From Butyrivibrio fibrisolvens 16/4 (GTDB lineage: Bacteria; Bacillota; Clostridia; Lachnospirales; Lachnospiraceae), in assembly GCA_000209815.1 (NCBI GenBank), contig FP929036.1:675885-739884 (forward strand): a stretch of DNA of 64,000 nucleotides, in the 5' to 3' direction. Below, one piece after another: positions 1 to 64,000 of this stretch (positions within the stretch are counted from its first letter, which is position 1; each line of letters opens with the position of its first letter). The notes below the pieces were generated by a model. The model worked only from the letters and a program-made list of their open reading frames with translations. It had not been told where the DNA came from and did no database searches. The position numbers were made by a program, and so were the translations under genes.

Positions 1-368
1 TACCTAAGATGTCCCTTCAGCCAATCATTGAAAATGCCATAATTCATGGTGTGGAGGAGATTGCAGAGGACACAACTATTTATATCAAAGGTATTGTCAT
101 TGATTCCGACTGTATCATAGAGATTACAGATAATGGCCGTGGCATGAATGAAGAAGAACTGGAGATGCTCAGAAAAAAGATAGCAGGTGAAATAGAAACC
201 AGCGGTAGTTCAAGTAACGGTATTGGATTAAAGAATGTTGAGGATAGATTAAAAATGGCCTATGGCCCAGGCTACGGAATAGAAGTGGCTGCTATGGAAG
301 GATGCTATACGAAGGTAAGCATCAAAATTCCTATGATTGAGATAGATGTAAACGAGGGTAATTCATGA
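1..368 (+). CDS. Sensor histidine kinase, C-terminal part (YesM-like), cut by window edge
   Basis: This is the C-terminal ATPase domain of a membrane sensor kinase that would phosphorylate the adjacent response regulator. The reading frame is open from base 3, so the gene starts outside the window and the ATG at base 9 is internal. An N-box (QPIIENAIIHG) lies at the very start. A G1 box (DNGRGM) and a G2-like segment (SNGIGLKNVEDRL) follow, in the HATPase_c order. The N-box sequence is typical of the LytS/YesM (His_kinase) class. The stop overlaps the next ATG by four bases (ATGA), so the two genes are translationally coupled. Input signal and the sensor part cannot be seen. Confidence 0.9.
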   Translation, partial: PKMSLQPIIENAIIHGVEEIAEDTTIYIKGIVIDSDCIIEITDNGRGMNEEELEMLRKKIAGEIETSGSSSNGIGLKNVEDRLKMAYGPGYGIEVAAMEGCYTKVSIKIPMIEIDVNEGNS

Positions 369-1785
369 ATAAAATTCTAGTTGTTGAAGATGAAAAGCTA
401 ATAAGACAGGGAATCTCTGCAATGATCAAAAGAAGTGGGGTCCCATATGAAGAGGTAATAGAGTGCAGTAATGGCTTGCAAGCCTTGGATATACTGAAGA
501 CTACCAGGATTGACGTGATGCTGACGGATATTAGAATGCCAAAGATGAATGGCATTGAATTGGTTCAGGCGGTGCAGGAGCTGGATAATCCTCCTCTTTC
601 AGTGGCAGTCAGCGGCTATGATGATTTTTCCTACGCAGTAGAAATGATGAGACAGGGAGTGAGGGAGTATATCTTAAAGCCTGTTGAAAGAGATAAGCTG
701 AAGGAAGTTCTTACAAAGCTTGATGAGGAACTGAATAATCGAAGACTAGACGAGGAAAAGACAGAGCTTACTGATACAAAGCTTTTGAAGTATTTTCTTC
801 AGGATAGTGGAACAACCTCTGATGACATCAAGCTTATAGCAAAAAAATAAAGGATGAGGTTGGGCAGCAGTTTAATGTGTATGTTGCTCCTATTGGCAGT
901 CTTCCAGAAGAAAAGTGTGGAATTCTTCTAAAAAACGTTTTGGGGTCCAATGTTATGATAGTTTCATCAGAGAGAACTATTCATAATGTTAGATATGTTG
1001 GTGTCAGTGATTCCTATTCAGATGCATCGGATTTAAAAAAGGCATACACTCAGGCAAGGGATAGAAGAATGGAAGCTTTTTTGCAGAATATGAGTGTAGT
1101 AGATGAGGACTTACCTGAAATTCCGGAAATGCTATTGCAATCAGCTCAGAAATACACAGATAAAAAATCCATATCTGCCCGAGTGCAGTTGATGGGTACA
1201 GATAGAGCAAAAGACCTTAAAAAGGAGTGGGATGGCTTTTTTATTGCTGCAATAAGAGGACAGATTCCAGCTTCTGATTTTTTAGATTCGATTGAATTTT
1301 TTATTACTGAGTTCACGGGAACTTTTAGAGAAGAAGTACCTGTAGAGCTTAAAAATGTAATGGAGATTGATTGCCTTGATATTTACCGTGAGAAATTTAT
1401 GAGCTTTATTTTGGAGAGACAATCAGAGTTTATGCTAAAAAATGATTCTGATAATACCTCTTCAAAAATGCAGGAAGCCATTAAATACATAAAGGAAAAT
1501 TATTCAACAGATTTGAATATGGCAGTTGTAAGCAACCATATATCAATGAACTATTCATTGTTTTCCACTGAGTTTAAAAACTTTACAGGCACTAATTTTG
1601 TCACCTATGTAAAGGATCTTAGAATGGCAGAGGCAAAGGAACTTTTGGCCAATACAGACTTAAAGGTAAATGAGATTTCTGCCCAGGTCGGATATGACAA
1701 TGAAAAACATTTTATGAAAAGCTTCAAATCCTATGTGGGGGTGTCACCAACCGAATATAGAAAGAATGCAAGTGCTTTGCGATAA
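365..1785 (+). CDS. AraC-type response regulator (YesN-like), frame broken once
   Basis: This is a two-component transcription regulator. The N-terminal receiver domain (about residues 1-120) has the acidic pair E9-D10, the phospho-acceptor D55 in the LTDIRMPK motif and K105 in YILKPV. A middle linker of about 250 residues leads to a C-terminal AraC double helix-turn-helix (about the last 100 residues, with the VGYDNEKHFMKSFK and GVSPTEYR signatures). The frame breaks at the A7 run 841-847. One extra A would join the halves seamlessly (LIAKK then IKDEVGQ), so I read it as a single gene of about 473 residues. It overlaps the kinase by 4 bp. The target is unknown; relatives often control sugar-uptake genes. 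Confidence 0.85.
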
Positions 1786-1836
1786 GGTTTATAATGTGTT
1801 AAACTAAGGCAGACTTTTGAGGAGGGATTTTAAGAA

Positions 1837-3003
1837 ATGAAAAAAAGATTATTAGCATTAGTTTTAATATGCACAATGGCCTTTTCTCTTTCTGCCTGTG
1901 GAAAGAAAGAAGACAAAGCTGAAACTAAGACAGAGAAGACAGATAAAACCAGCAAAAAGAAGGTTGCTGATATCGAATATGATGTAGACGAATTTGTTAA
2001 GCTTGGAGAGTATAAGAATCTCGAAATCACATTGGATGGAGAGTACGAGTACTCAGATGAGGGCTTTGATAAATACGTTCAGACAACCATCGAAGATGCA
2101 GCAATCTATGTAGAGGATTCAGAGGCAAAAGAAATCAAAGAAGATTCTATTGTTAATGTGGATTATGTAGGTTCACAGGATGGAGTGGCATTTGATGGCG
2201 GTTCAGCTGAGGATCAGCTTATCGATGTTGGAAATAACAGCTCCGCAACAGGCGGCGGTTACATTGAAGGCTTCACAGCAGGTCTTGTTGGTCACACTGT
2301 TGGCGAAGAGGTTGCCTATGAGGTTACTTTCCCAGCAGATTATGGCAATGCTGATTTAGCTGGCCAGACAGTTGTTTTTACATTCCAGGTAAATTATATT
2401 GCAAAGAGCATTAATTCAAAGAAGGACCTTACAGATGAAATCGTTTCAGATAAGTTTGGTTATGACACAGTCGATGCTTATATGGATTTCTTAAAGACTC
2501 AGTATGAATCAAGTCTTGAGAGCAATCTTAAAAATGACAAGCAGACAGCAGTTTTAAATGCTGTAATCAATGGTAGCAAGGTATCTTCTATTCCAGAGGA
2601 TCTTAGCCAGGCCAGATTAGATATGTACCTTAATGTATATAACAAGCAGTACGAATCATACGGAACTACTGCAAAGGAATACTTCGAGTCTATGGGACAG
2701 GATTATGATGCTTATGTAGAAAGCATGAAGACAAGCATTCAGGAATCTACAGAGACAGAACTTATTCTTGAGGCTATTGCTAAGGCCGAGGGAATCGAAA
2801 TCGACGAGGATGGCTACAAAACATTCATCCAGGGTATTCTTTCATCATCAGGAGCTACAGATGAGACAAGCTTCTATGAGGTATATGATGTAGATGGATA
2901 CTCAGGCGAGAGATACTTCCGTCAGGCATATCTTACACAGAAGGCTTTGGATTTCTGTATTGACAATGCTAGTTATACAGGCGCACCTGCTGTTGCAGAA
3001 TAG
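1837..3003 (+). CDS. Lipoprotein with FKBP/trigger-factor-type peptidyl-prolyl isomerase domain
   Basis: This is a predicted cell-surface foldase. A lipoprotein signal peptide ends in the lipobox LSAC, with C21 as the lipidation site. A short charged Lys/Glu/Thr linker follows. An FKBP-like PPIase domain spans about residues 100-185 (VNVDYVG, FDGGSAEDQ, GFTAGLVGH, VTFPADYG), and an alpha-helical trigger-factor C-like region runs to residue 388. The start has a good ribosome site (GGAGGG). Cytoplasmic trigger factor has no signal peptide, so this is an exported relative. It sits directly upstream of scfA, scfB and secDF, which suggests but does not prove a role in folding exported products. 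Confidence 0.88.
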   Translation: MKKRLLALVLICTMAFSLSACGKKEDKAETKTEKTDKTSKKKVADIEYDVDEFVKLGEYKNLEITLDGEYEYSDEGFDKYVQTTIEDAAIYVEDSEAKEIKEDSIVNVDYVGSQDGVAFDGGSAEDQLIDVGNNSSATGGGYIEGFTAGLVGHTVGEEVAYEVTFPADYGNADLAGQTVVFTFQVNYIAKSINSKKDLTDEIVSDKFGYDTVDAYMDFLKTQYESSLESNLKNDKQTAVLNAVINGSKVSSIPEDLSQARLDMYLNVYNKQYESYGTTAKEYFESMGQDYDAYVESMKTSIQESTETELILEAIAKAEGIEIDEDGYKTFIQGILSSSGATDETSFYEVYDVDGYSGERYFRQAYLTQKALDFCIDNASYTGAPAVAE

Positions 3004-3011
3004 GAAAATAC

Positions 3012-3040
3012 TTTATATTTTACCTGACCTGTAGTATAAT
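3012..3040 (+). promoter_or_regulatory. Probable promoter of scfA
   Basis: A perfect -10 hexamer TATAAT lies at 3035-3040, 17 bases after a weak -35 (TTTATA, 3012-3017). It falls in the gap between the lipoprotein stop and scfA. Only the -10 is strong. Confidence 0.5.
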
Positions 3041-3097
3041 TTATTAATCTTAGGGTTACTATGAGTAGTAGCTGTTTATAGAAAAGGAGATTTAATT

Positions 3098-3241
3098 ATG
3101 GAACACATCAAAACATTAAATACTGCAAGATTACAGAACACTGTTAAAGAAGGCGGATGTGGCGAGTGCCAGACATCATGTCAGTCAGCTTGCAAGACTT
3201 CTTGTACAGTTGGTAACCAGAGCTGTGAGCACTCTAAGTAA
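3098..3241 (+). CDS. scfA: SCIFF ranthipeptide precursor (six-cysteine peptide)
   Basis: This is a 47-residue ribosomally made peptide precursor. The leader MEHIKTLNTARLQNTVKEGG is followed by a core with exactly six cysteines (C21, C24, C28, C32, C36, C43) spaced with Gln/Thr/Ser, the 'six cysteines in forty-five' pattern. In this family the radical-SAM maturase encoded next door makes Cys thioether crosslinks in the core. AAAGGAG lies about 10 bases before the ATG. A strong stem at 3270-3316 separates it from scfB. Its biological role is not settled; it is among the most conserved peptides in Clostridia. Confidence 0.95.
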   Translation: MEHIKTLNTARLQNTVKEGGCGECQTSCQSACKTSCTVGNQSCEHSK

Positions 3242-3269
3242 TTGCTCATTTTTTAAGAAGTAATATTTT

Positions 3270-3316
3270 GCACAGACCGGTCCTCACCTGTTTTGGTGGG
3301 GAACGGTCTATTGTGC
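3270..3316 (+). terminator. Hairpin between scfA and scfB
   Basis: The nested stem pairs GCACA with TGTGC, GACCG with CGGTC and CACC with GGTG around a TGTTTT loop. It is followed by only three T residues, so it is probably a leaky terminator or an mRNA-stabilising end. It would give more scfA than scfB message. Confidence 0.6.
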
Positions 3317-3339
3317 GTTTATGAAAGGACATTTTTTTA

Positions 3340-4725
3340 GTGATTCACCAGTTTAAAAACAACGGTTACAATATCGTAATCGACATTAATAGTGGTGCCA
3401 TCCATGTTGTAGACGAAATTACATACGATTTCTTAGCTTTCTGGCAGGAGCAGGGAAAGGATCAGGCACTCATTCAGATGAAGAACAGCCATCCAGAGGT
3501 TTCTGAGACAGAGCTTTCAGAAATCCAGTCAGAAATTGAACAGCTCATTTCAGAGGGAGCACTTTTTACAGAGGACAATTACGAGCCAAGGATTGCTGAT
3601 TTTACAGCACGTCCTACAGTTGTTAAGGCTCTTTGTTTACATATAACCCACGATTGCAATCTTGCTTGCAAGTATTGCTTCGCAGAAGAGGGTGAATACC
3701 ACACAGGAAAGCGCGAGCTTATGACTTACGAGGTAGGTAAGCAGGCACTTGATTTCCTTGTTGCTAATTCAGGCAGCAGAAGAAATCTTGAGGTTGATTT
3801 CTTTGGTGGGGAACCTCTTATGAACTGGCAGGTAGTTAAGGATTTAGTTGCCTACGGTCGCTCTATTGAAAAAGAGCATAATAAAAACTTTAGATTTACA
3901 CTCACCACAAACGGTGTGTTGTTAAATGATGAGATTCAGGAATTTGCTAATAAGGAAATGGCTAATGTGGTTCTTAGCTGCGATGGTCGTCCAGAAATTC
4001 ACAATCTCATGCGCCCATTCAAAAAGGGTGCCCCAAGCTATGAACTTGTTATGCCTAAGTTCAAAAAGCTTGCTGATTCTCGTAATCAGGACAGATATTA
4101 TATTCGTGGTACTTTCACCCGCAACAATCTTGATTTCTCAAAGGATGTTATCCATCTTGCAAATGAAGGCTTCAAGCAGATTTCAGTTGAGCCAGTAGTT
4201 GCACAGGAGACAGATGATTATGCACTTCGTGAAGAGGATTTACCAAAGCTTTTCGAAGAGTACGATTCACTTTGTGCTGAGATGATGCGTCGTCAGGGAA
4301 CAGATAAGGACTTCAATTTCTTCCACTTTATGATTGATTTGGAAGGTGGCCCTTGTGTTTACAAACGTCTTTCAGGATGCGGTTCAGGAACAGAATATAT
4401 GGCAGTTACACCTACTGGTGAGCTTTATCCTTGTCACCAGTTTGTTGGAAACACAGATTTCTGTCTCGGAGACGTTTGGAACGGAGTTCAGAAAAAGGAT
4501 GTTGTAAATCAGTTTAAGCACTGCAATGTATACGCAAAAGAAGAGTGTAGAAACTGTTTCGCAAGATTCTATTGCAGCGGGGGATGTGCAGCAAATGCAT
4601 ATAATTTCACAGGAAGCATTCTTGGAAATTATCACGTAGGCTGCGAGCTTCAGAAGAAGCGTGTGGAGTGTGCTATTGCTTTAAAGGTACACAACGCAGA
4701 GGTAAACGAAACAAAAGAGGCTTAA
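3340..4725 (+). CDS. scfB: SCIFF radical SAM maturase
   Basis: This is a radical SAM/SPASM enzyme that crosslinks the ScfA cysteines. The N-terminal region (MIHQFKNNGYNIVIDINSG) is the peptide-recognition part. The 4Fe-4S/SAM site is C106, C110, C113 (CNLACKYC). The C-terminal SPASM region carries the cysteines in GPCVYKRLSGCG, LYPCHQF and CRNCFARFYCSGGCA, which bind auxiliary clusters. The 461-residue length is usual for the family. The start is GTG at 3340 with GAAAGGA upstream; no in-frame ATG fits the conserved N-terminus better. It is followed at 51 bp by secDF, a common gene order for this locus. Confidence 0.95.
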   Translation: MIHQFKNNGYNIVIDINSGAIHVVDEITYDFLAFWQEQGKDQALIQMKNSHPEVSETELSEIQSEIEQLISEGALFTEDNYEPRIADFTARPTVVKALCLHITHDCNLACKYCFAEEGEYHTGKRELMTYEVGKQALDFLVANSGSRRNLEVDFFGGEPLMNWQVVKDLVAYGRSIEKEHNKNFRFTLTTNGVLLNDEIQEFANKEMANVVLSCDGRPEIHNLMRPFKKGAPSYELVMPKFKKLADSRNQDRYYIRGTFTRNNLDFSKDVIHLANEGFKQISVEPVVAQETDDYALREEDLPKLFEEYDSLCAEMMRRQGTDKDFNFFHFMIDLEGGPCVYKRLSGCGSGTEYMAVTPTGELYPCHQFVGNTDFCLGDVWNGVQKKDVVNQFKHCNVYAKEECRNCFARFYCSGGCAANAYNFTGSILGNYHVGCELQKKRVECAIALKVHNAEVNETKEA

Positions 4726-4776
4726 TGCTTCTTTAGACTGCTAAGCAGTTATATTTTACAGATAGGAGAATAAATA

Positions 4777-7061
4777 ATGAAACGTTTAAAAAAGGACAGG
4801 GGATTGCCTGGCTGGTTGCGTTTGTAGCTATTCTTGGTTTACTTGGATATTACGCATTCACAGTTATTACAGGCACAATTAAAGAGAATGATGACAGCCT
4901 AAAGCTTGGTCTTGACCTTGATGGCGGTGTCAGCATTACATACGAGGCAGTTGGAGACAAGCCTACAGATGAGCAGATGGCAGATACAATTCTCAAGCTC
5001 CAGCAGCGTATCGAAAATGACCTTGGCGAGGAAAGCGCAACTACAGAAGCAAATGTTTATCGCGTAGGCGATGACAGAATCACAGTTGAGATTCCTGGCG
5101 TTTCAGATGCTAACGCATTATTGGAGGAGTTAGGTACTCCAGGTACACTTTATTTCATTGCACAGAAGGACAATGAAGGAAATGAGAACTACAGCTATGG
5201 CACAACAGAAGATGGCAAGCCAGGATATGTTCTCAATTATGACATCCAGACACTTATGGACAATGGTTCAGTTATCTGTACTGGTAAGGAAGTAACAGCA
5301 GCTCAGGGCAGAGCTCAGCAGGATCAGACTACTAGCGCTACAAAGTACGTTGTTACATTACAGTTCAATGATGAAGGAACAAAGGCATTTGGCGATGCTA
5401 CAACAGTAGCAGCAGTTGCTGGTGAGACAATCGGTATCTACTATGATGGTCAGTTTGTTTCAGTTCCAAAGGTAAACGAAGCTATCACATCTGGAAATTG
5501 TGAGATTTCTGGTATGTCTTCAATGGAAGAAGCTGAAAAGCTTGCTTCATATATTCGTATCGGTGGTCTTGATATCGAGCTTAAGGAATTAGAGTCACAG
5601 GTTGTAGGTGCTCAGCTTGGTGCTGATGCTCTTAGAACATCACTTATTGCAGCAGGTGTAGGTCTTGCACTTGTAATGGTATTCCTTATCATTATGTATC
5701 TTGTTCCTGGTGTAACAGCTTCACTTGCTCTTGCACTTTATACAGCAATGCTTGTTAGCATTCTTAAGGCTTTCGATATTACACTTACACTTCCAGGTAT
5801 CGCAGGTATGATTCTTTCAATCGGTATGGCAGTAGATGCTAACGTAATCGTATTTGCACGTGTCCGTGAAGAGATTAAGAGTGGACGTCCAGTTGTTTCA
5901 GCTATTGAGACTGGTTTCTCAAAGGCTCTTTCAGCTATCCTTGATGGAAACATCACAACACTTATTGCAGCAGCAGTACTTGGTATCCTTGGATCTGGTA
6001 CAGTAAAGGGATTCGCAATTACTCTTGCACTTGGTGTTGTTTTATCAATGTTTACAGCACTTGTTATTACAAGAATTCTTATTAATTCTTTCTATGCACT
6101 TGGTATTCGTTCACCAAAGGCATACGGAGAGGCAAAGGAGCCATCTAAGTTCGACTTTGTTGGCAAGAAGGCAGTATTTATTGGTATTTCAGTTGCTATT
6201 ATCGCAGCAGGCTTTATTACAATGGGTGTATTCAAGGCAAAGAGTGGTTCAGGTCTTAATTACTCACTTGAGTTCCTTGGTGGTACATCAACAACAGTTG
6301 ATTTCAACGAGACATATTCACTTGCAGACTTAGATGCAAAGGTTGTTCCAGAAATCGCTAAGACACTTGGTATCAGCGAAGGAAGCATCCAGACAACAAC
6401 AGTAGATGGAAGCAATCAGGCTATCTTCAAGACACGTACACTTTCACTTGAAGAGAGAACATCACTTAATGAGATGTTTGAGAATAATTACAACGTTAAG
6501 GATGAGTCAATTACATCTCAGAGTATTGGTTCTACTATCTCAGGCGAGATGCGTAGCCAGTCTACAATTGCTGTAATCGTTGCAGTACTTTGCATGCTTG
6601 TATATATTTGGTTCAGATTCAAGGACATCAGATTTGCTTCTTCAGCAATCATTGCACTTGTACACGATGTTCTTATCGTACTTGCACTTTACTCATTCGC
6701 AAGAATTTCTGTAGGTGCTGCATTTATCGCATGTATGCTTACAGTTATCGGTTACTCAGTCAACGATACAATCGTTGTATTCGACCGTATCCGTGAAAAC
6801 CACAAGGCTATTAGAATTGAAAATGCTGAGACACTTAAGACACTTTGTAACGAGTCACTTGCTCAGACACTTTCACGTTCTATTTCAACATCAATCACAA
6901 CAGCTATTATGGTACTTATGCTTCTCATCCTTGGTGTTTCATCAATCAGAGAGTTTGCATTACCACTTCTTGCTGGTGTAATTGCTGGTACATATTCATC
7001 AATCTTTATTGCAACACAGCTTTGGTATATCTTAAAGCTTAAGTTCGCTTCAAAGAACTAA
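4777..7061 (+). CDS. secDF: Fused protein-export subunit SecD-SecF, frame broken near start
   Basis: This is a membrane RND-type motor that assists Sec-dependent export. The SecD half has the signature LKLGLDLDGG near the N-terminus, a large extracytoplasmic domain and a six-helix membrane block (including IGMAVDANVIVFARVREE). The SecF half begins at KFDFVGKKAVF and ends with VNDTIVVFDRIRENHK and further helices. The gene starts at ATG 4777 behind AGGAG. The A6 run 4788-4793 is one base short, which ends the first frame after 16 codons; with one more A the product is about 761 residues. It sits directly after scfB, so export of mature SCIFF is a reasonable but unproven idea. Confidence 0.9.
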
Positions 7062-7082
7062 GATTAGAACTAGGAGAAAAAC

Positions 7083-8372
7083 ATGATAGACATTAAGTTT
7101 TTACGTGAGAATCCAGACGCAGTTAAGGAAAATATCAAAAAGAAATTTCAGGAGCACAAGCTTGGCCTTGTAGATGAGGTCATTGAGCTTGATGACAAGA
7201 GACGTGCTACTCAGCAGCAGGCTGACGATATGCGTGCTGAGATGAATAAGGCATCTAAGCAGATTGGTGCACTTATGGCTCAGGGCAAGAAGGAAGAGGC
7301 TGAGGCTGCAAAGGCTGAGGTTGCTGAGCTCAAGCAGAAAATCAAGGATTTAGAGCCAGTTGAGAAGGAGCTTGCTGATAAGGTAGAGGAAATCATGATG
7401 AAGATTCCTAACATTATCGATCCTTCAGTTCCAATTGGTCCAGACGATTCTTGCAACGTTGAAATCGAAAAGTTTGGTGAGCCAGTGGTTCCTGATTTTG
7501 AGATTCCTTATCATACAGATATCATGGAAAGATTCAATGGTATCGATTTAGATGCAGCTGGCAAGGTTGCAGGTAATGGTTTCTATTACCTTATGGGAGA
7601 TATTGCTCGTCTTCATTCAGCAGTTATCTCTTATGCACGTGATTTCATGATTGATAGAGGATTTACATATTGTATTCCACCTTTCATGATTCGTTCAAAC
7701 GTAGTTACTGGTGTTATGTCATTCGAAGAAATGGATGCAATGATGTACAAGATTGAGGGCGAGGATCTTTACCTCATCGGTACTTCAGAGCATTCTATGA
7801 TTGGTAAGTTCATTGATACACTCAATGACGAAGCTAATCTTCCATACACACTTACAAGCTACAGCCCTTGCTTCAGAAAGGAAAAGGGTGCACACGGTAT
7901 TGAAGAGCGTGGTGTATATCGTATCCACCAGTTCGAAAAGCAGGAGATGATCGTTGTATGTAAGCCAGAGGATTCAAAGATGTACTATGACAAGCTTTGG
8001 CAGAATACAGTAGATTTATTCCGTAGCTTAGACATTCCAGTACGTACACTTGAGTGTTGTTCAGGAGATTTAGCAGACCTTAAGGTTAAGTCTTGTGACG
8101 TAGAGGCTTGGTCACCACGTCAGAAGAAGTACTTTGAGGTAGGTAGCTGCTCAAATCTTGGTGATGCTCAGGCACGTCGTCTTAAGATTCGTGTTAAGGG
8201 CGAGGATGGAAGCAAGTACTTTGCTCATACACTTAACAACACAGTTGTTGCTCCACCACGTATGCTCATCGCATTCCTAGAGAACAACTTACGTGCAGAT
8301 GGTAGCGTAGCTATTCCAAAGGCTCTTCAGCCATATATGGGTGGAAAGACTGAGTTGACACCTTTGAAATAA
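7083..8372 (+). CDS. serS: Seryl-tRNA synthetase
   Basis: This class II synthetase charges tRNA-Ser. The N-terminal coiled-coil arm spans about residues 25-110 (Lys/Glu/Ala rich). It is followed by motif 2 (FRKEKGAHGIEERGVYRIHQF) and motif 3 (NNTVVAPPRMLIAFLEN). The 429 residues match the family. Motif 3 and the preceding GSCSNLGDAQARR differ from the commoner SerRS forms (SNFEDFQARR, NGSGLAVGRT), pointing to the divergent SerRS type found in some Clostridia. It lies 21 bp after secDF with its own AGGAG site and is followed by a strong hairpin. Confidence 0.95.
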   Translation: MIDIKFLRENPDAVKENIKKKFQEHKLGLVDEVIELDDKRRATQQQADDMRAEMNKASKQIGALMAQGKKEEAEAAKAEVAELKQKIKDLEPVEKELADKVEEIMMKIPNIIDPSVPIGPDDSCNVEIEKFGEPVVPDFEIPYHTDIMERFNGIDLDAAGKVAGNGFYYLMGDIARLHSAVISYARDFMIDRGFTYCIPPFMIRSNVVTGVMSFEEMDAMMYKIEGEDLYLIGTSEHSMIGKFIDTLNDEANLPYTLTSYSPCFRKEKGAHGIEERGVYRIHQFEKQEMIVVCKPEDSKMYYDKLWQNTVDLFRSLDIPVRTLECCSGDLADLKVKSCDVEAWSPRQKKYFEVGSCSNLGDAQARRLKIRVKGEDGSKYFAHTLNNTVVAPPRMLIAFLENNLRADGSVAIPKALQPYMGGKTELTPLK

Positions 8373-8381
8373 CGTTTTATA

Positions 8382-8414
8382 ATCAAGCAGTTCTCATTAT
8401 GAGAACTGCTTGAT
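8382..8414 (+). terminator. Hairpin after serS
   Basis: A 14-bp perfect stem (ATCAAGCAGTTCTC with its complement) closes around an ATTAT loop. It lacks a clear T tract, so termination may be weak or it may act as a 3' end stabiliser. Confidence 0.6.
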
Positions 8415-8471
8415 ATTTAGGGGTAGGTTTTTACAATGTAGTTTATTGTAAGAATTAAGAAAGAGAAGTTT

Positions 8472-10304
8472 ATGTCAGTTCAAAGTAGAGAAGATATTAG
8501 AAATATTGCCATTATCGCACACGTAGATCATGGTAAAACTACACTTGTAGATGAGCTTTTAAAGCAGTCTGGTGTATTTAGAGAGAATCAAGAAGTTGCA
8601 GAACGTGTTATGGATTCGAATGATATCGAGCGTGAGCGTGGTATCACTATCCTTTCAAAGAACACAGCTGTATATTACAAAGATACAAAGATTAATATCA
8701 TCGACACACCAGGTCATGCTGATTTTGGTGGTGAGGTAGAGCGTGTACTTAAGATGGTAAACGGTGTTGTTCTTGTAGTAGATGCATTTGAAGGTGCAAT
8801 GCCACAGACAAAGTTCGTTCTTATGAAGGCACTTGACCTTGATTTACCAGTTATTGTTTGTATTAACAAAATCGATAGACCAGAGGCTCGTCCAGATGAG
8901 GTTATCGACGAAGTATTAGAGCTTTTCATGGACCTTGATGCTTCTGATGAGCAGCTTGATTGTCCATTTATTTATGCATCAGCAAAGGAAGGTTTTGCAA
9001 TCAGAGATCTTAATGAAGAGCACAAGGATATGACAGCTCTCTTTGAGACAATCGTTGATTATATTCCAGCTCCTACAGGTGATCCAGAGGCACCTACACA
9101 GGTACTTATTTCTACTATCGATTACAATGAGTATGTTGGACGTATCGGTATCGGTAAGGTAGAAAACGGTTCTATTAAGGTAAATCAGGATGCTATCGTT
9201 GTTAATGCACACGATCCTGAAAAGAGTAATAAGGTTCGTATTTCAAAGCTTTTTGAGTATGATGGACTTAATAAAGTAGATGTTACAGAGGCTAATATTG
9301 GTTCGATTGTAGCAATCTCAGGTATTTCAGATATTCACATTGGTGATACAATCTGTTCTGTAGATGCACCAAATCCTATTCCTTTCCAGAAGATTTCTGA
9401 GCCTACTATTTCAATGAATTTCATTGTAAATGATAGCCCACTTGCTGGTCAGGAAGGAAAGTATGTTACATCACGTCACATTCGTGAGCGTCTTATGAAG
9501 GAGCTTAATACTGACGTTTCACTCCGTGTAGAGGATACAGATTCGCCAGATTCACTTAAGGTTTCTGGACGTGGTGAGCTTCACTTATCAGTTCTTATAG
9601 AGAACATGCGTCGTGAAGGCTTCGAGTTTGCTGTATCAAAGGCAGAGGTTCTTTATAAGGAAGACGAAAAGGGCCACAAGCTTGAGCCAATGGAGCGTGC
9701 ATATGTTGATGTTCCAGATGAGTTTACTGGAGCAGTTATCGAGAAGCTTTCTCAGAGAAAGGGTGAGCTTCAGAATATGACACCTATCGCAGGTGGATAT
9801 ACTCGTATCGAGTTTAAGATTCCTTCACGTGGTCTTATTGGATATCGTGGAGAATTCATGACAGATACAAAAGGAAATGGTATAATTAATACAATTTTCG
9901 ACGGTTATGAGCTTTACAAGGGAGATATTTCTTATCGTAAGTTAGGAAGCCTTATTGCTTTCGAGACTGGAGAGTCAGTTACTTACGGTCTTTTCTCAGC
10001 TCAGGATCGTGGTACTCTTTTCATCGGACCAGGTGAAAAGGTTTACTCAGGTATGGTTATTGGTCAGTGCTCACGTGCAGAGGATGTGGAGCTTAATGTA
10101 TGTAAGAAGAAGCATCTTACAAATACTCGTTCTTCATCAGCTGATGAGGCGCTTACACTTGTTCCACCTAGAGTACTTAGCCTTGAGCAGGCATTAGATT
10201 TCATCGATGTTGATGAGTTATTGGAGGTTACTCCAGAATCTCTTCGTATCAGAAAGAGAATTCTTGATCCAACACTTAGAAAGAGAGCTAGCTTTAAGAA
10301 ATAA
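8472..10304 (+). CDS. typA: Ribosome-associated GTPase TypA/BipA
   Basis: This translational GTPase of the EF-G family helps ribosome assembly and stress adaptation. The GTPase domain shows G1 (AHVDHGKTT), the RGITI switch, G3 (DTPGHADF) and G4 (NKID). EF-G-like domains II, III and V follow, plus the TypA-specific C-terminal domain ending RIRKRILDP. The 610-residue length is standard. A 9-bp gap to the next gene suggests co-transcription with the adenosyltransferase-like gene. Confidence 0.95.
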   Translation: MSVQSREDIRNIAIIAHVDHGKTTLVDELLKQSGVFRENQEVAERVMDSNDIERERGITILSKNTAVYYKDTKINIIDTPGHADFGGEVERVLKMVNGVVLVVDAFEGAMPQTKFVLMKALDLDLPVIVCINKIDRPEARPDEVIDEVLELFMDLDASDEQLDCPFIYASAKEGFAIRDLNEEHKDMTALFETIVDYIPAPTGDPEAPTQVLISTIDYNEYVGRIGIGKVENGSIKVNQDAIVVNAHDPEKSNKVRISKLFEYDGLNKVDVTEANIGSIVAISGISDIHIGDTICSVDAPNPIPFQKISEPTISMNFIVNDSPLAGQEGKYVTSRHIRERLMKELNTDVSLRVEDTDSPDSLKVSGRGELHLSVLIENMRREGFEFAVSKAEVLYKEDEKGHKLEPMERAYVDVPDEFTGAVIEKLSQRKGELQNMTPIAGGYTRIEFKIPSRGLIGYRGEFMTDTKGNGIINTIFDGYELYKGDISYRKLGSLIAFETGESVTYGLFSAQDRGTLFIGPGEKVYSGMVIGQCSRAEDVELNVCKKKHLTNTRSSSADEALTLVPPRVLSLEQALDFIDVDELLEVTPESLRIRKRILDPTLRKRASFKK

Positions 10305-10312
10305 GGAGACTT

Positions 10313-10792
10313 ATGGAAAAGGGAATTGTTCAAGTATACTATGGAACTGGGCAAGGAAAGTCAGCAGCGGCTTTGGGACAGGCTATTCGCTATGCCTCAG
10401 AGGGCCGAAGCACTACTATCATTCAGTTCCTTAAATCCGAAACAAATACTGATTACTTAAGTAAGCTTGAGCCAGAAATTAAGCTTTTTAGATTTGAGCG
10501 CTCAAAAGATAGTTTTGCAGATCTTACAGAGGATCAAAAGCACGAGGAAGTTTTAAATATTCAAAACGGCTTAAATTATGCAAAAAAGGTTTTGGGAACA
10601 GGCGAAAGTGATTTAGTTATTCTTGATGAAGTTCTTGGTGTAGTAGATGAGGGAATCGTTTCAGAGCAGGATATTTTGAGTGCTCTTGAGGGTCGTTCAT
10701 ATTCTACTAATGTCATAATGACAGGATTAAATATTACAAAAGGAATATTCGAAATTGCTGACAGTGTTTTAAATTTAAAACCTGAAAAGTAA
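10313..10792 (+). CDS. Cob(I)alamin adenosyltransferase-like P-loop protein (CobA/BtuR family)
   Basis: This protein likely transfers adenosyl from ATP to cobalamin. It has an N-terminal P-loop (GTGQGKSAAALG, about residues 11-22) and a Walker-B-like strand (LVILDEVLGVVDEG) with the family's conserved acidic residues. At 159 residues it is slightly shorter than typical CobA/BtuR (about 170-200). The sequence is divergent (GTGQGKS rather than GNGKGKT), so substrate choice is uncertain. It starts 9 bp after typA with GGAG upstream and is followed by a clear terminator. Confidence 0.75.
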   Translation: MEKGIVQVYYGTGQGKSAAALGQAIRYASEGRSTTIIQFLKSETNTDYLSKLEPEIKLFRFERSKDSFADLTEDQKHEEVLNIQNGLNYAKKVLGTGESDLVILDEVLGVVDEGIVSEQDILSALEGRSYSTNVIMTGLNITKGIFEIADSVLNLKPEK

Positions 10793-10798
10793 TTTCAT

Positions 10799-10845
10799 AG
10801 AACTGCCATGGGCATTCTGCCCGTATACATGGCAGTTCTTTGTTT
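10799..10845 (+). terminator. Rho-independent terminator after the adenosyltransferase gene
   Basis: The 12-bp stem AGAACTGCCATG pairs with CATGGCAGTTCT, and a smaller GGC/GCC pairing sits in the loop. A TTTGTTT tract follows. Confidence 0.85.
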
Positions 10846-10870
10846 ATAAATAAAGATTGAGGTGAATAAT

Positions 10871-11632
10871 ATGACAAAAGTGGTTATGCATGGATGCAAT
10901 GGACACATGGGAAGAGTAATTACTGATATTTGCAAGTCTGACTCAGATGTAACAATCGTTGCAGGAGTTGATAAGTTTAAGGGAATAGACAATGAATATC
11001 CAGTATTCGATTCTTTGAATCAGGTTGATGTAGACTATGATGTAGTAATTGATTTTTCTACAGCATCAGCAGTGGATGGTCTTTTAGATGTTTGTGAGAA
11101 AAACAATAAACCAGTAGTTCTTTGTACTACAGGATTAGATGAGAATATGTTGGCACATGTAGATTCGGCAAGTAAAAAGATAGCAATCCTTCGTTCTGCT
11201 AACATGTCATTAGGAATTAACACTTTGTTTGATTTATGTAAAAAGGCCACTCAGATTTTTGCAGATGCTGGTTTTGATATTGAAATAGTAGAAAAACACC
11301 ACAATCAAAAGTTGGATGCACCAAGTGGTACTGCGCTAGCTCTTGCAGATGCTTGTAATGATGCTTTGGAAGAAAAGTATGAGTATTGCTACGGCCGTGC
11401 AGATAGAAGAGAGAAACGTCCAAAGAATGAAATAGGAATTTCAGCTGTACGAGGTGGAAATATTGTTGGTGAGCATGAAGTGATTTTTGCTGGCCTAGAT
11501 GAGGTTATCACTATTAAACATACTGCATATTCAAAGAGTGTTTTCGCAAAGGGTGCAGTAGAGGCAGCTAAATTCCTTGCTGGAAAGTCAGCAGGACTTT
11601 ACGATATGAAGGAAGTAATAGCAGAAAAATAA
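10871..11632 (+). CDS. dapB: 4-hydroxy-tetrahydrodipicolinate reductase
   Basis: This is the NAD(P)H-dependent reductase of lysine and diaminopimelate biosynthesis. An N-terminal dinucleotide motif (MHGCNGHMGRVI) is followed by DFSTASAV and the active-site segment EIVEKHHNQKLDAPSGTA, containing the catalytic HH and the substrate-binding Lys. The length of 253 residues fits. I chose ATG 10871, 8 bases after GAGGTG, over an upstream in-frame GTG at 10862 that lies inside that ribosome site. No dapA is next to it. It shares a tight junction with the following hydrolase. Confidence 0.94.
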   Translation: MTKVVMHGCNGHMGRVITDICKSDSDVTIVAGVDKFKGIDNEYPVFDSLNQVDVDYDVVIDFSTASAVDGLLDVCEKNNKPVVLCTTGLDENMLAHVDSASKKIAILRSANMSLGINTLFDLCKKATQIFADAGFDIEIVEKHHNQKLDAPSGTALALADACNDALEEKYEYCYGRADRREKRPKNEIGISAVRGGNIVGEHEVIFAGLDEVITIKHTAYSKSVFAKGAVEAAKFLAGKSAGLYDMKEVIAEK

Positions 11633-11641
11633 GAGGTGCAT

Positions 11642-12304
11642 ATGTACATTCAACTAAATTCACAAATTATATGCTATGAAAAGACCGGGGAAGGTTCCCC
11701 GGTTATTCTGTTGCATGGAAATAGAGAAGATCATCACATCTTTGACAAGCTGACAGAGCGCCTTGAAAGAGAACACACTGTATATGCTATGGATACAAGA
11801 GGTCATGGTGAGAGCGCTACTCCAAAAGAGTACCATTATGGTGATATGGCCAATGATGTTATTAATCTGATAGATGCGTTAGATATCCAGAAACCATATA
11901 TTTTAGGATATTCTGATGGAGGAATAATTGCTCTTTTAGTTGCAATGAAAGCAGGGGGATTATTATCTGGTATTATTTGTTGTGGAGCCAATCTTTCACC
12001 AGCTGGTTTACATCACAAAGATATCAGAGAAATAAAAAAGGAATATAAAAGAGATAACGATCCTAGGACGTTGCTGATGCTACAGGAGCCTAATATTGAG
12101 CCTTCAGATCTTAGAAATATCAGAGTTCCAGCTATGATAATTGCAGGAGAAAAGGATTGCGTTAGACAAAAGGAAACAGAAAAGATAGCTGATAGTATCC
12201 CAGGGGCTATACTTAAAATACTTCCTGGTGAGACTCACGATAGTTATATTATTCAAAAAGATACATTATACCCAATTATTAATAATTTTATTAGCAAATA
12301 TTAA
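11642..12304 (+). CDS. Alpha/beta hydrolase
   Basis: This is a small cytoplasmic esterase/hydrolase of unknown substrate. It shows the fold's LLHGNREDHH oxyanion region, a nucleophile elbow GYSDGG (Ser), the acid in AGEKD and the catalytic His in GETHD. At 220 residues it is a minimal alpha/beta hydrolase without a large cap. The ATG at 11642 follows AGAGGTG; an in-frame GTG at 11636 is part of that site. It begins 9 bp after dapB, so the two are probably co-transcribed. Confidence 0.85.
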   Translation: MYIQLNSQIICYEKTGEGSPVILLHGNREDHHIFDKLTERLEREHTVYAMDTRGHGESATPKEYHYGDMANDVINLIDALDIQKPYILGYSDGGIIALLVAMKAGGLLSGIICCGANLSPAGLHHKDIREIKKEYKRDNDPRTLLMLQEPNIEPSDLRNIRVPAMIIAGEKDCVRQKETEKIADSIPGAILKILPGETHDSYIIQKDTLYPIINNFISKY

Positions 12305-12307
12305 TGG

Positions 12308-12336
12308 TTGTATATTTTCCAATCTGATAGTATAAT
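12308..12336 (+). promoter_or_regulatory. Promoter for the diguanylate cyclase gene
   Basis: TTGTAT (12308-12313) and a perfect TATAAT (12331-12336) are separated by 17 bases, about 90 bases upstream of the ATG. Confidence 0.6.
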
Positions 12337-12426
12337 TGTTATAAATTTGTGAATATTTTGTGGCTAGCTACATGAATATAACGGATTTGAGAATGATGGA
12401 AAAATGTTTTTGATTGGAAATTTATT

Positions 12427-14030
12427 ATGACTAATGAAATTAAAGCCTTTTACAATATTGGCAGGTTTTTAAACAACATAATGTTAGTATGCTGCGCCTT
12501 AGCTTTGATTATTTGCTTTTTTACTACCTATGACAAATCAGAGGTTGATACACCTACGGTAGAAATAAAGCCATATTCAGTAGCTAATCTTGAAGATGGC
12601 TCTAAAGAATATTTCTTTGATTTATCTGAATTTGACAGTAGATATTCAGGCGTTATGTTCTTTACAGCTCATCAAACTGTTCTGGCATATAATTCTGGGA
12701 AACAGGTTTACTCATTTACTAAATTGGGAGGCTTTTGGGGTTCTACTCCAGGTGCTTGCTATAATTTTATTTCAGTAAATGAAAAAATGACTAATGTAGC
12801 AATTATCATTAAGCCAATGTATGATGTAATTGCTAATAAGGTTCCAGTTTTTACGTTGGCTCATCATATCAGATGTATGATGAATTGGTCAGCAATTCTC
12901 TTGCTAGATTTTGCACCAGTCTTTTTATAATCATTTTTAGTATTATACTTTTTGTATACTATTCAATTATGAATAAAAGGCTAAATCTCGGTAAAGAGCT
13001 TATTTATCTTGCATATTTTACATTTTTCATAGGTGTGTGGACCTTAAATGAGACAGATGTGGCTGTTCTTCTTTTTCAAAATAGAATCGTTGATTCATTA
13101 GTACCATATATGTGTCTGATGCTTGGAGTGCCTCCATTTGTATTGTTCTTTGATTCATATTTGGGAATTAACGATAGATGGATAAAGAGAATAGTTATTA
13201 TAGGCTCTATGATAGAGTTTGTTACCTGTACAACCTTACATTTTACAAAAATAGCAGAATTTAGAGAAACCTTACTATATATTCAGATTATGATTCTGGT
13301 AGCAGTTGCTTACGTTACTGGTGCTGTAATCTTTCAATTTATACGTCGAGATTTCTCTCGTCAGGTTAAAATCTGTGGAATAGGATTAGTACTTTTCCTT
13401 TTTGCATCAGTAGTTGATATGGGAAATTATTACACTTCTGTTGGTGATGCAGATCAGGTTGGAAGATATATGATTCTTATCTTTGTATCACTTCTTGCCT
13501 GGGATTTGATTTCTGGTACAAATGAAATTATTGAAAAAGGCCATCATGCAAAACAGCTTGAGATATTTGCTCTTACTGATAGAATGACAGGATTATACAA
13601 TAGAAATGCATTTGAGAGTCATATTGATTCAGTAAATAATCTTGAGGGGGCAATTGCAGTAGTTGTCGATGCTAACGGTCTTAAAATCTGTAACGATACC
13701 TTCGGACACGACGCAGGTGATGAGTACATAACAATTGTTGCCGAGATATTTAACAACGTGTTTGGAAGATATGGTAACTGTTATCGTACTGGTGGAGATG
13801 AGTTTTGCTGTATTATTCCAGCGGGACGAGGCGCAAATATGGAGCGTCTTAAGAAATTATTTGTCACTAAAGTATACACTGCAAATCTTGAGGAAGATCA
13901 TCAGTATGAAATTGGAGCAGCTATAGGCTCTGCCCAATATGATGAAAATGTAGATACAGATTTCCGCTCTCTTATAAAGAGAGCAGATGAGTCTATGTAT
14001 GAAAATAAAAAGCGCACCAAATGCCTATAA
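12427..14030 (+). CDS. Membrane diguanylate cyclase (GGDEF), frame broken once
   Basis: This enzyme makes cyclic di-GMP from two GTP. One N-terminal membrane helix (about residues 18-37) is followed by an extracytoplasmic sensor region of about 120 residues, then about seven more membrane helices resembling 7TM sensor modules. A C-terminal GGDEF domain carries ALTDRMTGLYNR, the nucleotide loop DANGLKICNDTFGHDAGDE and an intact RTGGDEF active site. The frame breaks at the T5 run 12848-12852. One added T joins VPVF to YVGSSYQMYDELVS smoothly, giving about 534 residues. The HD-GYP gene at 25.8 kb could oppose it. Confidence 0.85.
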
Positions 14031-14049
14031 ACTTGTTAGCTACAAGTTT
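14029..14049. terminator. Short bidirectional hairpin between convergent genes
   Basis: The 8-bp stem AAACTTGT / ACAAGTTT sits around TAGCT. It lies just after the cyclase stop and overlaps the stop codon of the minus-strand gene. Confidence 0.45.
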
Positions 14050-14300
14050 ATTCCATTCATCCACTCTACAAGAGACTGCAACCCATCTTCACTAAATTCT
14101 GCTGTACGGGATTGCTTTGATTCTTCTGGGGTGTTTTCTGAACTGAAAGGTCCAGGCCAAATAGTAGCTTTGAACTGATCTTCTTCAGAGTCCTCATCAC
14201 GGAATCGTTCAATTTTATAACATTTATTTTTATCGCTCCCTGTAAAAGAGGGAGCTTTTTTATAATATCCCAAAGAAAGGAGTCGTCCTCTATCTATCAT
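14040..14300 (-). CDS. Hypothetical protein, 86 residues
   Basis: I do not recognise this family. The protein is small, hydrophilic and acidic, rich in Glu/Asp/Ser, with two notable patches (LGYYKKAPSF near the N-terminus and GLQSLVEWMNG at the C-terminus). It has no membrane segment or signal peptide. It is real rather than a shadow because the minus strand carries a good ribosome site (CGGAGG) eight bases before the ATG. The opposite frame at 13987-14178 starts inside the cyclase gene. Confidence 0.65.
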   Translation of the reverse strand: MIDRGRLLSLGYYKKAPSFTGSDKNKCYKIERFRDEDSEEDQFKATIWPGPFSSENTPEESKQSRTAEFSEDGLQSLVEWMNGINL

Positions 14301-14426
14301 AAATCAATCCTCCGATAAAATTTCATTTTCTATTCAATAGTAGCGATTTTAAAAGACTTTGTCATTAAAGAATGGTAAAATATTTATATAATTATTAATA
14401 AAGCCTTTATTACGGGGGATTTGCTT

Positions 14427-15440
14427 ATGGATAAGGGACGGCTTTTTAGAATTATTTGTGGTGTTATGATTGCATTAATAGCAGGCATTCTTGTTGTGAT
14501 GTTTGTTAGTGACGACGCTGTTACTGCAGAGTACAGCACCGATTTATCAAAGGATTATGCTGATACATCCAGCTGGATGGAGCATTTATCTGATGATATT
14601 TATGTTTCTCAGATTACCCTTCCTGGAACCCATGGAAGTGGGGCTAGAAACGTAGTTTTAGGCTATTCAAAGAGATGCCAGAACACATCTATTTCAGAGC
14701 AGCTGGAGGATGGCTATAGATTCCTTGATTTAAGAGTTGCTATTGAAGAAACTGAGGATGGGGACAAGCTTAGATTAGTTAATGATTCTGTGGATTGTCA
14801 TGCTTCTGGAGGTATTTTTTCAAACTATCTATATTTTGATGATACAGTTGAAGATATCTATAAATTCCTTCAGCAGCATCCTACAGAGACTATCATATTA
14901 AGTGTTAATATTGAGGATTCAGATTATCCTATCAAAGATATTCAAAAGCTCTTATTGACTCAGATAAAGTCAAACAAGGACTATTGGTATACAGATAATC
15001 AGATTCCTACTCTAGGGGATGTTAGAGGCAGAATCATTCTTGCTACAAGATTTAATGATGAGGCTGCATCAGAAATAACAGGACTTAATCTGATTTGGAA
15101 TCAGCAGGACAACAGAGTGGCTGTGGACATTCCTTACGAATTATATGTAAATAGTGATTACAGATTCTGGGTGCAGGATAGATACAACTATTCAGTTGAG
15201 GATAAATACGAAGCGGTTGTAGATGGTCTGGAAAATTGCGAAGCTGATGAAAATACCTTATTCATAAACTTTGTCAGCACTAGTGGCGATGGTAAAATCG
15301 GCCATCCATACGGATATGCACAGGTTCTTAACGGATTTTTGATGGAGTACGAATTAAAATCTGAAACCAGCTATGGCATAGTGGTGGTAGATTTTGGTAC
15401 GGCTGATTTGGCCAGACATATATATTATTCGAATTTTTAA
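14427..15440 (+). CDS. Secreted or membrane-anchored phosphatidylinositol-specific phospholipase C-like protein
   Basis: This is a PLC X-domain protein expected outside the membrane. One N-terminal hydrophobic helix (about residues 6-25) acts as anchor or signal. The X-domain starts with SQITLPGTHGSG (first catalytic His), then GYRFLDLRVA, and carries a second His in VDCHASGG. TIILSVNIED and GRIILATRFN are further core strands. The length of 337 residues is usual for bacterial PI-PLC. ATG 14427 follows GGGGGAT; a TTG six bases earlier is less likely. The substrate (PI, GPI-like or other glycolipid) cannot be told. Confidence 0.85.
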   Translation: MDKGRLFRIICGVMIALIAGILVVMFVSDDAVTAEYSTDLSKDYADTSSWMEHLSDDIYVSQITLPGTHGSGARNVVLGYSKRCQNTSISEQLEDGYRFLDLRVAIEETEDGDKLRLVNDSVDCHASGGIFSNYLYFDDTVEDIYKFLQQHPTETIILSVNIEDSDYPIKDIQKLLLTQIKSNKDYWYTDNQIPTLGDVRGRIILATRFNDEAASEITGLNLIWNQQDNRVAVDIPYELYVNSDYRFWVQDRYNYSVEDKYEAVVDGLENCEADENTLFINFVSTSGDGKIGHPYGYAQVLNGFLMEYELKSETSYGIVVVDFGTADLARHIYYSNF

Positions 15441-15459
15441 GATAGGAGTTTTTAGTTTT

Positions 15460-15711
15460 ATGGAAAAGAATTATGAAGAGGGCGAAGTAAATCCAATACT
15501 TTTAGAGTTTTTGGATACGGATTCCTTTGAAGAAAAATATAAAATATTGGTAGCTACACCTATTATGGATTTTGACAATCTTTTAATTGACAACATGGCT
15601 TCATCAATAGATGTAGTTGTAGAGGATGGAGATATCGAGTCCAGAGTTCAGGATTTAAAGAATTGTGTTCGAACTCGATCAAAATACGAGACATTACGAT
15701 TTAGACGTTAA
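15460..15711 (+). CDS. Hypothetical protein, 83 residues
   Basis: I do not recognise this family. It is a small acidic soluble protein whose middle part (NLLIDNMASSIDVVVEDGDIESRVQD) looks alpha-helical, with a basic tail (RTRSKYETLRFRR). It begins 19 bases after the PLC-like gene with an AGGAG site, so it is probably co-transcribed with it. It lies upstream of a chemoreceptor, with a 113-bp gap. Confidence 0.6.
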   Translation: MEKNYEEGEVNPILLEFLDTDSFEEKYKILVATPIMDFDNLLIDNMASSIDVVVEDGDIESRVQDLKNCVRTRSKYETLRFRR

Positions 15712-15824
15712 TGTTAAATATGTATGAAGATTTAGCGAAAAACAACAAATAATGTGCTTTTGGTATTAAAATGAACTTGATGTAGTGTGTAAAGGATACA
15801 TTTTTCTTAGTTAAGGAGAATACC

Positions 15825-17846
15825 ATGGCCAATACAAAATCTTCAGAAAAGCACGCAAAAATCAAGAATAAGCTGATTGCGTTATTGATGCCAGTAGTAT
15901 TACTTCAGGTGATACTACTGGTTGTTATTTCTGGTTATATATCCAGCCAGAGTCTGAAAAAAATGGCAACAGCTCAGCTTGATTCTTCTATTTCAAATCA
16001 GGGAGATAATATAGAATCCTGGTTACAGAGAAATCTAGAGAATTTCGCAACAGCCAAGCAGGTTATCGAGACGCAGAAGCCAGATGATGAAGCTCTGCAG
16101 TCTCTTTTAGATGCATTCTATGGCTATAATACCTATTGTACAGATGGCTTTTATATCGCCAGCGAATCAGGTAAATTTATGAAAGCTAGTGAGTCCTCTA
16201 AGACCGTTTCTAATCCAAAGGATGAGGAATGGTACAAGCAGGGCATTACTCGAGTACGCCTAAATTATGGTGGGGCGTATAAAAATGAAAAAGGTGAGTC
16301 GGTTATAAGTGCATCAGGTATTCTTAATGATGGAAGCGATGAGTTAAAGGTTTTTGCAGCTGATGTGACACTAGATCAAATCAGTATTATCGTTAACTCA
16401 GGTGTAAAAATGGATCAGGCAACATCTTTCCTTATTGATTCATTTGATAATACTATTTTAGCTCACAGAGATGCCTCTAGAATATTCACAGTTCTTGGTG
16501 AAGATGATTCAGATAAGCTTATGGCAGGTATAGCAAAAAAGTTTGCTGAACGTGATTATACAACCACCGAAATAGAAGGCTATCAGGTAGCATTTAGAAA
16601 TATTGCTGGAACAGAATGGTATCTTGTTTCATATATAAGCAATAGTGTGATTTTGCAGGACGTAAATAAATTGATACAGCTTTTGGCAATAATAGGTGTA
16701 GTAGCTATTATTATCATTGTCATTCTAATTAATGTGCTTGTAAGCAGAGTAATCGCACCTATAGGAAATATTACAAAGCATATTTCAGATATGTCTGCTG
16801 GAGACTTTACAATTAAGGTTAAGCAGGAGAGCAATGACGAAATTGGACTTATGGGACGCAAGGTAAGTGAGTTCGTTCAGTCAATGCGAGGAATGCTTTC
16901 TGAAATTAATAACGAATCTGAAAGATTAAAAGAGCAGTCTAATAACTCTGATAGGGTATCAAAGGATATGTTTGATGCATCACGTTCACAGGCGGATGCT
17001 ATGCAGAATCTGAATGCTACAGTAGATCAGCTTGCAATAGCAGTAAATGAGATTGCTGAAAATGCAACTACACTTGCTATGGTTGTAGCAGATACCAGAG
17101 ATAATTCAAATGAAGCTAATGTCAGCATGAAAGAGACTGTAGAGATAAGTAAGAAAGGCAAGGCTGATATGGAACAGCTTTCAGCTGCCATGGAAGAAAT
17201 CAAGAATAGTAATGATCAGCTGGTAGAATCAATTAATGAGGTTGGAAAGGTTTCTGAGGAAATTACAAAGATTGTCAGCCTGATTAAGGATATTGCTGAT
17301 GAAACTAATCTTCTTTCTCTTAATGCTTCCATCGAAGCTGCAAGAGCTGGTGAAGCAGGAAAGGGATTTGCAGTTGTTGCAACAGAAATCGGAAAGCTCG
17401 CTCAGAATTCAGCTTCTAGTGCCGAGAATATTTCGAACCTTATCAATGAGGTTAGTAGAGCAATAGATAGTGTTGTAGAGCAGGCTCAGACAAGTGCAGA
17501 GGAAATTGAACAAAACTCTGAGCGAATTGGTACAGCACTTGAAACCTTTGATCAGATTTATCTTAACATAGAAAAATCTAATGAACTGATTGAATTGATG
17601 CTTGATAATATTCAGAAGGTTGATGATGTTGCAAACAATGTTGCTGCAATATCTGAGGAGCAGGCAGCTAGTGCTGATGAGATTCTTGAAACATCACAGA
17701 ATATGGTTGAACAGGCCAATAGCATTAGTCAGAGCAGTCAGGATGTAGCAGACAATTCTCACGAGTTGGCAAATACATCTCAGAAGCTTACAGATTATGT
17801 TCAGAAATTCAAGATTGATGAGGAGGTAAGTGATTATGAAGGTTAA
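15825..17846 (+). CDS. Methyl-accepting chemotaxis protein with extracellular Cache-type sensor
   Basis: This is a membrane chemoreceptor that controls CheA. The first membrane helix spans about residues 20-42. A roughly 240-residue extracellular double-Cache-like domain (DEEWYKQGI and [10 protein letters not shown] patterns) follows, then a second helix (about 285-308), a HAMP domain and a long cytoplasmic signalling coiled coil. The hairpin tip is [31 protein letters not shown]. Its 3' end overlaps the next gene by 11 bp, and the ribosome site of that sugar-binding lipoprotein lies inside its last codons. Coupled synthesis suggests that the binding protein presents ligand to this receptor. 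Confidence 0.93.
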
Positions 17847-18843
17847 CAGACAATGTAGAAACCTTACGGTACTTCTTCTTACAATTATAATGTCCTTAGG
17901 ATTGGTCTTGACAGGCTGTGGAAGCTCTGGAGGTTCTAGTAGCTCTGGAGGTTCTGGAGGACTCAAGGCTTTCTACTCAGGGCCTCCATCTGATACTTTT
18001 AAGCAGATGCTTATGGATAAGCTTGCAGAGTATGCTCCAACTGAAGGTATAGACCTAACTATTGGGGAGGCTTGCGCTTCTACAAATGATCAGGTGGAGC
18101 AGATTAAAAAAGCGGTAGCGGATGGATATGATGCTATCATTTGCTTGCCTGTTGATAGAGCAACTGCATTGCAGCTTGAAATTGCAGCTGGTGATAAACC
18201 AATTATTTACGTTAATGCTTGTCCTGATGAGCAGTTCCTAAAGCCAAATAAATATATGGCTGTTAGTAGCTACGAGATGAATGCCGGTGAATATCAGGCT
18301 GAGTATGTTTATAACAAACTGGGCAAGCCAAGCTCGATGAACATTATTATTTTCCGCGGAGAGGCTACTCATAATGCAGCAGTAGCTCGTTCAGTATCAG
18401 TAAAGAACTGGCTGAGAAGCCAAGGGGTTGAAGTTAATGTAGTATTTGATGATACGGCCAATTGGAGTACTGATCAGGCAAAGGATTTGTTCCGTATTTT
18501 CCAGAAAACGAATCAAAGCTTTGATGCAATTTTCTGTAATAATGATGATATGGCACTTGGCGCCGTAGAAGCTCTAAAAGAAGCTGGTTATGACTTGGAT
18601 AAATACCCTGTAGTAGGTGTAGATGCAACTGTTGCAGGATGCGAATCTATTGCAAAGGGCGAGATGCAGTTTACAGTTTATCAGTCAGCAGATGGCCAAG
18701 CTCAAAAGGCTATTCAGTTAACAAAGGCATTGGCAAGCGGTGGTACAGCAGATGGAATAGAAGGATTATCAGAAAATGGATTTTACATTTGGGTACCATT
18801 TGAAAGAGTTGATGCAAGTAATGTAAAAGATTATATGAAATAA
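17836..18843 (+). CDS. Sugar-binding lipoprotein (RbsB-like periplasmic-binding-protein fold)
   Basis: This is an extracellular ligand-binding protein. Its lipoprotein signal peptide ends LTGC, with the lipidated Cys followed by a Gly/Ser-rich flexible linker. The type I binding-protein fold has the family strands [36 protein letters not shown] and [12 protein letters not shown] 17836 lies nine bases after GAGGAGG, inside the chemoreceptor gene. No permease or ATPase genes are nearby and a terminator follows, so it is probably a receptor partner or an orphan component. Confidence 0.88.
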
Positions 18844-18847
18844 ATTT

Positions 18848-18876
18848 GAGAGCCCCTCGGGGCTCTCTTAATTTTT
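18848..18876. terminator. Terminator after the binding-protein gene
   Basis: The 9-bp stem GAGAGCCCC / GGGGCTCTC is followed by TTAATTTTT. It also covers the 3' end of the convergent CYTH gene. Confidence 0.85.
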
Positions 18877-19305
18877 AAATCATATTAGAATTGTGATAGT
18901 TTTTATCGTTGGTAACGTCTTCACCGAACCATTCTGGAGGAACAAAGCTGTTTGCTTCTTCAATGGTAGGGAATTCTACCTCAGCCATTATGAGACCGGA
19001 TTTATGTCCTTCAAAAACATCCAGCTCAATTGTGTATGGTTCAAAAGGAATTAGATAGCGACGCTTTGTAATAGGGTGGCCATCGATTTTTTCTCGTAGA
19101 TGTTCGTAGGCTTCTTTTGTTAATTCAGCCTCTATTTCTTCCCTTGCTATCAGGCCGCTACCTTTATAGGTAAGAATAAATTTGTCATTCTTTTTCTAAT
19201 GCGGACAACAGGGTGAGTACAAAGGTATCCCTGCTCTATGTCTACGTAATCATATTTTGATAAATCAGGTAGTTCTTTGATTAAAAATTTTCTTTCAATT
19301 TCCAT
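18875..19305 (-). CDS. CYTH-domain protein (triphosphatase/adenylate-cyclase fold), frame broken once
   Basis: This is a small cytoplasmic phosphohydrolase-type protein that acts on triphosphates in characterised relatives. It starts with the CYTH signature ExERKF (MEIERKFLIKELPDL). Strands containing PVVRIRKK, FILTYKGSG, KRRYLIPF, TIELDVFEG and LIMAEVEF give the expected tunnel-fold charges. On the minus strand the A run (T5 on plus, 19191-19195) is one base short; restoring it yields 143 residues. The minus strand has GGAG before the ATG at 19305. The physiological substrate is unknown. Confidence 0.8.
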
Positions 19306-19357
19306 TTTTATACTCCTTCAACCACATAGTAGCATAGGTGTGAAATATATAAATGTC

Positions 19358-19386
19358 TTGAAATTATTATGTTTCTGAGTTAAAAT
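19358..19386 (+). promoter_or_regulatory. Promoter of efp
   Basis: TTGAAA (19358-19363), a 17-base spacer and TAAAAT (19381-19386). A small GTGCGAA/TTTCGCAC hairpin follows in the 5' untranslated region, just before the AAGGAGG ribosome site. Confidence 0.6.
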
Positions 19387-19475
19387 ACTGTATACGAGTG
19401 TGGCTTAATGCCAATTGATTTAGTATTAAATGTGCGAACGGTTCTTGTTTCGCACCTGTTAAGGAGGATTTTATA

Positions 19476-20033
19476 ATGATTACAGCCGGTGATTTTAGAA
19501 ACGGTATGACAATCGAGATGGACAATAAGGTTTATCAGGTTATCGAGTTCCAGCACGTAAAGCCAGGTAAGGGCGCAGCTTTCGTTCGTACAAAGCTTAA
19601 GGATATCAAGGGTGGTGGTGTTACAGAAACATCTTTCCGTCCTACAGAGAAGTTCCCAGCTGCACGTATCGATCGTAAGGATATGCAGTACCTTTACAAT
19701 GATGGCGAGCTTTACAACTTCATGGATGTTGAGACATACGATCAGGTTGCTCTTACAGCAGATCAGATTGGTGATGCTCTTAAGTTCGTTAAGGAAAATG
19801 AAATCGTAAAGATGCTTTCACACAATGGTTCTATCTTCTCAGTTGAGCCACCTATGTTCGTAGAGCTTCAGATTACAGATACAGAGCCAGGTTTCAAGGG
19901 TGATACAGCTACAGGTGCTACAAAGCCAGCTACAGTTGAGACAGGTGCAGTTGTATACGTTCCACTTTTCGTTGAGAACGGCGAGACAATCAAGATTGAC
20001 ACAAGAACAGGTGAGTACTTATCACGTGTTTAA
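19476..20033 (+). CDS. efp: Elongation factor P
   Basis: EF-P binds the ribosome between P and E sites and relieves stalling at polyproline stretches. All three beta-barrel domains are present in 185 residues. The domain I loop is [10 protein letters not shown], whose Lys is the modification position in the family. The family signature lies in domain III ([24 protein letters not shown]), and the C-terminus is [20 protein letters not shown] lies 9 bases before the ATG. A 66-residue gene follows at 22 bp and appears to share the transcript. Confidence 0.96.
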
Positions 20034-20055
20034 TCTATTAGAGATGAGATAAGAT

Positions 20056-20256
20056 ATGGATTATAGAGAATATCCGCTTTCAAAGCTTTTGCAGAATCGA
20101 AAAATATATAATGTATTTGACGAAGAGTTTCAAAAGGGTACTTGGCTAGATGCCACAGCACTACTTGGAAGCGACAGTACGATTAATCAGCTTTATCGTG
20201 ATGGCACAGTTCCTCGCGAAACCCTTGATAGAATCGTCCAGAGACTCTCAAAATAA
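20056..20256 (+). CDS. Hypothetical protein, 66 residues, downstream of efp
   Basis: I do not recognise this family. It is a soluble, probably helical small protein with a pattern that could be a compact DNA- or RNA-binding helix pair (DSTINQLYRDGTVPRETLDRIVQRL). It starts 22 bp after efp with a modest GAGATGAGA site and ends just before a strong terminator. Codon use matches its neighbours, so I consider it a real gene in the efp transcript. Confidence 0.65.
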   Translation: MDYREYPLSKLLQNRKIYNVFDEEFQKGTWLDATALLGSDSTINQLYRDGTVPRETLDRIVQRLSK

Positions 20257-20269
20257 TTTTAATTATCAC

Positions 20270-20301
20270 AGCCCCAGACATTAGTTGTCTGGGGCTTTTT
20301 T
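20270..20301 (+). terminator. Terminator of the efp transcript
   Basis: The 10-bp stem AGCCCCAGAC / GTCTGGGGCT with a 7-base loop is followed by six T residues. Confidence 0.92.
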
Positions 20302-20349
20302 GTGTGCCTTATATTTGATATGATAATAGCTATAAGGAGGTTTATTATC

Positions 20350-21497
20350 ATGTATATTTCAGATTCTATAAAGTATATTGGCTGCAACGATAAGACTATC
20401 GATTTATTTGAAAGCCAGTATCCAGTTCCAAATGGGGTTTCATATAACTCATATATAATATTAGATGAAAAGGTAGCTGTTATGGATACAGCAGATCCTA
20501 GGGTTACTGATGAGTGGCTTGCTAATCTTGAAAGAGAATTAGCTGGTCGCAAGCCAGATTATTTAGTTGTATCTCATATGGAGCCAGATCACGCAGGTTC
20601 TATAAAGGTATTCTTGGAGAAGTATCCAGAGACTACAGTCGTTGGAAATGCAAAGACTTTCCCTATGATGGGACAGTTTATGGATGCCACCCTTTTTGAA
20701 AATAGAAAGCAGGTTGTTGCGGAGGGAGATACACTTTCTCTTGGAAGCCATGAGCTTACATTTGTGATGGCACCTATGGTTCACTGGCCAGAGGTTATGG
20801 TAGAGTACGAGTCTAGTGAAAAGATTCTTTTCTCTGCAGACGGCTTTGGAAAATTTGGAGCATTAGATATAGACGAGCCATGGATTGATGAGGCTCGTAG
20901 ATATTATCTTAATATTGTTGGTAAGTATGGAGTTCAGGTGCAGGCATTGTTGAAAAAGGCAGCTGCCCTTGATATCAAAACTATCTGTCCACTTCACGGA
21001 CCTATTCTTACAGAGAATTTAGGATATTATATTGATCTTTATGATAAATGGAGCAGCTATAAACCAGAGGAAGATGGTGTTCTTATTGTTAGTGCATCTA
21101 TCCACGGCAATACAAAAAGAGCTGCACTAAAGCTTCAGGAAAATTAGAGGCAGCAGGCAAAAAGACAATGTTTATTGATGTTACAAGAGAACCTATGTCA
21201 GAGGCTGTAGCAAGAGCATTCAGCTATAGCAAGATGGTATGCTGTGCCTGCACTTATGATGGTGGTCTTTTCCTTCCTATGGAAGATTTCCTTCACCACC
21301 TTCGTGCAAAGTCTTACCAGGGACGTACAGTAGGTCTTGTGGAAAATGGTACTTGGGCACCACAGGCTGCAAAACAGATGCGCGCAATCTTTGAGGGAAT
21401 GAAAAACATCGAAATTGTAGAGCCTGTTGTTTCTATCAAGTCTACATTAAATGCAGCCTCAGAAGCTCAGATGGACGAGCTTGTTAGCAGCTTATAA
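20350..21497 (+). CDS. Flavodiiron protein (FprA family A-type flavoprotein), frame broken once
   Basis: This enzyme reduces oxygen (or NO) to protect an anaerobe. The N-terminal metallo-beta-lactamase-like domain carries the diiron ligands in SHMEPDH and further His/Asp in MVHWPEVM, FSADGFG and CPLHGPIL. The C-terminal flavodoxin domain begins with the FMN phosphate loop SASIHGNTK. Total length is about 382 residues when the frame is restored. The break is at an A4 run (21140-21143): one extra A turns a stop into KLEAAGKKT. ATG 20350 follows AAGGAGG. No rubredoxin gene is adjacent. Confidence 0.88.
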
Positions 21498-21520
21498 AAC
21501 AGTTAGGGAGAATTTTTTTA

Positions 21521-22519
21521 ATGAATTATATTGGCTCGAAATATTCGTTGTTGGATTTTTTGCAGACAACGATAGAGGAAGTGACTGGTTATAAGCGAGG
21601 CGATGAATGTGTATTCGCAGACTTATTTGCTGGAACAGGTGTAGTTGGCCAGACTTATAAGGAAAGAGGCTGCACCGTAATAGCTAATGACATTCAGTAT
21701 TATAGCTACATATTAAACAAGCACCTTATAGAAAATGTACCTGAGCTTGATAAGGGGCTTCTAAAGGAACTAAATACACTACCACCAGTAGAAGGCTTCA
21801 TTTATAAGAACTACTGTGAAGGCTCTGGCTCAGGAAGAAATTATTTTACAAATGCTAATGGAATGAAATGTGATGCCATTCGAATTGAATTGGAAAGACT
21901 TCACGAATCTGGCGAGATAAACGATAATATGTATTTCTATTATCTGGCTAGCCTGGTAAATTCCATTGATAAATATGCCAATACAGCTTCTGTGTACGGG
22001 GCATTTTTAAAGCATGTAAAAAAGACTGCCCAGAGAGAATTTCAAATGGATCTTCTTCCTGTAGTGGATGGACCTGTGGGCAAGGTGTACAACGAGGATA
22101 TAAATCAGCTTGTTAGAAAAATAAGTGGAGATATTCTTTATCTTGATCCTCCATATAATGCCAGACAGTACTGTACCAATTATCATGTTTTGGAGACTAT
22201 TGCAAAGTATGATGAACCAAAACTAAATGGTGTTACAGGCCTTCGTGATTACGCTGACCAAAAGAGTAAGTTCTGCTCAAAACGTACAGTAGCAGAAACC
22301 TTCGAAGACTTAATTAAGAATGCCGATTTCAAGTACATTTTCCTTAGCTACAATAATGAGGGATTGATGTCACTGGAAACAATCGAAGAGATTATGTCAA
22401 AGTATGGAACCTATAGCTTCTATACAAAGGACTATCGAAGATTTAAGGCAGATACAGAACAGCATAGAAATATAGCCGCTCATAAGACAGTAGAATATCT
22501 ACATTGTCTGGTAAAATAA
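21521..22519 (+). CDS. D12-class DNA adenine-N6 methyltransferase
   Basis: This enzyme would methylate adenine in a specific DNA sequence. The N-terminal MNYIGSKYSLLDFL matches the D12 start. Motif I is FADLFAGTGVVG (SAM binding), and the catalytic motif IV is YLDPPYNARQY. A target-recognition region lies between. The 332-residue length fits. It begins 23 bp after the flavodiiron gene with an AGGGAG site. A likely nuclease gene converges on it from the right with a shared terminator, so together they look like a type II restriction-modification pair. The recognition sequence cannot be read from this. Confidence 0.88.
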   Translation: MNYIGSKYSLLDFLQTTIEEVTGYKRGDECVFADLFAGTGVVGQTYKERGCTVIANDIQYYSYILNKHLIENVPELDKGLLKELNTLPPVEGFIYKNYCEGSGSGRNYFTNANGMKCDAIRIELERLHESGEINDNMYFYYLASLVNSIDKYANTASVYGAFLKHVKKTAQREFQMDLLPVVDGPVGKVYNEDINQLVRKISGDILYLDPPYNARQYCTNYHVLETIAKYDEPKLNGVTGLRDYADQKSKFCSKRTVAETFEDLIKNADFKYIFLSYNNEGLMSLETIEEIMSKYGTYSFYTKDYRRFKADTEQHRNIAAHKTVEYLHCLVK

Positions 22520-22527
22520 AATGAATC

Positions 22528-22566
22528 AAAAAAGGTGAAGTAGCCAAGTGGTTACTTCACCTTTTT
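22528..22566. terminator. Bidirectional terminator between methylase and nuclease genes
   Basis: AAAAAAGGTGAAGTA pairs with its complement TTACTTCACCTTTTT around an 8-9 base loop. A runs on one side and T runs on the other serve both strands. Confidence 0.9.
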
Positions 22567-22567
22567 A

Positions 22568-23185
22568 TTAATCTAATATAATAATGTCGCTCTTAAGATT
22601 GTAATCGGTATTGTTTTCCGTAATGGTGATTTCATTAAAGCCGTGCTTTTCTACATGACGCATATACGATGCAATTCGTTCGGACATAAGTGAAAAATTA
22701 CTCTTCATAGAGAGCTTTTCCTCGGTGGTAGGAGCATCACAAATAACGTATATACGATTTAGGATTTGCTTGCGGCTTTCCTGAGATTGATTAGCATAAA
22801 GCCATCGTATAAGCTCGTTCTTTCCTTCCTGAGTGGACAAATCAAATGGTCTGTCTGAAAGCTTGGAAGGATATACAGTAAGCTTAACATCAAAAGGAAT
22901 ACCTTTAATGTAAATATCCACATCGTGATTAAAACGATTGGATTCGTGGATTGCACCATAGTTGCAGAAGATATACTCACATTTTACGGAAGTCTTGTAA
23001 TTATACCAACGATGAAGAGTATATAGCTTGTCTACGTTATGTTTTTCAATTTCATTTAGGCATTCATCTAGAGACTTAACCCTATAAATAAAATTAGTCT
23101 TGGAATCATTTTTATTGCTTTGCATGTTCCAGTCGACTTTGATTAATTCCAGAGCCTTTTTCAAATCTTCTTGTAAAGTGCTCAT
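22568..23185 (-). CDS. Probable PD-(D/E)XK restriction endonuclease
   Basis: This 205-residue soluble protein is of unrecognised family. The segment from HDVDIYIKGIP to FDVKLT gives Asp, about ten residues, then D-V-K, the classic PD-(D/E)XK catalytic spacing. A long helical C-terminal part (SERIASYMRHVEKHG) follows. I chose the ATG at 23185 because AGGAG lies six bases ahead; a further start nine codons upstream has no such site. Convergence with the adenine methylase and a shared terminator support a restriction role, but this rests on motif and context only. Confidence 0.55.
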   Translation of the reverse strand: MSTLQEDLKKALELIKVDWNMQSNKNDSKTNFIYRVKSLDECLNEIEKHNVDKLYTLHRWYNYKTSVKCEYIFCNYGAIHESNRFNHDVDIYIKGIPFDVKLTVYPSKLSDRPFDLSTQEGKNELIRWLYANQSQESRKQILNRIYVICDAPTTEEKLSMKSNFSLMSERIASYMRHVEKHGFNEITITENNTDYNLKSDIIILD

Positions 23186-23388
23186 TTTAACTCCTATTAA
23201 AAATTCAAACAAGTGAAAAATTAATAAAGTACCTTAAATTTAATTATACAAGCATATTCGTGAAATGTCTACAAACTAGATTAGGTCACATTATGACATT
23301 AAAGGAGTCAATAAAACCATCCCAAAACTTTTTAAAATTATATAATTCTTTCTGTCGCAAGAAAATTCAATATTTAATGGGAGGCATT

Positions 23389-25591
23389 ATGGCTGTTAAA
23401 ATTTTTGAAAAAGAAAACAATTTCATTTATATAATTCGAAGGTAAGCTATGTAATTGGCGAATGCCGTGACGGAGAAATCGGTCAGCTTTACTTTGGAAA
23501 AAGAATAAACGAAGAACAGATTATTTATGGGTATCAGACATTGGCAGGAAGACCACTTTGCTGTCCAGTAACTGATGATGAAAACTATACAAAGGAGCTG
23601 GCAAGTCTTGAATATCCAGCATTTGGAAATGGTGATTTTAGAGGACCAGCTTATGAAATCAGACAGGCAAATGGTTCAAGGGTTACAAATCTTGTTTACG
23701 ATAGATATGAAGTATATGAAGGTAAGAAGCCGATACCAGGTCTTCCAGCTAGCTACGTAAATACGGGTTCAGAAGCAACAACTCTTGAGATTGTTTGCAA
23801 GGATGAATTAATAAATTTAGAGGTAACTCTCTATTACACAATTTATGAAAACTACAATATTATTACTCGTCATACAAGCTTTAGAAATCTTGGTAATGAG
23901 GAAGTGAAGCTTACAAAGGCGTACAGTGTTTGTCTTGATTTACCTGATTATGAATATGACTGGATGCAGTTTGAGGGCGCCTGGGGAAGAGAGCGTTATC
24001 CACATGTTCGTTCAGTAGAAAAGGGAATACTTTCTATTGAAAGCATGCGTGGACATTCCAGTGCAAACTTCAACCCATTCGTTATTTTAAAGAGAAAGAA
24101 TACAGATGAATTCCAGGGTGAGGCAATCGGAGTAAATCTTGTCTACAGTGGTAACTTTAGAGCAGCAGCTGAGGTGGATAACTTTGGTAAACTTCGCTTC
24201 ACAATGGGTATAAATCCAAACTGGTTTGTATGGCCACTTAGTTCAGGGGAAGTATTTGATACACCTGAGGTTATCATTTCATATACCAAGGAAGGTCTAA
24301 ACGACCTTAGCCAGAACATTCATAAATTTATGAACAACAATCTTGTTCGTTCACCATACAAGAACAAGCCAAGACCAATTCTTCTCAATAACTGGGAAGC
24401 TACAGAAATGGAATTTGATGAGGAGAAGATTCTCAAGATTGCCAAGAAGGGGCAGGAAGCAGGTGTAGAGCTTTTTGTACTGGATGATGGATGGTTTGGA
24501 AAGCGTAATGATGATTACGCCGGTCTTGGAGATTGGTTCGTAAATACGAATAAACTTCCAGATGGAATTACAGGACTCGCTAAAAAGTAAACGAGCTTGG
24601 ACTTGATTTTGGTCTTTGGATTGAGCCAGAGATGGTAAATCCAGATTCTGATTTATATCGTGCACACCCTGATTGGGTACTTGCTGCTCCAGATAGAAGA
24701 AGAACTCTTGGCCGTCATCAAATGGTACTTGATTACTCAAAGCCAGAGGTGGTAGATAACATTTATCATCAGCTTTACGATGTTATTTCAAAAGCAAATA
24801 TCAGCTACATTAAGTGGGATATGAACCGTTCAATTACAGAGTGCTTTAGCCAGGGTATTGAGCCTGAAAAACAGGGAATGGTATATCACAAATACATCCT
24901 TGGAGTGTACTCACTTTATGAGAGACTCATAAAGGATTTCCCACATATCTTATTTGAGTCATGCGCTAGTGGCGGTGGAAGATTTGATGCAGGTTTACTT
25001 TACTACGCACCTCAGGCATGGACATCAGATGATACAGATGGTCACGAGCGTGTAAAGATTCAGTATGGCACAAGCTACGGATATCCAATTGCATCAATGG
25101 GCGCACACGTATCTAAATCGCCTAACAATCAGACCGGACGTATTATGCACGTGGATGACAGAGCAAATATTGCCTGCTTTGGAACATTTGGATATGAGCT
25201 GGATCTTAACGATGTGGATGATGAAGAGTTTGAAGCAGTTAAGCGCCAAATTGTATTTATGAAGGAATACAGAGGACTTTTCCAGTACGGAACACTTTAC
25301 AGATTGCAGTCTCCATTTGAGAAGAATATTGCAAGCTGGATGGTAGTATCTGATGACAAGAAAAAGGCTGTAGTAGTTATGTATAAAACACATAAGACTC
25401 CTAATATTGGTATGGAAACTATCAAGCTGCAGGGTCTTGATGAGTCAATGATTTACACAATAAATGGAAATGAAAAAATCTACGGAGATTTCCTTATGGA
25501 GCGAGGTCTTGGCACAATGGGAGCAGATGAGCCTTGGTATTTATCAGACAAAGATTTTACATCAAGAATGTTTATTTTGGAGGCTGAATAA
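23389..25591 (+). CDS. Alpha-galactosidase, glycoside hydrolase family 36, frame broken twice
   Basis: This cytoplasmic enzyme releases alpha-1,6-galactose from melibiose or raffinose-type sugars. The N-terminal beta-sandwich (about residues 1-330, with SVCLDLPDYEYDWMQFEGAWGRER) precedes the TIM barrel. The barrel carries ELFVLDDGWFG, the nucleophile segment IKWDMNR, CASGGGRFD and the acid/base segment WTSDDTDGHER. Two one-base losses break the frame: near 23428-23434 and in the A5 run 24582-24586. With both restored the product is 734 residues, exactly the family size. No signal peptide is present. A decayed sugar permease piece lies just downstream. Confidence 0.88.
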
Positions 25592-25671
25592 GAGCATTGT
25601 AATTACAAGTCACATTCTGACATTTTTAGTAAGTATTATACCATCCCCATTAAGCTACAATTCAGGTAGTT

Positions 25672-25848
25672 GGCTGGGATGATTACTGGACACTTCTTGA
25701 GGCAGGCGTATATGGGATTACCTAAAGAGCTGGAATATTTACCGCTGTATTTGCCTATAAGGATTTGATGTGGCCTATGATTGTAATCTATGTGATTTTC
25801 CAGAAGCAGTTCATCGAAGGAATTGCTACCTCTGGTGGAAAGCTCTAA
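25672..25848 (+). pseudogene. Remnant of a sugar ABC-transporter permease (MalG/AraQ type), C-terminus only
   Basis: Only the last 55-60 codons survive and they contain an in-frame stop at 25723-25725. The readable part (AGIFTAVFAYKDLMWPMIV, then IFQKQFIEGIATSGGKL) matches the conserved C-terminal end of carbohydrate ABC permeases of the inner-membrane MalG class. Nothing upstream between the galactosidase stop and this point stays open. The transporter that probably once fed the galactosidase has therefore been lost. It ends at the stop codon of the convergent HD-GYP gene. Confidence 0.75.
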
Positions 25849-27161
25849 TCAAGATATGTATCTCTGATTACGCATATCTGATTGTAGCATTCAATAAATG
25901 CATCTACTACGCGAGGAGAGAATTGCTCTCCTCGCTGTTTTATTATTTCATCATAAGCTTCCTGATTAGACCAGGCCCTTTTATATGAACGTTTACTTGT
26001 GAGAGCATCAAAAACATCGGCCACTGCAACGATTTGTGCGTAGATTGAGATGCCATTACCACTTAATCCCAGGGGATAGCCCTGTCCATTCCAATACTCG
26101 TGATGCTGCACAGCAATAACACGAGCCATCTTCATTAAATCCCCTTCTGATTTAGAAAGAATATCCCAACCGTATTGAGTGTGCTGTTTTACGATGTCAT
26201 ATTCTTCCGGCGTAAGCTTTGCAGGTTTTTCAATAATATCCTTGCTTATCATAAGCTTACCTAAATCGTGCATCATAGCTGCTATTTTGATGTTTTCACA
26301 TTCTTCAGGACTTAGTCTAAGTTTATAGGCTAAAATCCGGCTATATTCAGCTACACGGCGTACATGCTGGCCAGTTTCACCGGATTTTACCTCGGACATT
26401 TCAGCGAGAGTCGTAATGATGTCCTCCTGGGATTTCTGAAGCTGCTGAAAATACTCTATTTTTTCATCATGCTCCTTAGATTCAGAAATAGAAACCTTTA
26501 TGTATCCAGAAACGAAGGAGCAGGCAATTAGTGCCATGGAGTCCAACCATAATACGTTTTGCCAGTTTAATACATTTGTACCTAACTCTGGGAAGATAAG
26601 ATAAGCTGCGTACAAAAGATCTAATATATAAAAGAGTCCAACCAGGTAGGTAAAGATTCTTTTCCATTTAAGTGAGGTGGCTTTAAATAAATATCCCAGA
26701 TTTTTCCTCATTATTACAAAAAGAGCAAACTGGAAGAATATATATAGCAAAACATAATTTGTGTAGTTTGTTGCAACAACCAGGCATAGTCGTTCCAAGC
26801 AAACATATTCCATGTAGATGCTTGCTCCTACGAAGTTCTTCAAGCCGGTAAAATTAGTGAATAGCATTCCTCCTAAGAAGATAAAAAGGGCATCACTTAA
26901 AATACATACTATTATATAAATCAGGTTATAGTTATCACTTATATTATAGCTGCCTATGAAAAAAGAATATAAACGTACAGTCAGCTGTTCCCCTATTATT
27001 GAGATAAAAGAGCTGGAAACAAAAAATCCTGTTAGGAATCTTTCAGGTATATATTTTTTTTCATTTAAGTAAACCCAAACCAGTATCAGATTAAAAATTG
27101 AAAACCAAGCGGCAAATAATAGCTTAGGCCAGTATCCCGCCAGTAGTTCTAAAAATGACAT
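25845..27161 (-). CDS. Membrane HD-GYP cyclic di-GMP phosphodiesterase
   Basis: This is a predicted c-di-GMP-degrading enzyme. The N-terminal half (about residues 1-215) has seven or eight hydrophobic helices, acting as a membrane sensor of unknown signal. A short coiled linker (about 225-245) leads to the HD-GYP domain. That domain carries GETGQHVRRVAEYSR, the HD pair in AAMMHDLGK, VKQHTQYG, AVQHHEYWNGQGYP (HH and the GYP motif) and VADVFDALTSKRSYK. The minus strand has CGAGGA before the ATG. It is probably the counterpart of the diguanylate cyclase at 12.4 kb. Confidence 0.92.
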   Translation of the reverse strand: MSFLELLAGYWPKLLFAAWFSIFNLILVWVYLNEKKYIPERFLTGFFVSSSFISIIGEQLTVRLYSFFIGSYNISDNYNLIYIIVCILSDALFIFLGGMLFTNFTGLKNFVGASIYMEYVCLERLCLVVATNYTNYVLLYIFFQFALFVIMRKNLGYLFKATSLKWKRIFTYLVGLFYILDLLYAAYLIFPELGTNVLNWQNVLWLDSMALIACSFVSGYIKVSISESKEHDEKIEYFQQLQKSQEDIITTLAEMSEVKSGETGQHVRRVAEYSRILAYKLRLSPEECENIKIAAMMHDLGKLMISKDIIEKPAKLTPEEYDIVKQHTQYGWDILSKSEGDLMKMARVIAVQHHEYWNGQGYPLGLSGNGISIYAQIVAVADVFDALTSKRSYKRAWSNQEAYDEIIKQRGEQFSPRVVDAFIECYNQICVIRDTYLD

Positions 27162-27408
27162 AATTATTCCTCGTTATAACATAAAATCCCATAGTATTTA
27201 CATTATAAAGGAATAATAGCATTGAATTATGTCTAAATTATGTAACGGAGGCGTAGAAAGAGAAATTTGGTTAAATAGTTAAAAAAGTATAAATAAATTC
27301 CAAAAAAATGTGAAAACCCACAATTAAATTGTGCTTCTATCATATAATGAGTCTGTAGTATTTTGTGTATTATGACACGAGGGAACTGGAAATGGAGGTA
27401 TTAGTAGC

Positions 27409-29088
27409 ATGAGACCAAAACATGACAAAAGAACGATTGATGGTGCGCTTAAATACTTTTCTGGATTTTCTATTCAGATGTTTTTAACTAGTGCCATTGT
27501 AATGGGTATCTTCCTGGCGGTTATTTTTGTAAACTTTTACAGTTTCTACAATGTTCAGTTTGTAACTGAAAAATACCAGATGGAAATTCGTAAAGACGTA
27601 CAGACAATTAACAAGCGTCTTTTATTTGCTGTGGCATCTAATGATGCTGCTGTAACAGCAGATCAAAAGGCTGATTTGGAAAAACGATTCCCTAAGATTG
27701 AAGGGTATTTTGGTGTAATTTCAAAGAATCTTGATAATGAAGAATTGGGAAGTCGACTCACTACAAACTGGAAGGCCTTTGAAAATGCTTCATTTGAAAT
27801 GCTTGCAATGGTGGAGGCAGGGCAAAATCAAGAAGCGGTAGAGTATTTTAATTCTACTCTTAATGCAACTGCGGAAACTCTTGCGGATTCTTTGGATGAA
27901 ACAGGAGAGTTGGCTGAGGCTGCAGCAGCGGGAAAGTATCGCATAATTTCAATTGTGGTTTTAGTTGCGATAGCTATGCTTTTTATAGCTCTTGTAATTA
28001 TCATTACAAGAAGTAAAAAGACTACAAAGGATTTAACAACACAGATAAATGCTGATTTGGAAGTACTAGAGAATGCTGCTAGTGAACTTGCAAAAGGAAA
28101 TGTTCATGTAGATATTGATTTTGATGTTGATAATGAAATTGGTCGAGTTATTAATCAGCTAAAGAGTGCAATTGATTCCCTCGCTTATTGTATAGATGAA
28201 ATTGATGAAAAGATGTCTACAATGGCTTCAGGTAACTTTAATATAAATTTTGATAAAGATTTCCGTGGTGATTTTAAGGCAATTCAGGATGCCATCGATA
28301 GCTTCTCAAGACAGATTTCTGATTCTATGACAGAAATTATGGAAGTATCTGAAATGGTATCAGATGGTGCAAACCAGATTGCAGGAGCAGGTGAGAACCT
28401 GGCAGATACAGTTACATCACAGGCAAATATTGTAGATGATTTGTCAGTTACCGTTGCTGAAATCACAGATCAGATTTCAAACAATTCTACTGATGCAACT
28501 TCTATTTCTAAGGAGGTAGAGGTTGTAGCAGAAAACATTGTTGAAGGTAATAAGAGAATGCAGGATGTTGTACATGCTATGGACGCAATCTCATCTTCTT
28601 CTCAGGAAATTTCAAAGATTATTGATACCATTAATGCTATTGCAGATCAGACCAATCTGCTTTCACTTAATGCATCTATCGAGGCAGCCCGTGCCGGTGA
28701 AGCTGGTAAGGGATTTGCAGTCGTTGCTACAGAGGTATCACAGCTGGCAGGTCAGACTGTTGAGGCTGCACAAAATACTGCAGGACTTATTAATGCCTCT
28801 CTTAAGAGTGTAGAAGAAGGTATTGCCATAGCAAATGACACAGCAGAGAAGCTTAATGGAATGGTTTCTCAGGTTCAGGGTATTGCTGAAAAGGTTAAGA
28901 CTATTGCAGAAGCATCTAATTCTCAGGCTGTTTCTGTAAAGGAAATGTCTGCAAATATTGGAGAGATTTCTTCTGTAGGACAGAACAATGCAGCTACATC
29001 TGAGGAGTCACTTGCACTCAGCCACGAGATGAACGAGCATGCTAATTCTTTGAAGGAACTTGTAGAGAAGTTTGAATTAAAGCGTTAA
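27409..29088 (+). CDS. Methyl-accepting chemotaxis protein with four-helix-bundle sensor
   Basis: This is a chemoreceptor. The first membrane helix spans about residues 24-44, followed by a roughly 140-residue extracellular helical domain of 4HB type and a second helix at about 182-204. HAMP-like repeats come next ([22 protein letters not shown] and [15 protein letters not shown]). The signalling domain has the tip [31 protein letters not shown]. The GGAGG site is 10 bases before the ATG. A TATAAT (27343-27348) lies upstream without a clear -35. The gene is followed by a long inverted-repeat element. Confidence 0.93.
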
Positions 29089-29116
29089 ACGCACTGTAAT
29101 ATTTATATTTTTTAAA

Positions 29117-29217
29117 AGGCACCTGTTACACTAACAAGCATTAGCATTCCCCGCTTAACTAAATGTTTCGCTAAGGAATGCTAATAGCTTGTTAGTTACA
29201 GGTGCCTATGTAATGTA
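29117..29217. repeat. Long hairpin element, family A copy 1
   Basis: A 101-bp imperfect inverted repeat. Arms beginning AGGCACCTGTTACACTAACA pair with the distal arm ending GTTACAGGTGCCT, with two small bulges. The loop reads CCGCTTAACTAAATGTTTCG. It shares core words (TTACACT, CAAGC, AGCTTG, TAG-TAC) and loop words with copies at 46774-46867 and 51957-52044. It may act as a terminator for the chemoreceptor and the convergent gene. Confidence 0.75.
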
Positions 29218-29228
29218 TTAAATCCTTC

Positions 29229-29620
29229 TTAGAATGTTACAGTACGAGGCGCATCGGTAAATGATGAGAATGTAGCTTTGGCATTCTTGAAGTAAAGTAC
29301 CTCTGTATTGTCATCCTCTGCAGAGTACATATTCTGAAGTGAAGGGTATGCATCAAGCATACTCTTTTTGCTTCGATTCTGTCGTCGCGAACAAGTTCTC
29401 CGGCAACGCGAACCCACTTGCCTTCTGCGAATCCACAAATCTCAACCTTAGGATTCTTCTGAATCTGCTTTGAAACATCCTTTGACTTTCCAGTCTGAAT
29501 GTAAAGCTTGTCCTCAAAAATATGAATTGTACCGAAAGGACGAACCCTAGGCTGGTCTCCATCAACGGTAGCTAAATAATATGTTCCGCATTTCTTAAGA
29601 AATTCACATACTTCTTGCAT
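29229..29620 (-). CDS. Pyridoxamine 5'-phosphate oxidase-like flavin-binding protein, frame broken once
   Basis: This is a small split-barrel protein of the PNPOx-like clan, which binds FMN or related cofactors. Its N-terminus MQEVCEFLKKCGTYYLATVD and strands PRVRPFGTIHIFEDKLYIQT and VEICGFAEGKWVRVAGELV are typical. With one extra A in the minus-strand run (T5 on plus, 29365-29369) the C-terminus continues as KKSMLDAYPSLQNMY to VTF, giving 130 residues, the usual size. AGGAGG precedes the ATG. The substrate is unknown. Confidence 0.82.
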
Positions 29621-29701
29621 AATTATCCTCCTATAAAATTAGAATTAAATTGCACACAATCTATTATATAACTCATTTGGGAATAATACAACACCTGGTG
29701 A

Positions 29702-29723
29702 ATATCTAAAAAATTTTAACTAA
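29702..29723. promoter_or_regulatory. Upstream operator-like site, fatty-acid operon
   Basis: The right arm TTTTAACTAA (29714-29723) is identical to the arm of the perfect site at 29765-29786. The left arm matches 7 of 10. It sits just upstream of the -35. It is a candidate second site for the operon's MarR regulator. Confidence 0.5.
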
Positions 29724-29727
29724 AACC

Positions 29728-29758
29728 TTGACAAGTGTAAAAAGATGGGTATTATATT
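29728..29758 (+). promoter_or_regulatory. Promoter of the fatty-acid synthesis operon
   Basis: A perfect -35 TTGACA lies at 29728-29733, with an AT-rich -10 (ATTATA at 17 bases or TATATT at 19 bases) at 29751-29758. It lies about 80 bases before acpP and is bracketed by two AACTAA-type operator sites. Confidence 0.7.
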
Positions 29759-29764
29759 GCTTAA

Positions 29765-29786
29765 TTAGTTAAAACATTTTAACTAA
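29765..29786. promoter_or_regulatory. Perfect palindromic operator, fatty-acid operon
   Basis: Arms TTAGTTAAAA and TTTTAACTAA are exact complements separated by CA. It lies immediately downstream of the -10, where a bound repressor would block transcription. The MarR-family gene at the operon's end (38922) is the obvious candidate binder, analogous to FabT control in streptococci; that link is inferred. Confidence 0.65.
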
Positions 29787-29800
29787 AAACTTTTAAACAA

Positions 29801-29815
29801 TGAGAATGATTATCA
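29801..29815. promoter_or_regulatory. Fur/PerR-box-like site in the acpP leader
   Basis: TGAGAATGATTATCA matches the 7-1-7 consensus TGATAATnATTATCA at 13 of 14 fixed positions. It lies between the palindromic operator and the acpP ribosome site. Possible iron or peroxide input; it could also be chance in AT-rich DNA. Confidence 0.4.
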
Positions 29816-29834
29816 ACAAAGAAGGAGAACAATT

Positions 29835-30074
29835 ATGGTAGAAGTAGCAATGTTTGATGTTGTAAAGGAAGTTATTATTGACACACTTAGCTGTGCAGCA
29901 GAGAAGGTAACAATGGAGGCAAATCTTTTTGACGATCTTGGTGCAGACTCACTTGATGCTGTTGAGCTTTCACTTGCTGTTGAGGAGAAGACAGGCATCA
30001 CTATCGATGAAGATGCTATGGCAGAGATTAAGACAGTAGCTGATATCGTTAATTATCTTGAGGCACACAAATAA
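29835..30074 (+). CDS. acpP: Acyl carrier protein
   Basis: This is the carrier of growing fatty acyl chains. At 79 residues it is a four-helix ACP with the phosphopantetheine attachment Ser39 in the GADSLDAVEL motif. It is the first gene of a 12-gene operon and sits behind AAGAAGGAG. Only 2 bp separate its stop from accB, so translation is coupled. Confidence 0.96.
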   Translation: MVEVAMFDVVKEVIIDTLSCAAEKVTMEANLFDDLGADSLDAVELSLAVEEKTGITIDEDAMAEIKTVADIVNYLEAHK

Positions 30075-30076
30075 TT

Positions 30077-30535
30077 ATGGATACAAAAGAAATAAAGGAG
30101 CTGCTTAAGGCTTTCGATGAAAGCGGCAGCTCATATTTTCAAATTAAACAGGATGGCATAGAAATCAAGTTTAAAAAGCCAGCTGAGAAACAGACATTTA
30201 TGGTATCTTCCGATGTGGCTCTTCCCAATAATGTAATCGAAATGCCACAGCCTAAGGTGCAAACACAAGAGACAAAGCAAGAAGAGGAACAGCCTGATGG
30301 AGAACTGGTTCTTGCTCCGCTTGTTGGAGTATTTTACTCAGCACCTTCCCCAGAGGATTCACCTTATGTTCAGGTGGGAGACAGGGTCAAGGAAGGCCAG
30401 GTCCTCTGTTTAATCGAGGCCATGAAAATGATGAGTGAAATTACTGCTCCAAAGGATGGGCTAATTAAAGCTATCTATGCAAAGAACCAGGATGTTGTGG
30501 AATTTGAAGAGCAGCTGTTTCTTATAGGAGATTAG
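30077..30535 (+). CDS. accB: Biotin carboxyl carrier protein of acetyl-CoA carboxylase
   Basis: This protein carries the carboxyl group on biotin between AccC and AccDA. The N-terminal part starts MDTKEIKELLKAFDESGSSY, followed by a Gln/Glu/Pro-rich hinge (about residues 55-75). The biotinyl domain has its thumb region and the lysine to be biotinylated, K117, in IEAMKMM. At 152 residues it is typical. It starts 2 bp after acpP and ends 2 bp before accC. Confidence 0.95.
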   Translation: MDTKEIKELLKAFDESGSSYFQIKQDGIEIKFKKPAEKQTFMVSSDVALPNNVIEMPQPKVQTQETKQEEEQPDGELVLAPLVGVFYSAPSPEDSPYVQVGDRVKEGQVLCLIEAMKMMSEITAPKDGLIKAIYAKNQDVVEFEEQLFLIGD

Positions 30536-30537
30536 TT

Positions 30538-31911
30538 ATGTTTAAAAGAATATTGGTAGCTAATCGTGGCGAAATAGCTATTCGAATCATTAGAGCCTGT
30601 ATGGAAATGAACATCGAAAGCGTGGCTGTATATTCTACAGCTGATAAGGAATCCCTTCACGTAAAGCTTGCCACTAAAAGTATTTGCATAGGTGGAGGCA
30701 GAGCAGCAGAAAGTTACCTGAATATGGACGCTATCATTACAGCAGCCCAGGTGACAGGCTGCGATGCACTACATCCAGGGTTTGGATTTCTTTCAGAGAA
30801 TTCTCAGTTTGTTCGTAAATGCAAAGAGGCAGGTATCACATTTATAGGACCTACAGCTGATGCTATGGATGCTCTAGGTAATAAGGCCACAGCCAGAAAG
30901 ATAATGATGAAAGCTGGGGTGCCTGTAGTTCCAGGCAGTGAGGGCCCTGTGGAGGATTACAAAAAGCTGGAGAAGATAGCAAAGAAAATTGGCTATCCGG
31001 TTCTTATAAAGGCCAGTGCTGGCGGTGGTGGCAGAGGAATGCGCCGTGTATTTAAGCCAGAGGATTTACAGAAGCTCTATGAAGAGGCAAAGGCTGAAAC
31101 AAGAGCCTGCTTTAATGATGATGAAATGTATGTGGAAAAGTTGATTTTAAATCCACGACATATTGAATTTCAGATTCTTGCGGATGAGTTTGGAAACGTA
31201 GTTCATTTGGGTGAGCGAGATTGTTCAATCCAAAGAAAGAATCAAAAGCTCATAGAAGAAAGTCCTTGTATGTTTATTAACGACGATCTTCGCAAGTCCA
31301 TGGGAAAGGCAGCGGTTACAGCAGCAAAGGCCGCAGGCTATACAAATGCTGGAACTGTAGAATTTGTTTTGGATGAAAGAAATCATTTTTATTTTATAGA
31401 AATGAACACTCGAATCCAGGTGGAGCATGGAGTTACCGAGGCTGTCACAGGAATCGATTTGATAAAGTGGCAAATTAGAATAGCTTTTCATGAACCATTA
31501 AATATTAAACAGAAGGATGTGAGACTTAAAGGACATGCCATAGAGTGCAGAATAAATGCAGAGGACCCTGCAAAGGGATTTATGGCAAACACCGGAAAAA
31601 TCACATTTTTAAATATACCAGGTGGTCCTGGAGTGCGAGTAGACACTCTTTTGTATAACGGCTATGAGACCAGCCCATTTTACGATTCTATGATGGCGAA
31701 AATTATCGTACATGCGGAAACCAGACTGGAGGCCATTCGACGTATGCGTCGCGCATTACTGGAATTGGTAACAGATGGAATCACTACAAATGGAGATTTC
31801 GATTATTTGCTTTTACATCATCCTGATTTCGTAAAGGGAAATTATAACGTAGGTTTCATAGAGGAGCATATTGATGAAATTTTGGCATGGGATAGGGCGG
31901 TAGATGAATGA
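30538..31911 (+). CDS. accC: Acetyl-CoA carboxylase, biotin carboxylase subunit
   Basis: This subunit carboxylates biotin using ATP and bicarbonate. The N-terminal domain is FKRILVANRGEIAIRIIRAC. The ATP-grasp core has the glycine-rich loop KASAGGGGRGMR, then HIEFQILAD, GERDCSIQRKNQKLIEESP and the active-site stretch FIEMNTRIQVEHGVTE. The C-terminal domain begins GHAIECRINAEDP. The 457 residues match the family. Its TGA overlaps the ATG of accD (ATGA). Confidence 0.96.
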   Translation: MFKRILVANRGEIAIRIIRACMEMNIESVAVYSTADKESLHVKLATKSICIGGGRAAESYLNMDAIITAAQVTGCDALHPGFGFLSENSQFVRKCKEAGITFIGPTADAMDALGNKATARKIMMKAGVPVVPGSEGPVEDYKKLEKIAKKIGYPVLIKASAGGGGRGMRRVFKPEDLQKLYEEAKAETRACFNDDEMYVEKLILNPRHIEFQILADEFGNVVHLGERDCSIQRKNQKLIEESPCMFINDDLRKSMGKAAVTAAKAAGYTNAGTVEFVLDERNHFYFIEMNTRIQVEHGVTEAVTGIDLIKWQIRIAFHEPLNIKQKDVRLKGHAIECRINAEDPAKGFMANTGKITFLNIPGGPGVRVDTLLYNGYETSPFYDSMMAKIIVHAETRLEAIRRMRRALLELVTDGITTNGDFDYLLLHHPDFVKGNYNVGFIEEHIDEILAWDRAVDE

Positions 31912-32685
31912 ACATAGTCGATGAGAGAAAAGAAAATTTAATCGCTATAAGACACTTCGCGAGAATCCTGAGGAAGTGATGGCTCCTGCTATAAAACCTG
32001 TTGAGGAATACACTATTAAAAATCGTATAGACGATATTGCAGATGATGGAACCTTCGAAGAGTTTAGTTTTGATTTTCCAGAAACTAATCCCCTGGAATT
32101 TGAGGGATATGTTGAAAAGAAGGAAGAACTTAGAGTAGAGTGTGGACATCATGATGGAATAATAGCAGGGAAATGCAAGATAGGTGGATATCCAGTAGTT
32201 TTGGCTGTTATGAATAAAAATTTATGATGGCATCAATGGGACTAGAATTGGGAGAAACAGTTTGCCGCAGTACTGAATATGCTATGAAACGCAAGCTGCC
32301 ACTAATTATATTCACAGCTAGCGGTGGGGCCAGAATGCAGGAAGGTATTCTCAGTCTGATGCAGATGGCAAAGACCAGTGCAGTTATAGAAAAGTTTAAA
32401 AATCAAGGTGGATTGTATATAGCAGTGCTTACCCATCCTACCACAGGAGGTGTCAGTGCCAGTTTTGCTACATTAGGTGACATTACGTTGGCAGAGCCAG
32501 GTGCATTGGTGGGATTTGCTGGCCCAAGGGTTATAGAGCAGACTATAGGACAGACATTACCAGAAGGCTTCCAAAGAGCAGAGTTTCTAGAGGAACACGG
32601 TTTTGTGGATGGTGTAGTAAAAAGGGAAGATATGAAAGTGACGCTCACAAAGATATTGATGTTGCATCAAGGGAGGTCAATATGA
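31908..32685 (+). CDS. accD: Acetyl-CoA carboxylase carboxyltransferase beta subunit, no zinc ribbon, frame broken twice
   Basis: This is half of the carboxyltransferase that moves CO2 from biotin to acetyl-CoA. The crotonase-like core is clear: [59 protein letters not shown]. Two frame breaks, at the A4 run 31933-31936 and in the A5T3 tract 32216-32223, each need one added base. Restored length is 259 residues. The usual N-terminal Cys4 zinc ribbon (C-x2-C, C-x2-C) is absent: the residues before the core ([30 protein letters not shown]) contain no such cysteines. It is coupled to accC and accA by 4-bp overlaps. Confidence 0.88.
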
Positions 32686-33482
32686 AAGCCATAGACAGAG
32701 TGCTTGCAGCAAGAGATAAGGATCGTCCTAAAATTACAGATTACATTGATAACGTATTTACGGATTTTTTTGAGCAGAAGGGAGATTTGCTCGGAAAAGA
32801 AGATGCTAGTATTTATGGAGGCATCGCGCTGTTTCAGGGAAGACCAGTAACAGTTATTGGTCACAGAAAAGGCAAGGATGTAAATGAAAATGTAACTTGT
32901 AATTTTGGAATGCCAGGGCCGGAAGGATATAGAAAGGCTCTTAGGATTATGAAGCAGGCGGAAAAGTTTGGTCGTCCAATTATCACATTTGTTGATACAC
33001 CAGGAGCATATCCTGGACTGGAGGCGGAAGCTTTTGGTATTTCTCAGGCAATATCAGGAAATCTTGCAGCAATGAGTTCATTAAAGGTTCCTATTATTAC
33101 AATCGTAACAGGTGAGGGAAGTAGTGGCGGTGCCCTTGGAATTGCAGTAGCAAACAGGGTTTATATGTTGGAAAACGCAGTTTATTCTGTCCTTTCGCCA
33201 GAAGGCTTTGCATCTATTTTGTGGAATGATAGCAACAGAAGAGATGAGGCTGCAGAGGTTATGAAACTTACAGCTAATGATCTTCTAGGCTTTGGAGTAA
33301 TTGATGGAATTATTCCTGAAAGAGGTTTATATATTAGAGTTTCAAATATTATTGCAGGGGCCCTTAAGGAACTAGATGGAATGTCAGGTGAGGACCTGGC
33401 CCATGAGAGGTTTGAAAAGTTTAGAAGCTTCGACGAGGAGTTCTTCAAGAATGATTCGTCGGCTAGAATGGAAAAAGTGTAA
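32682..33482 (+). CDS. accA: Acetyl-CoA carboxylase carboxyltransferase alpha subunit
   Basis: This is the partner of AccD. Its core shows [42 protein letters not shown] (oxyanion region), [20 protein letters not shown] and [10 protein letters not shown]. At 266 residues it lacks the longer N- and C-terminal extensions seen in Escherichia coli AccA (about 319), which is common in Firmicutes. It overlaps accD by 4 bp and abuts fabH with no gap. Confidence 0.95.
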
Positions 33483-34411
33483 ATGACTGGAATAAAAATT
33501 TTAGCGACAGGAGCTAAGACTCCAAGTAAAGTAGTTTCAAATGATGATTTGGCAAAGATTGTTGAGACTAGTGATGAGTGGATAAGTCAACGTACAGGTA
33601 TGTCAGAGAGACATTATGTTTCTGGAGATGAGAACCATACCGAGCTTGCTGAGATGGCAGCTCGTCAGGCAATTGAGCGTGCTAATATTCCAAAGGAAAA
33701 ATAGGAGTGGTACTTGTATGTACTGTTTCAGCAGATTATTTTTCGCCATCCTGTGCCTGCATTATTCAGGGCAGATTGGGGCTTGGAAATGATGTTATCG
33801 CTATGGACATCAGCGCAGGCTGTTCAGGATTTATATTTGGACTGGAAACAATCAGGGCATTGATGATGGTTAGAAATGCTCAGTATGGATTGATAGTTGG
33901 TGCCGAGGTTCTTTCAAAGAAAATGGATATGACTGACAGAAGCACCTGTGTACTTTTTGGTGATGGGGCAGCAGCTGCAGTTGTTGAGCTATCTGATAAT
34001 GATTATTACTCCGTTATTGGCGTAGATGGTGATGAGGAAATGATAAACATCAAATCACCAGACGGATTTATACATATGGATGGACAGGCTACCTACAAAT
34101 TTGCTGTGGCTACCGTACCAAAGGTAATTGAGCAGGTGGTTACTAAAGCCGGGCTTAACTATGATGATATAGATCATTTTGTATTACATCAGGCTAACCT
34201 TCGTATCATAGAATCCATTGCAAAAAAACTCAAACAGCCAATGGGAAAATTTGTAGTAAATATAGAAAAGTACGGCAATACATCGGCTGCCAGCGTAGGC
34301 TTAGCCTTGGATGAGGCAATTAGCGCCGGGCGAATTCGTAAAGGCGATAAGGTTCTCATGTGTGCCTTTGGGGCTGGACGTACCTGGGGTGCAATCGTAT
34401 TAGAGATGTAA
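33483..34411 (+). CDS. fabH: Beta-ketoacyl-ACP synthase III, frame broken once
   Basis: This enzyme starts fatty-acid synthesis by condensing acetyl-CoA with malonyl-ACP. The Cys-His-Asn triad is visible: Cys in DISAGCSGFIFGLE (about residue 113), His in HFVLHQANLRII and Asn in KYGNTSAASVGLALDEA. Its N-terminus GIKILATGAKTPSKVVSNDD is standard. The A5 run 33697-33701 is one base short; with an added A, IPKEK continues into IGVVLVCTVS. Restored length is 309 residues, normal for FabH. Confidence 0.92.
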
Positions 34412-34432
34412 AAACAATTAGATGAGCATAAA

Positions 34433-34466
34433 GATATAGATAATAAGAAAACTTATTATCTATATC
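34433..34466 (+). promoter_or_regulatory. Intra-operon perfect hairpin between fabH and fabK
   Basis: A 15-bp perfect stem (GATATAGATAATAAG and its complement) closes an AAAA loop, with no T tract after it. It could be an mRNA processing or stability element that tunes fabK relative to upstream genes. Confidence 0.55.
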
Positions 34467-34490
34467 AAAATGCGGACTAGGGGACTATAT

Positions 34491-35426
34491 ATGAAATTAA
34501 ATGATTTGACAGGAACTAAATATCCTATTATTCAGGGCGGCATGGCCAACATCGCCACAGGCGAATTTGCAGCAGCTGTTTCAAATGCTGGCGCCCTTGG
34601 GCTTGTTGCCTCAGGTGGTATGAATGCAGAGGCTCTTAGAGAGCAGATAAGAATTTGCAAATCACTTACAGACAAGCCATTTGGTGTAAATCTGATGCTT
34701 ATGAACCCTGATGTAGATAATATTGCAAATATGCTTATCGAGGAAAAGGTTCAGTTCATTACAACTGGAGCTGGTAATCCTGGAAAGTATATGGAGGGCT
34801 GGAAATCTATGGGAGCAAAGGTGTTTCCAGTTGTTGCATCTGTGGCTCTTGCAAAGATGATGGTTAGAGCAGGAGCAGATGCAATCATTGCCGAGGGTGG
34901 CGAGTCTGGAGGGCACGTTGGAGATATGACTACAATGACACTTTTACCTCAGGTGGTTGCAGCAGTAGATGTACCTGTAATTGCTGCAGGTGGAATTGCA
35001 AATGGAAAACAGATGGCAGCAGCACTTTTAATGGGAGCATGCGGCGTGCAGATTGGAACCTGCCTTTTGGTTTCTGAAGAGTGTCCAATTCATGATAATT
35101 ACAAGCAGGCATTAATCAAGGCGAAGGATAATTCCACAACTGTAACAGGACGGAGCCAGGGAGCACCAGTGCGTGTAATCAAAAATGAGATGGCACGTGA
35201 ATATCTAAAGCTTGAGGCCGAAGGTGCAAACCGTGAAGACTTAGAGCGCATGACACTTGGAAGTCTTCGCCGAGCAGTAGTAGATGGGGACACAGTACAC
35301 GGCTCTCTTATGGCAGGCCAGACCTGCGGACAGCTCACAGCCATCCGTCCAGCCGTAGAGATTCTCGATGAGATGTACGTAAATGCGAAGCACGTACTTC
35401 ATAATGCAAGTTCAATAGCGATATAA
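34491..35426 (+). CDS. fabK: Enoyl-ACP reductase II (FMN-dependent)
   Basis: This protein performs the last reduction of each elongation cycle. It has a TIM-barrel FMN fold of the nitronate-monooxygenase-like family: KYPIIQGGMANIATGEFAAAVSNAG at the start, GVNLMLMNPD, AEGGESGGHVG (FMN phosphate region), PVIAAGGIANG and GACGVQIGT. It runs 311 residues from ATG 34491, chosen because AGGGGA lies directly upstream. An earlier in-frame ATG at 34470 falls just after the hairpin and lacks a site. It replaces FabI in this lineage. Confidence 0.95.
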   Translation: MKLNDLTGTKYPIIQGGMANIATGEFAAAVSNAGALGLVASGGMNAEALREQIRICKSLTDKPFGVNLMLMNPDVDNIANMLIEEKVQFITTGAGNPGKYMEGWKSMGAKVFPVVASVALAKMMVRAGADAIIAEGGESGGHVGDMTTMTLLPQVVAAVDVPVIAAGGIANGKQMAAALLMGACGVQIGTCLLVSEECPIHDNYKQALIKAKDNSTTVTGRSQGAPVRVIKNEMAREYLKLEAEGANREDLERMTLGSLRRAVVDGDTVHGSLMAGQTCGQLTAIRPAVEILDEMYVNAKHVLHNASSIAI

Positions 35427-35500
35427 CAATTACAAATTTAGAAAACTTAAAGCTTGAAATATTTTAAGACTTTTCAAGCCTGAATAATTTAGGAGATTAT

Positions 35501-36454
35501 ATGAAATTAGGAATTGTGTATGCCGGCCAGGGTTCCCAAAGAGTGGGGATGGGTCAGGATTTTTACGAGAAATATCAGGAGTTTAGAGACACTATAGATA
35601 ATGCTACAGATGTAGTAAGCCAGGTCACTGAAATGAACGTGGCAGACCTTTCATTTAATGGCCCAATAGAGCAACTTTCCAATACCAGATATACTCAGCC
35701 TGCTATGGTTGCATTTGCAATCGGTGTTACAAAGCTTCTTCATAAGAAGGGAATCAAGGCAGACTACACTTGTGGTCTCAGTCTTGGAGAATATTCAGCC
35801 CTCTATGAGGCAGGAGTTTTAGATGAGGCTACCATACTGGAGCTCATTTCAAAAAGAGGCAAGTTTATGGAAGAGGCATCAGGGGATAGACTGGTAAAGA
35901 TGTGTGCAGTTTTAGGTGCTGATAGGGAGACAGTAAAGGAAGCCTGTGATTATGCTAATGATTATTTCTGCGGTGAGCGTATTGTACAGGCTGCAAATTT
36001 CAATTGCCCAGGACAGATTGTGATTTCTGGAGATGCTGCAGCAGTGGACAGAGCCAGCGTGTTTTTGAAAGAGGCTGGTGTTAAAAGAATCTTGCCATTA
36101 AAGGTGAGTGGTCCATTCCACACAAAACTTATGAAACCAGCAGGAGACAAACTGGCAGCTGAATTTGAAAAAGTAGATTTTAAGGAAGGAAACTCAAAGG
36201 TAATTTTCAACTGCATAGGCAGAGAAAGGACAGGTGAGGAGAAGATTCCAAAGCTTTTAGAAAATCAGGTTCAGTCATCTGTATATCTTGAGGATTCTAT
36301 TAAATATATGGCTGATGCAGGTGTTGATACAATCATAGAAATTGGCCCAGGAAAGGCTATCAGCAAATTTATTTCAAAGACTGTAGATAATATAAAAGTC
36401 TATTCAATTGATACTGTAGAAGATTTTGAAAACACATTGGAGGAGTTGGCATGA
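35501..36454 (+). CDS. fabD: Malonyl-CoA:ACP transacylase
   Basis: This enzyme loads malonyl onto ACP. YAGQGSQRVGMG marks the N-terminus, the active-site serine is in GLSLGEYSAL, QAANFNCPGQIVISG follows, and the conserved His is in SGPFHTKLM. At 317 residues it is family-normal. It lies after a 74-bp gap that contains a TTTTAAGACTTTTC region and an AGGAG site, and overlaps fabG by 4 bp. Confidence 0.95.
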   Translation: MKLGIVYAGQGSQRVGMGQDFYEKYQEFRDTIDNATDVVSQVTEMNVADLSFNGPIEQLSNTRYTQPAMVAFAIGVTKLLHKKGIKADYTCGLSLGEYSALYEAGVLDEATILELISKRGKFMEEASGDRLVKMCAVLGADRETVKEACDYANDYFCGERIVQAANFNCPGQIVISGDAAAVDRASVFLKEAGVKRILPLKVSGPFHTKLMKPAGDKLAAEFEKVDFKEGNSKVIFNCIGRERTGEEKIPKLLENQVQSSVYLEDSIKYMADAGVDTIIEIGPGKAISKFISKTVDNIKVYSIDTVEDFENTLEELA

Positions 36455-37176
36455 GCGTAGCATTAGTTACAGGTGGTAGCCGCGGAATAGGAAGGGTGAT
36501 TTCTGAAAAGCTGGCCAGAGAAGGATATAACATCGCTATTTGTTATTCAGGCAATGAATCCGCTGCACAGGAGACAATAGCCGAGTGCAAGAAGCATGGT
36601 GTACAGGCTATGTTTATTAAGGCTGATGTTAGTCGCGAGGAAGACGTAAAAAATATGTTTGACGAAGTGAAGGAGCTTATGGGGCCTGTGGATGTGCTTG
36701 TTAACAATGCAGGTATCACAAAGGATGGACTTTTACTTCGTATGACAGAAGAGGACTATGATTCTGTATTAGATACAAATTTAAAGGGAACTTTCCTTTG
36801 CACAAAGGCTGCAATCAAAGACATGATGAAGGCTAGAAAAGGAAAGATTGTTAACATCACATCTATTGTAGGTGTAAATGGAAATGCTGGACAGTCAAAT
36901 TATGCTGCCAGCAAGGCAGGAATTATCGGATTTACGAAGTCTGTAGCAAGAGAGTATGGCAGTAAGGGAATTACCGTAAATGCGGTAGCCCCTGGATTTA
37001 TCCAGACAGCTATGACAGATAAGCTCCCAGAAAATGTTAAGGCAGATTATCTTAAACAGATTCCTGTAGGACGATTTGGCAACCCTGATGATGTGGCAAA
37101 TGTTGTAGAGTTTTTGGCCTCTCCTAAATCAGATTATGTTACAGGACAGGTTATAGAAGTTACTGGAGGTATGTGA
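36451..37176 (+). CDS. fabG: 3-oxoacyl-ACP reductase
   Basis: This NADPH-dependent short-chain dehydrogenase reduces beta-ketoacyl-ACP. The nucleotide motif is TGGSRGIG, followed by NNAGITKDGLL, a catalytic Ser in NITSIVG, the Tyr-Lys pair in SNYAASKAG, and AVAPGFIQTAMT. It has 241 residues. Its start overlaps the fabD stop (ATGA) and its stop overlaps the fabF start (TGATG). Confidence 0.96.
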   Translation: MSVALVTGGSRGIGRVISEKLAREGYNIAICYSGNESAAQETIAECKKHGVQAMFIKADVSREEDVKNMFDEVKELMGPVDVLVNNAGITKDGLLLRMTEEDYDSVLDTNLKGTFLCTKAAIKDMMKARKGKIVNITSIVGVNGNAGQSNYAASKAGIIGFTKSVAREYGSKGITVNAVAPGFIQTAMTDKLPENVKADYLKQIPVGRFGNPDDVANVVEFLASPKSDYVTGQVIEVTGGM

Positions 37177-38408
37177 TGAGAAGAGTTGTTATTACAGGAA
37201 TGGGTACGGTAAACCCTATTGGAAACAATGTGGAAGATACCTGGGAAGCAGTAAAAGCAGGCAAATGTGGAATTGGTCCGATTACTCATTTTGATACCTC
37301 AGATTTTAAGGTAAAGCTAGCTGGAGAGGTAAAAAATTTTGATGCTGCCGAGGTGCTTGGAGCGAAAGAAACCAGACGTATGGATGTGTACACACAGTAC
37401 GCCTGTGCAGCTGCCAAAGAGGCTATGGAGGATGCTGCCTTTGATATGGAAAAGGAAGACCATGACAGAATGGGATGCATTATGTCATCAGGAATCGGCG
37501 GTCTTTCCACAATAGCAGAGGAGCATGGCAAAGGTGAGACAAAGGGCTATAGTAAGATTTCACCTTATTTCATTCCAATGTCTATCAGCAACATGGCTGC
37601 CGGTCAGATTGCAATCACTTACGGATTAAAGGGAATGTGCACATCGGTAGTTACAGCTTGTGCCAGCTCAAACAACGCCATTGGAGATTCCTTTCACAGA
37701 ATTCGTGATGGCTATGAGGATGTTATGGTTTGCGGTGGTGCAGAAGGCACTGTTATTCCGCTTGGAATCGGCGGCTTTCAGGCTATGAAGGCTCTTTGTA
37801 CCAGCGAGGATCCTAATCGTGCATCAATCCCATTTGACAAGGAGCGTCACGGCTTTGTAATGGGAGAGGGAGCTGGAATTTTAGTATTGGAAGAGCTAGA
37901 ACATGCCAAGGCTCGTGGAGCAAAGATTTATGGTGAGATTGTAGGGTATGGTTCAAACTGTGATGCTTATCATGTTACTGCACCAAACCCTGAGGGAGAG
38001 GGCGGAGCAAAGTGTATGGCACTTGCAGTAAAAGACGCCGGTCTTGAAATGGATGATGTGGATTACATTAATGCTCATGGAACAAGCACAAGCCTTAATG
38101 ATGCAGGGGAGACGCTTGCTATCAAGAAGGCATTCGGTGACCACGCATATAAATTAAAGGTAAGCTCCACAAAGTCTATGACAGGTCATCTTCTAGGTGC
38201 AGCAGGAGCAGTGGAGGCAATCCTTACAACACTTGCACTACGAGATGGATTTGTGCCTGCCACAATTAATTACCGTGAGAAGGACGAAGCATGCGATCTT
38301 GATATTGTGCCAAACATTGGCCGCAACGAAAAAATTAACGTGGCACTTTCAAATGCATTAGGCTTTGGTGGACACAACGCATCCCTTGTCTTTAGGAGGT
38401 ACGCATGA
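37176..38408 (+). CDS. fabF: Beta-ketoacyl-ACP synthase II
   Basis: This is the elongation condensing enzyme. The N-terminus is [17 protein letters not shown]. The Cys-His-His triad sits in [28 protein letters not shown] and [16 protein letters not shown]. The C-terminus is [18 protein letters not shown] use ATG 37176 (410 residues), with GGAGG ten bases ahead; a GTG one codon earlier is possible. It overlaps fabZ by 4 bp. Confidence 0.95.
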
Positions 38409-38833
38409 AGTTAAATTCATCACAGATTCAGGAAATATTACCCCATCGCTATCCATTTCTTTTGGTGGATAGAATTGAGGAGTGCGAGCCTGGTAATTAT
38501 GCCAAGGGAATTAAGTGCGTAACAGCCAATGAAATGCATTTTCTTGGACATTTTCCAGGACATCCTGTTATGCCAGGAGTCCTTATTATAGAAGCACTGG
38601 CACAGGTAGGTGCTGTGGCACTTTTAACAGAAGAGGAAAACAAAGGGAAACTGGCATTTTTCGGTGGAATCAAAAATGCCAGATTCAAAAAACAGGTAGA
38701 ACCTGGAGATGTTTTGGAATTGGAGTGTAAGCTTACATCAAGAAAGGGACCAGTAGGTTTTGGTGAGGCAGTGGCATATGTTGATGGCCAGATTGCAGCC
38801 AAGGCTGAAATTTCCTTTGCCATAGGAGAGTAA
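38405..38833 (+). CDS. fabZ: 3-hydroxyacyl-ACP dehydratase
   Basis: This hot-dog-fold enzyme removes water from beta-hydroxyacyl-ACP. It starts with the typical [20 protein letters not shown]. The catalytic His is in [19 protein letters not shown] and the Glu follows in the same helix. [18 protein letters not shown] completes the pattern. Its 142 residues are standard. The next gene, a MarR regulator, follows after 88 bp. Confidence 0.96.
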
Positions 38834-38921
38834 TTTGAGTATCATGTTTCTTGGAATGGATATTTTATATGGGAATAATATTTCGAGGGGACGAAATAAT
38901 AAAAAGGAACAGGTACTAAAA

Positions 38922-39380
38922 ATGTTAGAACAGACACTTTCCGAGGTGTACACCAAATTTAAAATTCACTTTTATCAGGAGATGTTCAAGAAGCTCAATT
39001 CAAGAGAAACATCTCTTACTACTGTGGAGCTTTTCTGCGTTGAAATCATTCACGCTCTTAAAAATCCTACAGTTGCCGAGTTTGCAAATTTTATAAATGT
39101 ATCTTCGCCAAATGCTGCCTACAAGGTAAACAGCCTTATTCAAAAAGGCTATATTGAGAAGGTTCAGTCTGCTACAGACAGAAGAGAATATCATCTTCAC
39201 GTAACAGATAAATACTACAACTACTTTAATCTTTCACAGAAGTATGTCAGCACTGTTGTAGAAAGAGCCCAAGAGCATTTTTCTGCTGAACAGATAGAAA
39301 TATTGGATGGCATTTTACGTGATATGTCTCATGAACTCATGCAGGAAGTTAATATTCCTCCTGTAGATGTTGTACAATAA
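38922..39380 (+). CDS. MarR-family regulator, probably the fatty-acid operon repressor (FabT-like)
   Basis: This is a winged-helix DNA-binding protein. The N-terminal MLEQTLSEVYTKFKIHFYQE, the recognition region PTVAEFANFINVSSPNAAYKVNSLIQKGYIEKV and the wing SATDRREYHLHVTDKY follow the MarR plan and resemble streptococcal FabT. I prefer ATG 38922, since the conserved family N-terminus starts there and AGG lies upstream; an in-frame ATG at 38844 would add 26 residues. It is the last gene of the operon, and perfect palindromes flank the operon promoter at 29.7 kb, so feedback control is likely. Confidence 0.82.
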   Translation: MLEQTLSEVYTKFKIHFYQEMFKKLNSRETSLTTVELFCVEIIHALKNPTVAEFANFINVSSPNAAYKVNSLIQKGYIEKVQSATDRREYHLHVTDKYYNYFNLSQKYVSTVVERAQEHFSAEQIEILDGILRDMSHELMQEVNIPPVDVVQ

Positions 39381-39403
39381 AGCAAAAATGTGTTATAAAG
39401 TTT

Positions 39404-39435
39404 AGGTTTGAGAATTAAAGCTCAAACCTTTTTTT
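39404..39435 (+). terminator. Terminator of the fatty-acid operon
   Basis: The 9-bp stem AGGTTTGAG / CTCAAACCT is followed by seven T residues. Confidence 0.93.
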
Positions 39436-39496
39436 GTGAACATTTTACATGCGTTATATTATATAATGTTTTCAGATAAATAATTTGAGGTCAAAG

Positions 39497-41038
39497 ATGA
39501 AATTATCACAATTACTAAATTTCAATAATATAATAGTACAATGTCATAACACACCTGATGCAGATGCTATTGCATCGGGAATGGCTCTTACAAAATACCT
39601 AAAGGATAATGGCAAAAATGTCTTCTTCGTATACGGTGGCAATTTTGAAATCACCAAGAGCAATCTTAAGCTTATGATTGCAGACCTTGGTGTAGATATC
39701 CATTATGTTCGTCATCAGGTTCAGCTTTCCCACCTTCTAGGGCTTATGGAGCAGGAGCTTCCAGATTTGTTGGTTACCATAGATAGCCAGTACGAAGAGG
39801 GAAATATTCGCAAGTTCAAGGCTAAAAATATCGCTATCATCGATCATCATCAGGTGGCAAAGCCTCTTCCAGAAATGTCGGAGGTACGTTCCTATCTTGC
39901 CAGTTGTTCCACACTGATTTGGGATATGCTTAGGGAAGAGGGATTATCTGTACAGGATGATATTAATCTTTCTACAGCCCTATACTACGGTCTTATGACA
40001 GACAGTAATAATTTTACTGAGATTAATCATCCCCTGGATATGGATATGCGAGACGATTTAAAATACAGCTCTGCAGAGATTACCAAATTCAGAAATTCTA
40101 ACATCTCTCAGGAGGAGCTTCGTATTGCAGGAATCGCCCTTCTTGGTTCTGAATATTATAGAGATAATCACTATTCCATCGTTAAGACAGATCCTTGTGA
40201 TCCTAATATTTTAGGTATTATTTCTGATATGCTTTTAGAGGTTGAGGATGTGGATTGTTGCCTTGTGTACAGTATTCATGAAGGCGGAATAAAAGTTTCC
40301 ATCCGTAGCTGCGTGAAGGAAGTAAAGGCAGATGAGCTGGCTCAGTTTATCTGTGAAGGTGTAGGTAATGGCGGTGGACATACCATAAAGGCCGGTGGTT
40401 CCATTATCCGCTCACTTTTAGAGCAGCAGGAGCTTGATTATAATGCATCATCTATCCAGCAGTTCTTCAGAGAAAGAATGAAGGATTACTTTGTTAATAA
40501 CGAAATTATTTACGCTGATGATTATGTTGCTGATACTTCTGATATGGCATTATACAAGAATAAAGAAATCATTCTTGGTTATGTAAAGGCTACTGATATT
40601 CTTCCGGTAGGGAAAAAGATGATTATACGTACCCTTGCAGGTGACGTGGATGTTACAGTAGCTGAGGACACTTACATTGTAGTAGGGTTACGTGGAGAGA
40701 TTTATGCTACTACGGAGAAGTTATTCTTCCAGTATTACAAGATTACTGATGGCCAGTATAAATACCCGGCGGATTACGAGCCTACAGTTCGTAATCATAA
40801 AAACCAGGATAGTAAGAGCCTGCTTCCATATGTGAAAACATGTCTTTATGTTGGAAATGGAAATATTTATGCCAGAGAAATTAAGGCTCGTACAAAGGTA
40901 TTTACCAGACTTAGTCCGGATAGTTATTCTCTGGGACGTCCGGGAGATTTCTTCATTGCATCTGGAAGTGATCTTTCAAATGTATACATCCTAGATAGAG
41001 AGATGTTCCTTAGTACATACGAAAAAGTTGTTGATTAA
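39497..41038 (+). CDS. DHH/DHHA1-family phosphoesterase with C-terminal extension
   Basis: This is probably a nanoRNase or cyclic-dinucleotide-type phosphoesterase. DHH domain ligands appear in HNTPDADAIASG, TIDSQYEEG and IIDHHQVAKP. DHHA1 is marked by GVGNGGGHTIKAGGS near residue 300. At 513 residues it is longer than NrnA (about 310-330). The extra C-terminal part of about 170 residues (from NNEIIYADDYVADTSDMALY onward) is a beta-rich region I do not recognise. Exact substrate (short RNA, pAp or c-di-nucleotides) is open. ATG 39497 follows GAGG. Confidence 0.82.
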   Translation: MKLSQLLNFNNIIVQCHNTPDADAIASGMALTKYLKDNGKNVFFVYGGNFEITKSNLKLMIADLGVDIHYVRHQVQLSHLLGLMEQELPDLLVTIDSQYEEGNIRKFKAKNIAIIDHHQVAKPLPEMSEVRSYLASCSTLIWDMLREEGLSVQDDINLSTALYYGLMTDSNNFTEINHPLDMDMRDDLKYSSAEITKFRNSNISQEELRIAGIALLGSEYYRDNHYSIVKTDPCDPNILGIISDMLLEVEDVDCCLVYSIHEGGIKVSIRSCVKEVKADELAQFICEGVGNGGGHTIKAGGSIIRSLLEQQELDYNASSIQQFFRERMKDYFVNNEIIYADDYVADTSDMALYKNKEIILGYVKATDILPVGKKMIIRTLAGDVDVTVAEDTYIVVGLRGEIYATTEKLFFQYYKITDGQYKYPADYEPTVRNHKNQDSKSLLPYVKTCLYVGNGNIYAREIKARTKVFTRLSPDSYSLGRPGDFFIASGSDLSNVYILDREMFLSTYEKVVD

Positions 41039-41059
41039 TTGCGTACAATGTAGTATATT
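41031..41059 (+). promoter_or_regulatory. Promoter of the riboswitch-ribU transcript
   Basis: TTGATT (41031-41036), a 17-base spacer and TATATT (41054-41059). It overlaps the stop codon of the DHH gene and leads straight into the FMN aptamer. Confidence 0.55.
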
Positions 41060-41082
41060 TTTCATAGTTAAATAAATAGGAA

Positions 41083-41216
41083 ATCTTCAGGGCAAGGTGC
41101 GAAAGCGTTAGCTTTCAATTCCTGACCGGCGGTATAGTCCGCGAGTCTTATTTTTAAATAGGACCGAACTGGTGTGATTCCAGTACCGACAGTATAGTCT
41201 GGATGGAAGAAGATGT
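41083..41216 (+). promoter_or_regulatory. FMN riboswitch (RFN element)
   Basis: Conserved aptamer words appear in order: ATCTTCAGGGCAAGGTG, CCTGACCGGCGGTATAGTCC, GCGAG, GGTGTGATTCCAGTACCGAC, AGTATAGTCTGGATGG and AAGAAGAT. The first and last segments pair as P1. FMN binding would fold the downstream terminator at 41242 and switch off ribU. Confidence 0.96.
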
Positions 41217-41241
41217 GCAGAAGTTTTATTTGTGTACGTGC

Positions 41242-41271
41242 AGCCCTGAGAATATTTTCTCAGGGCTTTTC
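41242..41271 (+). terminator. Expression-platform terminator of the FMN riboswitch
   Basis: GCCCTGAGA / TCTCAGGGC stem with a short AT loop, then TTTTCTGATTTT. It lies 26 bases after the aptamer, between it and ribU. Confidence 0.88.
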
Positions 41272-41280
41272 TGATTTTAT

Positions 41281-41330
41281 GCCTTCCCCTTTTAGGGGAA
41301 GGGGGACCGCGTTAGCGGTGGATGAGGTAT
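41281..41330. repeat. Short dual-hairpin repeat, family B copy 1
   Basis: A 50-bp element that is 49/50 identical to 57045-57094. It has two small stems (CCTTCCCC with GGGGAAGG around a TTTA loop, and ACCGC with GCGGT) and ends GGATGAGGTAT. It sits in the leader of ribU between the riboswitch terminator and the gene. No transposase is nearby; it is of REP or MITE type. Confidence 0.8.
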
Positions 41331-41380
41331 TTTTTTAGAAGACTTCCTATTTTAAAAATTTTAAAATTAGGAGGTCCAAT

Positions 41381-42016
41381 ATGGATACAACAAATTTTTC
41401 AGGAACAAATCTGGAGACAAAGACAGTGAAAAAAGTAAATGTAAGAAATATGACAGTTACCGCAATGCTTTCGGCAATTGCATTTGTGCTTATGTTTTTA
41501 GACACAGCAGTACCTATTATGCCTAGCTTCATCAAGCTTGATGTTTCAGAGCTTCCAGCCCTTATTGCATCATTTGCACTTGGCCCTGTATATGGCGTGG
41601 TAGTTTGTTTGATTAAAAATCTTCTTCACCTGCTTATCACTCAGACAGGTGGTATTGGAGAACTTTCAAATTTCATCCTTGGTGTAGCATTCGTTCTTCC
41701 AGCAGGACTTATTTATCATCATAAAAAGACAAAGACCAGCGCAATCGTAGGCGCAGTTGTAGGTGCTTTTATTATGGCAGCAATCAGCTTCCCATCAAAC
41801 CTTTATGTGGTTTACCCTGTATATTACAATTTCATGCCAAAGGAAGTTATTGTAGAGGCATATCAGGCTATAGCACCTTTTGCAAATATCGATTCAATCG
41901 AGAAGTGCCTGCTTATGTTTAATGTACCATTTACATTTGTGAAGGGTCTGATTTCAGTTGTAATTACAATGTTTATTTATCAGCCACTTCGTCCACTCTT
42001 AAAAGGTAACAATTAA
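41381..42016 (+). CDS. ribU: Riboflavin ECF transporter substrate-binding subunit
   Basis: This is the membrane S-component that captures riboflavin for an energy-coupling-factor transporter. A cytoplasmic N-terminus is followed by about six membrane helices. Family features are ISAIAFVLMFLD-like helix 1, LDVSELPALIASFALGP and KNLLHLLITQTGGIGELSNF. The length is 211 residues. AGGAGG precedes the ATG. Control by the FMN riboswitch just upstream fixes the substrate as riboflavin or FMN. The shared EcfAAT module lies elsewhere. Confidence 0.93.
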   Translation: MDTTNFSGTNLETKTVKKVNVRNMTVTAMLSAIAFVLMFLDTAVPIMPSFIKLDVSELPALIASFALGPVYGVVVCLIKNLLHLLITQTGGIGELSNFILGVAFVLPAGLIYHHKKTKTSAIVGAVVGAFIMAAISFPSNLYVVYPVYYNFMPKEVIVEAYQAIAPFANIDSIEKCLLMFNVPFTFVKGLISVVITMFIYQPLRPLLKGNN

Positions 42017-42035
42017 GAATGTAAAACATCTTTGA

Positions 42036-42061
42036 AACTCCCCGAAATGGGGAGTTTTTTT
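42036..42061 (+). terminator. Terminator after ribU
   Basis: AACTCCCC / GGGGAGTT stem with a GAAAT loop, then seven T residues. Confidence 0.92.
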
Positions 42062-42142
42062 GTACTATTTTATTTATTTTCATGCTGTAATCATGTACAA
42101 TAAAAAAGGTCGTCACCCTTAGTAAATTGGGGTAAAAAGGAC

Positions 42143-42162
42143 ATGTAAAAAGCTTTTTACAT
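42143..42162. promoter_or_regulatory. Perfect 20-bp palindrome upstream of the XRE-membrane gene
   Basis: ATGTAAAAAG and its exact complement CTTTTTACAT are adjacent without spacer. AATGTAAAAGCC follows 14 bases later after a CCCT/AGGGG mini-stem. It is likely an operator for the downstream helix-turn-helix protein. Confidence 0.5.
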
Positions 42163-42245
42163 CCCTATTTTAGGGGAATGTAAAAGCCTTTTGATGGAAG
42201 AAGCATCGCCCTTTGGGTAGTATTAGGACAACAAGGAGAAAGCAA

Positions 42246-42836
42246 ATGGAACTTGGAAAAAGAATAAAGGATTTAAGAAGCTTACACAATTGGAATCAGG
42301 ATGAGCTTGCAGAGAAGATGTTTGTATCGAGACAAACAATTTCTAATTGGGAAAATGAGAAAAGCTATCCTGATATACAAAGCATTCTTTTACTAAGTAA
42401 TCTTTTTGAGATTTCTCTAGATCAACTAGTCAAAGGAGATGTAGAACAAATGCAAGAGATTATTAATGATCAAGATGTAAAACAAATGAAGTTTTACGGA
42501 AAAATGATGCTAGCATGCATAGGAATCTTGATTGTAACGTTTGGTCCGCTATATCTTCTTATTGGTATGTGGTCATTAATCCCAGAGGGTATTCTAGCTA
42601 TGTTGGAGTTATATTTTTCAAAAAAGCTGAATATCATTGAAAAAGAAAATGACCTGGTTACCTATAAGGAAATAGTGACATTTATGAATGGAAACAGTCT
42701 GGATGAGAAAAGCAAGCAGCAGGAAATCGGAAAACGTCCATATCAGACTGTATTAGTTATGATAACGGCTGGATTAATTTCCGGGATATTAAGTTTTACA
42801 GTGGTTTATATTTGTAAACACGTAATTGGTTTATAA
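42246..42836 (+). CDS. XRE-family regulator with membrane domain
   Basis: This is a DNA-binding membrane protein. The N-terminal helix-turn-helix (residues 1-65: LGKRIKDLRSLHNWNQDELAEKM, VSRQTISNWENEKSYPD) is of the Cro/C1 type common in Firmicutes. Two closely spaced hydrophobic helices follow (about 92-130) and one more sits at the C-terminus (about 172-192). I chose ATG 42246 with AAGGAG upstream, not the in-frame start at 42213. It is paired with a small three-helix membrane protein 30 bp downstream, which suggests a two-gene regulatory or immunity-like module. Confidence 0.78.
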   Translation: MELGKRIKDLRSLHNWNQDELAEKMFVSRQTISNWENEKSYPDIQSILLLSNLFEISLDQLVKGDVEQMQEIINDQDVKQMKFYGKMMLACIGILIVTFGPLYLLIGMWSLIPEGILAMLELYFSKKLNIIEKENDLVTYKEIVTFMNGNSLDEKSKQQEIGKRPYQTVLVMITAGLISGILSFTVVYICKHVIGL

Positions 42837-42866
42837 GATAATTTTAAATTTAGGAGGATAATGATT

Positions 42867-43214
42867 ATGTTAAGTCAGAATTTTTTAGCAGTAATGGGTG
42901 TTGTAGCAGGAGTTTTAGTTTTAGCATGGGCAATTTGGATGATATATATCGGAGTAAAATATAAAGCTAATCAGGATGCCGAAACCAAATTAATAATCAC
43001 AAAGGCAAAGGCTTGTTCAGCGAATGTTTTGTGGTTTATGGTTGTTGTGTGGGGATTAGTGTCTTCATATATAGGGGCACAAACTACCCTTACTGTAGGA
43101 CAGGTTCAGTTTTTCATTATGCTTTTATTAGGTATTCAGTGCGTTATAGAAATGTTTGCATTCGTTTACTACAAAGACGAATTGAAGAAAAAGACAGATG
43201 CATTAACAGAGTAA
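42867..43214 (+). CDS. Small membrane protein, three predicted helices
   Basis: I do not recognise this family. The 115-residue protein has hydrophobic helices at about residues 5-25, 48-68 and 75-100, with a basic-charged C-terminal tail (YYKDELKKKTDALTE). ATG 42867 lies nine bases after AGGAGG and is preferred over ATG 42861. It is probably co-expressed with the XRE-membrane regulator and is followed by a terminator. It could be that regulator's partner or target. Confidence 0.65.
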   Translation: MLSQNFLAVMGVVAGVLVLAWAIWMIYIGVKYKANQDAETKLIITKAKACSANVLWFMVVVWGLVSSYIGAQTTLTVGQVQFFIMLLLGIQCVIEMFAFVYYKDELKKKTDALTE

Positions 43215-43261
43215 TTATTAAAGCCTTATCTTTATGATAGTTGCAGGTCTTAAATAATCTA

Positions 43262-43300
43262 AAGGAGCAATTTCTGTGTAGAAATATGCTCCTTATTTTA
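43262..43300 (+). terminator. Terminator after the small membrane protein gene
   Basis: AAGGAGCA and TTTC pair with GAAA and TGCTCCTT around a short loop, and ATTTTATT follows. Confidence 0.75.
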
Positions 43301-43355
43301 TTATACTAATAAGCAAATGAGAGTAATTATTCTCAACCAAAAAGGAGGTTTTGTT

Positions 43356-44372
43356 ATGCCAGTTTTAATCTTTATACTAGTAGTAATTTTAGTGGCTATT
43401 GCCTTTGGAATTCGTATCGTTCCTCAGGGATATGTATATGTTATCGAGTTCCTTGGTAAGTACCATGCAACTTGGCAGGCAGGTATCCATGTGATGATTC
43501 CATTCCTTCAGAGAGTTTCAAAGAAGGTTTCTTTGAAGGAGCAGGTGGCAGATTTTCCACCACAGGACGTTATCACAAAGGATAATGTTATTATGAAAAT
43601 TGACACAGTAGTTTATTTCAAGGTACAGGATCCAAAGCTTTACGCTTATGGTGCAGAGCGTCCAATCCTTGCTCTTGAAAATCTTACAGCTACAACTTTG
43701 CGTAACCTTGTTGGTGAGCTGGAGCTTGACCAGACACTTACATCAAGAGATAACATCAACTCAAAGATGCGTGTGATCCTTGATGAGGCTACTGATCCTT
43801 GGGGTATCAAGGTAGGCCGTGTAGAGCTTAAGAACATCATCCCACCAGAAGAGATTCAGCGTTCAATGGAGAAGCAGATGAAGGCTGAGCGTGATCGTCG
43901 AGAGACTCTTCTTGAGGCAGAAGGTCACAAGCAGGCATCTATCACCAGAGCAGAAGGTGATAAGCAGGCCCTGGTTCTTAAGGCTGAGGCTGAGAGAGAT
44001 GCAGCTATCGCAAGAGCAACAGGTCAGGCTGAGTCTATCCGCCTTGTATATGAGGCTGAGGCTCGCGGTATTGAAATGCTCAAGGCTGCAAATATGGATG
44101 AGAGAGTTCTCCTTATCAAAAAGCTTGAGGCACTTGAGAAGATGGGCGATGGCAGAGCAACAAAGATTGTAGTTCCTACAGATCTTGCATCAGCAGCAGC
44201 TGACCTTACATTCAAGACAGAAATGCTTGGATTTGGCGAGAGCACACCAATCGATAAGACAGCTCCAAAGAAAGCTGCACCAAAGAAGGAAGATCCTTGC
44301 TGCAGCGATGACGATAAAGGAGCAACAACTCGTCACTTCGTAGAAAACCACGGAGATTTCGAAGGAGTATAA
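43356..44372 (+). CDS. SPFH/Band 7 (stomatin-like) membrane protein
   Basis: This is a membrane-scaffold protein of the stomatin/QmcA type, associated with ordered membrane domains. One N-terminal helix (about residues 2-20) precedes the SPFH domain (RIVPQGYVYVIEFLGKY, IPFLQRVSKKVSLKEQ, RNLVGELELDQTLTSRD). A long Ala/Glu/Lys coiled coil follows (about 175-240), then a C-terminal tail with CCSDDD. ATG 43356 follows AAAGGAGG; an upstream in-frame ATG at 43317 lacks a site. No NfeD partner gene is adjacent. Confidence 0.9.
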   Translation: MPVLIFILVVILVAIAFGIRIVPQGYVYVIEFLGKYHATWQAGIHVMIPFLQRVSKKVSLKEQVADFPPQDVITKDNVIMKIDTVVYFKVQDPKLYAYGAERPILALENLTATTLRNLVGELELDQTLTSRDNINSKMRVILDEATDPWGIKVGRVELKNIIPPEEIQRSMEKQMKAERDRRETLLEAEGHKQASITRAEGDKQALVLKAEAERDAAIARATGQAESIRLVYEAEARGIEMLKAANMDERVLLIKKLEALEKMGDGRATKIVVPTDLASAAADLTFKTEMLGFGESTPIDKTAPKKAAPKKEDPCCSDDDKGATTRHFVENHGDFEGV

Positions 44373-44393
44373 ACGGAATATAGGTATAGAAAT

Positions 44394-44439
44394 AGCCCCT
44401 GGGTTTCCATCTAAACTGGATGGTCCAGGGGCTTTTATT
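44394..44439 (+). terminator. Terminator after the SPFH gene
   Basis: AGCCCCTGG / CCAGGGGCT outer stem plus CCATC / GGATG inner stem, then TTTATT. Confidence 0.9.
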
Positions 44440-44478
44440 ATATCAGCGCACATAGTGCGCAGTTTACAATCTATGGAA

Positions 44479-44844
44479 TTAGAAAGCTACAATACAATAT
44501 CCGTCTTTTAGTCCTGGAACCTGAAGGTAGGACTTAACATCTGTAACTCTTTTGGTCAGCTTATGACCTGTCTGTGTGAATCCATCAGCTTCTACTTCAT
44601 TGAAGATAATATCATTTCCATCTTCAATACCGCGGCGGTCAGTAACATGATATTTCACAACACCGCTGGCAATTCTTGCAAATTCTGCTTTGGAAACGAG
44701 AACACTTACCTCCACATTTCCGCCTGCAGCGCCTGTTCTAAGAGTATTAGTGTCTGCAAAAAACTGGCGTCCAAGCTCATCTTCCTTGTTACCACTCATT
44801 GCATCACTAAGACCTTTAATTAAATCCGCTCTACTATCTGCCAT
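44479..44844 (-). CDS. Hypothetical protein, 121 residues
   Basis: I do not recognise this family. It is a soluble protein with an N-terminal helix (RADLIKGLSDAMSGN) and a beta-rich rest (VEVSVLVSKAEFARIASGVVKYHVTD, GNDIIFNEVEADGF, PGLKDGYCIVAF). It has no signal peptide. A good AAGGAG site lies before the ATG on the minus strand, and the gene is flanked by a terminator on one side and pepF on the other, so it is a single-gene unit. Confidence 0.65.
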   Translation of the reverse strand: MADSRADLIKGLSDAMSGNKEDELGRQFFADTNTLRTGAAGGNVEVSVLVSKAEFARIASGVVKYHVTDRRGIEDGNDIIFNEVEADGFTQTGHKLTKRVTDVKSYLQVPGLKDGYCIVAF

Positions 44845-44974
44845 AAAAGACTCCTTTTTTCAAACGACACTACTGACCTTATGAATAGGATACAATGTAT
44901 TTTTGAAAAAATAGTGATTAAATTTTGAAATATGTTAAAATGGCTCATAGAAAATCACTTTAGGAGAGTAAATT

Positions 44975-46771
44975 ATGGCAAAGGAATTAGTAAGTCGTGA
45001 TCAGGTCCGCGTAGAGGATACTTGGGACCTTACCGCAATGTATGAAAACAAATCTGCGTGGGAAGCAGATATTAAAATTATTGAAGGAAAGCTTGATGAG
45101 ATAGCAAAATATCAGGGCAAGGTTTGCGAGAGTGCAGATAACCTTCTTGCAGTTCTTGAAATCAATGCTATTGCAGAAGAAAAGCTAGAGCTTGCATTTA
45201 ATTATGCAGAGCGTCTTTTCGACCAGGATCAGGGAAACACAGAGCATCAGTCAATGTCTCAGAAGATGTTTGGCCTAATTGCAAAATTTGAAGCTGCTAT
45301 GTCTTTTGTTTCACCAGAAATCCTTGCTTGTGATACAGCAGTACTTGATGGATTTATCGCTTCAAAGCCAGAGCTTGAGCTTTACAGAATCGAGATTAAG
45401 GAAATCCAGAGATTAAAAGACCACACACTTTCAGCTGAGATGGAAAAGGTAGTTGCTATGACATCAGAAATGGGCAACACACCATCAGAGGTTTACAGTG
45501 CTTTCAAAAATGTTGATATGACATTTCCTGCAATCAAGGACGAAAATGGAGAGGAAGTTACACTTACAGATGGCCGTTTCGTTCCAATGCTTATGTCTGC
45601 AGATAGAAGAGTCCGCGAGGATGCATTTAAGGCATATTATGGTGTTTACAAGAAGTACCTTAACACAATGGCTGCTATCTACAATGGCGAGGTAAAGCAG
45701 CACATCTTCAATTCACGTGTACGCAACTACAGCTCAAACCTCGAGGCAGCTGTTGATGCAAACAACGTATCACCACAGGTTTACGACAACCTTGTTAAGA
45801 CAGTAAATGCAAACCTTGATAAATTACACGCATACGTTTCACTTCGAAAGAAGTGTCTTGGCGTGGATGAGCTTCACATGTACGATATCTACACATCGAT
45901 GATTCCAGATGCAGCAAAGACTGTTAAGTATGAGGAAGCACAGAAGACAATCTGCGAGGCTCTTGCAGTACTCGGCGATGATTATGTTGCACTTCTTAAG
46001 GAAGGCTTCGCAAATCGTTGGATTGATGTTTACGAGAATAAGGGAAAGCGCGGCGGCGCTTATTCTGCTACAGCTTACGGCGTTCACCCATACATGCTCC
46101 TTAATTACACAGATACATTTGATGATATGTTTACAACAGCTCATGAAATGGGTCACTCTATGCACAGCTATTTTTCAAACAAGACTCAGCCATATATCTA
46201 CAGCAATTACAAGATTTTCGTTGCTGAGGTAGCTTCTACATGTAACGAGATTCTTCTCTTAGAGTATCTTCTTAAGAATTGCACAGATAAGAAGGAGAAG
46301 GCATATCTTCTCAATCATTATCTTGATAGCTTTAAGGGCACAGTATTCCGTCAGACACAGTTTGCTGAGTTCGAGAAGACTACAAACGAGATGGTAGAGG
46401 CTGGCGAGAATCTTAACGCTGAGAACCTTTGCAAGCTTTACAAGGAAATCAACGAGAAGTATTACGGCCCAGACATGATTTCTGATGATGAAATCGCTTA
46501 CGAGTGGGCACGTATTCCTCACTTCTACTACAACTTCTACGTATATCAGTATGCTACAAGCTTCTGCGCAGCAGTTGCCATTGCTGATATGATTTTAAAG
46601 GAAGGCGCACCAGCAGTTGAACGTTATAAGAAATTCTTATCTTCAGGTTGTACAGATGCACCAGTTGAGCTTCTTAAGATTGCCGGCGTAGACCTTACTA
46701 CACCAGCTCCAATCGAGGCAGCACTTGCTAAGATGGGAGAAATCGTAGAAGAATTAAAGACATTAGTATAA
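44975..46771 (+). CDS. pepF: Oligoendopeptidase F
   Basis: This is a cytoplasmic zinc metallopeptidase of family M3 that trims oligopeptides. The zinc-binding HEMGH lies in TTAHEMGHSMHSYF (about residue 390), with the third ligand region FVAEVASTCNEILLLEYLL following. The C-terminal half holds YEWARIPHFYYNFYVYQYATSF, typical of PepF. It has 598 residues. AGGAG precedes the ATG. A long hairpin element follows the stop within a few bases. Confidence 0.95.
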   Translation: MAKELVSRDQVRVEDTWDLTAMYENKSAWEADIKIIEGKLDEIAKYQGKVCESADNLLAVLEINAIAEEKLELAFNYAERLFDQDQGNTEHQSMSQKMFGLIAKFEAAMSFVSPEILACDTAVLDGFIASKPELELYRIEIKEIQRLKDHTLSAEMEKVVAMTSEMGNTPSEVYSAFKNVDMTFPAIKDENGEEVTLTDGRFVPMLMSADRRVREDAFKAYYGVYKKYLNTMAAIYNGEVKQHIFNSRVRNYSSNLEAAVDANNVSPQVYDNLVKTVNANLDKLHAYVSLRKKCLGVDELHMYDIYTSMIPDAAKTVKYEEAQKTICEALAVLGDDYVALLKEGFANRWIDVYENKGKRGGAYSATAYGVHPYMLLNYTDTFDDMFTTAHEMGHSMHSYFSNKTQPYIYSNYKIFVAEVASTCNEILLLEYLLKNCTDKKEKAYLLNHYLDSFKGTVFRQTQFAEFEKTTNEMVEAGENLNAENLCKLYKEINEKYYGPDMISDDEIAYEWARIPHFYYNFYVYQYATSFCAAVAIADMILKEGAPAVERYKKFLSSGCTDAPVELLKIAGVDLTTPAPIEAALAKMGEIVEELKTLV

Positions 46772-46773
46772 GA

Positions 46774-46867
46774 AGAACCCCAGTTACACTCTCAAGCCTT
46801 AGTTTGCTCCGCTCAACTAACACGTTTCGCTAAAGCAACCTAAGAGCTTGATAGCTACTGGGGTTCT
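46774..46867. repeat. Long hairpin element, family A copy 2
   Basis: A 94-bp inverted repeat between convergent pepF and the DUF4317 gene. Outer arms AGAACCCCAG / CTGGGGTTCT differ from the other copies but are self-complementary. The inner words TTACACTCTCAAGCC, GCTCCGCT, GTTTCGCTAA and AGAGCTTGATAGCTAC are shared. It is positioned as a bidirectional terminator. Confidence 0.78.
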
Positions 46868-46869
46868 AT

Positions 46870-48092
46870 TTATATCTGCTCTCCATTTAAGAAAAGCACT
46901 TCGTCGGGTTCAATAGGAACACATACGCATTTTTTGCCGTCTACGTAAGCTGTAGTTACTGAAGCGGCCTTTGCATCTGAAACCTTCACTACAATGTCAG
47001 CAGGCTTGCCATCTTCTGTGACACCTGTTGCTTCCTTGAGCTGCTTTGTAAGATCTACAACACGCTCCTTAAGAACATTCTTTTCTACACGAAGCTCGTT
47101 ATTCTTGAGAGCTTTCTCATCAAGGATTTCCTCTGCAAGTGGAAGCTGCTCCTCGAAGTAGTTTTCAAACTTGGCCTGAATCTTTTCAACCTTCATATCA
47201 GAAAGACCAGAATCAGTGAGGATGTTTGCAACATCCTGTGGCTCTAGGATGATAGGCTCATCCTGACCAAGACGCTCAGTCTCTACAGTGATGAAATCAG
47301 AAAGATTCTGCTGAATATCAAGCTTTGTCTCGATAGTTTCATCTGTCTCTTCTCCAAGAGCCTGATCAAGAATATTGTTGAAGGCATTCTTCTTCTGAGT
47401 AGAAGTCTTCTTTGTACCACAGCCAATGCAGTTCTCCCAGAACTCCACGTGAGGCTCCTTAGTATTTTTAGTGTAAGCTAAGCATGAATGTAAATCAGTG
47501 GTACGTTCTGAAAAGCAAGGGAATGTGAAGGCTGTATCTACAGGACCTACAACCCAATCACGGATACGGGCACCGATTCTGTTTTCATCCTCGCGATAGC
47601 CTAATCCTGGCTTAGAAAGGGCAACAGGGCAGATAGCGCAGATGATGTAATCGTATACTTCCTCTGATTCATCAAGCATTAAATCGTCAGTAGTTTTAAC
47701 TGGAATATCGTATGTATCGTGATAAAGAAGAATCAGATAGTTACCAACGAAATCATATGACTCGATAATTCTGTTGTAATATTCGATAAGAAGCTTCTCA
47801 TCCTGAAGACGGGTTTCACGAAGTCTCATTAAAAGGTCGTGACCGCTTCCTTCAATTTCAGATTCTGGGGCAAATGGAAGTTCTAGCAGGTTGTTACCTA
47901 CTGTTCCTGAAAGGGACTTATTTGCAATCTCAAGATATTTATGGAACTCCTCATCATCTAAATTAAGGAAGGTTTCCTTGAATGTAAGAACCATTTCCTT
48001 ATTTGCATCTACATAGCAACCTACCATCTTGTCAAAGTTGCAGGAATCCTTTTTAAAGCGGCGTTTTATTTCATTTATTTCTTTTTATTCAT
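46870..48092 (-). CDS. DUF4317 domain protein, frame broken near start
   Basis: The function is unknown. This is a conserved, mostly Lachnospiraceae and Clostridia, soluble protein. Restoring one A in the minus-strand run (T5 on plus, 48082-48086) gives the family N-terminus MNKKEINEIKRRFKKDSCNF, then KMVGCYVDANKE and a total of 407 residues. The body carries VYDYIICAICPVALSKPGLGY and a Cys pair in ENCIGCGTKK. The C-terminal third is helical and acidic, with a long coiled stretch. AGGAG precedes the ATG. Confidence 0.85.
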
Positions 48093-48209
48093 AAACTTAT
48101 ACTCCTAAATACTAATTAGTTACATCTTTTTCAACATGCTTTATAATTATAATTGCGTCAAAATTTGATATCAAGAGTTTTTCGTTTGGAAGGAAATTGA
48201 GGGATTTTT

Positions 48210-50297
48210 ATGGAACATTTACTAGATTTTACAAAAGCAAGAAAACAGGAGATTTATCCATTATCGGAAAAGTTTTTTGGAAAGAATCCTGATGGGAGGG
48301 AGATTGGATTTACCAATTATTATATGACCATAGATGGTGAGCCCTTCTTTGCTATCAGTGGCGAGTGTCATTTTTCCAGAGTGTTTGAAAATCAGTGGGA
48401 AGACACCATCTTAAAGATGAAGGCTGGCGGATTAAATATCGTATCTACGTATGTCTTCTGGAATCACCATGAGGAGATAGAGGGGCAGTTTGATTTTTCT
48501 GGCAGAAGAAATCTGAGAAAGTTTGTAGAGCTATGCGCCAAGCATGATATGTTTGTAATCCTTAGAATAGGTCCATTCTGCCACGGTGAGTGCAGAAATG
48601 GTGGGCTACCAGATTGGCTTTATGGAAAGCCATATGATGTAAGGAGTAACAGTCCTGCATTTCTAGAGCAGGTGAGACTATTCTACAGAGAAATCGGTAG
48701 GCAGATAGAAGGGCTGTGCTTCAAGGATGGCGGTCCTATCATTGCTGCCCAATTGGATAATGAGTATATGCATTCTGCCGCACCTTGGGAGATGACCACA
48801 GGAATCTCAAATGAATGGGCAGAGGGCGGAAGTGATGGAAATGACTATCTTATCGCACTGAAAAAAATAGCAATAGAAGAGGGGATAATCACTCCTTTTT
48901 ACACCTGCACAGGTTGGGGTGGAGCAGCTACGCCTACAGATGAGCTGCTTCCACTTTGGGGAGGCTATGCATTCTGGCCATGGATGTTTTATGGAAACAA
49001 GGATTATAAGCATCCAGCTACGCCAGAATATATCTACCGTGATAATCACAATAATGCGGTCAAGAAGACATACAATTTTGAGCCATTTTATGAGCCGGAA
49101 TCAATGCCATATTCCTGCTGTGAAATGGGTGGTGGAATGATTCCTTTTTATAATTACAGATTCCAGTTCCCATATGAATCAGTGGATGCAATGGCAAATG
49201 TAAAGCTGGCCAGTGGCTGTAATTTTCTGGGATATTATATGTACAGAGGCGGCACCAATCCACATGGCTTCAAATCAGAATATCTGAATGAACATCAGGT
49301 GCCAAAGCTGGGATATGATTACAACGCGCCGATAGGAGAATTTGGTCAGCTCAGACCAAGTTATTATAGATTGAGATGTATCCACACTTTTGTAAAGCAT
49401 TTTGGACATTTGCTTTGTCCTATGACGACACTGCTTGCAGAGGATAATGAAGGAAGAGAACCTGAGGATACTTCGTATTTACGATATGCTGCAAGAACAG
49501 ATGGTGAGAGTGGATTTCTTTTTATAAATAATTATCAGGACCATGCAAAGCTTAGTGACAAGTCTGGTGAATCAATTACCATAAAATTGCCAGGTAAAGA
49601 AATCACCATAAAAGACTTATCTATTGCAGCAGGTGAAGAGGCGATTCTTCCTATTAATATTGATTTGGATGGACTACGATTAGAGTATGCCACAGTGCAG
49701 CCTCTTGCAAGGGTGGAATCACCAAATTCCATCAGCTATATTTTCTTCAAGCCTAATGGAATGAAGCCAGTATACAAATTTGAAGGCGAAGAGCCAATTG
49801 TGCCAGTGGACAGTCCATCTTACAGTTTTTCAAAACAGATTAATGGAAAGCTTATTTCTATTGTTACTTTATCGAGAGAGCTTAGCTTTGAGTTTGCAGA
49901 AATAAAGCCACCGGCAGAGCTTACAAATCAGAATAAGAGAGTGCTTACGCCAATTCAGTGTGGTAAGTCGAGATTCACAATAGTAATTCCAAAGCTAAAT
50001 CAAAATGCCAATGACACATTACTTCAGATAAATTACAGCGGTGACATAGGTCAGCTTTTTGATGCCAAAGGAAAGTTGCTACATGATGATTTCTGCTGTG
50101 AAAAGGCATGGGAAATCGGCCTAAATGAGCTTGGAATAAAGGAAGGGGATGTGCTTACCATTTACATCACTCCTAAAAAGGATGATGTGGTGGTAGATGT
50201 TTCTTCCACTATGGCAGGCAGATTGGAAAAGGCCGAGGGATTGCACTTTGCCCTTGGAGAAGTGGCATTGGTGGAAACATTGGAAGACAAGCTATAA
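48210..50297 (+). CDS. Beta-galactosidase, glycoside hydrolase family 35
   Basis: This retaining beta-galactosidase probably acts on plant or host glycans. The TIM barrel begins FFAISGECHFSRV, with KAGGLNIVSTYVFWNHHE, ILRIGPFCHGECRNGGLPDWL and the acid/base Glu in GGPIIAAQLDNEYMH. The nucleophile region lies in the segment with PYSCCEMGGGM. C-terminal beta domains fill the remaining 300 residues (695 total). It has no signal peptide, so it acts inside the cell on imported oligosaccharides. No transporter or regulator lies beside it; a palindrome TTGATATCAA (48165-48174) sits in its leader. Confidence 0.9.
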   Translation: MEHLLDFTKARKQEIYPLSEKFFGKNPDGREIGFTNYYMTIDGEPFFAISGECHFSRVFENQWEDTILKMKAGGLNIVSTYVFWNHHEEIEGQFDFSGRRNLRKFVELCAKHDMFVILRIGPFCHGECRNGGLPDWLYGKPYDVRSNSPAFLEQVRLFYREIGRQIEGLCFKDGGPIIAAQLDNEYMHSAAPWEMTTGISNEWAEGGSDGNDYLIALKKIAIEEGIITPFYTCTGWGGAATPTDELLPLWGGYAFWPWMFYGNKDYKHPATPEYIYRDNHNNAVKKTYNFEPFYEPESMPYSCCEMGGGMIPFYNYRFQFPYESVDAMANVKLASGCNFLGYYMYRGGTNPHGFKSEYLNEHQVPKLGYDYNAPIGEFGQLRPSYYRLRCIHTFVKHFGHLLCPMTTLLAEDNEGREPEDTSYLRYAARTDGESGFLFINNYQDHAKLSDKSGESITIKLPGKEITIKDLSIAAGEEAILPINIDLDGLRLEYATVQPLARVESPNSISYIFFKPNGMKPVYKFEGEEPIVPVDSPSYSFSKQINGKLISIVTLSRELSFEFAEIKPPAELTNQNKRVLTPIQCGKSRFTIVIPKLNQNANDTLLQINYSGDIGQLFDAKGKLLHDDFCCEKAWEIGLNELGIKEGDVLTIYITPKKDDVVVDVSSTMAGRLEKAEGLHFALGEVALVETLEDKL

Positions 50298-50305
50298 AAA
50301 GGCAC

Positions 50306-50334
50306 TTGACTTTAAAAGTCTAAATAACTATACT
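50306..50334 (+). promoter_or_regulatory. Strong promoter of the asnS leader
   Basis: TTGACT (50306-50311), a 17-base spacer and TATACT (50329-50334). The second leader at the window's right edge has the same arrangement (TTGACA, 17 bases, TATACT). Confidence 0.8.
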
Positions 50335-50361
50335 TTACTCAAATAAAGAAGGGGAACAGTC

Positions 50362-50436
50362 ATGGCATTTACATCTATGCTTAATAATCTCAATAATAAC
50401 AATAACAATTCCGTGAATAATAATCAGGGGATTTAA
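50362..50436 (+). CDS. Asparagine-rich leader peptide of the asnS attenuator
   Basis: This is a 24-residue ORF with 11 Asn codons, six of them consecutive (MLNNLNNNNNNSVNNNQGI). AAGGGG lies about 8 bases before the ATG. It sits between a strong promoter and a terminator, just upstream of the asparaginyl-tRNA synthetase gene. A ribosome starved for Asn-tRNA would stall in the Asn run, the classical logic of a leader peptide. It is not a structural protein. A paralogous leader lies at 63797. Confidence 0.85.
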   Translation: MAFTSMLNNLNNNNNNSVNNNQGI

Positions 50437-50446
50437 TTTTATTGTG

Positions 50447-50526
50447 TTGATGAGATTTGAAGATTGTTCAAATATGTAAGAATTAGAAAGCCTCATCAAG
50501 CGCAAGTTTGATGGGGCTATTTTTAA
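50447..50526 (+). promoter_or_regulatory. Attenuator (antiterminator plus terminator) upstream of asnS
   Basis: TTGATGAG (50447-50454) can pair with CTCATCAA (50492-50499) as antiterminator. The same CTCATCAA forms the 5' arm of the terminator AGCCTCATCAA / TTGATGGGGCT (50489-50518) with a T tract after it. TGAGATT (50451-50457) can instead pair with AATCTCA (50386-50392) inside the leader ORF, giving the 1:2, 2:3, 3:4 logic of amino-acid attenuators. No T-box sequence is present. Confidence 0.8.
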
Positions 50527-50552
50527 GCCATTTTTGATAAGGAGAAAAGACA

Positions 50553-51953
50553 ATGAGTGTTAAAACAACAGATGTAAGAACACTATCTAGAAACTTCAAA
50601 GACTATGCAGATAAGGAAATCACTGTAGCTGGCTGGGTACGCAATATGCGTGATTCAAAGACATTCGGTTTCCTGGTACTTGCTGATGGTACATTTTTCA
50701 ATCCTGTTCAGGTTGTATTCAATCAGGACAAGATTGACAACTTCGATGAGGTTTGCCACTTAAACGTAGGTGCAGCAGTATATGTAACAGGTATTGTTAC
50801 ACTTACTCCAGAGGCAAAGCAGCCATTCGAGATTCAGGCTACAAAGGTTGTAGTTGAAGGAAAGTCTACACCAGATTATCCAATCCAGCCAAAGAGACAT
50901 ACAATGGAATACCTTCGTACACAGACACATCTTCGTCCACGTACAAACACATTCCAGGCAGTATTCAGAGTTCGTTCTCTTTGTGCTTACGCTATTCACA
51001 AGTTCTTCCAGGAGCGTGATTTCGTATATGTTCATACACCACTTATCACAGGAAGTGACTGCGAGGGTGCTGGCGAGATGTTCCAGGTTACAACAATGGA
51101 CCTTAACAACATCCCTAAGACAGATGATGGCAAGGTAGATTTCTCACAGGATTTCTTTGGCCACGCTACAAATCTTACAGTTTCAGGTCAGTTAAATGGT
51201 GAGACATATGCTCAGGCATTCAAGAACATCTACACATTTGGACCAACATTCCGTGCAGAAAACTCTAACACTACTCGTCATGCAGCAGAGTTCTGGATGA
51301 TTGAGCCAGAGATTTCTTTTGCTGATCTTGAGGATGATATGATTCTTGCAGAGGATATGTTAAAGTACGTTATCAACTATGTACTTGAGCATGCTCCAGA
51401 GGAAATGCAGTTCTTTAACAGCTTTGTTGATAAGGGACTTTTAGAAAGATTACAGCATGTTGCAAACTCAGACTTTGGTCGCATCACATATACAGATGCT
51501 ATCGCAGAGCTTGAGAAGCACAATGATGAGTTTGATTACAAGGTATCTTGGGGATGCGATCTTCAGACAGAGCACGAGAGATATCTTACAGAGAAGATTT
51601 TCAAAAAGCCTGTATTTGTTACAGATTATCCAAAGGAAATCAAGGCTTTTTATATGAAGCTCAACGAGGATGGAAAGACTGTAGCAGCTATGGACTGCCT
51701 CGTTCCTGGTATCGGAGAAATCATTGGTGGTTCACAGCGTGAGGACGATTACGATGTACTTCTTAAGAGAATGCAGGAATGCGGTCTTAAGGAAGAGGAT
51801 TACCAGTTCTACCTTGACCTTCGTAAATACGGTAGCTCTCGTCATGCAGGATTCGGACTTGGATTTGAGCGTTGCGTAATGTACCTTACAGGAATGGGTA
51901 ACATCCGTGACGTAATTCCTTTCCCACGTACTGTAGGTAACTGTGACTTATAA
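50553..51953 (+). CDS. asnS: Asparaginyl-tRNA synthetase
   Basis: This class IIb synthetase charges tRNA-Asn. The N-terminal OB-fold anticodon-binding domain occupies about residues 1-110 ([21 protein letters not shown]). The catalytic core has motif 1 near [16 protein letters not shown], motif 2 ([22 protein letters not shown]) and motif 3 ([15 protein letters not shown]). It has 466 residues. AGGAG precedes the ATG. Expression appears controlled by the Asn-rich leader just upstream, and asnA follows beyond a long hairpin element. Confidence 0.96.
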
Positions 51954-51956
51954 TCC

Positions 51957-52044
51957 GTCGGTTACACTCTCAAGCCTGAGATATTGCTCCGCTTCGCATA
52001 GAAAGCTCCGCTTGAGCAACACTCAGAGCTTGATAGCTACCGAC
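51957..52044. repeat. Long hairpin element, family A copy 3, between asnS and asnA
   Basis: An 88-bp inverted repeat with outer arms GTCGGT / ACCGAC and the shared words TTACACTCTCAAGCCTGAG and CTCAGAGCTTGATAGCTAC. A second small GCTCCGCTT hairpin lies in the loop. It lies 3 bases after the asnS stop and may partly separate asnA expression from asnS. Confidence 0.78.
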
Positions 52045-52070
52045 TCATCTAAATTGGAGGACAACTAGTT

Positions 52071-53079
52071 ATGAGTAAGATTTACATCCCAGATGGTTAC
52101 GCGTCGGCGCTTGACCTTAAAGAAACACAGATTGCGATTAAGAAGGTTAAGGATTTTTCAGGCACAGCTTACAGCCGAGCTTAATCTTCACCGTGTTACA
52201 GCACCACTTTTTGTTAGACCTGAGTCAGGTTTGAACGACAACTTAAATGGTGTTGAGCGTCCTGTAGCTTTCGGAGTAAAGGAACAGAATGATAAGGAGG
52301 TTGAGGTTGTTCACTCTCTTGCAAAGTGGAAGAGAATGGCACTTGGTCGTTACGGATTTAATGTTGGCGAAGGTCTTTATACCGATATGAATGCTATCCG
52401 CCGCGACGAGGATACCGACAATATTCATTCTATCTATGTTGACCAGTGGGATTGGGAATGTATCATCGAAAAATCTGCTCGTAACGAAGAGACTCTTAAA
52501 AAGTATGTAAAGAGCGTTTATGCAGCTCTTCGAGTTACAGAAAAATATATCGCAAATTCATATGATTATGTTCAGTGCATTCTTCCTGAGGAGATTCACT
52601 TTATCACTACTCAGGAGCTTGAGGACAGATGGCCAGATCTTGATGCTCATCAGCGTGAGTATGAGGCAGCCAAGGAATATGGCGCAATCTTCCTTATGAA
52701 GATAGGTGATTTGCTTAAGTCTGGTGAAAAGCACGACGGACGTGCACCTGACTATGATGATTGGCAGCTTAATGGTGATATTATTGTTTACTATCCAGTA
52801 GACGATATTTCACTGGAGCTTTCATCTATGGGTATCCGTGTTGATGAGGATAGCCTTGCAGCTCAGCTTAAGAAGGCTGGTTGTGAGGATAGAGCAGAGC
52901 TCCCATTCCAAAAGGCCATTCTTGATAGAAAGCTTCCTTACACAATCGGCGGTGGTATCGGCCAGAGCCGTATTTGTATGTTCTTCCTTAGAAAATGTCA
53001 TATTGGCGAGGTTCAGTGTTCTATCTGGCCTGAAGAGGATGTAAAGACTGCAAATGAAAAGGGCGTAGTTATCCTGTAG
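52071..53079 (+). CDS. asnA: Aspartate-ammonia ligase (asparagine synthetase A), frame broken once
   Basis: This enzyme makes asparagine from aspartate, ammonia and ATP. The N-terminus MSKIYIPDGYASALDLKETQ is followed by VVHSLAKWKRMALGRYGF, GEGLYTDMNAIRRDED, HSIYVDQWDWE, RAPDYDDW, LSSMGIRVDED and the motif-3-like GGGIGQSRICM. The frame breaks at the T5 run 52154-52158; here two added bases (or one lost) are needed, and two would give the family's DFFQAQ. Restored length is about 336 residues. GGAGG precedes the ATG. With asnS it forms an asparagine supply-and-charging pair. Confidence 0.92.
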
Positions 53080-53157
53080 GCGGAATATTTCACGATAGTG
53101 TCTTTCTGAGAAAAACAAAATCCTTTACAAATCAATAATTTTATCGTACAATATCCT

Positions 53158-53187
53158 TCGGCTCTCTTTTAGAGGGCCGATTTTTTT
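53158..53187 (+). terminator. Terminator after asnA
   Basis: TCGGC / GCCGA and CTCT / AGAG stem followed by seven T residues. The remaining gap to yerC (305 bases in all) is AT-rich and shows no convincing gene; a TACGC/GCGTA stem lies near 53284-53323. Confidence 0.88.
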
Positions 53188-53384
53188 GCGATTAGAACTA
53201 TTACTATAATAAAATTTTTTATTTTGGACATAATTTTTATTATGATTCTTTACTTTAAAACTTTAGTGTGATAAACTGTACTTACGCTGAGGATTGATTA
53301 TGGGAATTGGCCTTTGCGTAGGGAAAGTTTAGGAATTAAAGGGCAGTAAAGTATTATAGGGATTTTACAGGAGTATTTGAGATA

Positions 53385-53672
53385 ATGAATAAGAAACTTG
53401 AAACAGCAGAAATGGATGAGCTTTTAAGAGCCATTCTTAGCCTCGAGACAGTCGAGGAAGCATACGAATTTTTTGAAGATCTTTGTACAGTAAATGAGAT
53501 GGTAGCTATGAAGCAGCGCTTTGAGGTTGCTAAGATGCTTCGTGAGGAGCGTACATATCAGGATATTGCAGATGAGACAGGTGCCAGCTCAGCTACTATC
53601 AGCCGTGTAAATCGTGCACTTAATTACGGTAATGATGGCTATGATATGGTTCTTAAGAGAATCAGTAAATAA
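53385..53672 (+). CDS. YerC/YecD-family TrpR-like DNA-binding protein
   Basis: This is a small helical transcription factor of the Trp-repressor superfamily. Its 95 residues include the helix-turn-helix RTYQDIADETGASSATISRVNRAL and the helical lead MDELLRAILSLETVEEAYEFFEDL. Members are widespread in Firmicutes, often next to pcrA, as here 1 kb downstream. Regulated genes are unknown. A perfect terminator follows. Confidence 0.9.
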   Translation: MNKKLETAEMDELLRAILSLETVEEAYEFFEDLCTVNEMVAMKQRFEVAKMLREERTYQDIADETGASSATISRVNRALNYGNDGYDMVLKRISK

Positions 53673-53713
53673 ATGTCATTCATTTAATTCACGTATTATT
53701 TATGTTAAAATGT

Positions 53714-53747
53714 GAGATGTAGTTTCTGAAACTACATCTCATTTTTT
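53714..53747 (+). terminator. Terminator after the YerC-like gene
   Basis: A perfect 12-bp stem GAGATGTAGTTT / AAACTACATCTC with a 3-base loop, followed by ATTTTTTA. Confidence 0.92.
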
Positions 53748-53756
53748 ATGTTAACA

Positions 53757-53952
53757 ATGTTACTATTCACAGTTATAAATAATTAATAATGATTCTTGTT
53801 AAGCTTGCTTATAAAAGATTCATTATTAATTATTTATAAACTGGAATCAGTGACTCCACCCATATGACTAATGTTAAGTGCTTTAGCACTGGGAAAGAAC
53901 TCTGGAAGAGTTCCATTAGGAATGTGGGTGGGGTTACTGTGAATAGTAACAT
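53757..53952. repeat. 196-bp nested inverted-repeat element (structured RNA or MITE)
   Basis: Five stems nest cleanly. A terminal 16-bp perfect stem is ATGTTACTATTCACAG (53757-53772) with 53937-53952. A 20-bp perfect hairpin pairs 53773-53792 with 53820-53839. A 17-bp stem with three G-T pairs joins 53849-53865 to 53922-53938. A 6-bp stem CTAATG/CATTAG is capped by two hairpins (AGTGC/GCACT and GAACTCT/AGAGTTC). It ends 25 bases before the DUF1836 gene. I do not match it to a known RNA class. Confidence 0.8.
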
Positions 53953-53977
53953 AAAAAGGAATCATAAGGGGAAAAAT

Positions 53978-54622
53978 ATGGATAATTCATCAAAAAAAGA
54001 ACTGAACGAGATACTTCATCAACTGGCTGAGATAGATTACGTTCATCCAGAGGATATTCCAAATATTGATTTATACATGGATCAGGTGCTGACATTCTTG
54101 GACCAGGAGCTTGGTACTGTTCGCGAGGTAAACGAGGACAAGGCTATGACTAAGACCATGATAAATAATTACACTAAGAATCAGCTGCTACCTCCCCCTG
54201 AAAAGAAAAAGTATTCCAGAGATCACATGCTGAATCTGATTTTCATATATTACTTCAAAAATTTCTTAGGCTTAAAAGATATAAAAAGTATCCTAGACCC
54301 TATTAATGAAAAGTATTACGGGGATAGTGAGGGACTGAGCTTTTTTGATATTTATTCTGATATGGTCGGCTTTGAACACAAGGTAGCAAAAGAAGTCACA
54401 AAGGATATTATCAAAAAGTACAATATGAGCCGCGAGGCATATGCTGATCAGGATGAGGAAAGCAAAGCTGTATTACAGGACTTCACATTTATATGTCTCC
54501 TTTCCTTTGATGTTTTCGTGAAAAAAATGATGATTGAGCAGTATATTTCTAATCACCGTGAGGATGAGGCTAAATCATCAGAAGCACAAGGAAAAAGTAC
54601 CAAAGAAAAGTCAAAGGAATAA
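53978..54622 (+). CDS. DUF1836 domain protein (MerR-like DNA-binding candidate)
   Basis: The function is unknown. The 214-residue protein has a MerR-like wing segment (TKTMINNYTKNQLLPPPEKKKYSRDHMLNLIFIYYFKNFLGLKDIKSIL) characteristic of DUF1836, then a helical dimer-like region and a charged Ser/Lys/Glu tail. ATG 53978 follows AAGGGG; a longer in-frame ORF from 53864 runs back into the structured element and is probably not translated. Its close position behind that element suggests the element controls it. Confidence 0.8.
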   Translation: MDNSSKKELNEILHQLAEIDYVHPEDIPNIDLYMDQVLTFLDQELGTVREVNEDKAMTKTMINNYTKNQLLPPPEKKKYSRDHMLNLIFIYYFKNFLGLKDIKSILDPINEKYYGDSEGLSFFDIYSDMVGFEHKVAKEVTKDIIKKYNMSREAYADQDEESKAVLQDFTFICLLSFDVFVKKMMIEQYISNHREDEAKSSEAQGKSTKEKSKE

Positions 54623-54705
54623 GAAAAATTCAGATGGCTAGATTAGTCCTGGTATGATAAAATTAATCAGAACAAATTTTCGAAAATAGATAAAGGGAAT
54701 TAGTA

Positions 54706-57111
54706 ATGAATTTAGATTTTTTGAATGACAGGCAACGAGAGGGCGTAGTCACTACAGAGGGACCAGTGCTTATTTTAGCTGGTGCAGGCTCCGGAAAGAC
54801 TAGAGTGCTCACCCATCGCGTTGCTTATTTAATAGAGCAGGGAGTTATGCCATACAATATTATGGCCATCACCTTCACCAATAAGGCTGCCAGAGAGATG
54901 AGGGAGCGTATTGATAATATAGTAGGCTTTGGTTCGGATGGCGTATGGGTAGCCACATTCCATGCCAGCTGTGTACGTATCTTGCGCAGATTCTGTGAGA
55001 ATCTTGGTCAGGGCTACAGCAGCAATTTCACCATTTACGATACAGACGATTGCAAGACTCTTATGAAGGAGGTTTGCAAATATCTTCAGATAGACACAAA
55101 GCAGTTTAAAGAGCGTACATTTTTAAACGTTATTTCTGATGCAAAGAATAAACTCATCGGTCCAGAGGAATTCACTAATCGTGCCATGGGTGATTTTAAT
55201 ATGTCCCGTCAGGCCACTGTTTATCGTGAATATCAGGCTCGCCTTCGTCAGAATAATGCTTTTGATTTTGATGATTTGATTATGAAGACTGTAGAGCTTC
55301 TTCGTTTGGATGGAGATGTTCGTGCCTATTACAATGATAAATTTAAATACATCATGGTGGACGAGTATCAGGATACCAATGCAGCTCAGTTTGAGCTGGT
55401 TCGTTTGCTTACAGGTGGGGCACAGAACCTTTGCGTAGTAGGTGATGACGATCAGTCTATCTACAAGTTCCGTGGTGCAGATATTTATAACATTTTGAAT
55501 TTTGAGCAGCATTTCCCAGCAGCCCATGTTATAAAGCTGGAGCAGAATTATCGTAGCACAGGGAACATTCTGGAGGCTGCTAATGCAGTCATCGCAAACA
55601 ATGAAGGACGTAAGGAAAAGGCCCTTTGGACAGAGGCTGAGGATGGAGACAAAATCCAGTTCCAGCAGTTTGATAGTGCCTACGAGGAAGCCAGCTTTAT
55701 CGCCAGCAATATTGGCGCACTTGTTCGTAAAGGCGAGGCAGATTATAAGGACTGCGCGGTGCTTTATCGTACCAATGCCCAGTCACGTCTTATAGAAGAA
55801 AAAATGATTTACGAGGGCATCCCTTACAAGATTGTGGGCGGTGTTAATTTCTACAGCCGCAAGGAAATCAAGGATGTACTTGCTTATTTAAAGACTGTTG
55901 ATAATGGCAGTGATGACATAGCCGTTCAGCGTATCATCAATATTCCAAAGCGCGGAATAGGTGCTACTACTATCACAAAGGTTTCTGATTTTGCCAGAGA
56001 AAATGGACTGAATTTCTACGAGGCCCTGCTTCACTGTGAGGATGTTCCTTCAATTGGAAAGGCTGCCACAAAGATTCAGGGATTTACCAGCCTTATTGAA
56101 AAGCTACGCAAGATTGCAAAGGAAGAATCAGTATCAGCTCTTGTAGAGGAGATTTTAGAACAGACAGATTACGTGGCAGAGCTTAGGGCAGAGGGCACAG
56201 ATGAGGCCAAAGCCCGTATTGAAAATATCGACGAGTTACTTACTAAGGCAGTTGCTTACGAAAAGGATGCCAGGGATGATGGCGAGGAGCCTACTCTTTC
56301 AGGATTCTTGGAAGATGTGGCACTTGTAGCAGATATAGATAGCTATGAGGAAAGTGATAATTACGTGGTGCTTATGACACTTCACGGAGCTAAGGGTCTG
56401 GAGTTCCCACGTGTTTATATGGCAGGTATGGAGGATGGACTCTTCCCAGGACAGGCCGCTATTTTTGATGGTGGCGGAGCCGATTCTGAGCTGGAAGAGG
56501 AGCGACGTCTTGCGTATGTAGGAATTACTCGTGCCAGGGAGCATCTTACAATGACTGCTGCCAGAATGCGTATGGTTCGCGGAGAGACAGCTTTCCACAA
56601 GATTTCTCGATTTGTAAAGGAGATTCCTGAGGAACTTGTAAAGGGCAATCTTTGGGAGCCAAAGCCAATGGATGATTACAGCAGCACACCTATTGGAGAA
56701 TATTCTGTCTATCAGAAGCCATCAGGCTTTGGAAAGCCATTTGCTGCATCTACCAGCTATGGCACAGCTGGCTCTACAGCAGGTTCTGGAAAGGGTAGCT
56801 ATAGTGCCAGCAGATATTCTGTGGGCAGCTCTACCACAGCAGTTGCTAATAAAAATGGCACAAAGATAGAAAAAGGTGAATTAGATTATGGCATTGGCGA
56901 CCGTGTCAGCCATATCAAATTTAAAGAAGGAACAGTAAAGGATATCATTGACGAGGGCCGCGATTATGAGGTTACGGTGGAGTTTGATGGTGTCGGTGTG
57001 AAGAAGATGTTTGCATCCTTTGCGAAGTTAAAAAGATATAGAAAGCCTTCCCCTTTTAGGGGAAGGGGGACCGCTTTAGCGGTGGATGAGGTATTATATG
57101 AAACGTGGTGA
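54706..57111 (+). CDS. pcrA: ATP-dependent DNA helicase PcrA (UvrD family), C-terminus altered by a repeat
   Basis: This superfamily 1A helicase is for DNA repair and plasmid replication. The motifs are in order: Q/Ia (LNDRQREGV), I (AGAGSGKT), II (VDEYQDTN), III (VVGDDDQSIYKFRGA), IV (LEQNYRST), V (LMTLHGAKGLEFPRVYMAG) and VI (RRLAYVGITRAREHL). The C-terminal linker is Ser/Gly-rich, and a Tudor-like end (YGIGDRVSHIKFKEGTVKDI) closes at FAKLKRYRKP. The last 17 or so codons come from a 50-bp repeat (57045-57094), so the natural C-terminus has been replaced. It overlaps rlmD by 14 bp. Confidence 0.95.
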   Translation: MNLDFLNDRQREGVVTTEGPVLILAGAGSGKTRVLTHRVAYLIEQGVMPYNIMAITFTNKAAREMRERIDNIVGFGSDGVWVATFHASCVRILRRFCENLGQGYSSNFTIYDTDDCKTLMKEVCKYLQIDTKQFKERTFLNVISDAKNKLIGPEEFTNRAMGDFNMSRQATVYREYQARLRQNNAFDFDDLIMKTVELLRLDGDVRAYYNDKFKYIMVDEYQDTNAAQFELVRLLTGGAQNLCVVGDDDQSIYKFRGADIYNILNFEQHFPAAHVIKLEQNYRSTGNILEAANAVIANNEGRKEKALWTEAEDGDKIQFQQFDSAYEEASFIASNIGALVRKGEADYKDCAVLYRTNAQSRLIEEKMIYEGIPYKIVGGVNFYSRKEIKDVLAYLKTVDNGSDDIAVQRIINIPKRGIGATTITKVSDFARENGLNFYEALLHCEDVPSIGKAATKIQGFTSLIEKLRKIAKEESVSALVEEILEQTDYVAELRAEGTDEAKARIENIDELLTKAVAYEKDARDDGEEPTLSGFLEDVALVADIDSYEESDNYVVLMTLHGAKGLEFPRVYMAGMEDGLFPGQAAIFDGGGADSELEEERRLAYVGITRAREHLTMTAARMRMVRGETAFHKISRFVKEIPEELVKGNLWEPKPMDDYSSTPIGEYSVYQKPSGFGKPFAASTSYGTAGSTAGSGKGSYSASRYSVGSSTTAVANKNGTKIEKGELDYGIGDRVSHIKFKEGTVKDIIDEGRDYEVTVEFDGVGVKKMFASFAKLKRYRKPSPFRGRGTALAVDEVLYETW
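57045..57094. repeat. Short dual-hairpin repeat, family B copy 2, inside the pcrA/rlmD junction
   Basis: It differs at one base from 41281-41330. It is read through as the final codons of pcrA (SPFRGRG..., AVDEV), and its GGATGAGG end supplies the ribosome site for the rlmD ATG at 57098. Confidence 0.82.
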
Positions 57112-58488
57112 AATAGTTCAGGGAAAAGTAGTAAAGGTTAGCTTCCCTAACAAAGGTATTATAGAGACAGCCGAAGGCGACCGCCTTCGCGTTAAGGGCG
57201 TCCTTCCAGGTCAGACTGTGTCTGTCCGTGTAAAGAAGGCTTCTAAGGAAAAGGCCCAGGGAAATCTACTTTCAGTGGATTCTCCTTCAGAGCTGGAGAT
57301 GGACTGCCCTGCTTGTGTACATTTCGGAAAGTGCGGTGGATGTACATATCAGTCCCTTCCTTATGACAAGCAGCTAGACATCAAAGAAGGCATGATTCAT
57401 GATTTGATGGCTCCTGTAATTGGAGAGGATGTTTGGAATGCTACTTACGAGGGCATCAAATCCAGCCCAAAGCAGTTTGAGTACAGAAATAAAATGGAGT
57501 TTTCTTTTGGCGATGAGGTAAAAGATGGTCCACTTACACTTGGTATGCATAAAAAGGGTAGCTTCTATGATGTTGTTACAGTAGATGGTTGCCAGATAAT
57601 CGATGCTGATATGCGTCGTGTTCTTGCCATCACATTGGAGTACTTCGCAAATGCGAAGCAGCCATATTATCGAAAGAATACTCACGAAGGATATCTTCGT
57701 CATCTACTGGTACGTAAGGCAGCCAAGACTGGTGAGATTCTTGTGGACTTAGTTACAAGTACACAGATTTCATCAATATATGAGATTGCTTTATTAGCAG
57801 GCTGGAAGCAGGCGCTTTTAGATTGCCCAGATTGGGAAGGAAAGCTCACTGGTATTCTTCATACAAAGAATGATAGAGCGGCCGACGTAGTTGCAGATGA
57901 GGGCACAGAGATTCTCTATGGCCAGGATTGGTTCAAGGAAGAATTGCTTGGTCTTTCATTTACTATCAGTCCATTCTCATTCTTCCAGACTAATTCACTT
58001 GGCGCAGAAGTACTTTATAGCACAGCCCGTGATTTTATATCAACAGGTGCTGATGGAGCAGAGGTATACGACCTTTACTCTGGCACAGGCACCATCGCTC
58101 AGGTCATTGCACCTGCAGCAAAGCACGTTACTGGCGTGGAAATCATCGCTGAGGCAGTAGAGGCAGCAAAGGAGAATGCAAAGCTTAATGGATTGGATAA
58201 CTGCGATTTCATCGCAGGGGATGTGCTAAAGGTTCTCGACGACATCACAGAAAAACCAGACTACATCATCCTTGATCCACCACGTGATGGCATTCATCCA
58301 AAGGCACTTGATAAAATTATCGACTATGGCGTAGATTCACTCGTCTACATCTCGTGCAAGCCTACCAGCTTAGCCGCGACCTAGAGGTATTCCTCGCCCG
58401 CGGCTACAAGGTCACACGCCTTGCCTGTGTAGATATGTTCCCAGGTACTTACCATGTGGAGACGGTAGCGAAAATTGATAAAATATAA
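57098..58488 (+). CDS. rlmD: 23S rRNA (uracil-C5)-methyltransferase, RlmD/RumA family, frame broken once
   Basis: This SAM-dependent enzyme methylates a uracil in 23S rRNA. An N-terminal TRAM domain (about residues 1-60) is followed by the 4Fe-4S cysteine set in CPACVHFGKCGGC, the catalytic domain with QTNSLGAEVLYS, YDLYSGTGTIAQ (SAM), LDPPRDG and the nucleophile Cys in YISCKPTSL. The frame breaks after SLA at 58374-58375; one added C gives RDLEVFLARGY, CVDMFPGTYHVETVA and a stop at 58488, for 463 residues. I chose ATG 57098 because GAGG lies 6 bases ahead. Paralogues with other rRNA targets exist, so the symbol is tentative. Confidence 0.85.
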
Positions 58489-58507
58489 TAATTAAGCATT
58501 TAAAAAA

Positions 58508-58544
58508 GCTTCCGAACTTGAAAAAGTTTGGAAGCTTTTTTATC
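58508..58544 (+). terminator. Terminator after rlmD
   Basis: AAGCTTCC and AACTT pair with AAGTT and GGAAGCTT, then six T residues. An almost identical terminator lies at 61416-61450. Confidence 0.9.
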
Positions 58545-58565
58545 TGCTTCCAAGGTGTGGGAGCA

Positions 58566-58714
58566 GATTTTTAAGGAGCATATCATTTGCATTCCCCGTG
58601 TACTATAATGATAAAGAGTTTACTACTATTGCTTTTGGAATGCGTGAGCAAATGAAAATCGGATTCTTATGTGAAACTCAATGTGAAGATGGAAGATTAC
58701 TATCGGATCAAAGA
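58566..58714 (+). pseudogene. Fragment of an unrecognised gene
   Basis: Two short open stretches in different frames read like the eroded end of a protein: FAFPVYYNDKEFTTIAFGM, then VKMEDYYRIKDAEGGEVYGF ending at a TGA inside the next gene's start. I cannot assign a family. Nothing else is visible in this 246-base gap apart from the terminator at its start. Confidence 0.35.
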
Positions 58715-58734
58715 TGCAGAGGGCGGTGAAGTGT

Positions 58735-59496
58735 ATGGCTTTGAGAAAAATTGATAAAAGTAAATATACAGAATACCTTAAATATGCCAGAGGGTGTACA
58801 GCGAACCGTGTTTATCCGGTGTCAATTGCAACCGGGTCTCAGGATGGAGATATTTATTTTGATGGCAAAGGCTGTGTACTGTTTTGGCATTATTGTGGTT
58901 TTGTGTATATCTCCGGGGATGTGAGCGAAGATGTTATTGAAGAAGTATATCGAAGTTTTTTGGTGCCTGATACGGAGCGAAGATTTTTGCTAATTACAGA
59001 TTCGAAGTTTGTTTCCGACTATTATTCAGGCATAGACATGCTACGAGTTGATAAAAGGATTGAATACACTCATAGCGGAATCCTTGAAAAGCAACCGGAA
59101 CTTGATGACGGCTTTGTCATTGAACGTATAACTTCAGACAATATACGTGTCATTCAGGGGAGAATTACGCCATCTTTTTCATGGAAAGACAGAGATGTGT
59201 TTTTGCAGGATGGATTCGGGTTTATGGCAAGAAGTAAGGAAGATGGCAGCTTCGCTGCGGTGGCGTTTTCAAGTGCGGTCAGTCCGGAGGAAGTGGATAT
59301 TGGTGTTGAGACTGCTGAAACATACAGACACCATGGTCTGGCATCCTATCTGGCATACAAGATGTGTGAGGAAATCATACGCCAGGGCAGAAGACCTGTA
59401 TGGGCCCATGCAGAAACAAATACAGGTTCTCAGAAAACGGCTCTCAGCGTCGGATTTAAACCAATAGGAATAAATACGGTAATCCAAAAGAAGTAA
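58735..59496 (+). CDS. GNAT-family acetyltransferase, 253 residues
   Basis: The N-terminal half (to about residue 125) is a helper domain typical of longer bacterial GNATs. The C-terminal GNAT fold has FAAVAFSSAVSPEEVDIGVETAETYRHHGLASYLAYKM (acetyl-CoA loop RHHGLA) and WAHAETNTGSQKTALSVGF. ATG 58735 follows GGCGGTGAAG; an in-frame ATG at 58714 is also possible. The substrate is unknown. It is the first of three acyl-transfer genes in an accessory block. Confidence 0.8.
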   Translation: MALRKIDKSKYTEYLKYARGCTANRVYPVSIATGSQDGDIYFDGKGCVLFWHYCGFVYISGDVSEDVIEEVYRSFLVPDTERRFLLITDSKFVSDYYSGIDMLRVDKRIEYTHSGILEKQPELDDGFVIERITSDNIRVIQGRITPSFSWKDRDVFLQDGFGFMARSKEDGSFAAVAFSSAVSPEEVDIGVETAETYRHHGLASYLAYKMCEEIIRQGRRPVWAHAETNTGSQKTALSVGFKPIGINTVIQKK

Positions 59497-59625
59497 TATA
59501 TTTAAGTCTCGCAACCAAATTTAACAAATAATAGCAAAATATGTGAGCTTCGCTTGGTAGACAGGTGGAGCTTACTTTTTATGATTAAGATAAATGTTAA
59601 AATATTTGGCAAAGGTGGTAGAAAT

Positions 59626-60708
59626 ATGAGGAAGGTGTACTTGGATAATATTCGCTGGATAACAGTAGTGCTGGTTGTCATCTATCATGTAATTTACATA
59701 TTCAACGGTGTAACACAACATGGCATCATCGGACCTTTCAGTAAACATCAGCCCCAGGATACATATCAGTACATTGTATATCCTTGGTTCATGTTACTTC
59801 TGTTTGTGGTATCCGGCATGTCAGCCCGCTATGAACTAATTAAACGAACAGAAAAGGAATTTATCAGCGTAAGGACGAGAAAGTATCTTGTACCATCAAC
59901 AATCGGCCTTCTGGTTTTCGGCTGGATTCTTGGCTATTACAACATGCTGATGTCTGGTGCATTTAATTCCATGAACAACGTACCGGGGCCAATCCTTTTC
60001 CTGATAATGGCAGTCAGCGGCTCAGGCCCTCTGTGGTACGTTCAGATGCTTTGGCTCTTCAGCCTGATACTGGTACTGATCAGAAGGATTGAAAAAGACA
60101 GATTCTATAATATCTGTGGCAAAGCAAATCTTTTGATACTTATACTTCTTGTTATACCCGTATATGGAGCGGCGCAGATACTTAACACACCGATAATTGT
60201 GGTATACAGATTCGGTATCTACGGACTGGGCTTTATGATCGGCTATTTTGTATTGTCCCATGACGAGGTGATGGATCGACTTGGTAAAAACTGGCTGTTA
60301 TTAAGCATCCTTGCCCTCGCATCCTGCATAGCTTTCGTGATTTTATATAAAGGTCAGCCTTATCCGGAACACGTAGTTCTGGACACAATCATGTGCAATG
60401 TATACGCTTGGTTTGGAACTCTCGGTATACTTGCCTTCATGAAAAAATGGGGAAATTTCACGAATGCTTTCTCAAAGTGGATGTGCCGAAAATCATGGGG
60501 CCTATACGTATTCCATTATCTGATGATAGCGGTCAGCGGATGGTATCTGCATACATTATGTCCGTTCCTTGCCCCTGTCATCGTATACCTGTTGGTTGCA
60601 ATAGCAGCATTCGCAGGCTCTTACCTTCTGTATGAAATCATGAGCCGCATACCTTTCATAAGGTGGTGTGTTCTGGGAATAAAAAAGGAGAGGAAAGAAT
60701 GTAGGTGA
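59626..60708 (+). CDS. Membrane acyltransferase (acyltransferase 3 family)
   Basis: This is an integral membrane O-acyltransferase for sugars or surface polymers. The N-terminus RKVYLDNIRWITVVLVVIYHVIYIFNG holds the first helix with the family's catalytic-type His, and about ten membrane helices follow (PWFMLLLFVVSGMSARY, GPLWYVQMLWLFSLILVLI, GLYVFHYLMIAVSGWYLH). It has 360 residues. ATG 59626 follows AAAGGTGG; the longer in-frame ORF from 59554 lacks a site. Only 3 bp separate it from the next GNAT gene. It could modify the exopolysaccharide or wall; no glycan cluster is present. Confidence 0.85.
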   Translation: MRKVYLDNIRWITVVLVVIYHVIYIFNGVTQHGIIGPFSKHQPQDTYQYIVYPWFMLLLFVVSGMSARYELIKRTEKEFISVRTRKYLVPSTIGLLVFGWILGYYNMLMSGAFNSMNNVPGPILFLIMAVSGSGPLWYVQMLWLFSLILVLIRRIEKDRFYNICGKANLLILILLVIPVYGAAQILNTPIIVVYRFGIYGLGFMIGYFVLSHDEVMDRLGKNWLLLSILALASCIAFVILYKGQPYPEHVVLDTIMCNVYAWFGTLGILAFMKKWGNFTNAFSKWMCRKSWGLYVFHYLMIAVSGWYLHTLCPFLAPVIVYLLVAIAAFAGSYLLYEIMSRIPFIRWCVLGIKKERKECR

Positions 60709-60711
60709 AAG

Positions 60712-61167
60712 ATGATGGAAATAAGAGTTGCTACAAAAAATGATATAGATTGCTTGATGAGTATTCGCCTTGAGATGCTTAAGGTTGTGAATAATCTACC
60801 AGAAGATTATGAGTTTTCAGATGAAGTTATAAAAGAGAGTCGCGATTACTTTTGTAATGGAGATCATATAAATGTTATTGCGGTGGATGATGACATGGTT
60901 ATTGGTTGTGCATCGATGTGCTTTTTCAGGATAATGCCAACGTTTAGTCATCCAACTGGGAAACGAGCTCATCTTATGAATGTTTACACCAAAAGTGAAT
61001 ACCGTCGTCAGGGAATAGCTCGAAAAATGGTTGAATCGCTAATCGAGAAAACCTGGGAAAAAGGTGCAACGGAGATCAGTCTTGATGCAACCGCATTAGG
61101 AAGACCGCTCTATGAAAGTATTGGATTTACCAACTCAACAGAATGTATGGTTCTGACGAATCAGTAG
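60712..61167 (+). CDS. GNAT-family N-acetyltransferase, 151 residues
   Basis: This is a compact single-domain GNAT. Strand VIAVDDDMVIGCASMCFF leads to LMNVYTKSEYRRQGIARKMVESLIEKTWEKGATEISLDATALGRPLYESIGF, with the acetyl-CoA-binding RRQGIA loop and the usual ending. It has 151 residues. It follows the membrane acyltransferase at 3 bp, so the two are co-transcribed. The substrate is unknown; close relatives include small-molecule and antibiotic acetylators, but nothing here decides it. Confidence 0.85.
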   Translation: MMEIRVATKNDIDCLMSIRLEMLKVVNNLPEDYEFSDEVIKESRDYFCNGDHINVIAVDDDMVIGCASMCFFRIMPTFSHPTGKRAHLMNVYTKSEYRRQGIARKMVESLIEKTWEKGATEISLDATALGRPLYESIGFTNSTECMVLTNQ

Positions 61168-61271
61168 AAAGAATATGAGAGAAATGTTTATATCGGGGCT
61201 TTATATGCCGGTGGAGTTATGGGGATGAAAAAGACATTCAAGAACATGAAAGGATAGACGGCGGAAAAACA

Positions 61272-61400
61272 ATGAATACAAATGACTACATCATTCGTTT
61301 AGAAAGAACCGAAGACTATAGAGAAGTTGAAACTTCCGGGACAGATTTTCTAAACGAGACCAAGGCTCCTTGGCAAAAATCGATAGGATATAGGCGCTAA
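61272..61400 (+). pseudogene. N-terminal remnant of another GNAT acetyltransferase
   Basis: The 42-codon ORF starts like a GNAT gene (DYIIRLERTEDYREVETS, compare the IRPE-x-DYREVE pattern) but loses the fold after about 22 residues and stops. GNAT genes need about 140 residues, so this is a truncated copy. It lies between the intact GNAT gene and a terminator duplicated from rlmD's. The 541-base gap 61168-61708 holds this, the terminator and the fragment at 61542. Confidence 0.5.
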
Positions 61401-61415
61401 ATATAGTATAAAATC

Positions 61416-61450
61416 AGCTTCCGAACTTGAAAAAGTTTGGGAGCTTTTTT
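61416..61450 (+). terminator. Terminator, near-identical copy of the rlmD terminator
   Basis: 34 of 35 bases match 58510-58544: AGCTTCC and AACTT arms around GAAAA, with TTTTTT at the end. The copies flank the GNAT/acyltransferase block as direct repeats. Confidence 0.85.
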
Positions 61451-61541
61451 GATTGAAGAAGGGGAGTTTTAATGATAATATATACGCGATAGCGAATGGA
61501 AAAATACGGTTTAACGGATTTGATTCAAACTTTAATTATGC

Positions 61542-61612
61542 ATAAAAAAGAAATGAGTAAGTCCTGTCAGGCTGAAGCCCTACCCGGTAATAAACCCATT
61601 TCCTGATTTTTA
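61542..61612 (+). pseudogene. 3' remnant of an LPD3-like gene with its terminator
   Basis: The stretch reads KKEMS-like (compare IKKETSNPL at the end of the intact gene at 61680-62238). It shares the same following AAACCCATTTC, TTTTATATTAA and TGTGTCAAT-GATTT-TTAAGTATTTT words up to the next ribosome site. It is the tail of a former tandem copy. AAGAAATG / CATTTCCT forms a weak terminator stem. Confidence 0.5.
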
Positions 61613-61679
61613 TATTAAAGCCAGATTTGATGTGTGTCAATTGATTTATTAAGTATTTTAAAAGGAGACTAGCAGAAAT

Positions 61680-62238
61680 ATGACTATTTATAGAAAGGAT
61701 TATTTTAGGTGGAGAGTAAGAGAAATGTGTCTGTAATTCAAGATGCAGATGGAAATAATATTGTAATGATTAATGATATTGCTTTTAAGGGAAAGCGATC
61801 GATGAATTGGGATGATGTAAAGGAGTATTTAAAAGAATTTGTTGGAAATAATTACACTATAGTTGGCTCTAATGAAGTTGTTTATATTGGAACTGATTTA
61901 CCCGATGAATATACTGGTTCAGATTATACCTACAGCTTGAAAGGTGCAGTTGCTAAGGCAAAAGCTAACGCAGCTCAAGGATTAGGAGAATTAATTGAGA
62001 TAGCAACAAATGGAAAGCATACAGAGAACAAAAAGAAAAACATAATATTGATGGAGCTAATGGTTGGTATTGTTATGATTCTTGTTTTGCTTTGCCTGTA
62101 TATGGAGTTGATAATAAAGTGGAAAGGTATAACGTCTTTAATGTAAATTTGATAATTAGACATGATTTAGATGGCAGGAAGTATTTATACGACATAATAA
62201 ACATAAAAAAAGAAACGAGCAACCCGCTTGGCTGTTAG
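61680..62238 (+). CDS. LPD3-like toxin-associated domain protein, frame broken twice
   Basis: This matches, from memory, a family of about 190 residues found in mobile elements and fused to phage and polymorphic toxins (large polyvalent protein-associated domain 3). Recognisable blocks are DADGNNIVMINDIAFKGKRS, DLPDEYTGSDYTYSLKGAVAKAKANAAQG, GANGWYCYDSCFALPVYG, VERYNVFNVNLIIRHDLDG and YLYDIINIKKETSNPL. The frame needs one added base near 61706-61710 and one A in the run 62036-62040; both together give exactly 187 codons. AAAAGGAG precedes ATG 61680. A shorter GTG start at 61709 is the alternative. Nuclease-type toxicity is suspected for the family, not shown here. Confidence 0.65.
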
Positions 62239-62275
62239 TTCCTAACACGTACGGTAAAAAACCCATTTCTTGACT
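62212..62275 (+). terminator. Weak terminator overlapping the LPD3-like gene end
   Basis: AAGAAACG pairs imperfectly with CCATTTCTT; a CCTAACACG / CGGTAAAA region lies within and ACTTTTATATT follows. The same arrangement is seen at 61549-61612. Confidence 0.4.
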
Positions 62276-62341
62276 TTTATATTAATGTCGGAATGTGTTT
62301 GTGTCAATAGATTTTTAAGTATTTTTGCGAGGAGAATTATG

Positions 62342-62854
62342 ATGAGAAAAGAATATTTATTTAAAAACAGAGTAATAGTCGAAAATAAAGTGTTTTTGTT
62401 AGCGGAGGACGTAGCTAAAAAATTTGGGTATGATAGTCTCGAAATTTTTGCAAATGCGAGGCCAGAGCTGATTGTTGAAAAGAATGGACTTCCCAAACTT
62501 GTAGAAGAAACTAAATATAACAATATTATATTAGGTGATGTAGAGCTTTCAGATAGGATAAAGCATCTGGAATATACTAGAGTTGACACTTTGAGAAGTA
62601 GAGCGGAAACTCTTAGAAGTTTTTATCCACTAAAGTTTATGCTAGCAGGCGGAACCTTGGAACGTAAAGCATATGACGCAGGTTATGAATCAGTTGAAAA
62701 ATATATAAATGATGTGGATTATCCAAAAGAACTTGAGGAAGAAAAAGAGAGTATGGTTCGTAAGGCTGATTTAATCAGTTCTATGGAGGATACTAAAAAG
62801 AAGATAAATGATTTGGTCGATTATGATATTCTGAAAAATACAATATTAGGTTGA
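62342..62854 (+). CDS. Hypothetical protein, about 170 residues
   Basis: I do not recognise this family. It is a soluble, charged and mostly helical protein. The N-terminal part (VFLLAEDVAKKFGYDSLEIFANARPELI) faintly recalls phage antirepressor (BRO/KilA-N type) or small helix-turn-helix modules. The C-terminal part is a Lys/Glu coiled coil (PKELEEEKESMVRKADLISSMEDTKKKIND). GAGGAG lies seven bases before ATG 62342. Its stop overlaps the next start (TTGA). The leader carries the same repeated sequence found upstream of the LPD3-like gene. Confidence 0.6.
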   Translation: MRKEYLFKNRVIVENKVFLLAEDVAKKFGYDSLEIFANARPELIVEKNGLPKLVEETKYNNIILGDVELSDRIKHLEYTRVDTLRSRAETLRSFYPLKFMLAGGTLERKAYDAGYESVEKYINDVDYPKELEEEKESMVRKADLISSMEDTKKKINDLVDYDILKNTILG

Positions 62855-63285
62855 CTCAATATATTCATATAAATGAATATGGAGTACACATAGAATCATT
62901 TTTGGCAGGAAAGGGAATCTTTTTTGCGTTATATGATTCCGACTATGCTTTTGACGAGCTCAAAGTTATCGATGGAGATTTAATTATTCCTACTTATGAC
63001 GAATACGAAGACTCATTTATTGAAAAAAATTATGGACATGATATTTCCGATAGAGATTATAGTCAATATAGCTGTATTGAAAATCTACTGTATCTTATTT
63101 TGCATAAAGAGTTTGAAGATGCAGGGGGTGATTTGATGTATTGTCAGTGCCCGGGAATTGATTTTTATATATCACAAAAAGAAATGATAAAAATGCTTTC
63201 ACCAAGTCAATATAGTAATATAATATTGGTAGATGGTGTTGAGGATTTTGATTTTGCAAAATATATTACACCGATTGAGGATTAG
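62851..63285 (+). CDS. Hypothetical acidic protein, 144 residues, TTG start
   Basis: I do not recognise this family. It is small, strongly acidic and Tyr/Asp rich (YDSDYAFDELKVIDGDLIIPTYDEYEDS, GHDISDRDYSQYSC), without signal peptide or membrane helix, a composition often seen in immunity or antitoxin-like proteins. It starts at TTG 62851, overlapping the upstream stop; no in-frame ATG occurs before YLILHKEF, so coupled translation is likely. A role as a partner of the toxin-like gene is a guess from position and charge. Confidence 0.55.
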   Translation: MTQYIHINEYGVHIESFLAGKGIFFALYDSDYAFDELKVIDGDLIIPTYDEYEDSFIEKNYGHDISDRDYSQYSCIENLLYLILHKEFEDAGGDLMYCQCPGIDFYISQKEMIKMLSPSQYSNIILVDGVEDFDFAKYITPIED

Positions 63286-63323
63286 TCAATTTAAGATTAA
63301 TCGATGGAAATTTGGAGCAGAAT

Positions 63324-63671
63324 ATGACTATTACAGAAAGAATCTTTTATTTAATAAAGGCTAGAGGCATGAGCCAAAACTCATTTGGAAAAGCAGCGGG
63401 TATAGCTCCCAGCACAATAAGTGATTGGAAGACAAAAGGGCATACTCCTTCTGCTGATAAGATAATGGACATATGCAGAGTTTTAGAAGTAACACCAGAA
63501 GTCCTTCTTACCGGAAAAGGAATTGATGAACCTGATGTAACAGTACCTAAGATTGATTACAAGGGGAAGCAGCTTCTGCTAGAATATGAAAGCTTAAATG
63601 AAGATGATAAGAAGAGGCTACTTGTCTACGCGAAGAAGTTGGGGGAGTTGACGAAGCTAGAGGATATTTAA
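63324..63671 (+). CDS. XRE-family transcriptional regulator
   Basis: This is a phage-repressor-like DNA-binding protein. The helix-turn-helix occupies residues 1-65 (ARGMSQNSFGKAAGIAPSTISDWKTKGHTPSADKIMDICRVLEV). The C-terminal 45 residues (YKGKQLLLEYESLNEDDKKRLLVYAKKL) are a helix pair common in element-borne repressors. ATG 63324 follows TTGGAG. A 27-bp inverted repeat begins 3 bases after its stop. It may control the small accessory genes upstream. Confidence 0.85.
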   Translation: MTITERIFYLIKARGMSQNSFGKAAGIAPSTISDWKTKGHTPSADKIMDICRVLEVTPEVLLTGKGIDEPDVTVPKIDYKGKQLLLEYESLNEDDKKRLLVYAKKLGELTKLEDI

Positions 63672-63673
63672 TG

Positions 63674-63700
63674 TTTGAGGTCACAATTTGTGAACTCAAA
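63674..63700. promoter_or_regulatory. Inverted repeat after the XRE gene
   Basis: TTTGAG and TCACAA pair with TTGTGA and CTCAAA with one mismatch, followed by AAAAAATT. It could be an XRE operator or a terminator for the minus strand. It lies 30 bases before the next promoter. Confidence 0.45.
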
Positions 63701-63729
63701 AAATTAAGCTACCTGTGAGGCAAATCTTG

Positions 63730-63758
63730 TTGACATAAACAAACAATATGATTATACT
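63730..63758 (+). promoter_or_regulatory. Consensus promoter of the second Asn-rich leader
   Basis: A perfect TTGACA (63730-63735), exactly 17 bases, then TATACT (63753-63758). It drives the leader ORF at 63797. Confidence 0.85.
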
Positions 63759-63796
63759 CATAAATAAAATTTTATGGAAAGAAAAGAAGAGAAGAT

Positions 63797-63907
63797 ATGA
63801 AATATATATTCCTCAATAATTTCAATACATCAGATTCGAATCCCGTGAATAATAATCAGGGGATTATTGGTGTTACGAATGATGAGGAAAGACAGTATAT
63901 TTGTTGA
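63797..63907 (+). CDS. Second asparagine-rich leader peptide
   Basis: This is a 36-residue ORF with eight Asn (MKYIFLNNFNTSDSN, then PVNNNQGIIGVTN). It shares the VNNNQGI segment, encoded by an identical 23-nt block, with the asnS leader. A purine-rich AGAAGAGAAG lies ahead of the ATG. The antiterminator segment is inside its last codons. The regulated gene lies past the window; the final bases ACGGAGGATTTGTT look like its ribosome site. Confidence 0.78.
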   Translation: MKYIFLNNFNTSDSNPVNNNQGIIGVTNDEERQYIC

Positions 63908-63985
63908 TACTGTTGATTTATATTAGAGATAGTAAAGCCTCATCAGACTTTTATAGTTTGATGGGGCTTTCTTTATATTTTTTTA
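63880..63985 (+). promoter_or_regulatory. Second attenuator (antiterminator plus terminator)
   Basis: TGATGAGG (63880-63887) is complementary to CCTCATCA (63938-63945). The latter is the 5' arm of the terminator AAAGCCTCATCA / TGATGGGGCTTT (63934-63970), followed by CTTTATATTTTTTT. The arms match those of the asnS attenuator almost exactly. Confidence 0.78.
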
Positions 63986-64000
63986 CACGGAGGATTTGTT

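Follow-up and report, generated by a model that had tools for sequence, protein, structure and literature searches.

The window, the whole stretch of 64,000 nucleotides of Butyrivibrio fibrisolvens 16/4 DNA that was analyzed, carries asnS followed by asnA, and upstream of asnS lies an Asn-rich leader consisting of a promoter, an ORF, an antiterminator arm and a terminator (Table 1). Both genes behind the leader charge or make Asn. The initial annotation of this DNA had described a 24-codon leader ORF with 11 Asn codons, six of them consecutive, and re-reading of the sequence confirmed it. With a background of 5.1% Asn, measured in seven hand-picked long ORFs of the window, the binomial chance of at least 11 Asn among 24 codons is about 8e-9; none of the seven contains an Asn run longer than two. 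The near-consensus promoter of the same annotation was also found at its coordinates; taken by itself the match does not exceed chance (501 bases contain 3 promoter-like sites vs. a shuffle mean of 2.0), though its core sequences are invariant in related leaders. The 178-nt leader folds with a z of -7.0, none of 200 shuffles being equally stable, and the annotated terminator is the sole terminator-like site that was found (shuffle mean 0.2). As annotated, the antiterminator arm TTGATGAG is complementary to the terminator arm CTCATCAA, an 8-bp overlap that excludes the terminator.

Table 1. Features of the asnS leader, its operon and the second leader, in window positions
Feature	Position	Strand	Basis or remark
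Promoter TTGACT-17-TATACT	50306..50334	+	10/12 consensus match; TTGAC and TATACTT invariant in 24 genus leaders
Shine-Dalgarno AAGGGG of leader ORF	50349..50354	+	sequence
Leader ORF MAFTSMLNNLNNNNNNSVNNNQGI	50362..50436	+	24 codons, 11 Asn
Proposed anti-antiterminator arm AATCTCA, partner TGAGATT at 50451-50457	50386..50392	+	exact in 19/24 genus leaders; weak
Six-Asn-codon run (codons 11-16), proposed stalling site	50392..50409	+	longest Asn run 4-9 in 24 asnS leaders
Hairpin P2 within the ORF	50407..50433	+	AATTCC with GGGATT, TGA with TCA; second Asn run in loop
Antiterminator 5' arm TTGATGAG	50447..50454	+	partner CTCATCAA at 50492-50499; TGATGAGA invariant in 24/24
Intrinsic terminator hairpin, then U-rich tract	50489..50518	+	folding, terminator search, covariation
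asnS, asparagine--tRNA ligase	50553..51953	+	TIGR00457
asnA, aspartate--ammonia ligase	52071..53079	+	TIGR00669; main frame 52093-53079
Promoter-like TTGACA-17-TATACT of second leader	63730..63758	+	sequence
Second attenuator, same family	63775..63975	+	R1 E 8.9e-11; R2 E 1.4e-24
Second leader ORF MKYIFLNNFNTSDSNPVNNNQGIIGVTNDEERQYIC	63797..63907	+	shares PVNNNQGI stretch

In this assembly asnA is divided between two reading frames close to its 5' end, which may be real damage or a sequencing error; the frame is open in the 13 relatives checked (336 to 360 residues). A repeat of about 80 bases lies between asnS and asnA (51961-52040) and has a 79% copy at 46783-46858.

The asnS gene was found in 27 of 29 genomes of the same genus, giving 28 loci since one genome has it split over two contigs. 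The leader is present in 25 of these 27 genomes, whole in 24 and truncated where a contig ends in one (L017, genome G026), so that the annotated anatomy, an Asn-codon leader peptide attenuator before asnS-asnA, is kept through most of the genus. After asnS comes asnA in 25 of the 28 loci, the remaining three being cut off. The leader is absent in two genomes (L026 and L027), where asnS begins one base after a gene that we take to be chemoreceptor-like and is preceded by neither promoter nor leader. A search of both genomes (G008 and G018) with R1, a profile of the 24 whole asnS leaders alone, found no leader elsewhere in either. Judged by eye, a relative of this preceding gene also stands before the leader in L023.

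The 24 whole asnS leaders, which are all from a single genus and cannot count as independent, have 10 to 14 Asn in 24-33 codons. TTGAC, TATACTT, TGATGAGA and GCCTCATCA are invariant across all of them, and TGATGAGA lies outside the leader ORF in 22 of the 24, yet does not vary. The leader ORF varies in the manner of a translated sequence, with AAT/AAC swaps and codon-sized indels. Its stop codon lies 11-12 bases upstream of TGATGAG in 22 leaders and downstream of TGATGAG in the other two (L028 and L029). Extra sequence is found between the terminator and asnS in L005, L015, L023 and L022, and in the last (about 1303-1485) it appears by eye to be doubled in tandem and palindrome-like. A separate observation is that CTTTAACACAATAAAG is common to the start region of the trpD T-box transcript (L112, 1484-1499) and to the asnS leaders of L007 and L011, at or behind the -10 box.

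Outside the genus we collected 80 asnS loci, 78 of them with a usable 5' end (L079 with just 161 upstream bases). Among 376 upstream ORFs of 18-45 codons at these loci the maximum Asn fraction was 0.21 (4/19). R2, a profile of 14 leaders with the second window copy in its training set, gave a single match at the 80 loci, on the other strand and behind asnS (E 0.32). A plain Asn-codon pattern search came close to its reversed control and was uninformative.

Covariation was analyzed in an alignment (A3) of 15 sequences, including L122, which has since been dropped from the family. In P2 and the terminator together 96.3% of cells are paired and 9 of 20 pairs show changes on both sides (3 of 6 in the P2 helix); none of 500 shuffles was as high on every measure, and slid controls paired at 30-53%. 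The antiterminator is paired in 80% of cells vs. 20-47% for slid controls, but its column covariation was not above shuffles on any measure, and its paired percentage was reached in 202 of 500 shuffles. Covariation, a check proposed in the initial annotation, supports P2 and the terminator. In individual sequences, the arm and terminator change together in L119 and L121 (GATAAGGTC with GACCTTATC), and the same forms occur in L125, L147, L148, L149 and L151. The antiterminator of L124 is kept only through G-U pairing (GATGAGGTC with GGCCTTATC), and that of L123 is 5 bp long.

We then compared predicted folding with the 5' part of the leader free or masked, in a transcript whose terminator 3' arm was not yet made. 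In the window leader, antiterminator pairing of the terminator arm rose from 0.03 free to 0.80 masked, and 20 of the 24 asnS leaders moved from at most 0.28 to at least 0.45. The exceptions were L007, which was reversed (0.63 to 0.11), L025, which was partial (0.55 to 0.82), and L028 and L029, which were nearly flat. Among nine non-asnS leaders, L117, L118, L119 and L122 went from low to high, L120, L121, L124 and L126 were high in both states and L123 was low in both. The antiterminator outdoes shuffled spacers only moderately: 12 of 200 shuffles matched the masked value of the window leader, and across ten sequences between 3 and 145 of 200 did so.

The third pairing of the initial annotation, AATCTCA with TGAGATT, is present in the window and exact in 19 of the 24 leaders, but it is not universal and is no better than codon permutation: 55 of 200 permutations equalled it in the window leader, and between 0 and 91 of 200 did so across ten sequences (the shuffled-spacer and codon-permutation test covered 10 of 11 sequences). 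L007, L011 and L015 have ATCAACA with TGTTGAT instead, L028 has CATCAA with TTGATG only, and in L029 the match CTCAAAT with ATTTGAG lies mostly behind the arm. A helix listing of the leaders takes the best helix of each region without a control; it trims the window antiterminator to 6 pairs and selects helices other than P2 for L001, L007, L023, L117, L121 and L152.

Missed by the initial annotation was that the asnS leader belongs to a wider family, a second copy of which lies near the end of the window and was detected by R1 (match at 63778-63975), whose training set does not include it. This copy has a terminator of the same kind, and a gene for a 429-residue GNAT + methyltransferase protein starts behind it, at the first base beyond the window's end. 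R1 also gave weaker second places in several genomes of the genus. Across 397 genomes of Lachnospiraceae, R1 had matches in at least 11 at E ≤ 0.01, of which two are the source genome and one of the same genus and a third (L122) was later dropped, and R2 had matches in at least 13 at E ≤ 0.001. Six R2 places lie outside its training set (L125, L147, L148, L149, L151 and L152); of these, R1 had already matched L125, and L152 at E 0.0014. With a third profile, R3, at least 6 of 391 genomes of the class matched, all of them within the same family. These genome counts are lower bounds, since searches of more than 40 genomes ran under stricter filters that miss weak matches. The leader family is sparse.

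In other genera of Lachnospiraceae, relatives of the asnS leader precede GNAT or methyltransferase genes. All 11 downstream proteins that were scanned are GNAT acetyltransferases, methyltransferases or fusions of both; the downstream genes of the remaining members among the 25 leaders of other genes were judged by eye, and that of L149 looks shortened. Two of five downstream proteins tested, the methyltransferases of L119 (E 4e-21) and L147 (E 2e-15), resemble part of the PADLOC mad2 profile, a resemblance that need not mean defence. Several places are duplicates: L157 is L152; L150 and L139 are L126; L142 and L137 are L118; L131 is L117; L143 and L136 are L119; L144 is L124; L145 and L138 are L123; and L146 is L121.

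None of ten leader loci reached the cut-off of any Rfam family, and an SpR10_sRNA match at the end of the window-type leader, seen when Rfam was searched at E ≤ 1, is ascribed to chance (22.8 bits, cut-off 50, E 0.51). Ten leader peptides matched no family in Pfam or NCBIfam. A suspected link to the tet(M) leader found no support. By tblastn, one leader peptide had no match in plasmids, and another had a single chance-like match in phages (a Gordonia phage, E 8). A DNA pattern of the P2 core matched L127-L130, L132, L133 and the viral contigs L140 and L141; no leader layout was seen at any of the eight, and they were dropped as chance. L122, a weak R1 match (E 7e-4) before a gene that is presumably RtcB-like, is absent from the R3 matches and was excluded from the family count, and L165, L167 and L168, also weak with R1 and scoring 28-32 bits with R3, were dropped.

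The Asn bias is specific to the asnS leaders. Among leaders related by descent, and hence not independent, the Asn fraction is 0.39-0.50 in the 24 asnS leaders vs. 0.03-0.23 in 25 homologs that precede other genes (a further family member, L159, was left out of the 25 because a wrong ATG had been taken as its start), with no overlap, and the longest Asn runs are 4-9 vs. at most 3. In a midpoint-rooted tree of 33 leaders, produced from a 199-column alignment, nine asnS leaders form one clade (support 76) within a clade that includes four GNAT or methyltransferase leaders (99). The asnS leaders that branch off deepest, L028 and L029, retain a long ORF extending across the antiterminator arm, like the GNAT leaders. 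L160 belongs to the same genus and precedes a GNAT-methyltransferase gene; its leader end (NNNQGISFDVIDE) resembles that of L028 (NNNQGINFDVFDE), although the tree places L160 away from the asnS leaders. Together, the Asn bias, the nesting in the tree and the long ORFs of L028 and L029 suggest an order in which a general leader gained Asn codons and then an earlier stop. Because the alignment has 199 columns and the rooting is by midpoint, we infer this order rather than observe it.

The best explanation of the asnS leader, and in our judgment a probable one, is ribosome-mediated transcription attenuation, with charged tRNA-Asn as the signal and asnS-asnA as the target. When Asn-tRNA is scarce, a ribosome would stall in the Asn runs and cover the 5' part of the leader together with P2. 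This would leave TTGATGAG free to pair with CTCATCAA; the terminator would thereby lose its 5' arm, and transcription would continue into asnS-asnA. With ample Asn-tRNA, the ribosome would reach the stop codon and, in most of the species, the leader would refold so that a long 5' hairpin holds TGATGAG; in L028 and L029 the ribosome itself would translate through the antiterminator arm. In both designs the terminator would then be expected to form.

It is also possible, though we think it unlikely, that what the asnS leader inherited from the GNAT/methyltransferase leaders is a general sensor of translation stress, such that any slowing of the ribosome would induce asnS-asnA and the Asn codons would just add sensitivity. 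The homology to those leaders fits such a sensor, as does the analogous bmrB leader, which according to the available part of its description responds to ribosome-targeting drugs (PMC4191407). A sensor of this kind would not lead one to expect an Asn fraction that separates the two sets of leaders without overlap, nor two downstream genes that are both Asn-related. We attach very little weight to the view that a fixed terminator stands behind an ORF of little regulatory role, with the Asn bias as drift. The DNA of the leader is A-rich, two members of the genus lack the leader, and the antiterminator is just moderately above shuffles, all of which drift would allow; against it, Asn codons are kept although the ORF start and the choice of AAT or AAC vary, other leaders of the family have at most 23% Asn, and the antiterminator arm is invariant.

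Just as improbable, in our estimate, is that shortage of Asn-tRNA is not what is sensed, and that the conserved peptide end (P/S)VNNNQG itself arrests the ribosome or P2 binds a factor. What invites this reading is the near constancy of GTGAATAATAATCAGG across the genus leaders and the second copy, where the loop codons are fixed as AAT. L125, L147-L149 and L151, however, have lost the peptide end but still allow a P2-like helix (in a helix search without a control), so that the constraint would seem to be rather on the RNA, and the long Asn run is left unexplained by either version.

Returning to the Asn-tRNA attenuator, the surprise seems to lie less in Asn itself than in its apparent descent from a family that is not specific to an amino acid: the Asn switch looks re-tuned from such a leader. 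We lean, by a modest degree, towards an undescribed attenuator family that in some Lachnospiraceae precedes GNAT/SAM-methyltransferase genes and senses impaired translation generally. In one genus a copy would have arrived before asnS-asnA and gained Asn runs, and a later, earlier stop would have turned the arm-covering design, kept in L028 and L029, into a trp-like one. If true, this would exemplify in nature the conversion of a general ribosome-stress sensor into an amino-acid-specific one. Because leaders with the Asn bias and leaders without it are found within a single family, and indeed both within the window, codon changes in a reporter offer a way to test how the specificity arose. The finding further draws attention to a family of leaders that precede putative modifying enzymes.

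The initial annotation had further proposed that the Asn leader replaces a T-box, and nothing that we found supports this. There is no T-box in the window, where RF00230 was unmatched and the scan gave only an FMN riboswitch (RF00050, 105.5 bits, 41079-41218), and none at ten asnS loci of the genus (L001, L005, L007, L015, L022, L023 and L026-L029). At 27 asnS loci outside the genus none reached the Rfam gathering score, and 9 of the 27 had none at E ≤ 0.5 either. In the part of PMC2494555 that was available, asnS T-boxes are reported in few Firmicutes. The source organism does use T-boxes, as seen from three matches in its genome, before trpD, thrS and valS, of which one passes the gathering score and two fall short of it. 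No report of an Asn leader or an asnS attenuator was found among the matches listed in a literature search of open-licence papers, which covered titles and the starts of abstracts.

Among known systems, the T-box (RF00230) shares with the Asn leader its kind of target gene (tRNA ligases) and its class of signal, and differs in being absent from the asnS locus. The trp/his-type attenuators of Proteobacteria and Actinobacteria are alike in having a short ORF rich in cognate codons, a hairpin in the ORF, an antiterminator, a terminator and cognate genes (general knowledge and the accessible text of PMC2965389); the Asn leader differs from them in that it would sense Asn, in that its host also has T-boxes and in that it has sequence relatives without a dominant amino acid. 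His leader peptides before hisS paralogues in bacilli, reported in the same portion of that paper, likewise stand before a Firmicutes aminoacyl-tRNA synthetase gene and differ in their His codons and their occurrence in bacilli (PMC2965389). The Leu leader of the S. aureus ilv-leu operon, for which the excerpt available gives mutant and starvation data, is also a Gram-positive amino-acid attenuator, but it precedes a biosynthetic operon, uses Leu codons and belongs to another order (PMC5794164). In bmrB, the drug-responsive leader of B. subtilis bmrCD, the ORF overlaps the terminator, antiterminator and anti-antiterminator structures, as far as the partial text describes it (PMC4191407). Likened by layout, this is somewhat similar to L028, L029 and the GNAT-type relatives, where the ORF overlaps the arm, and bmrB differs from the Asn leader in its response to drugs and in its transporter genes. 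Leader peptides in Firmicutes have been suggested, in what was available of PMC2965389, to come by transfer or by recurrent origin from random sequence, and the present leader suggests a third route, in which a leader already serving another gene is duplicated and its codons are changed.
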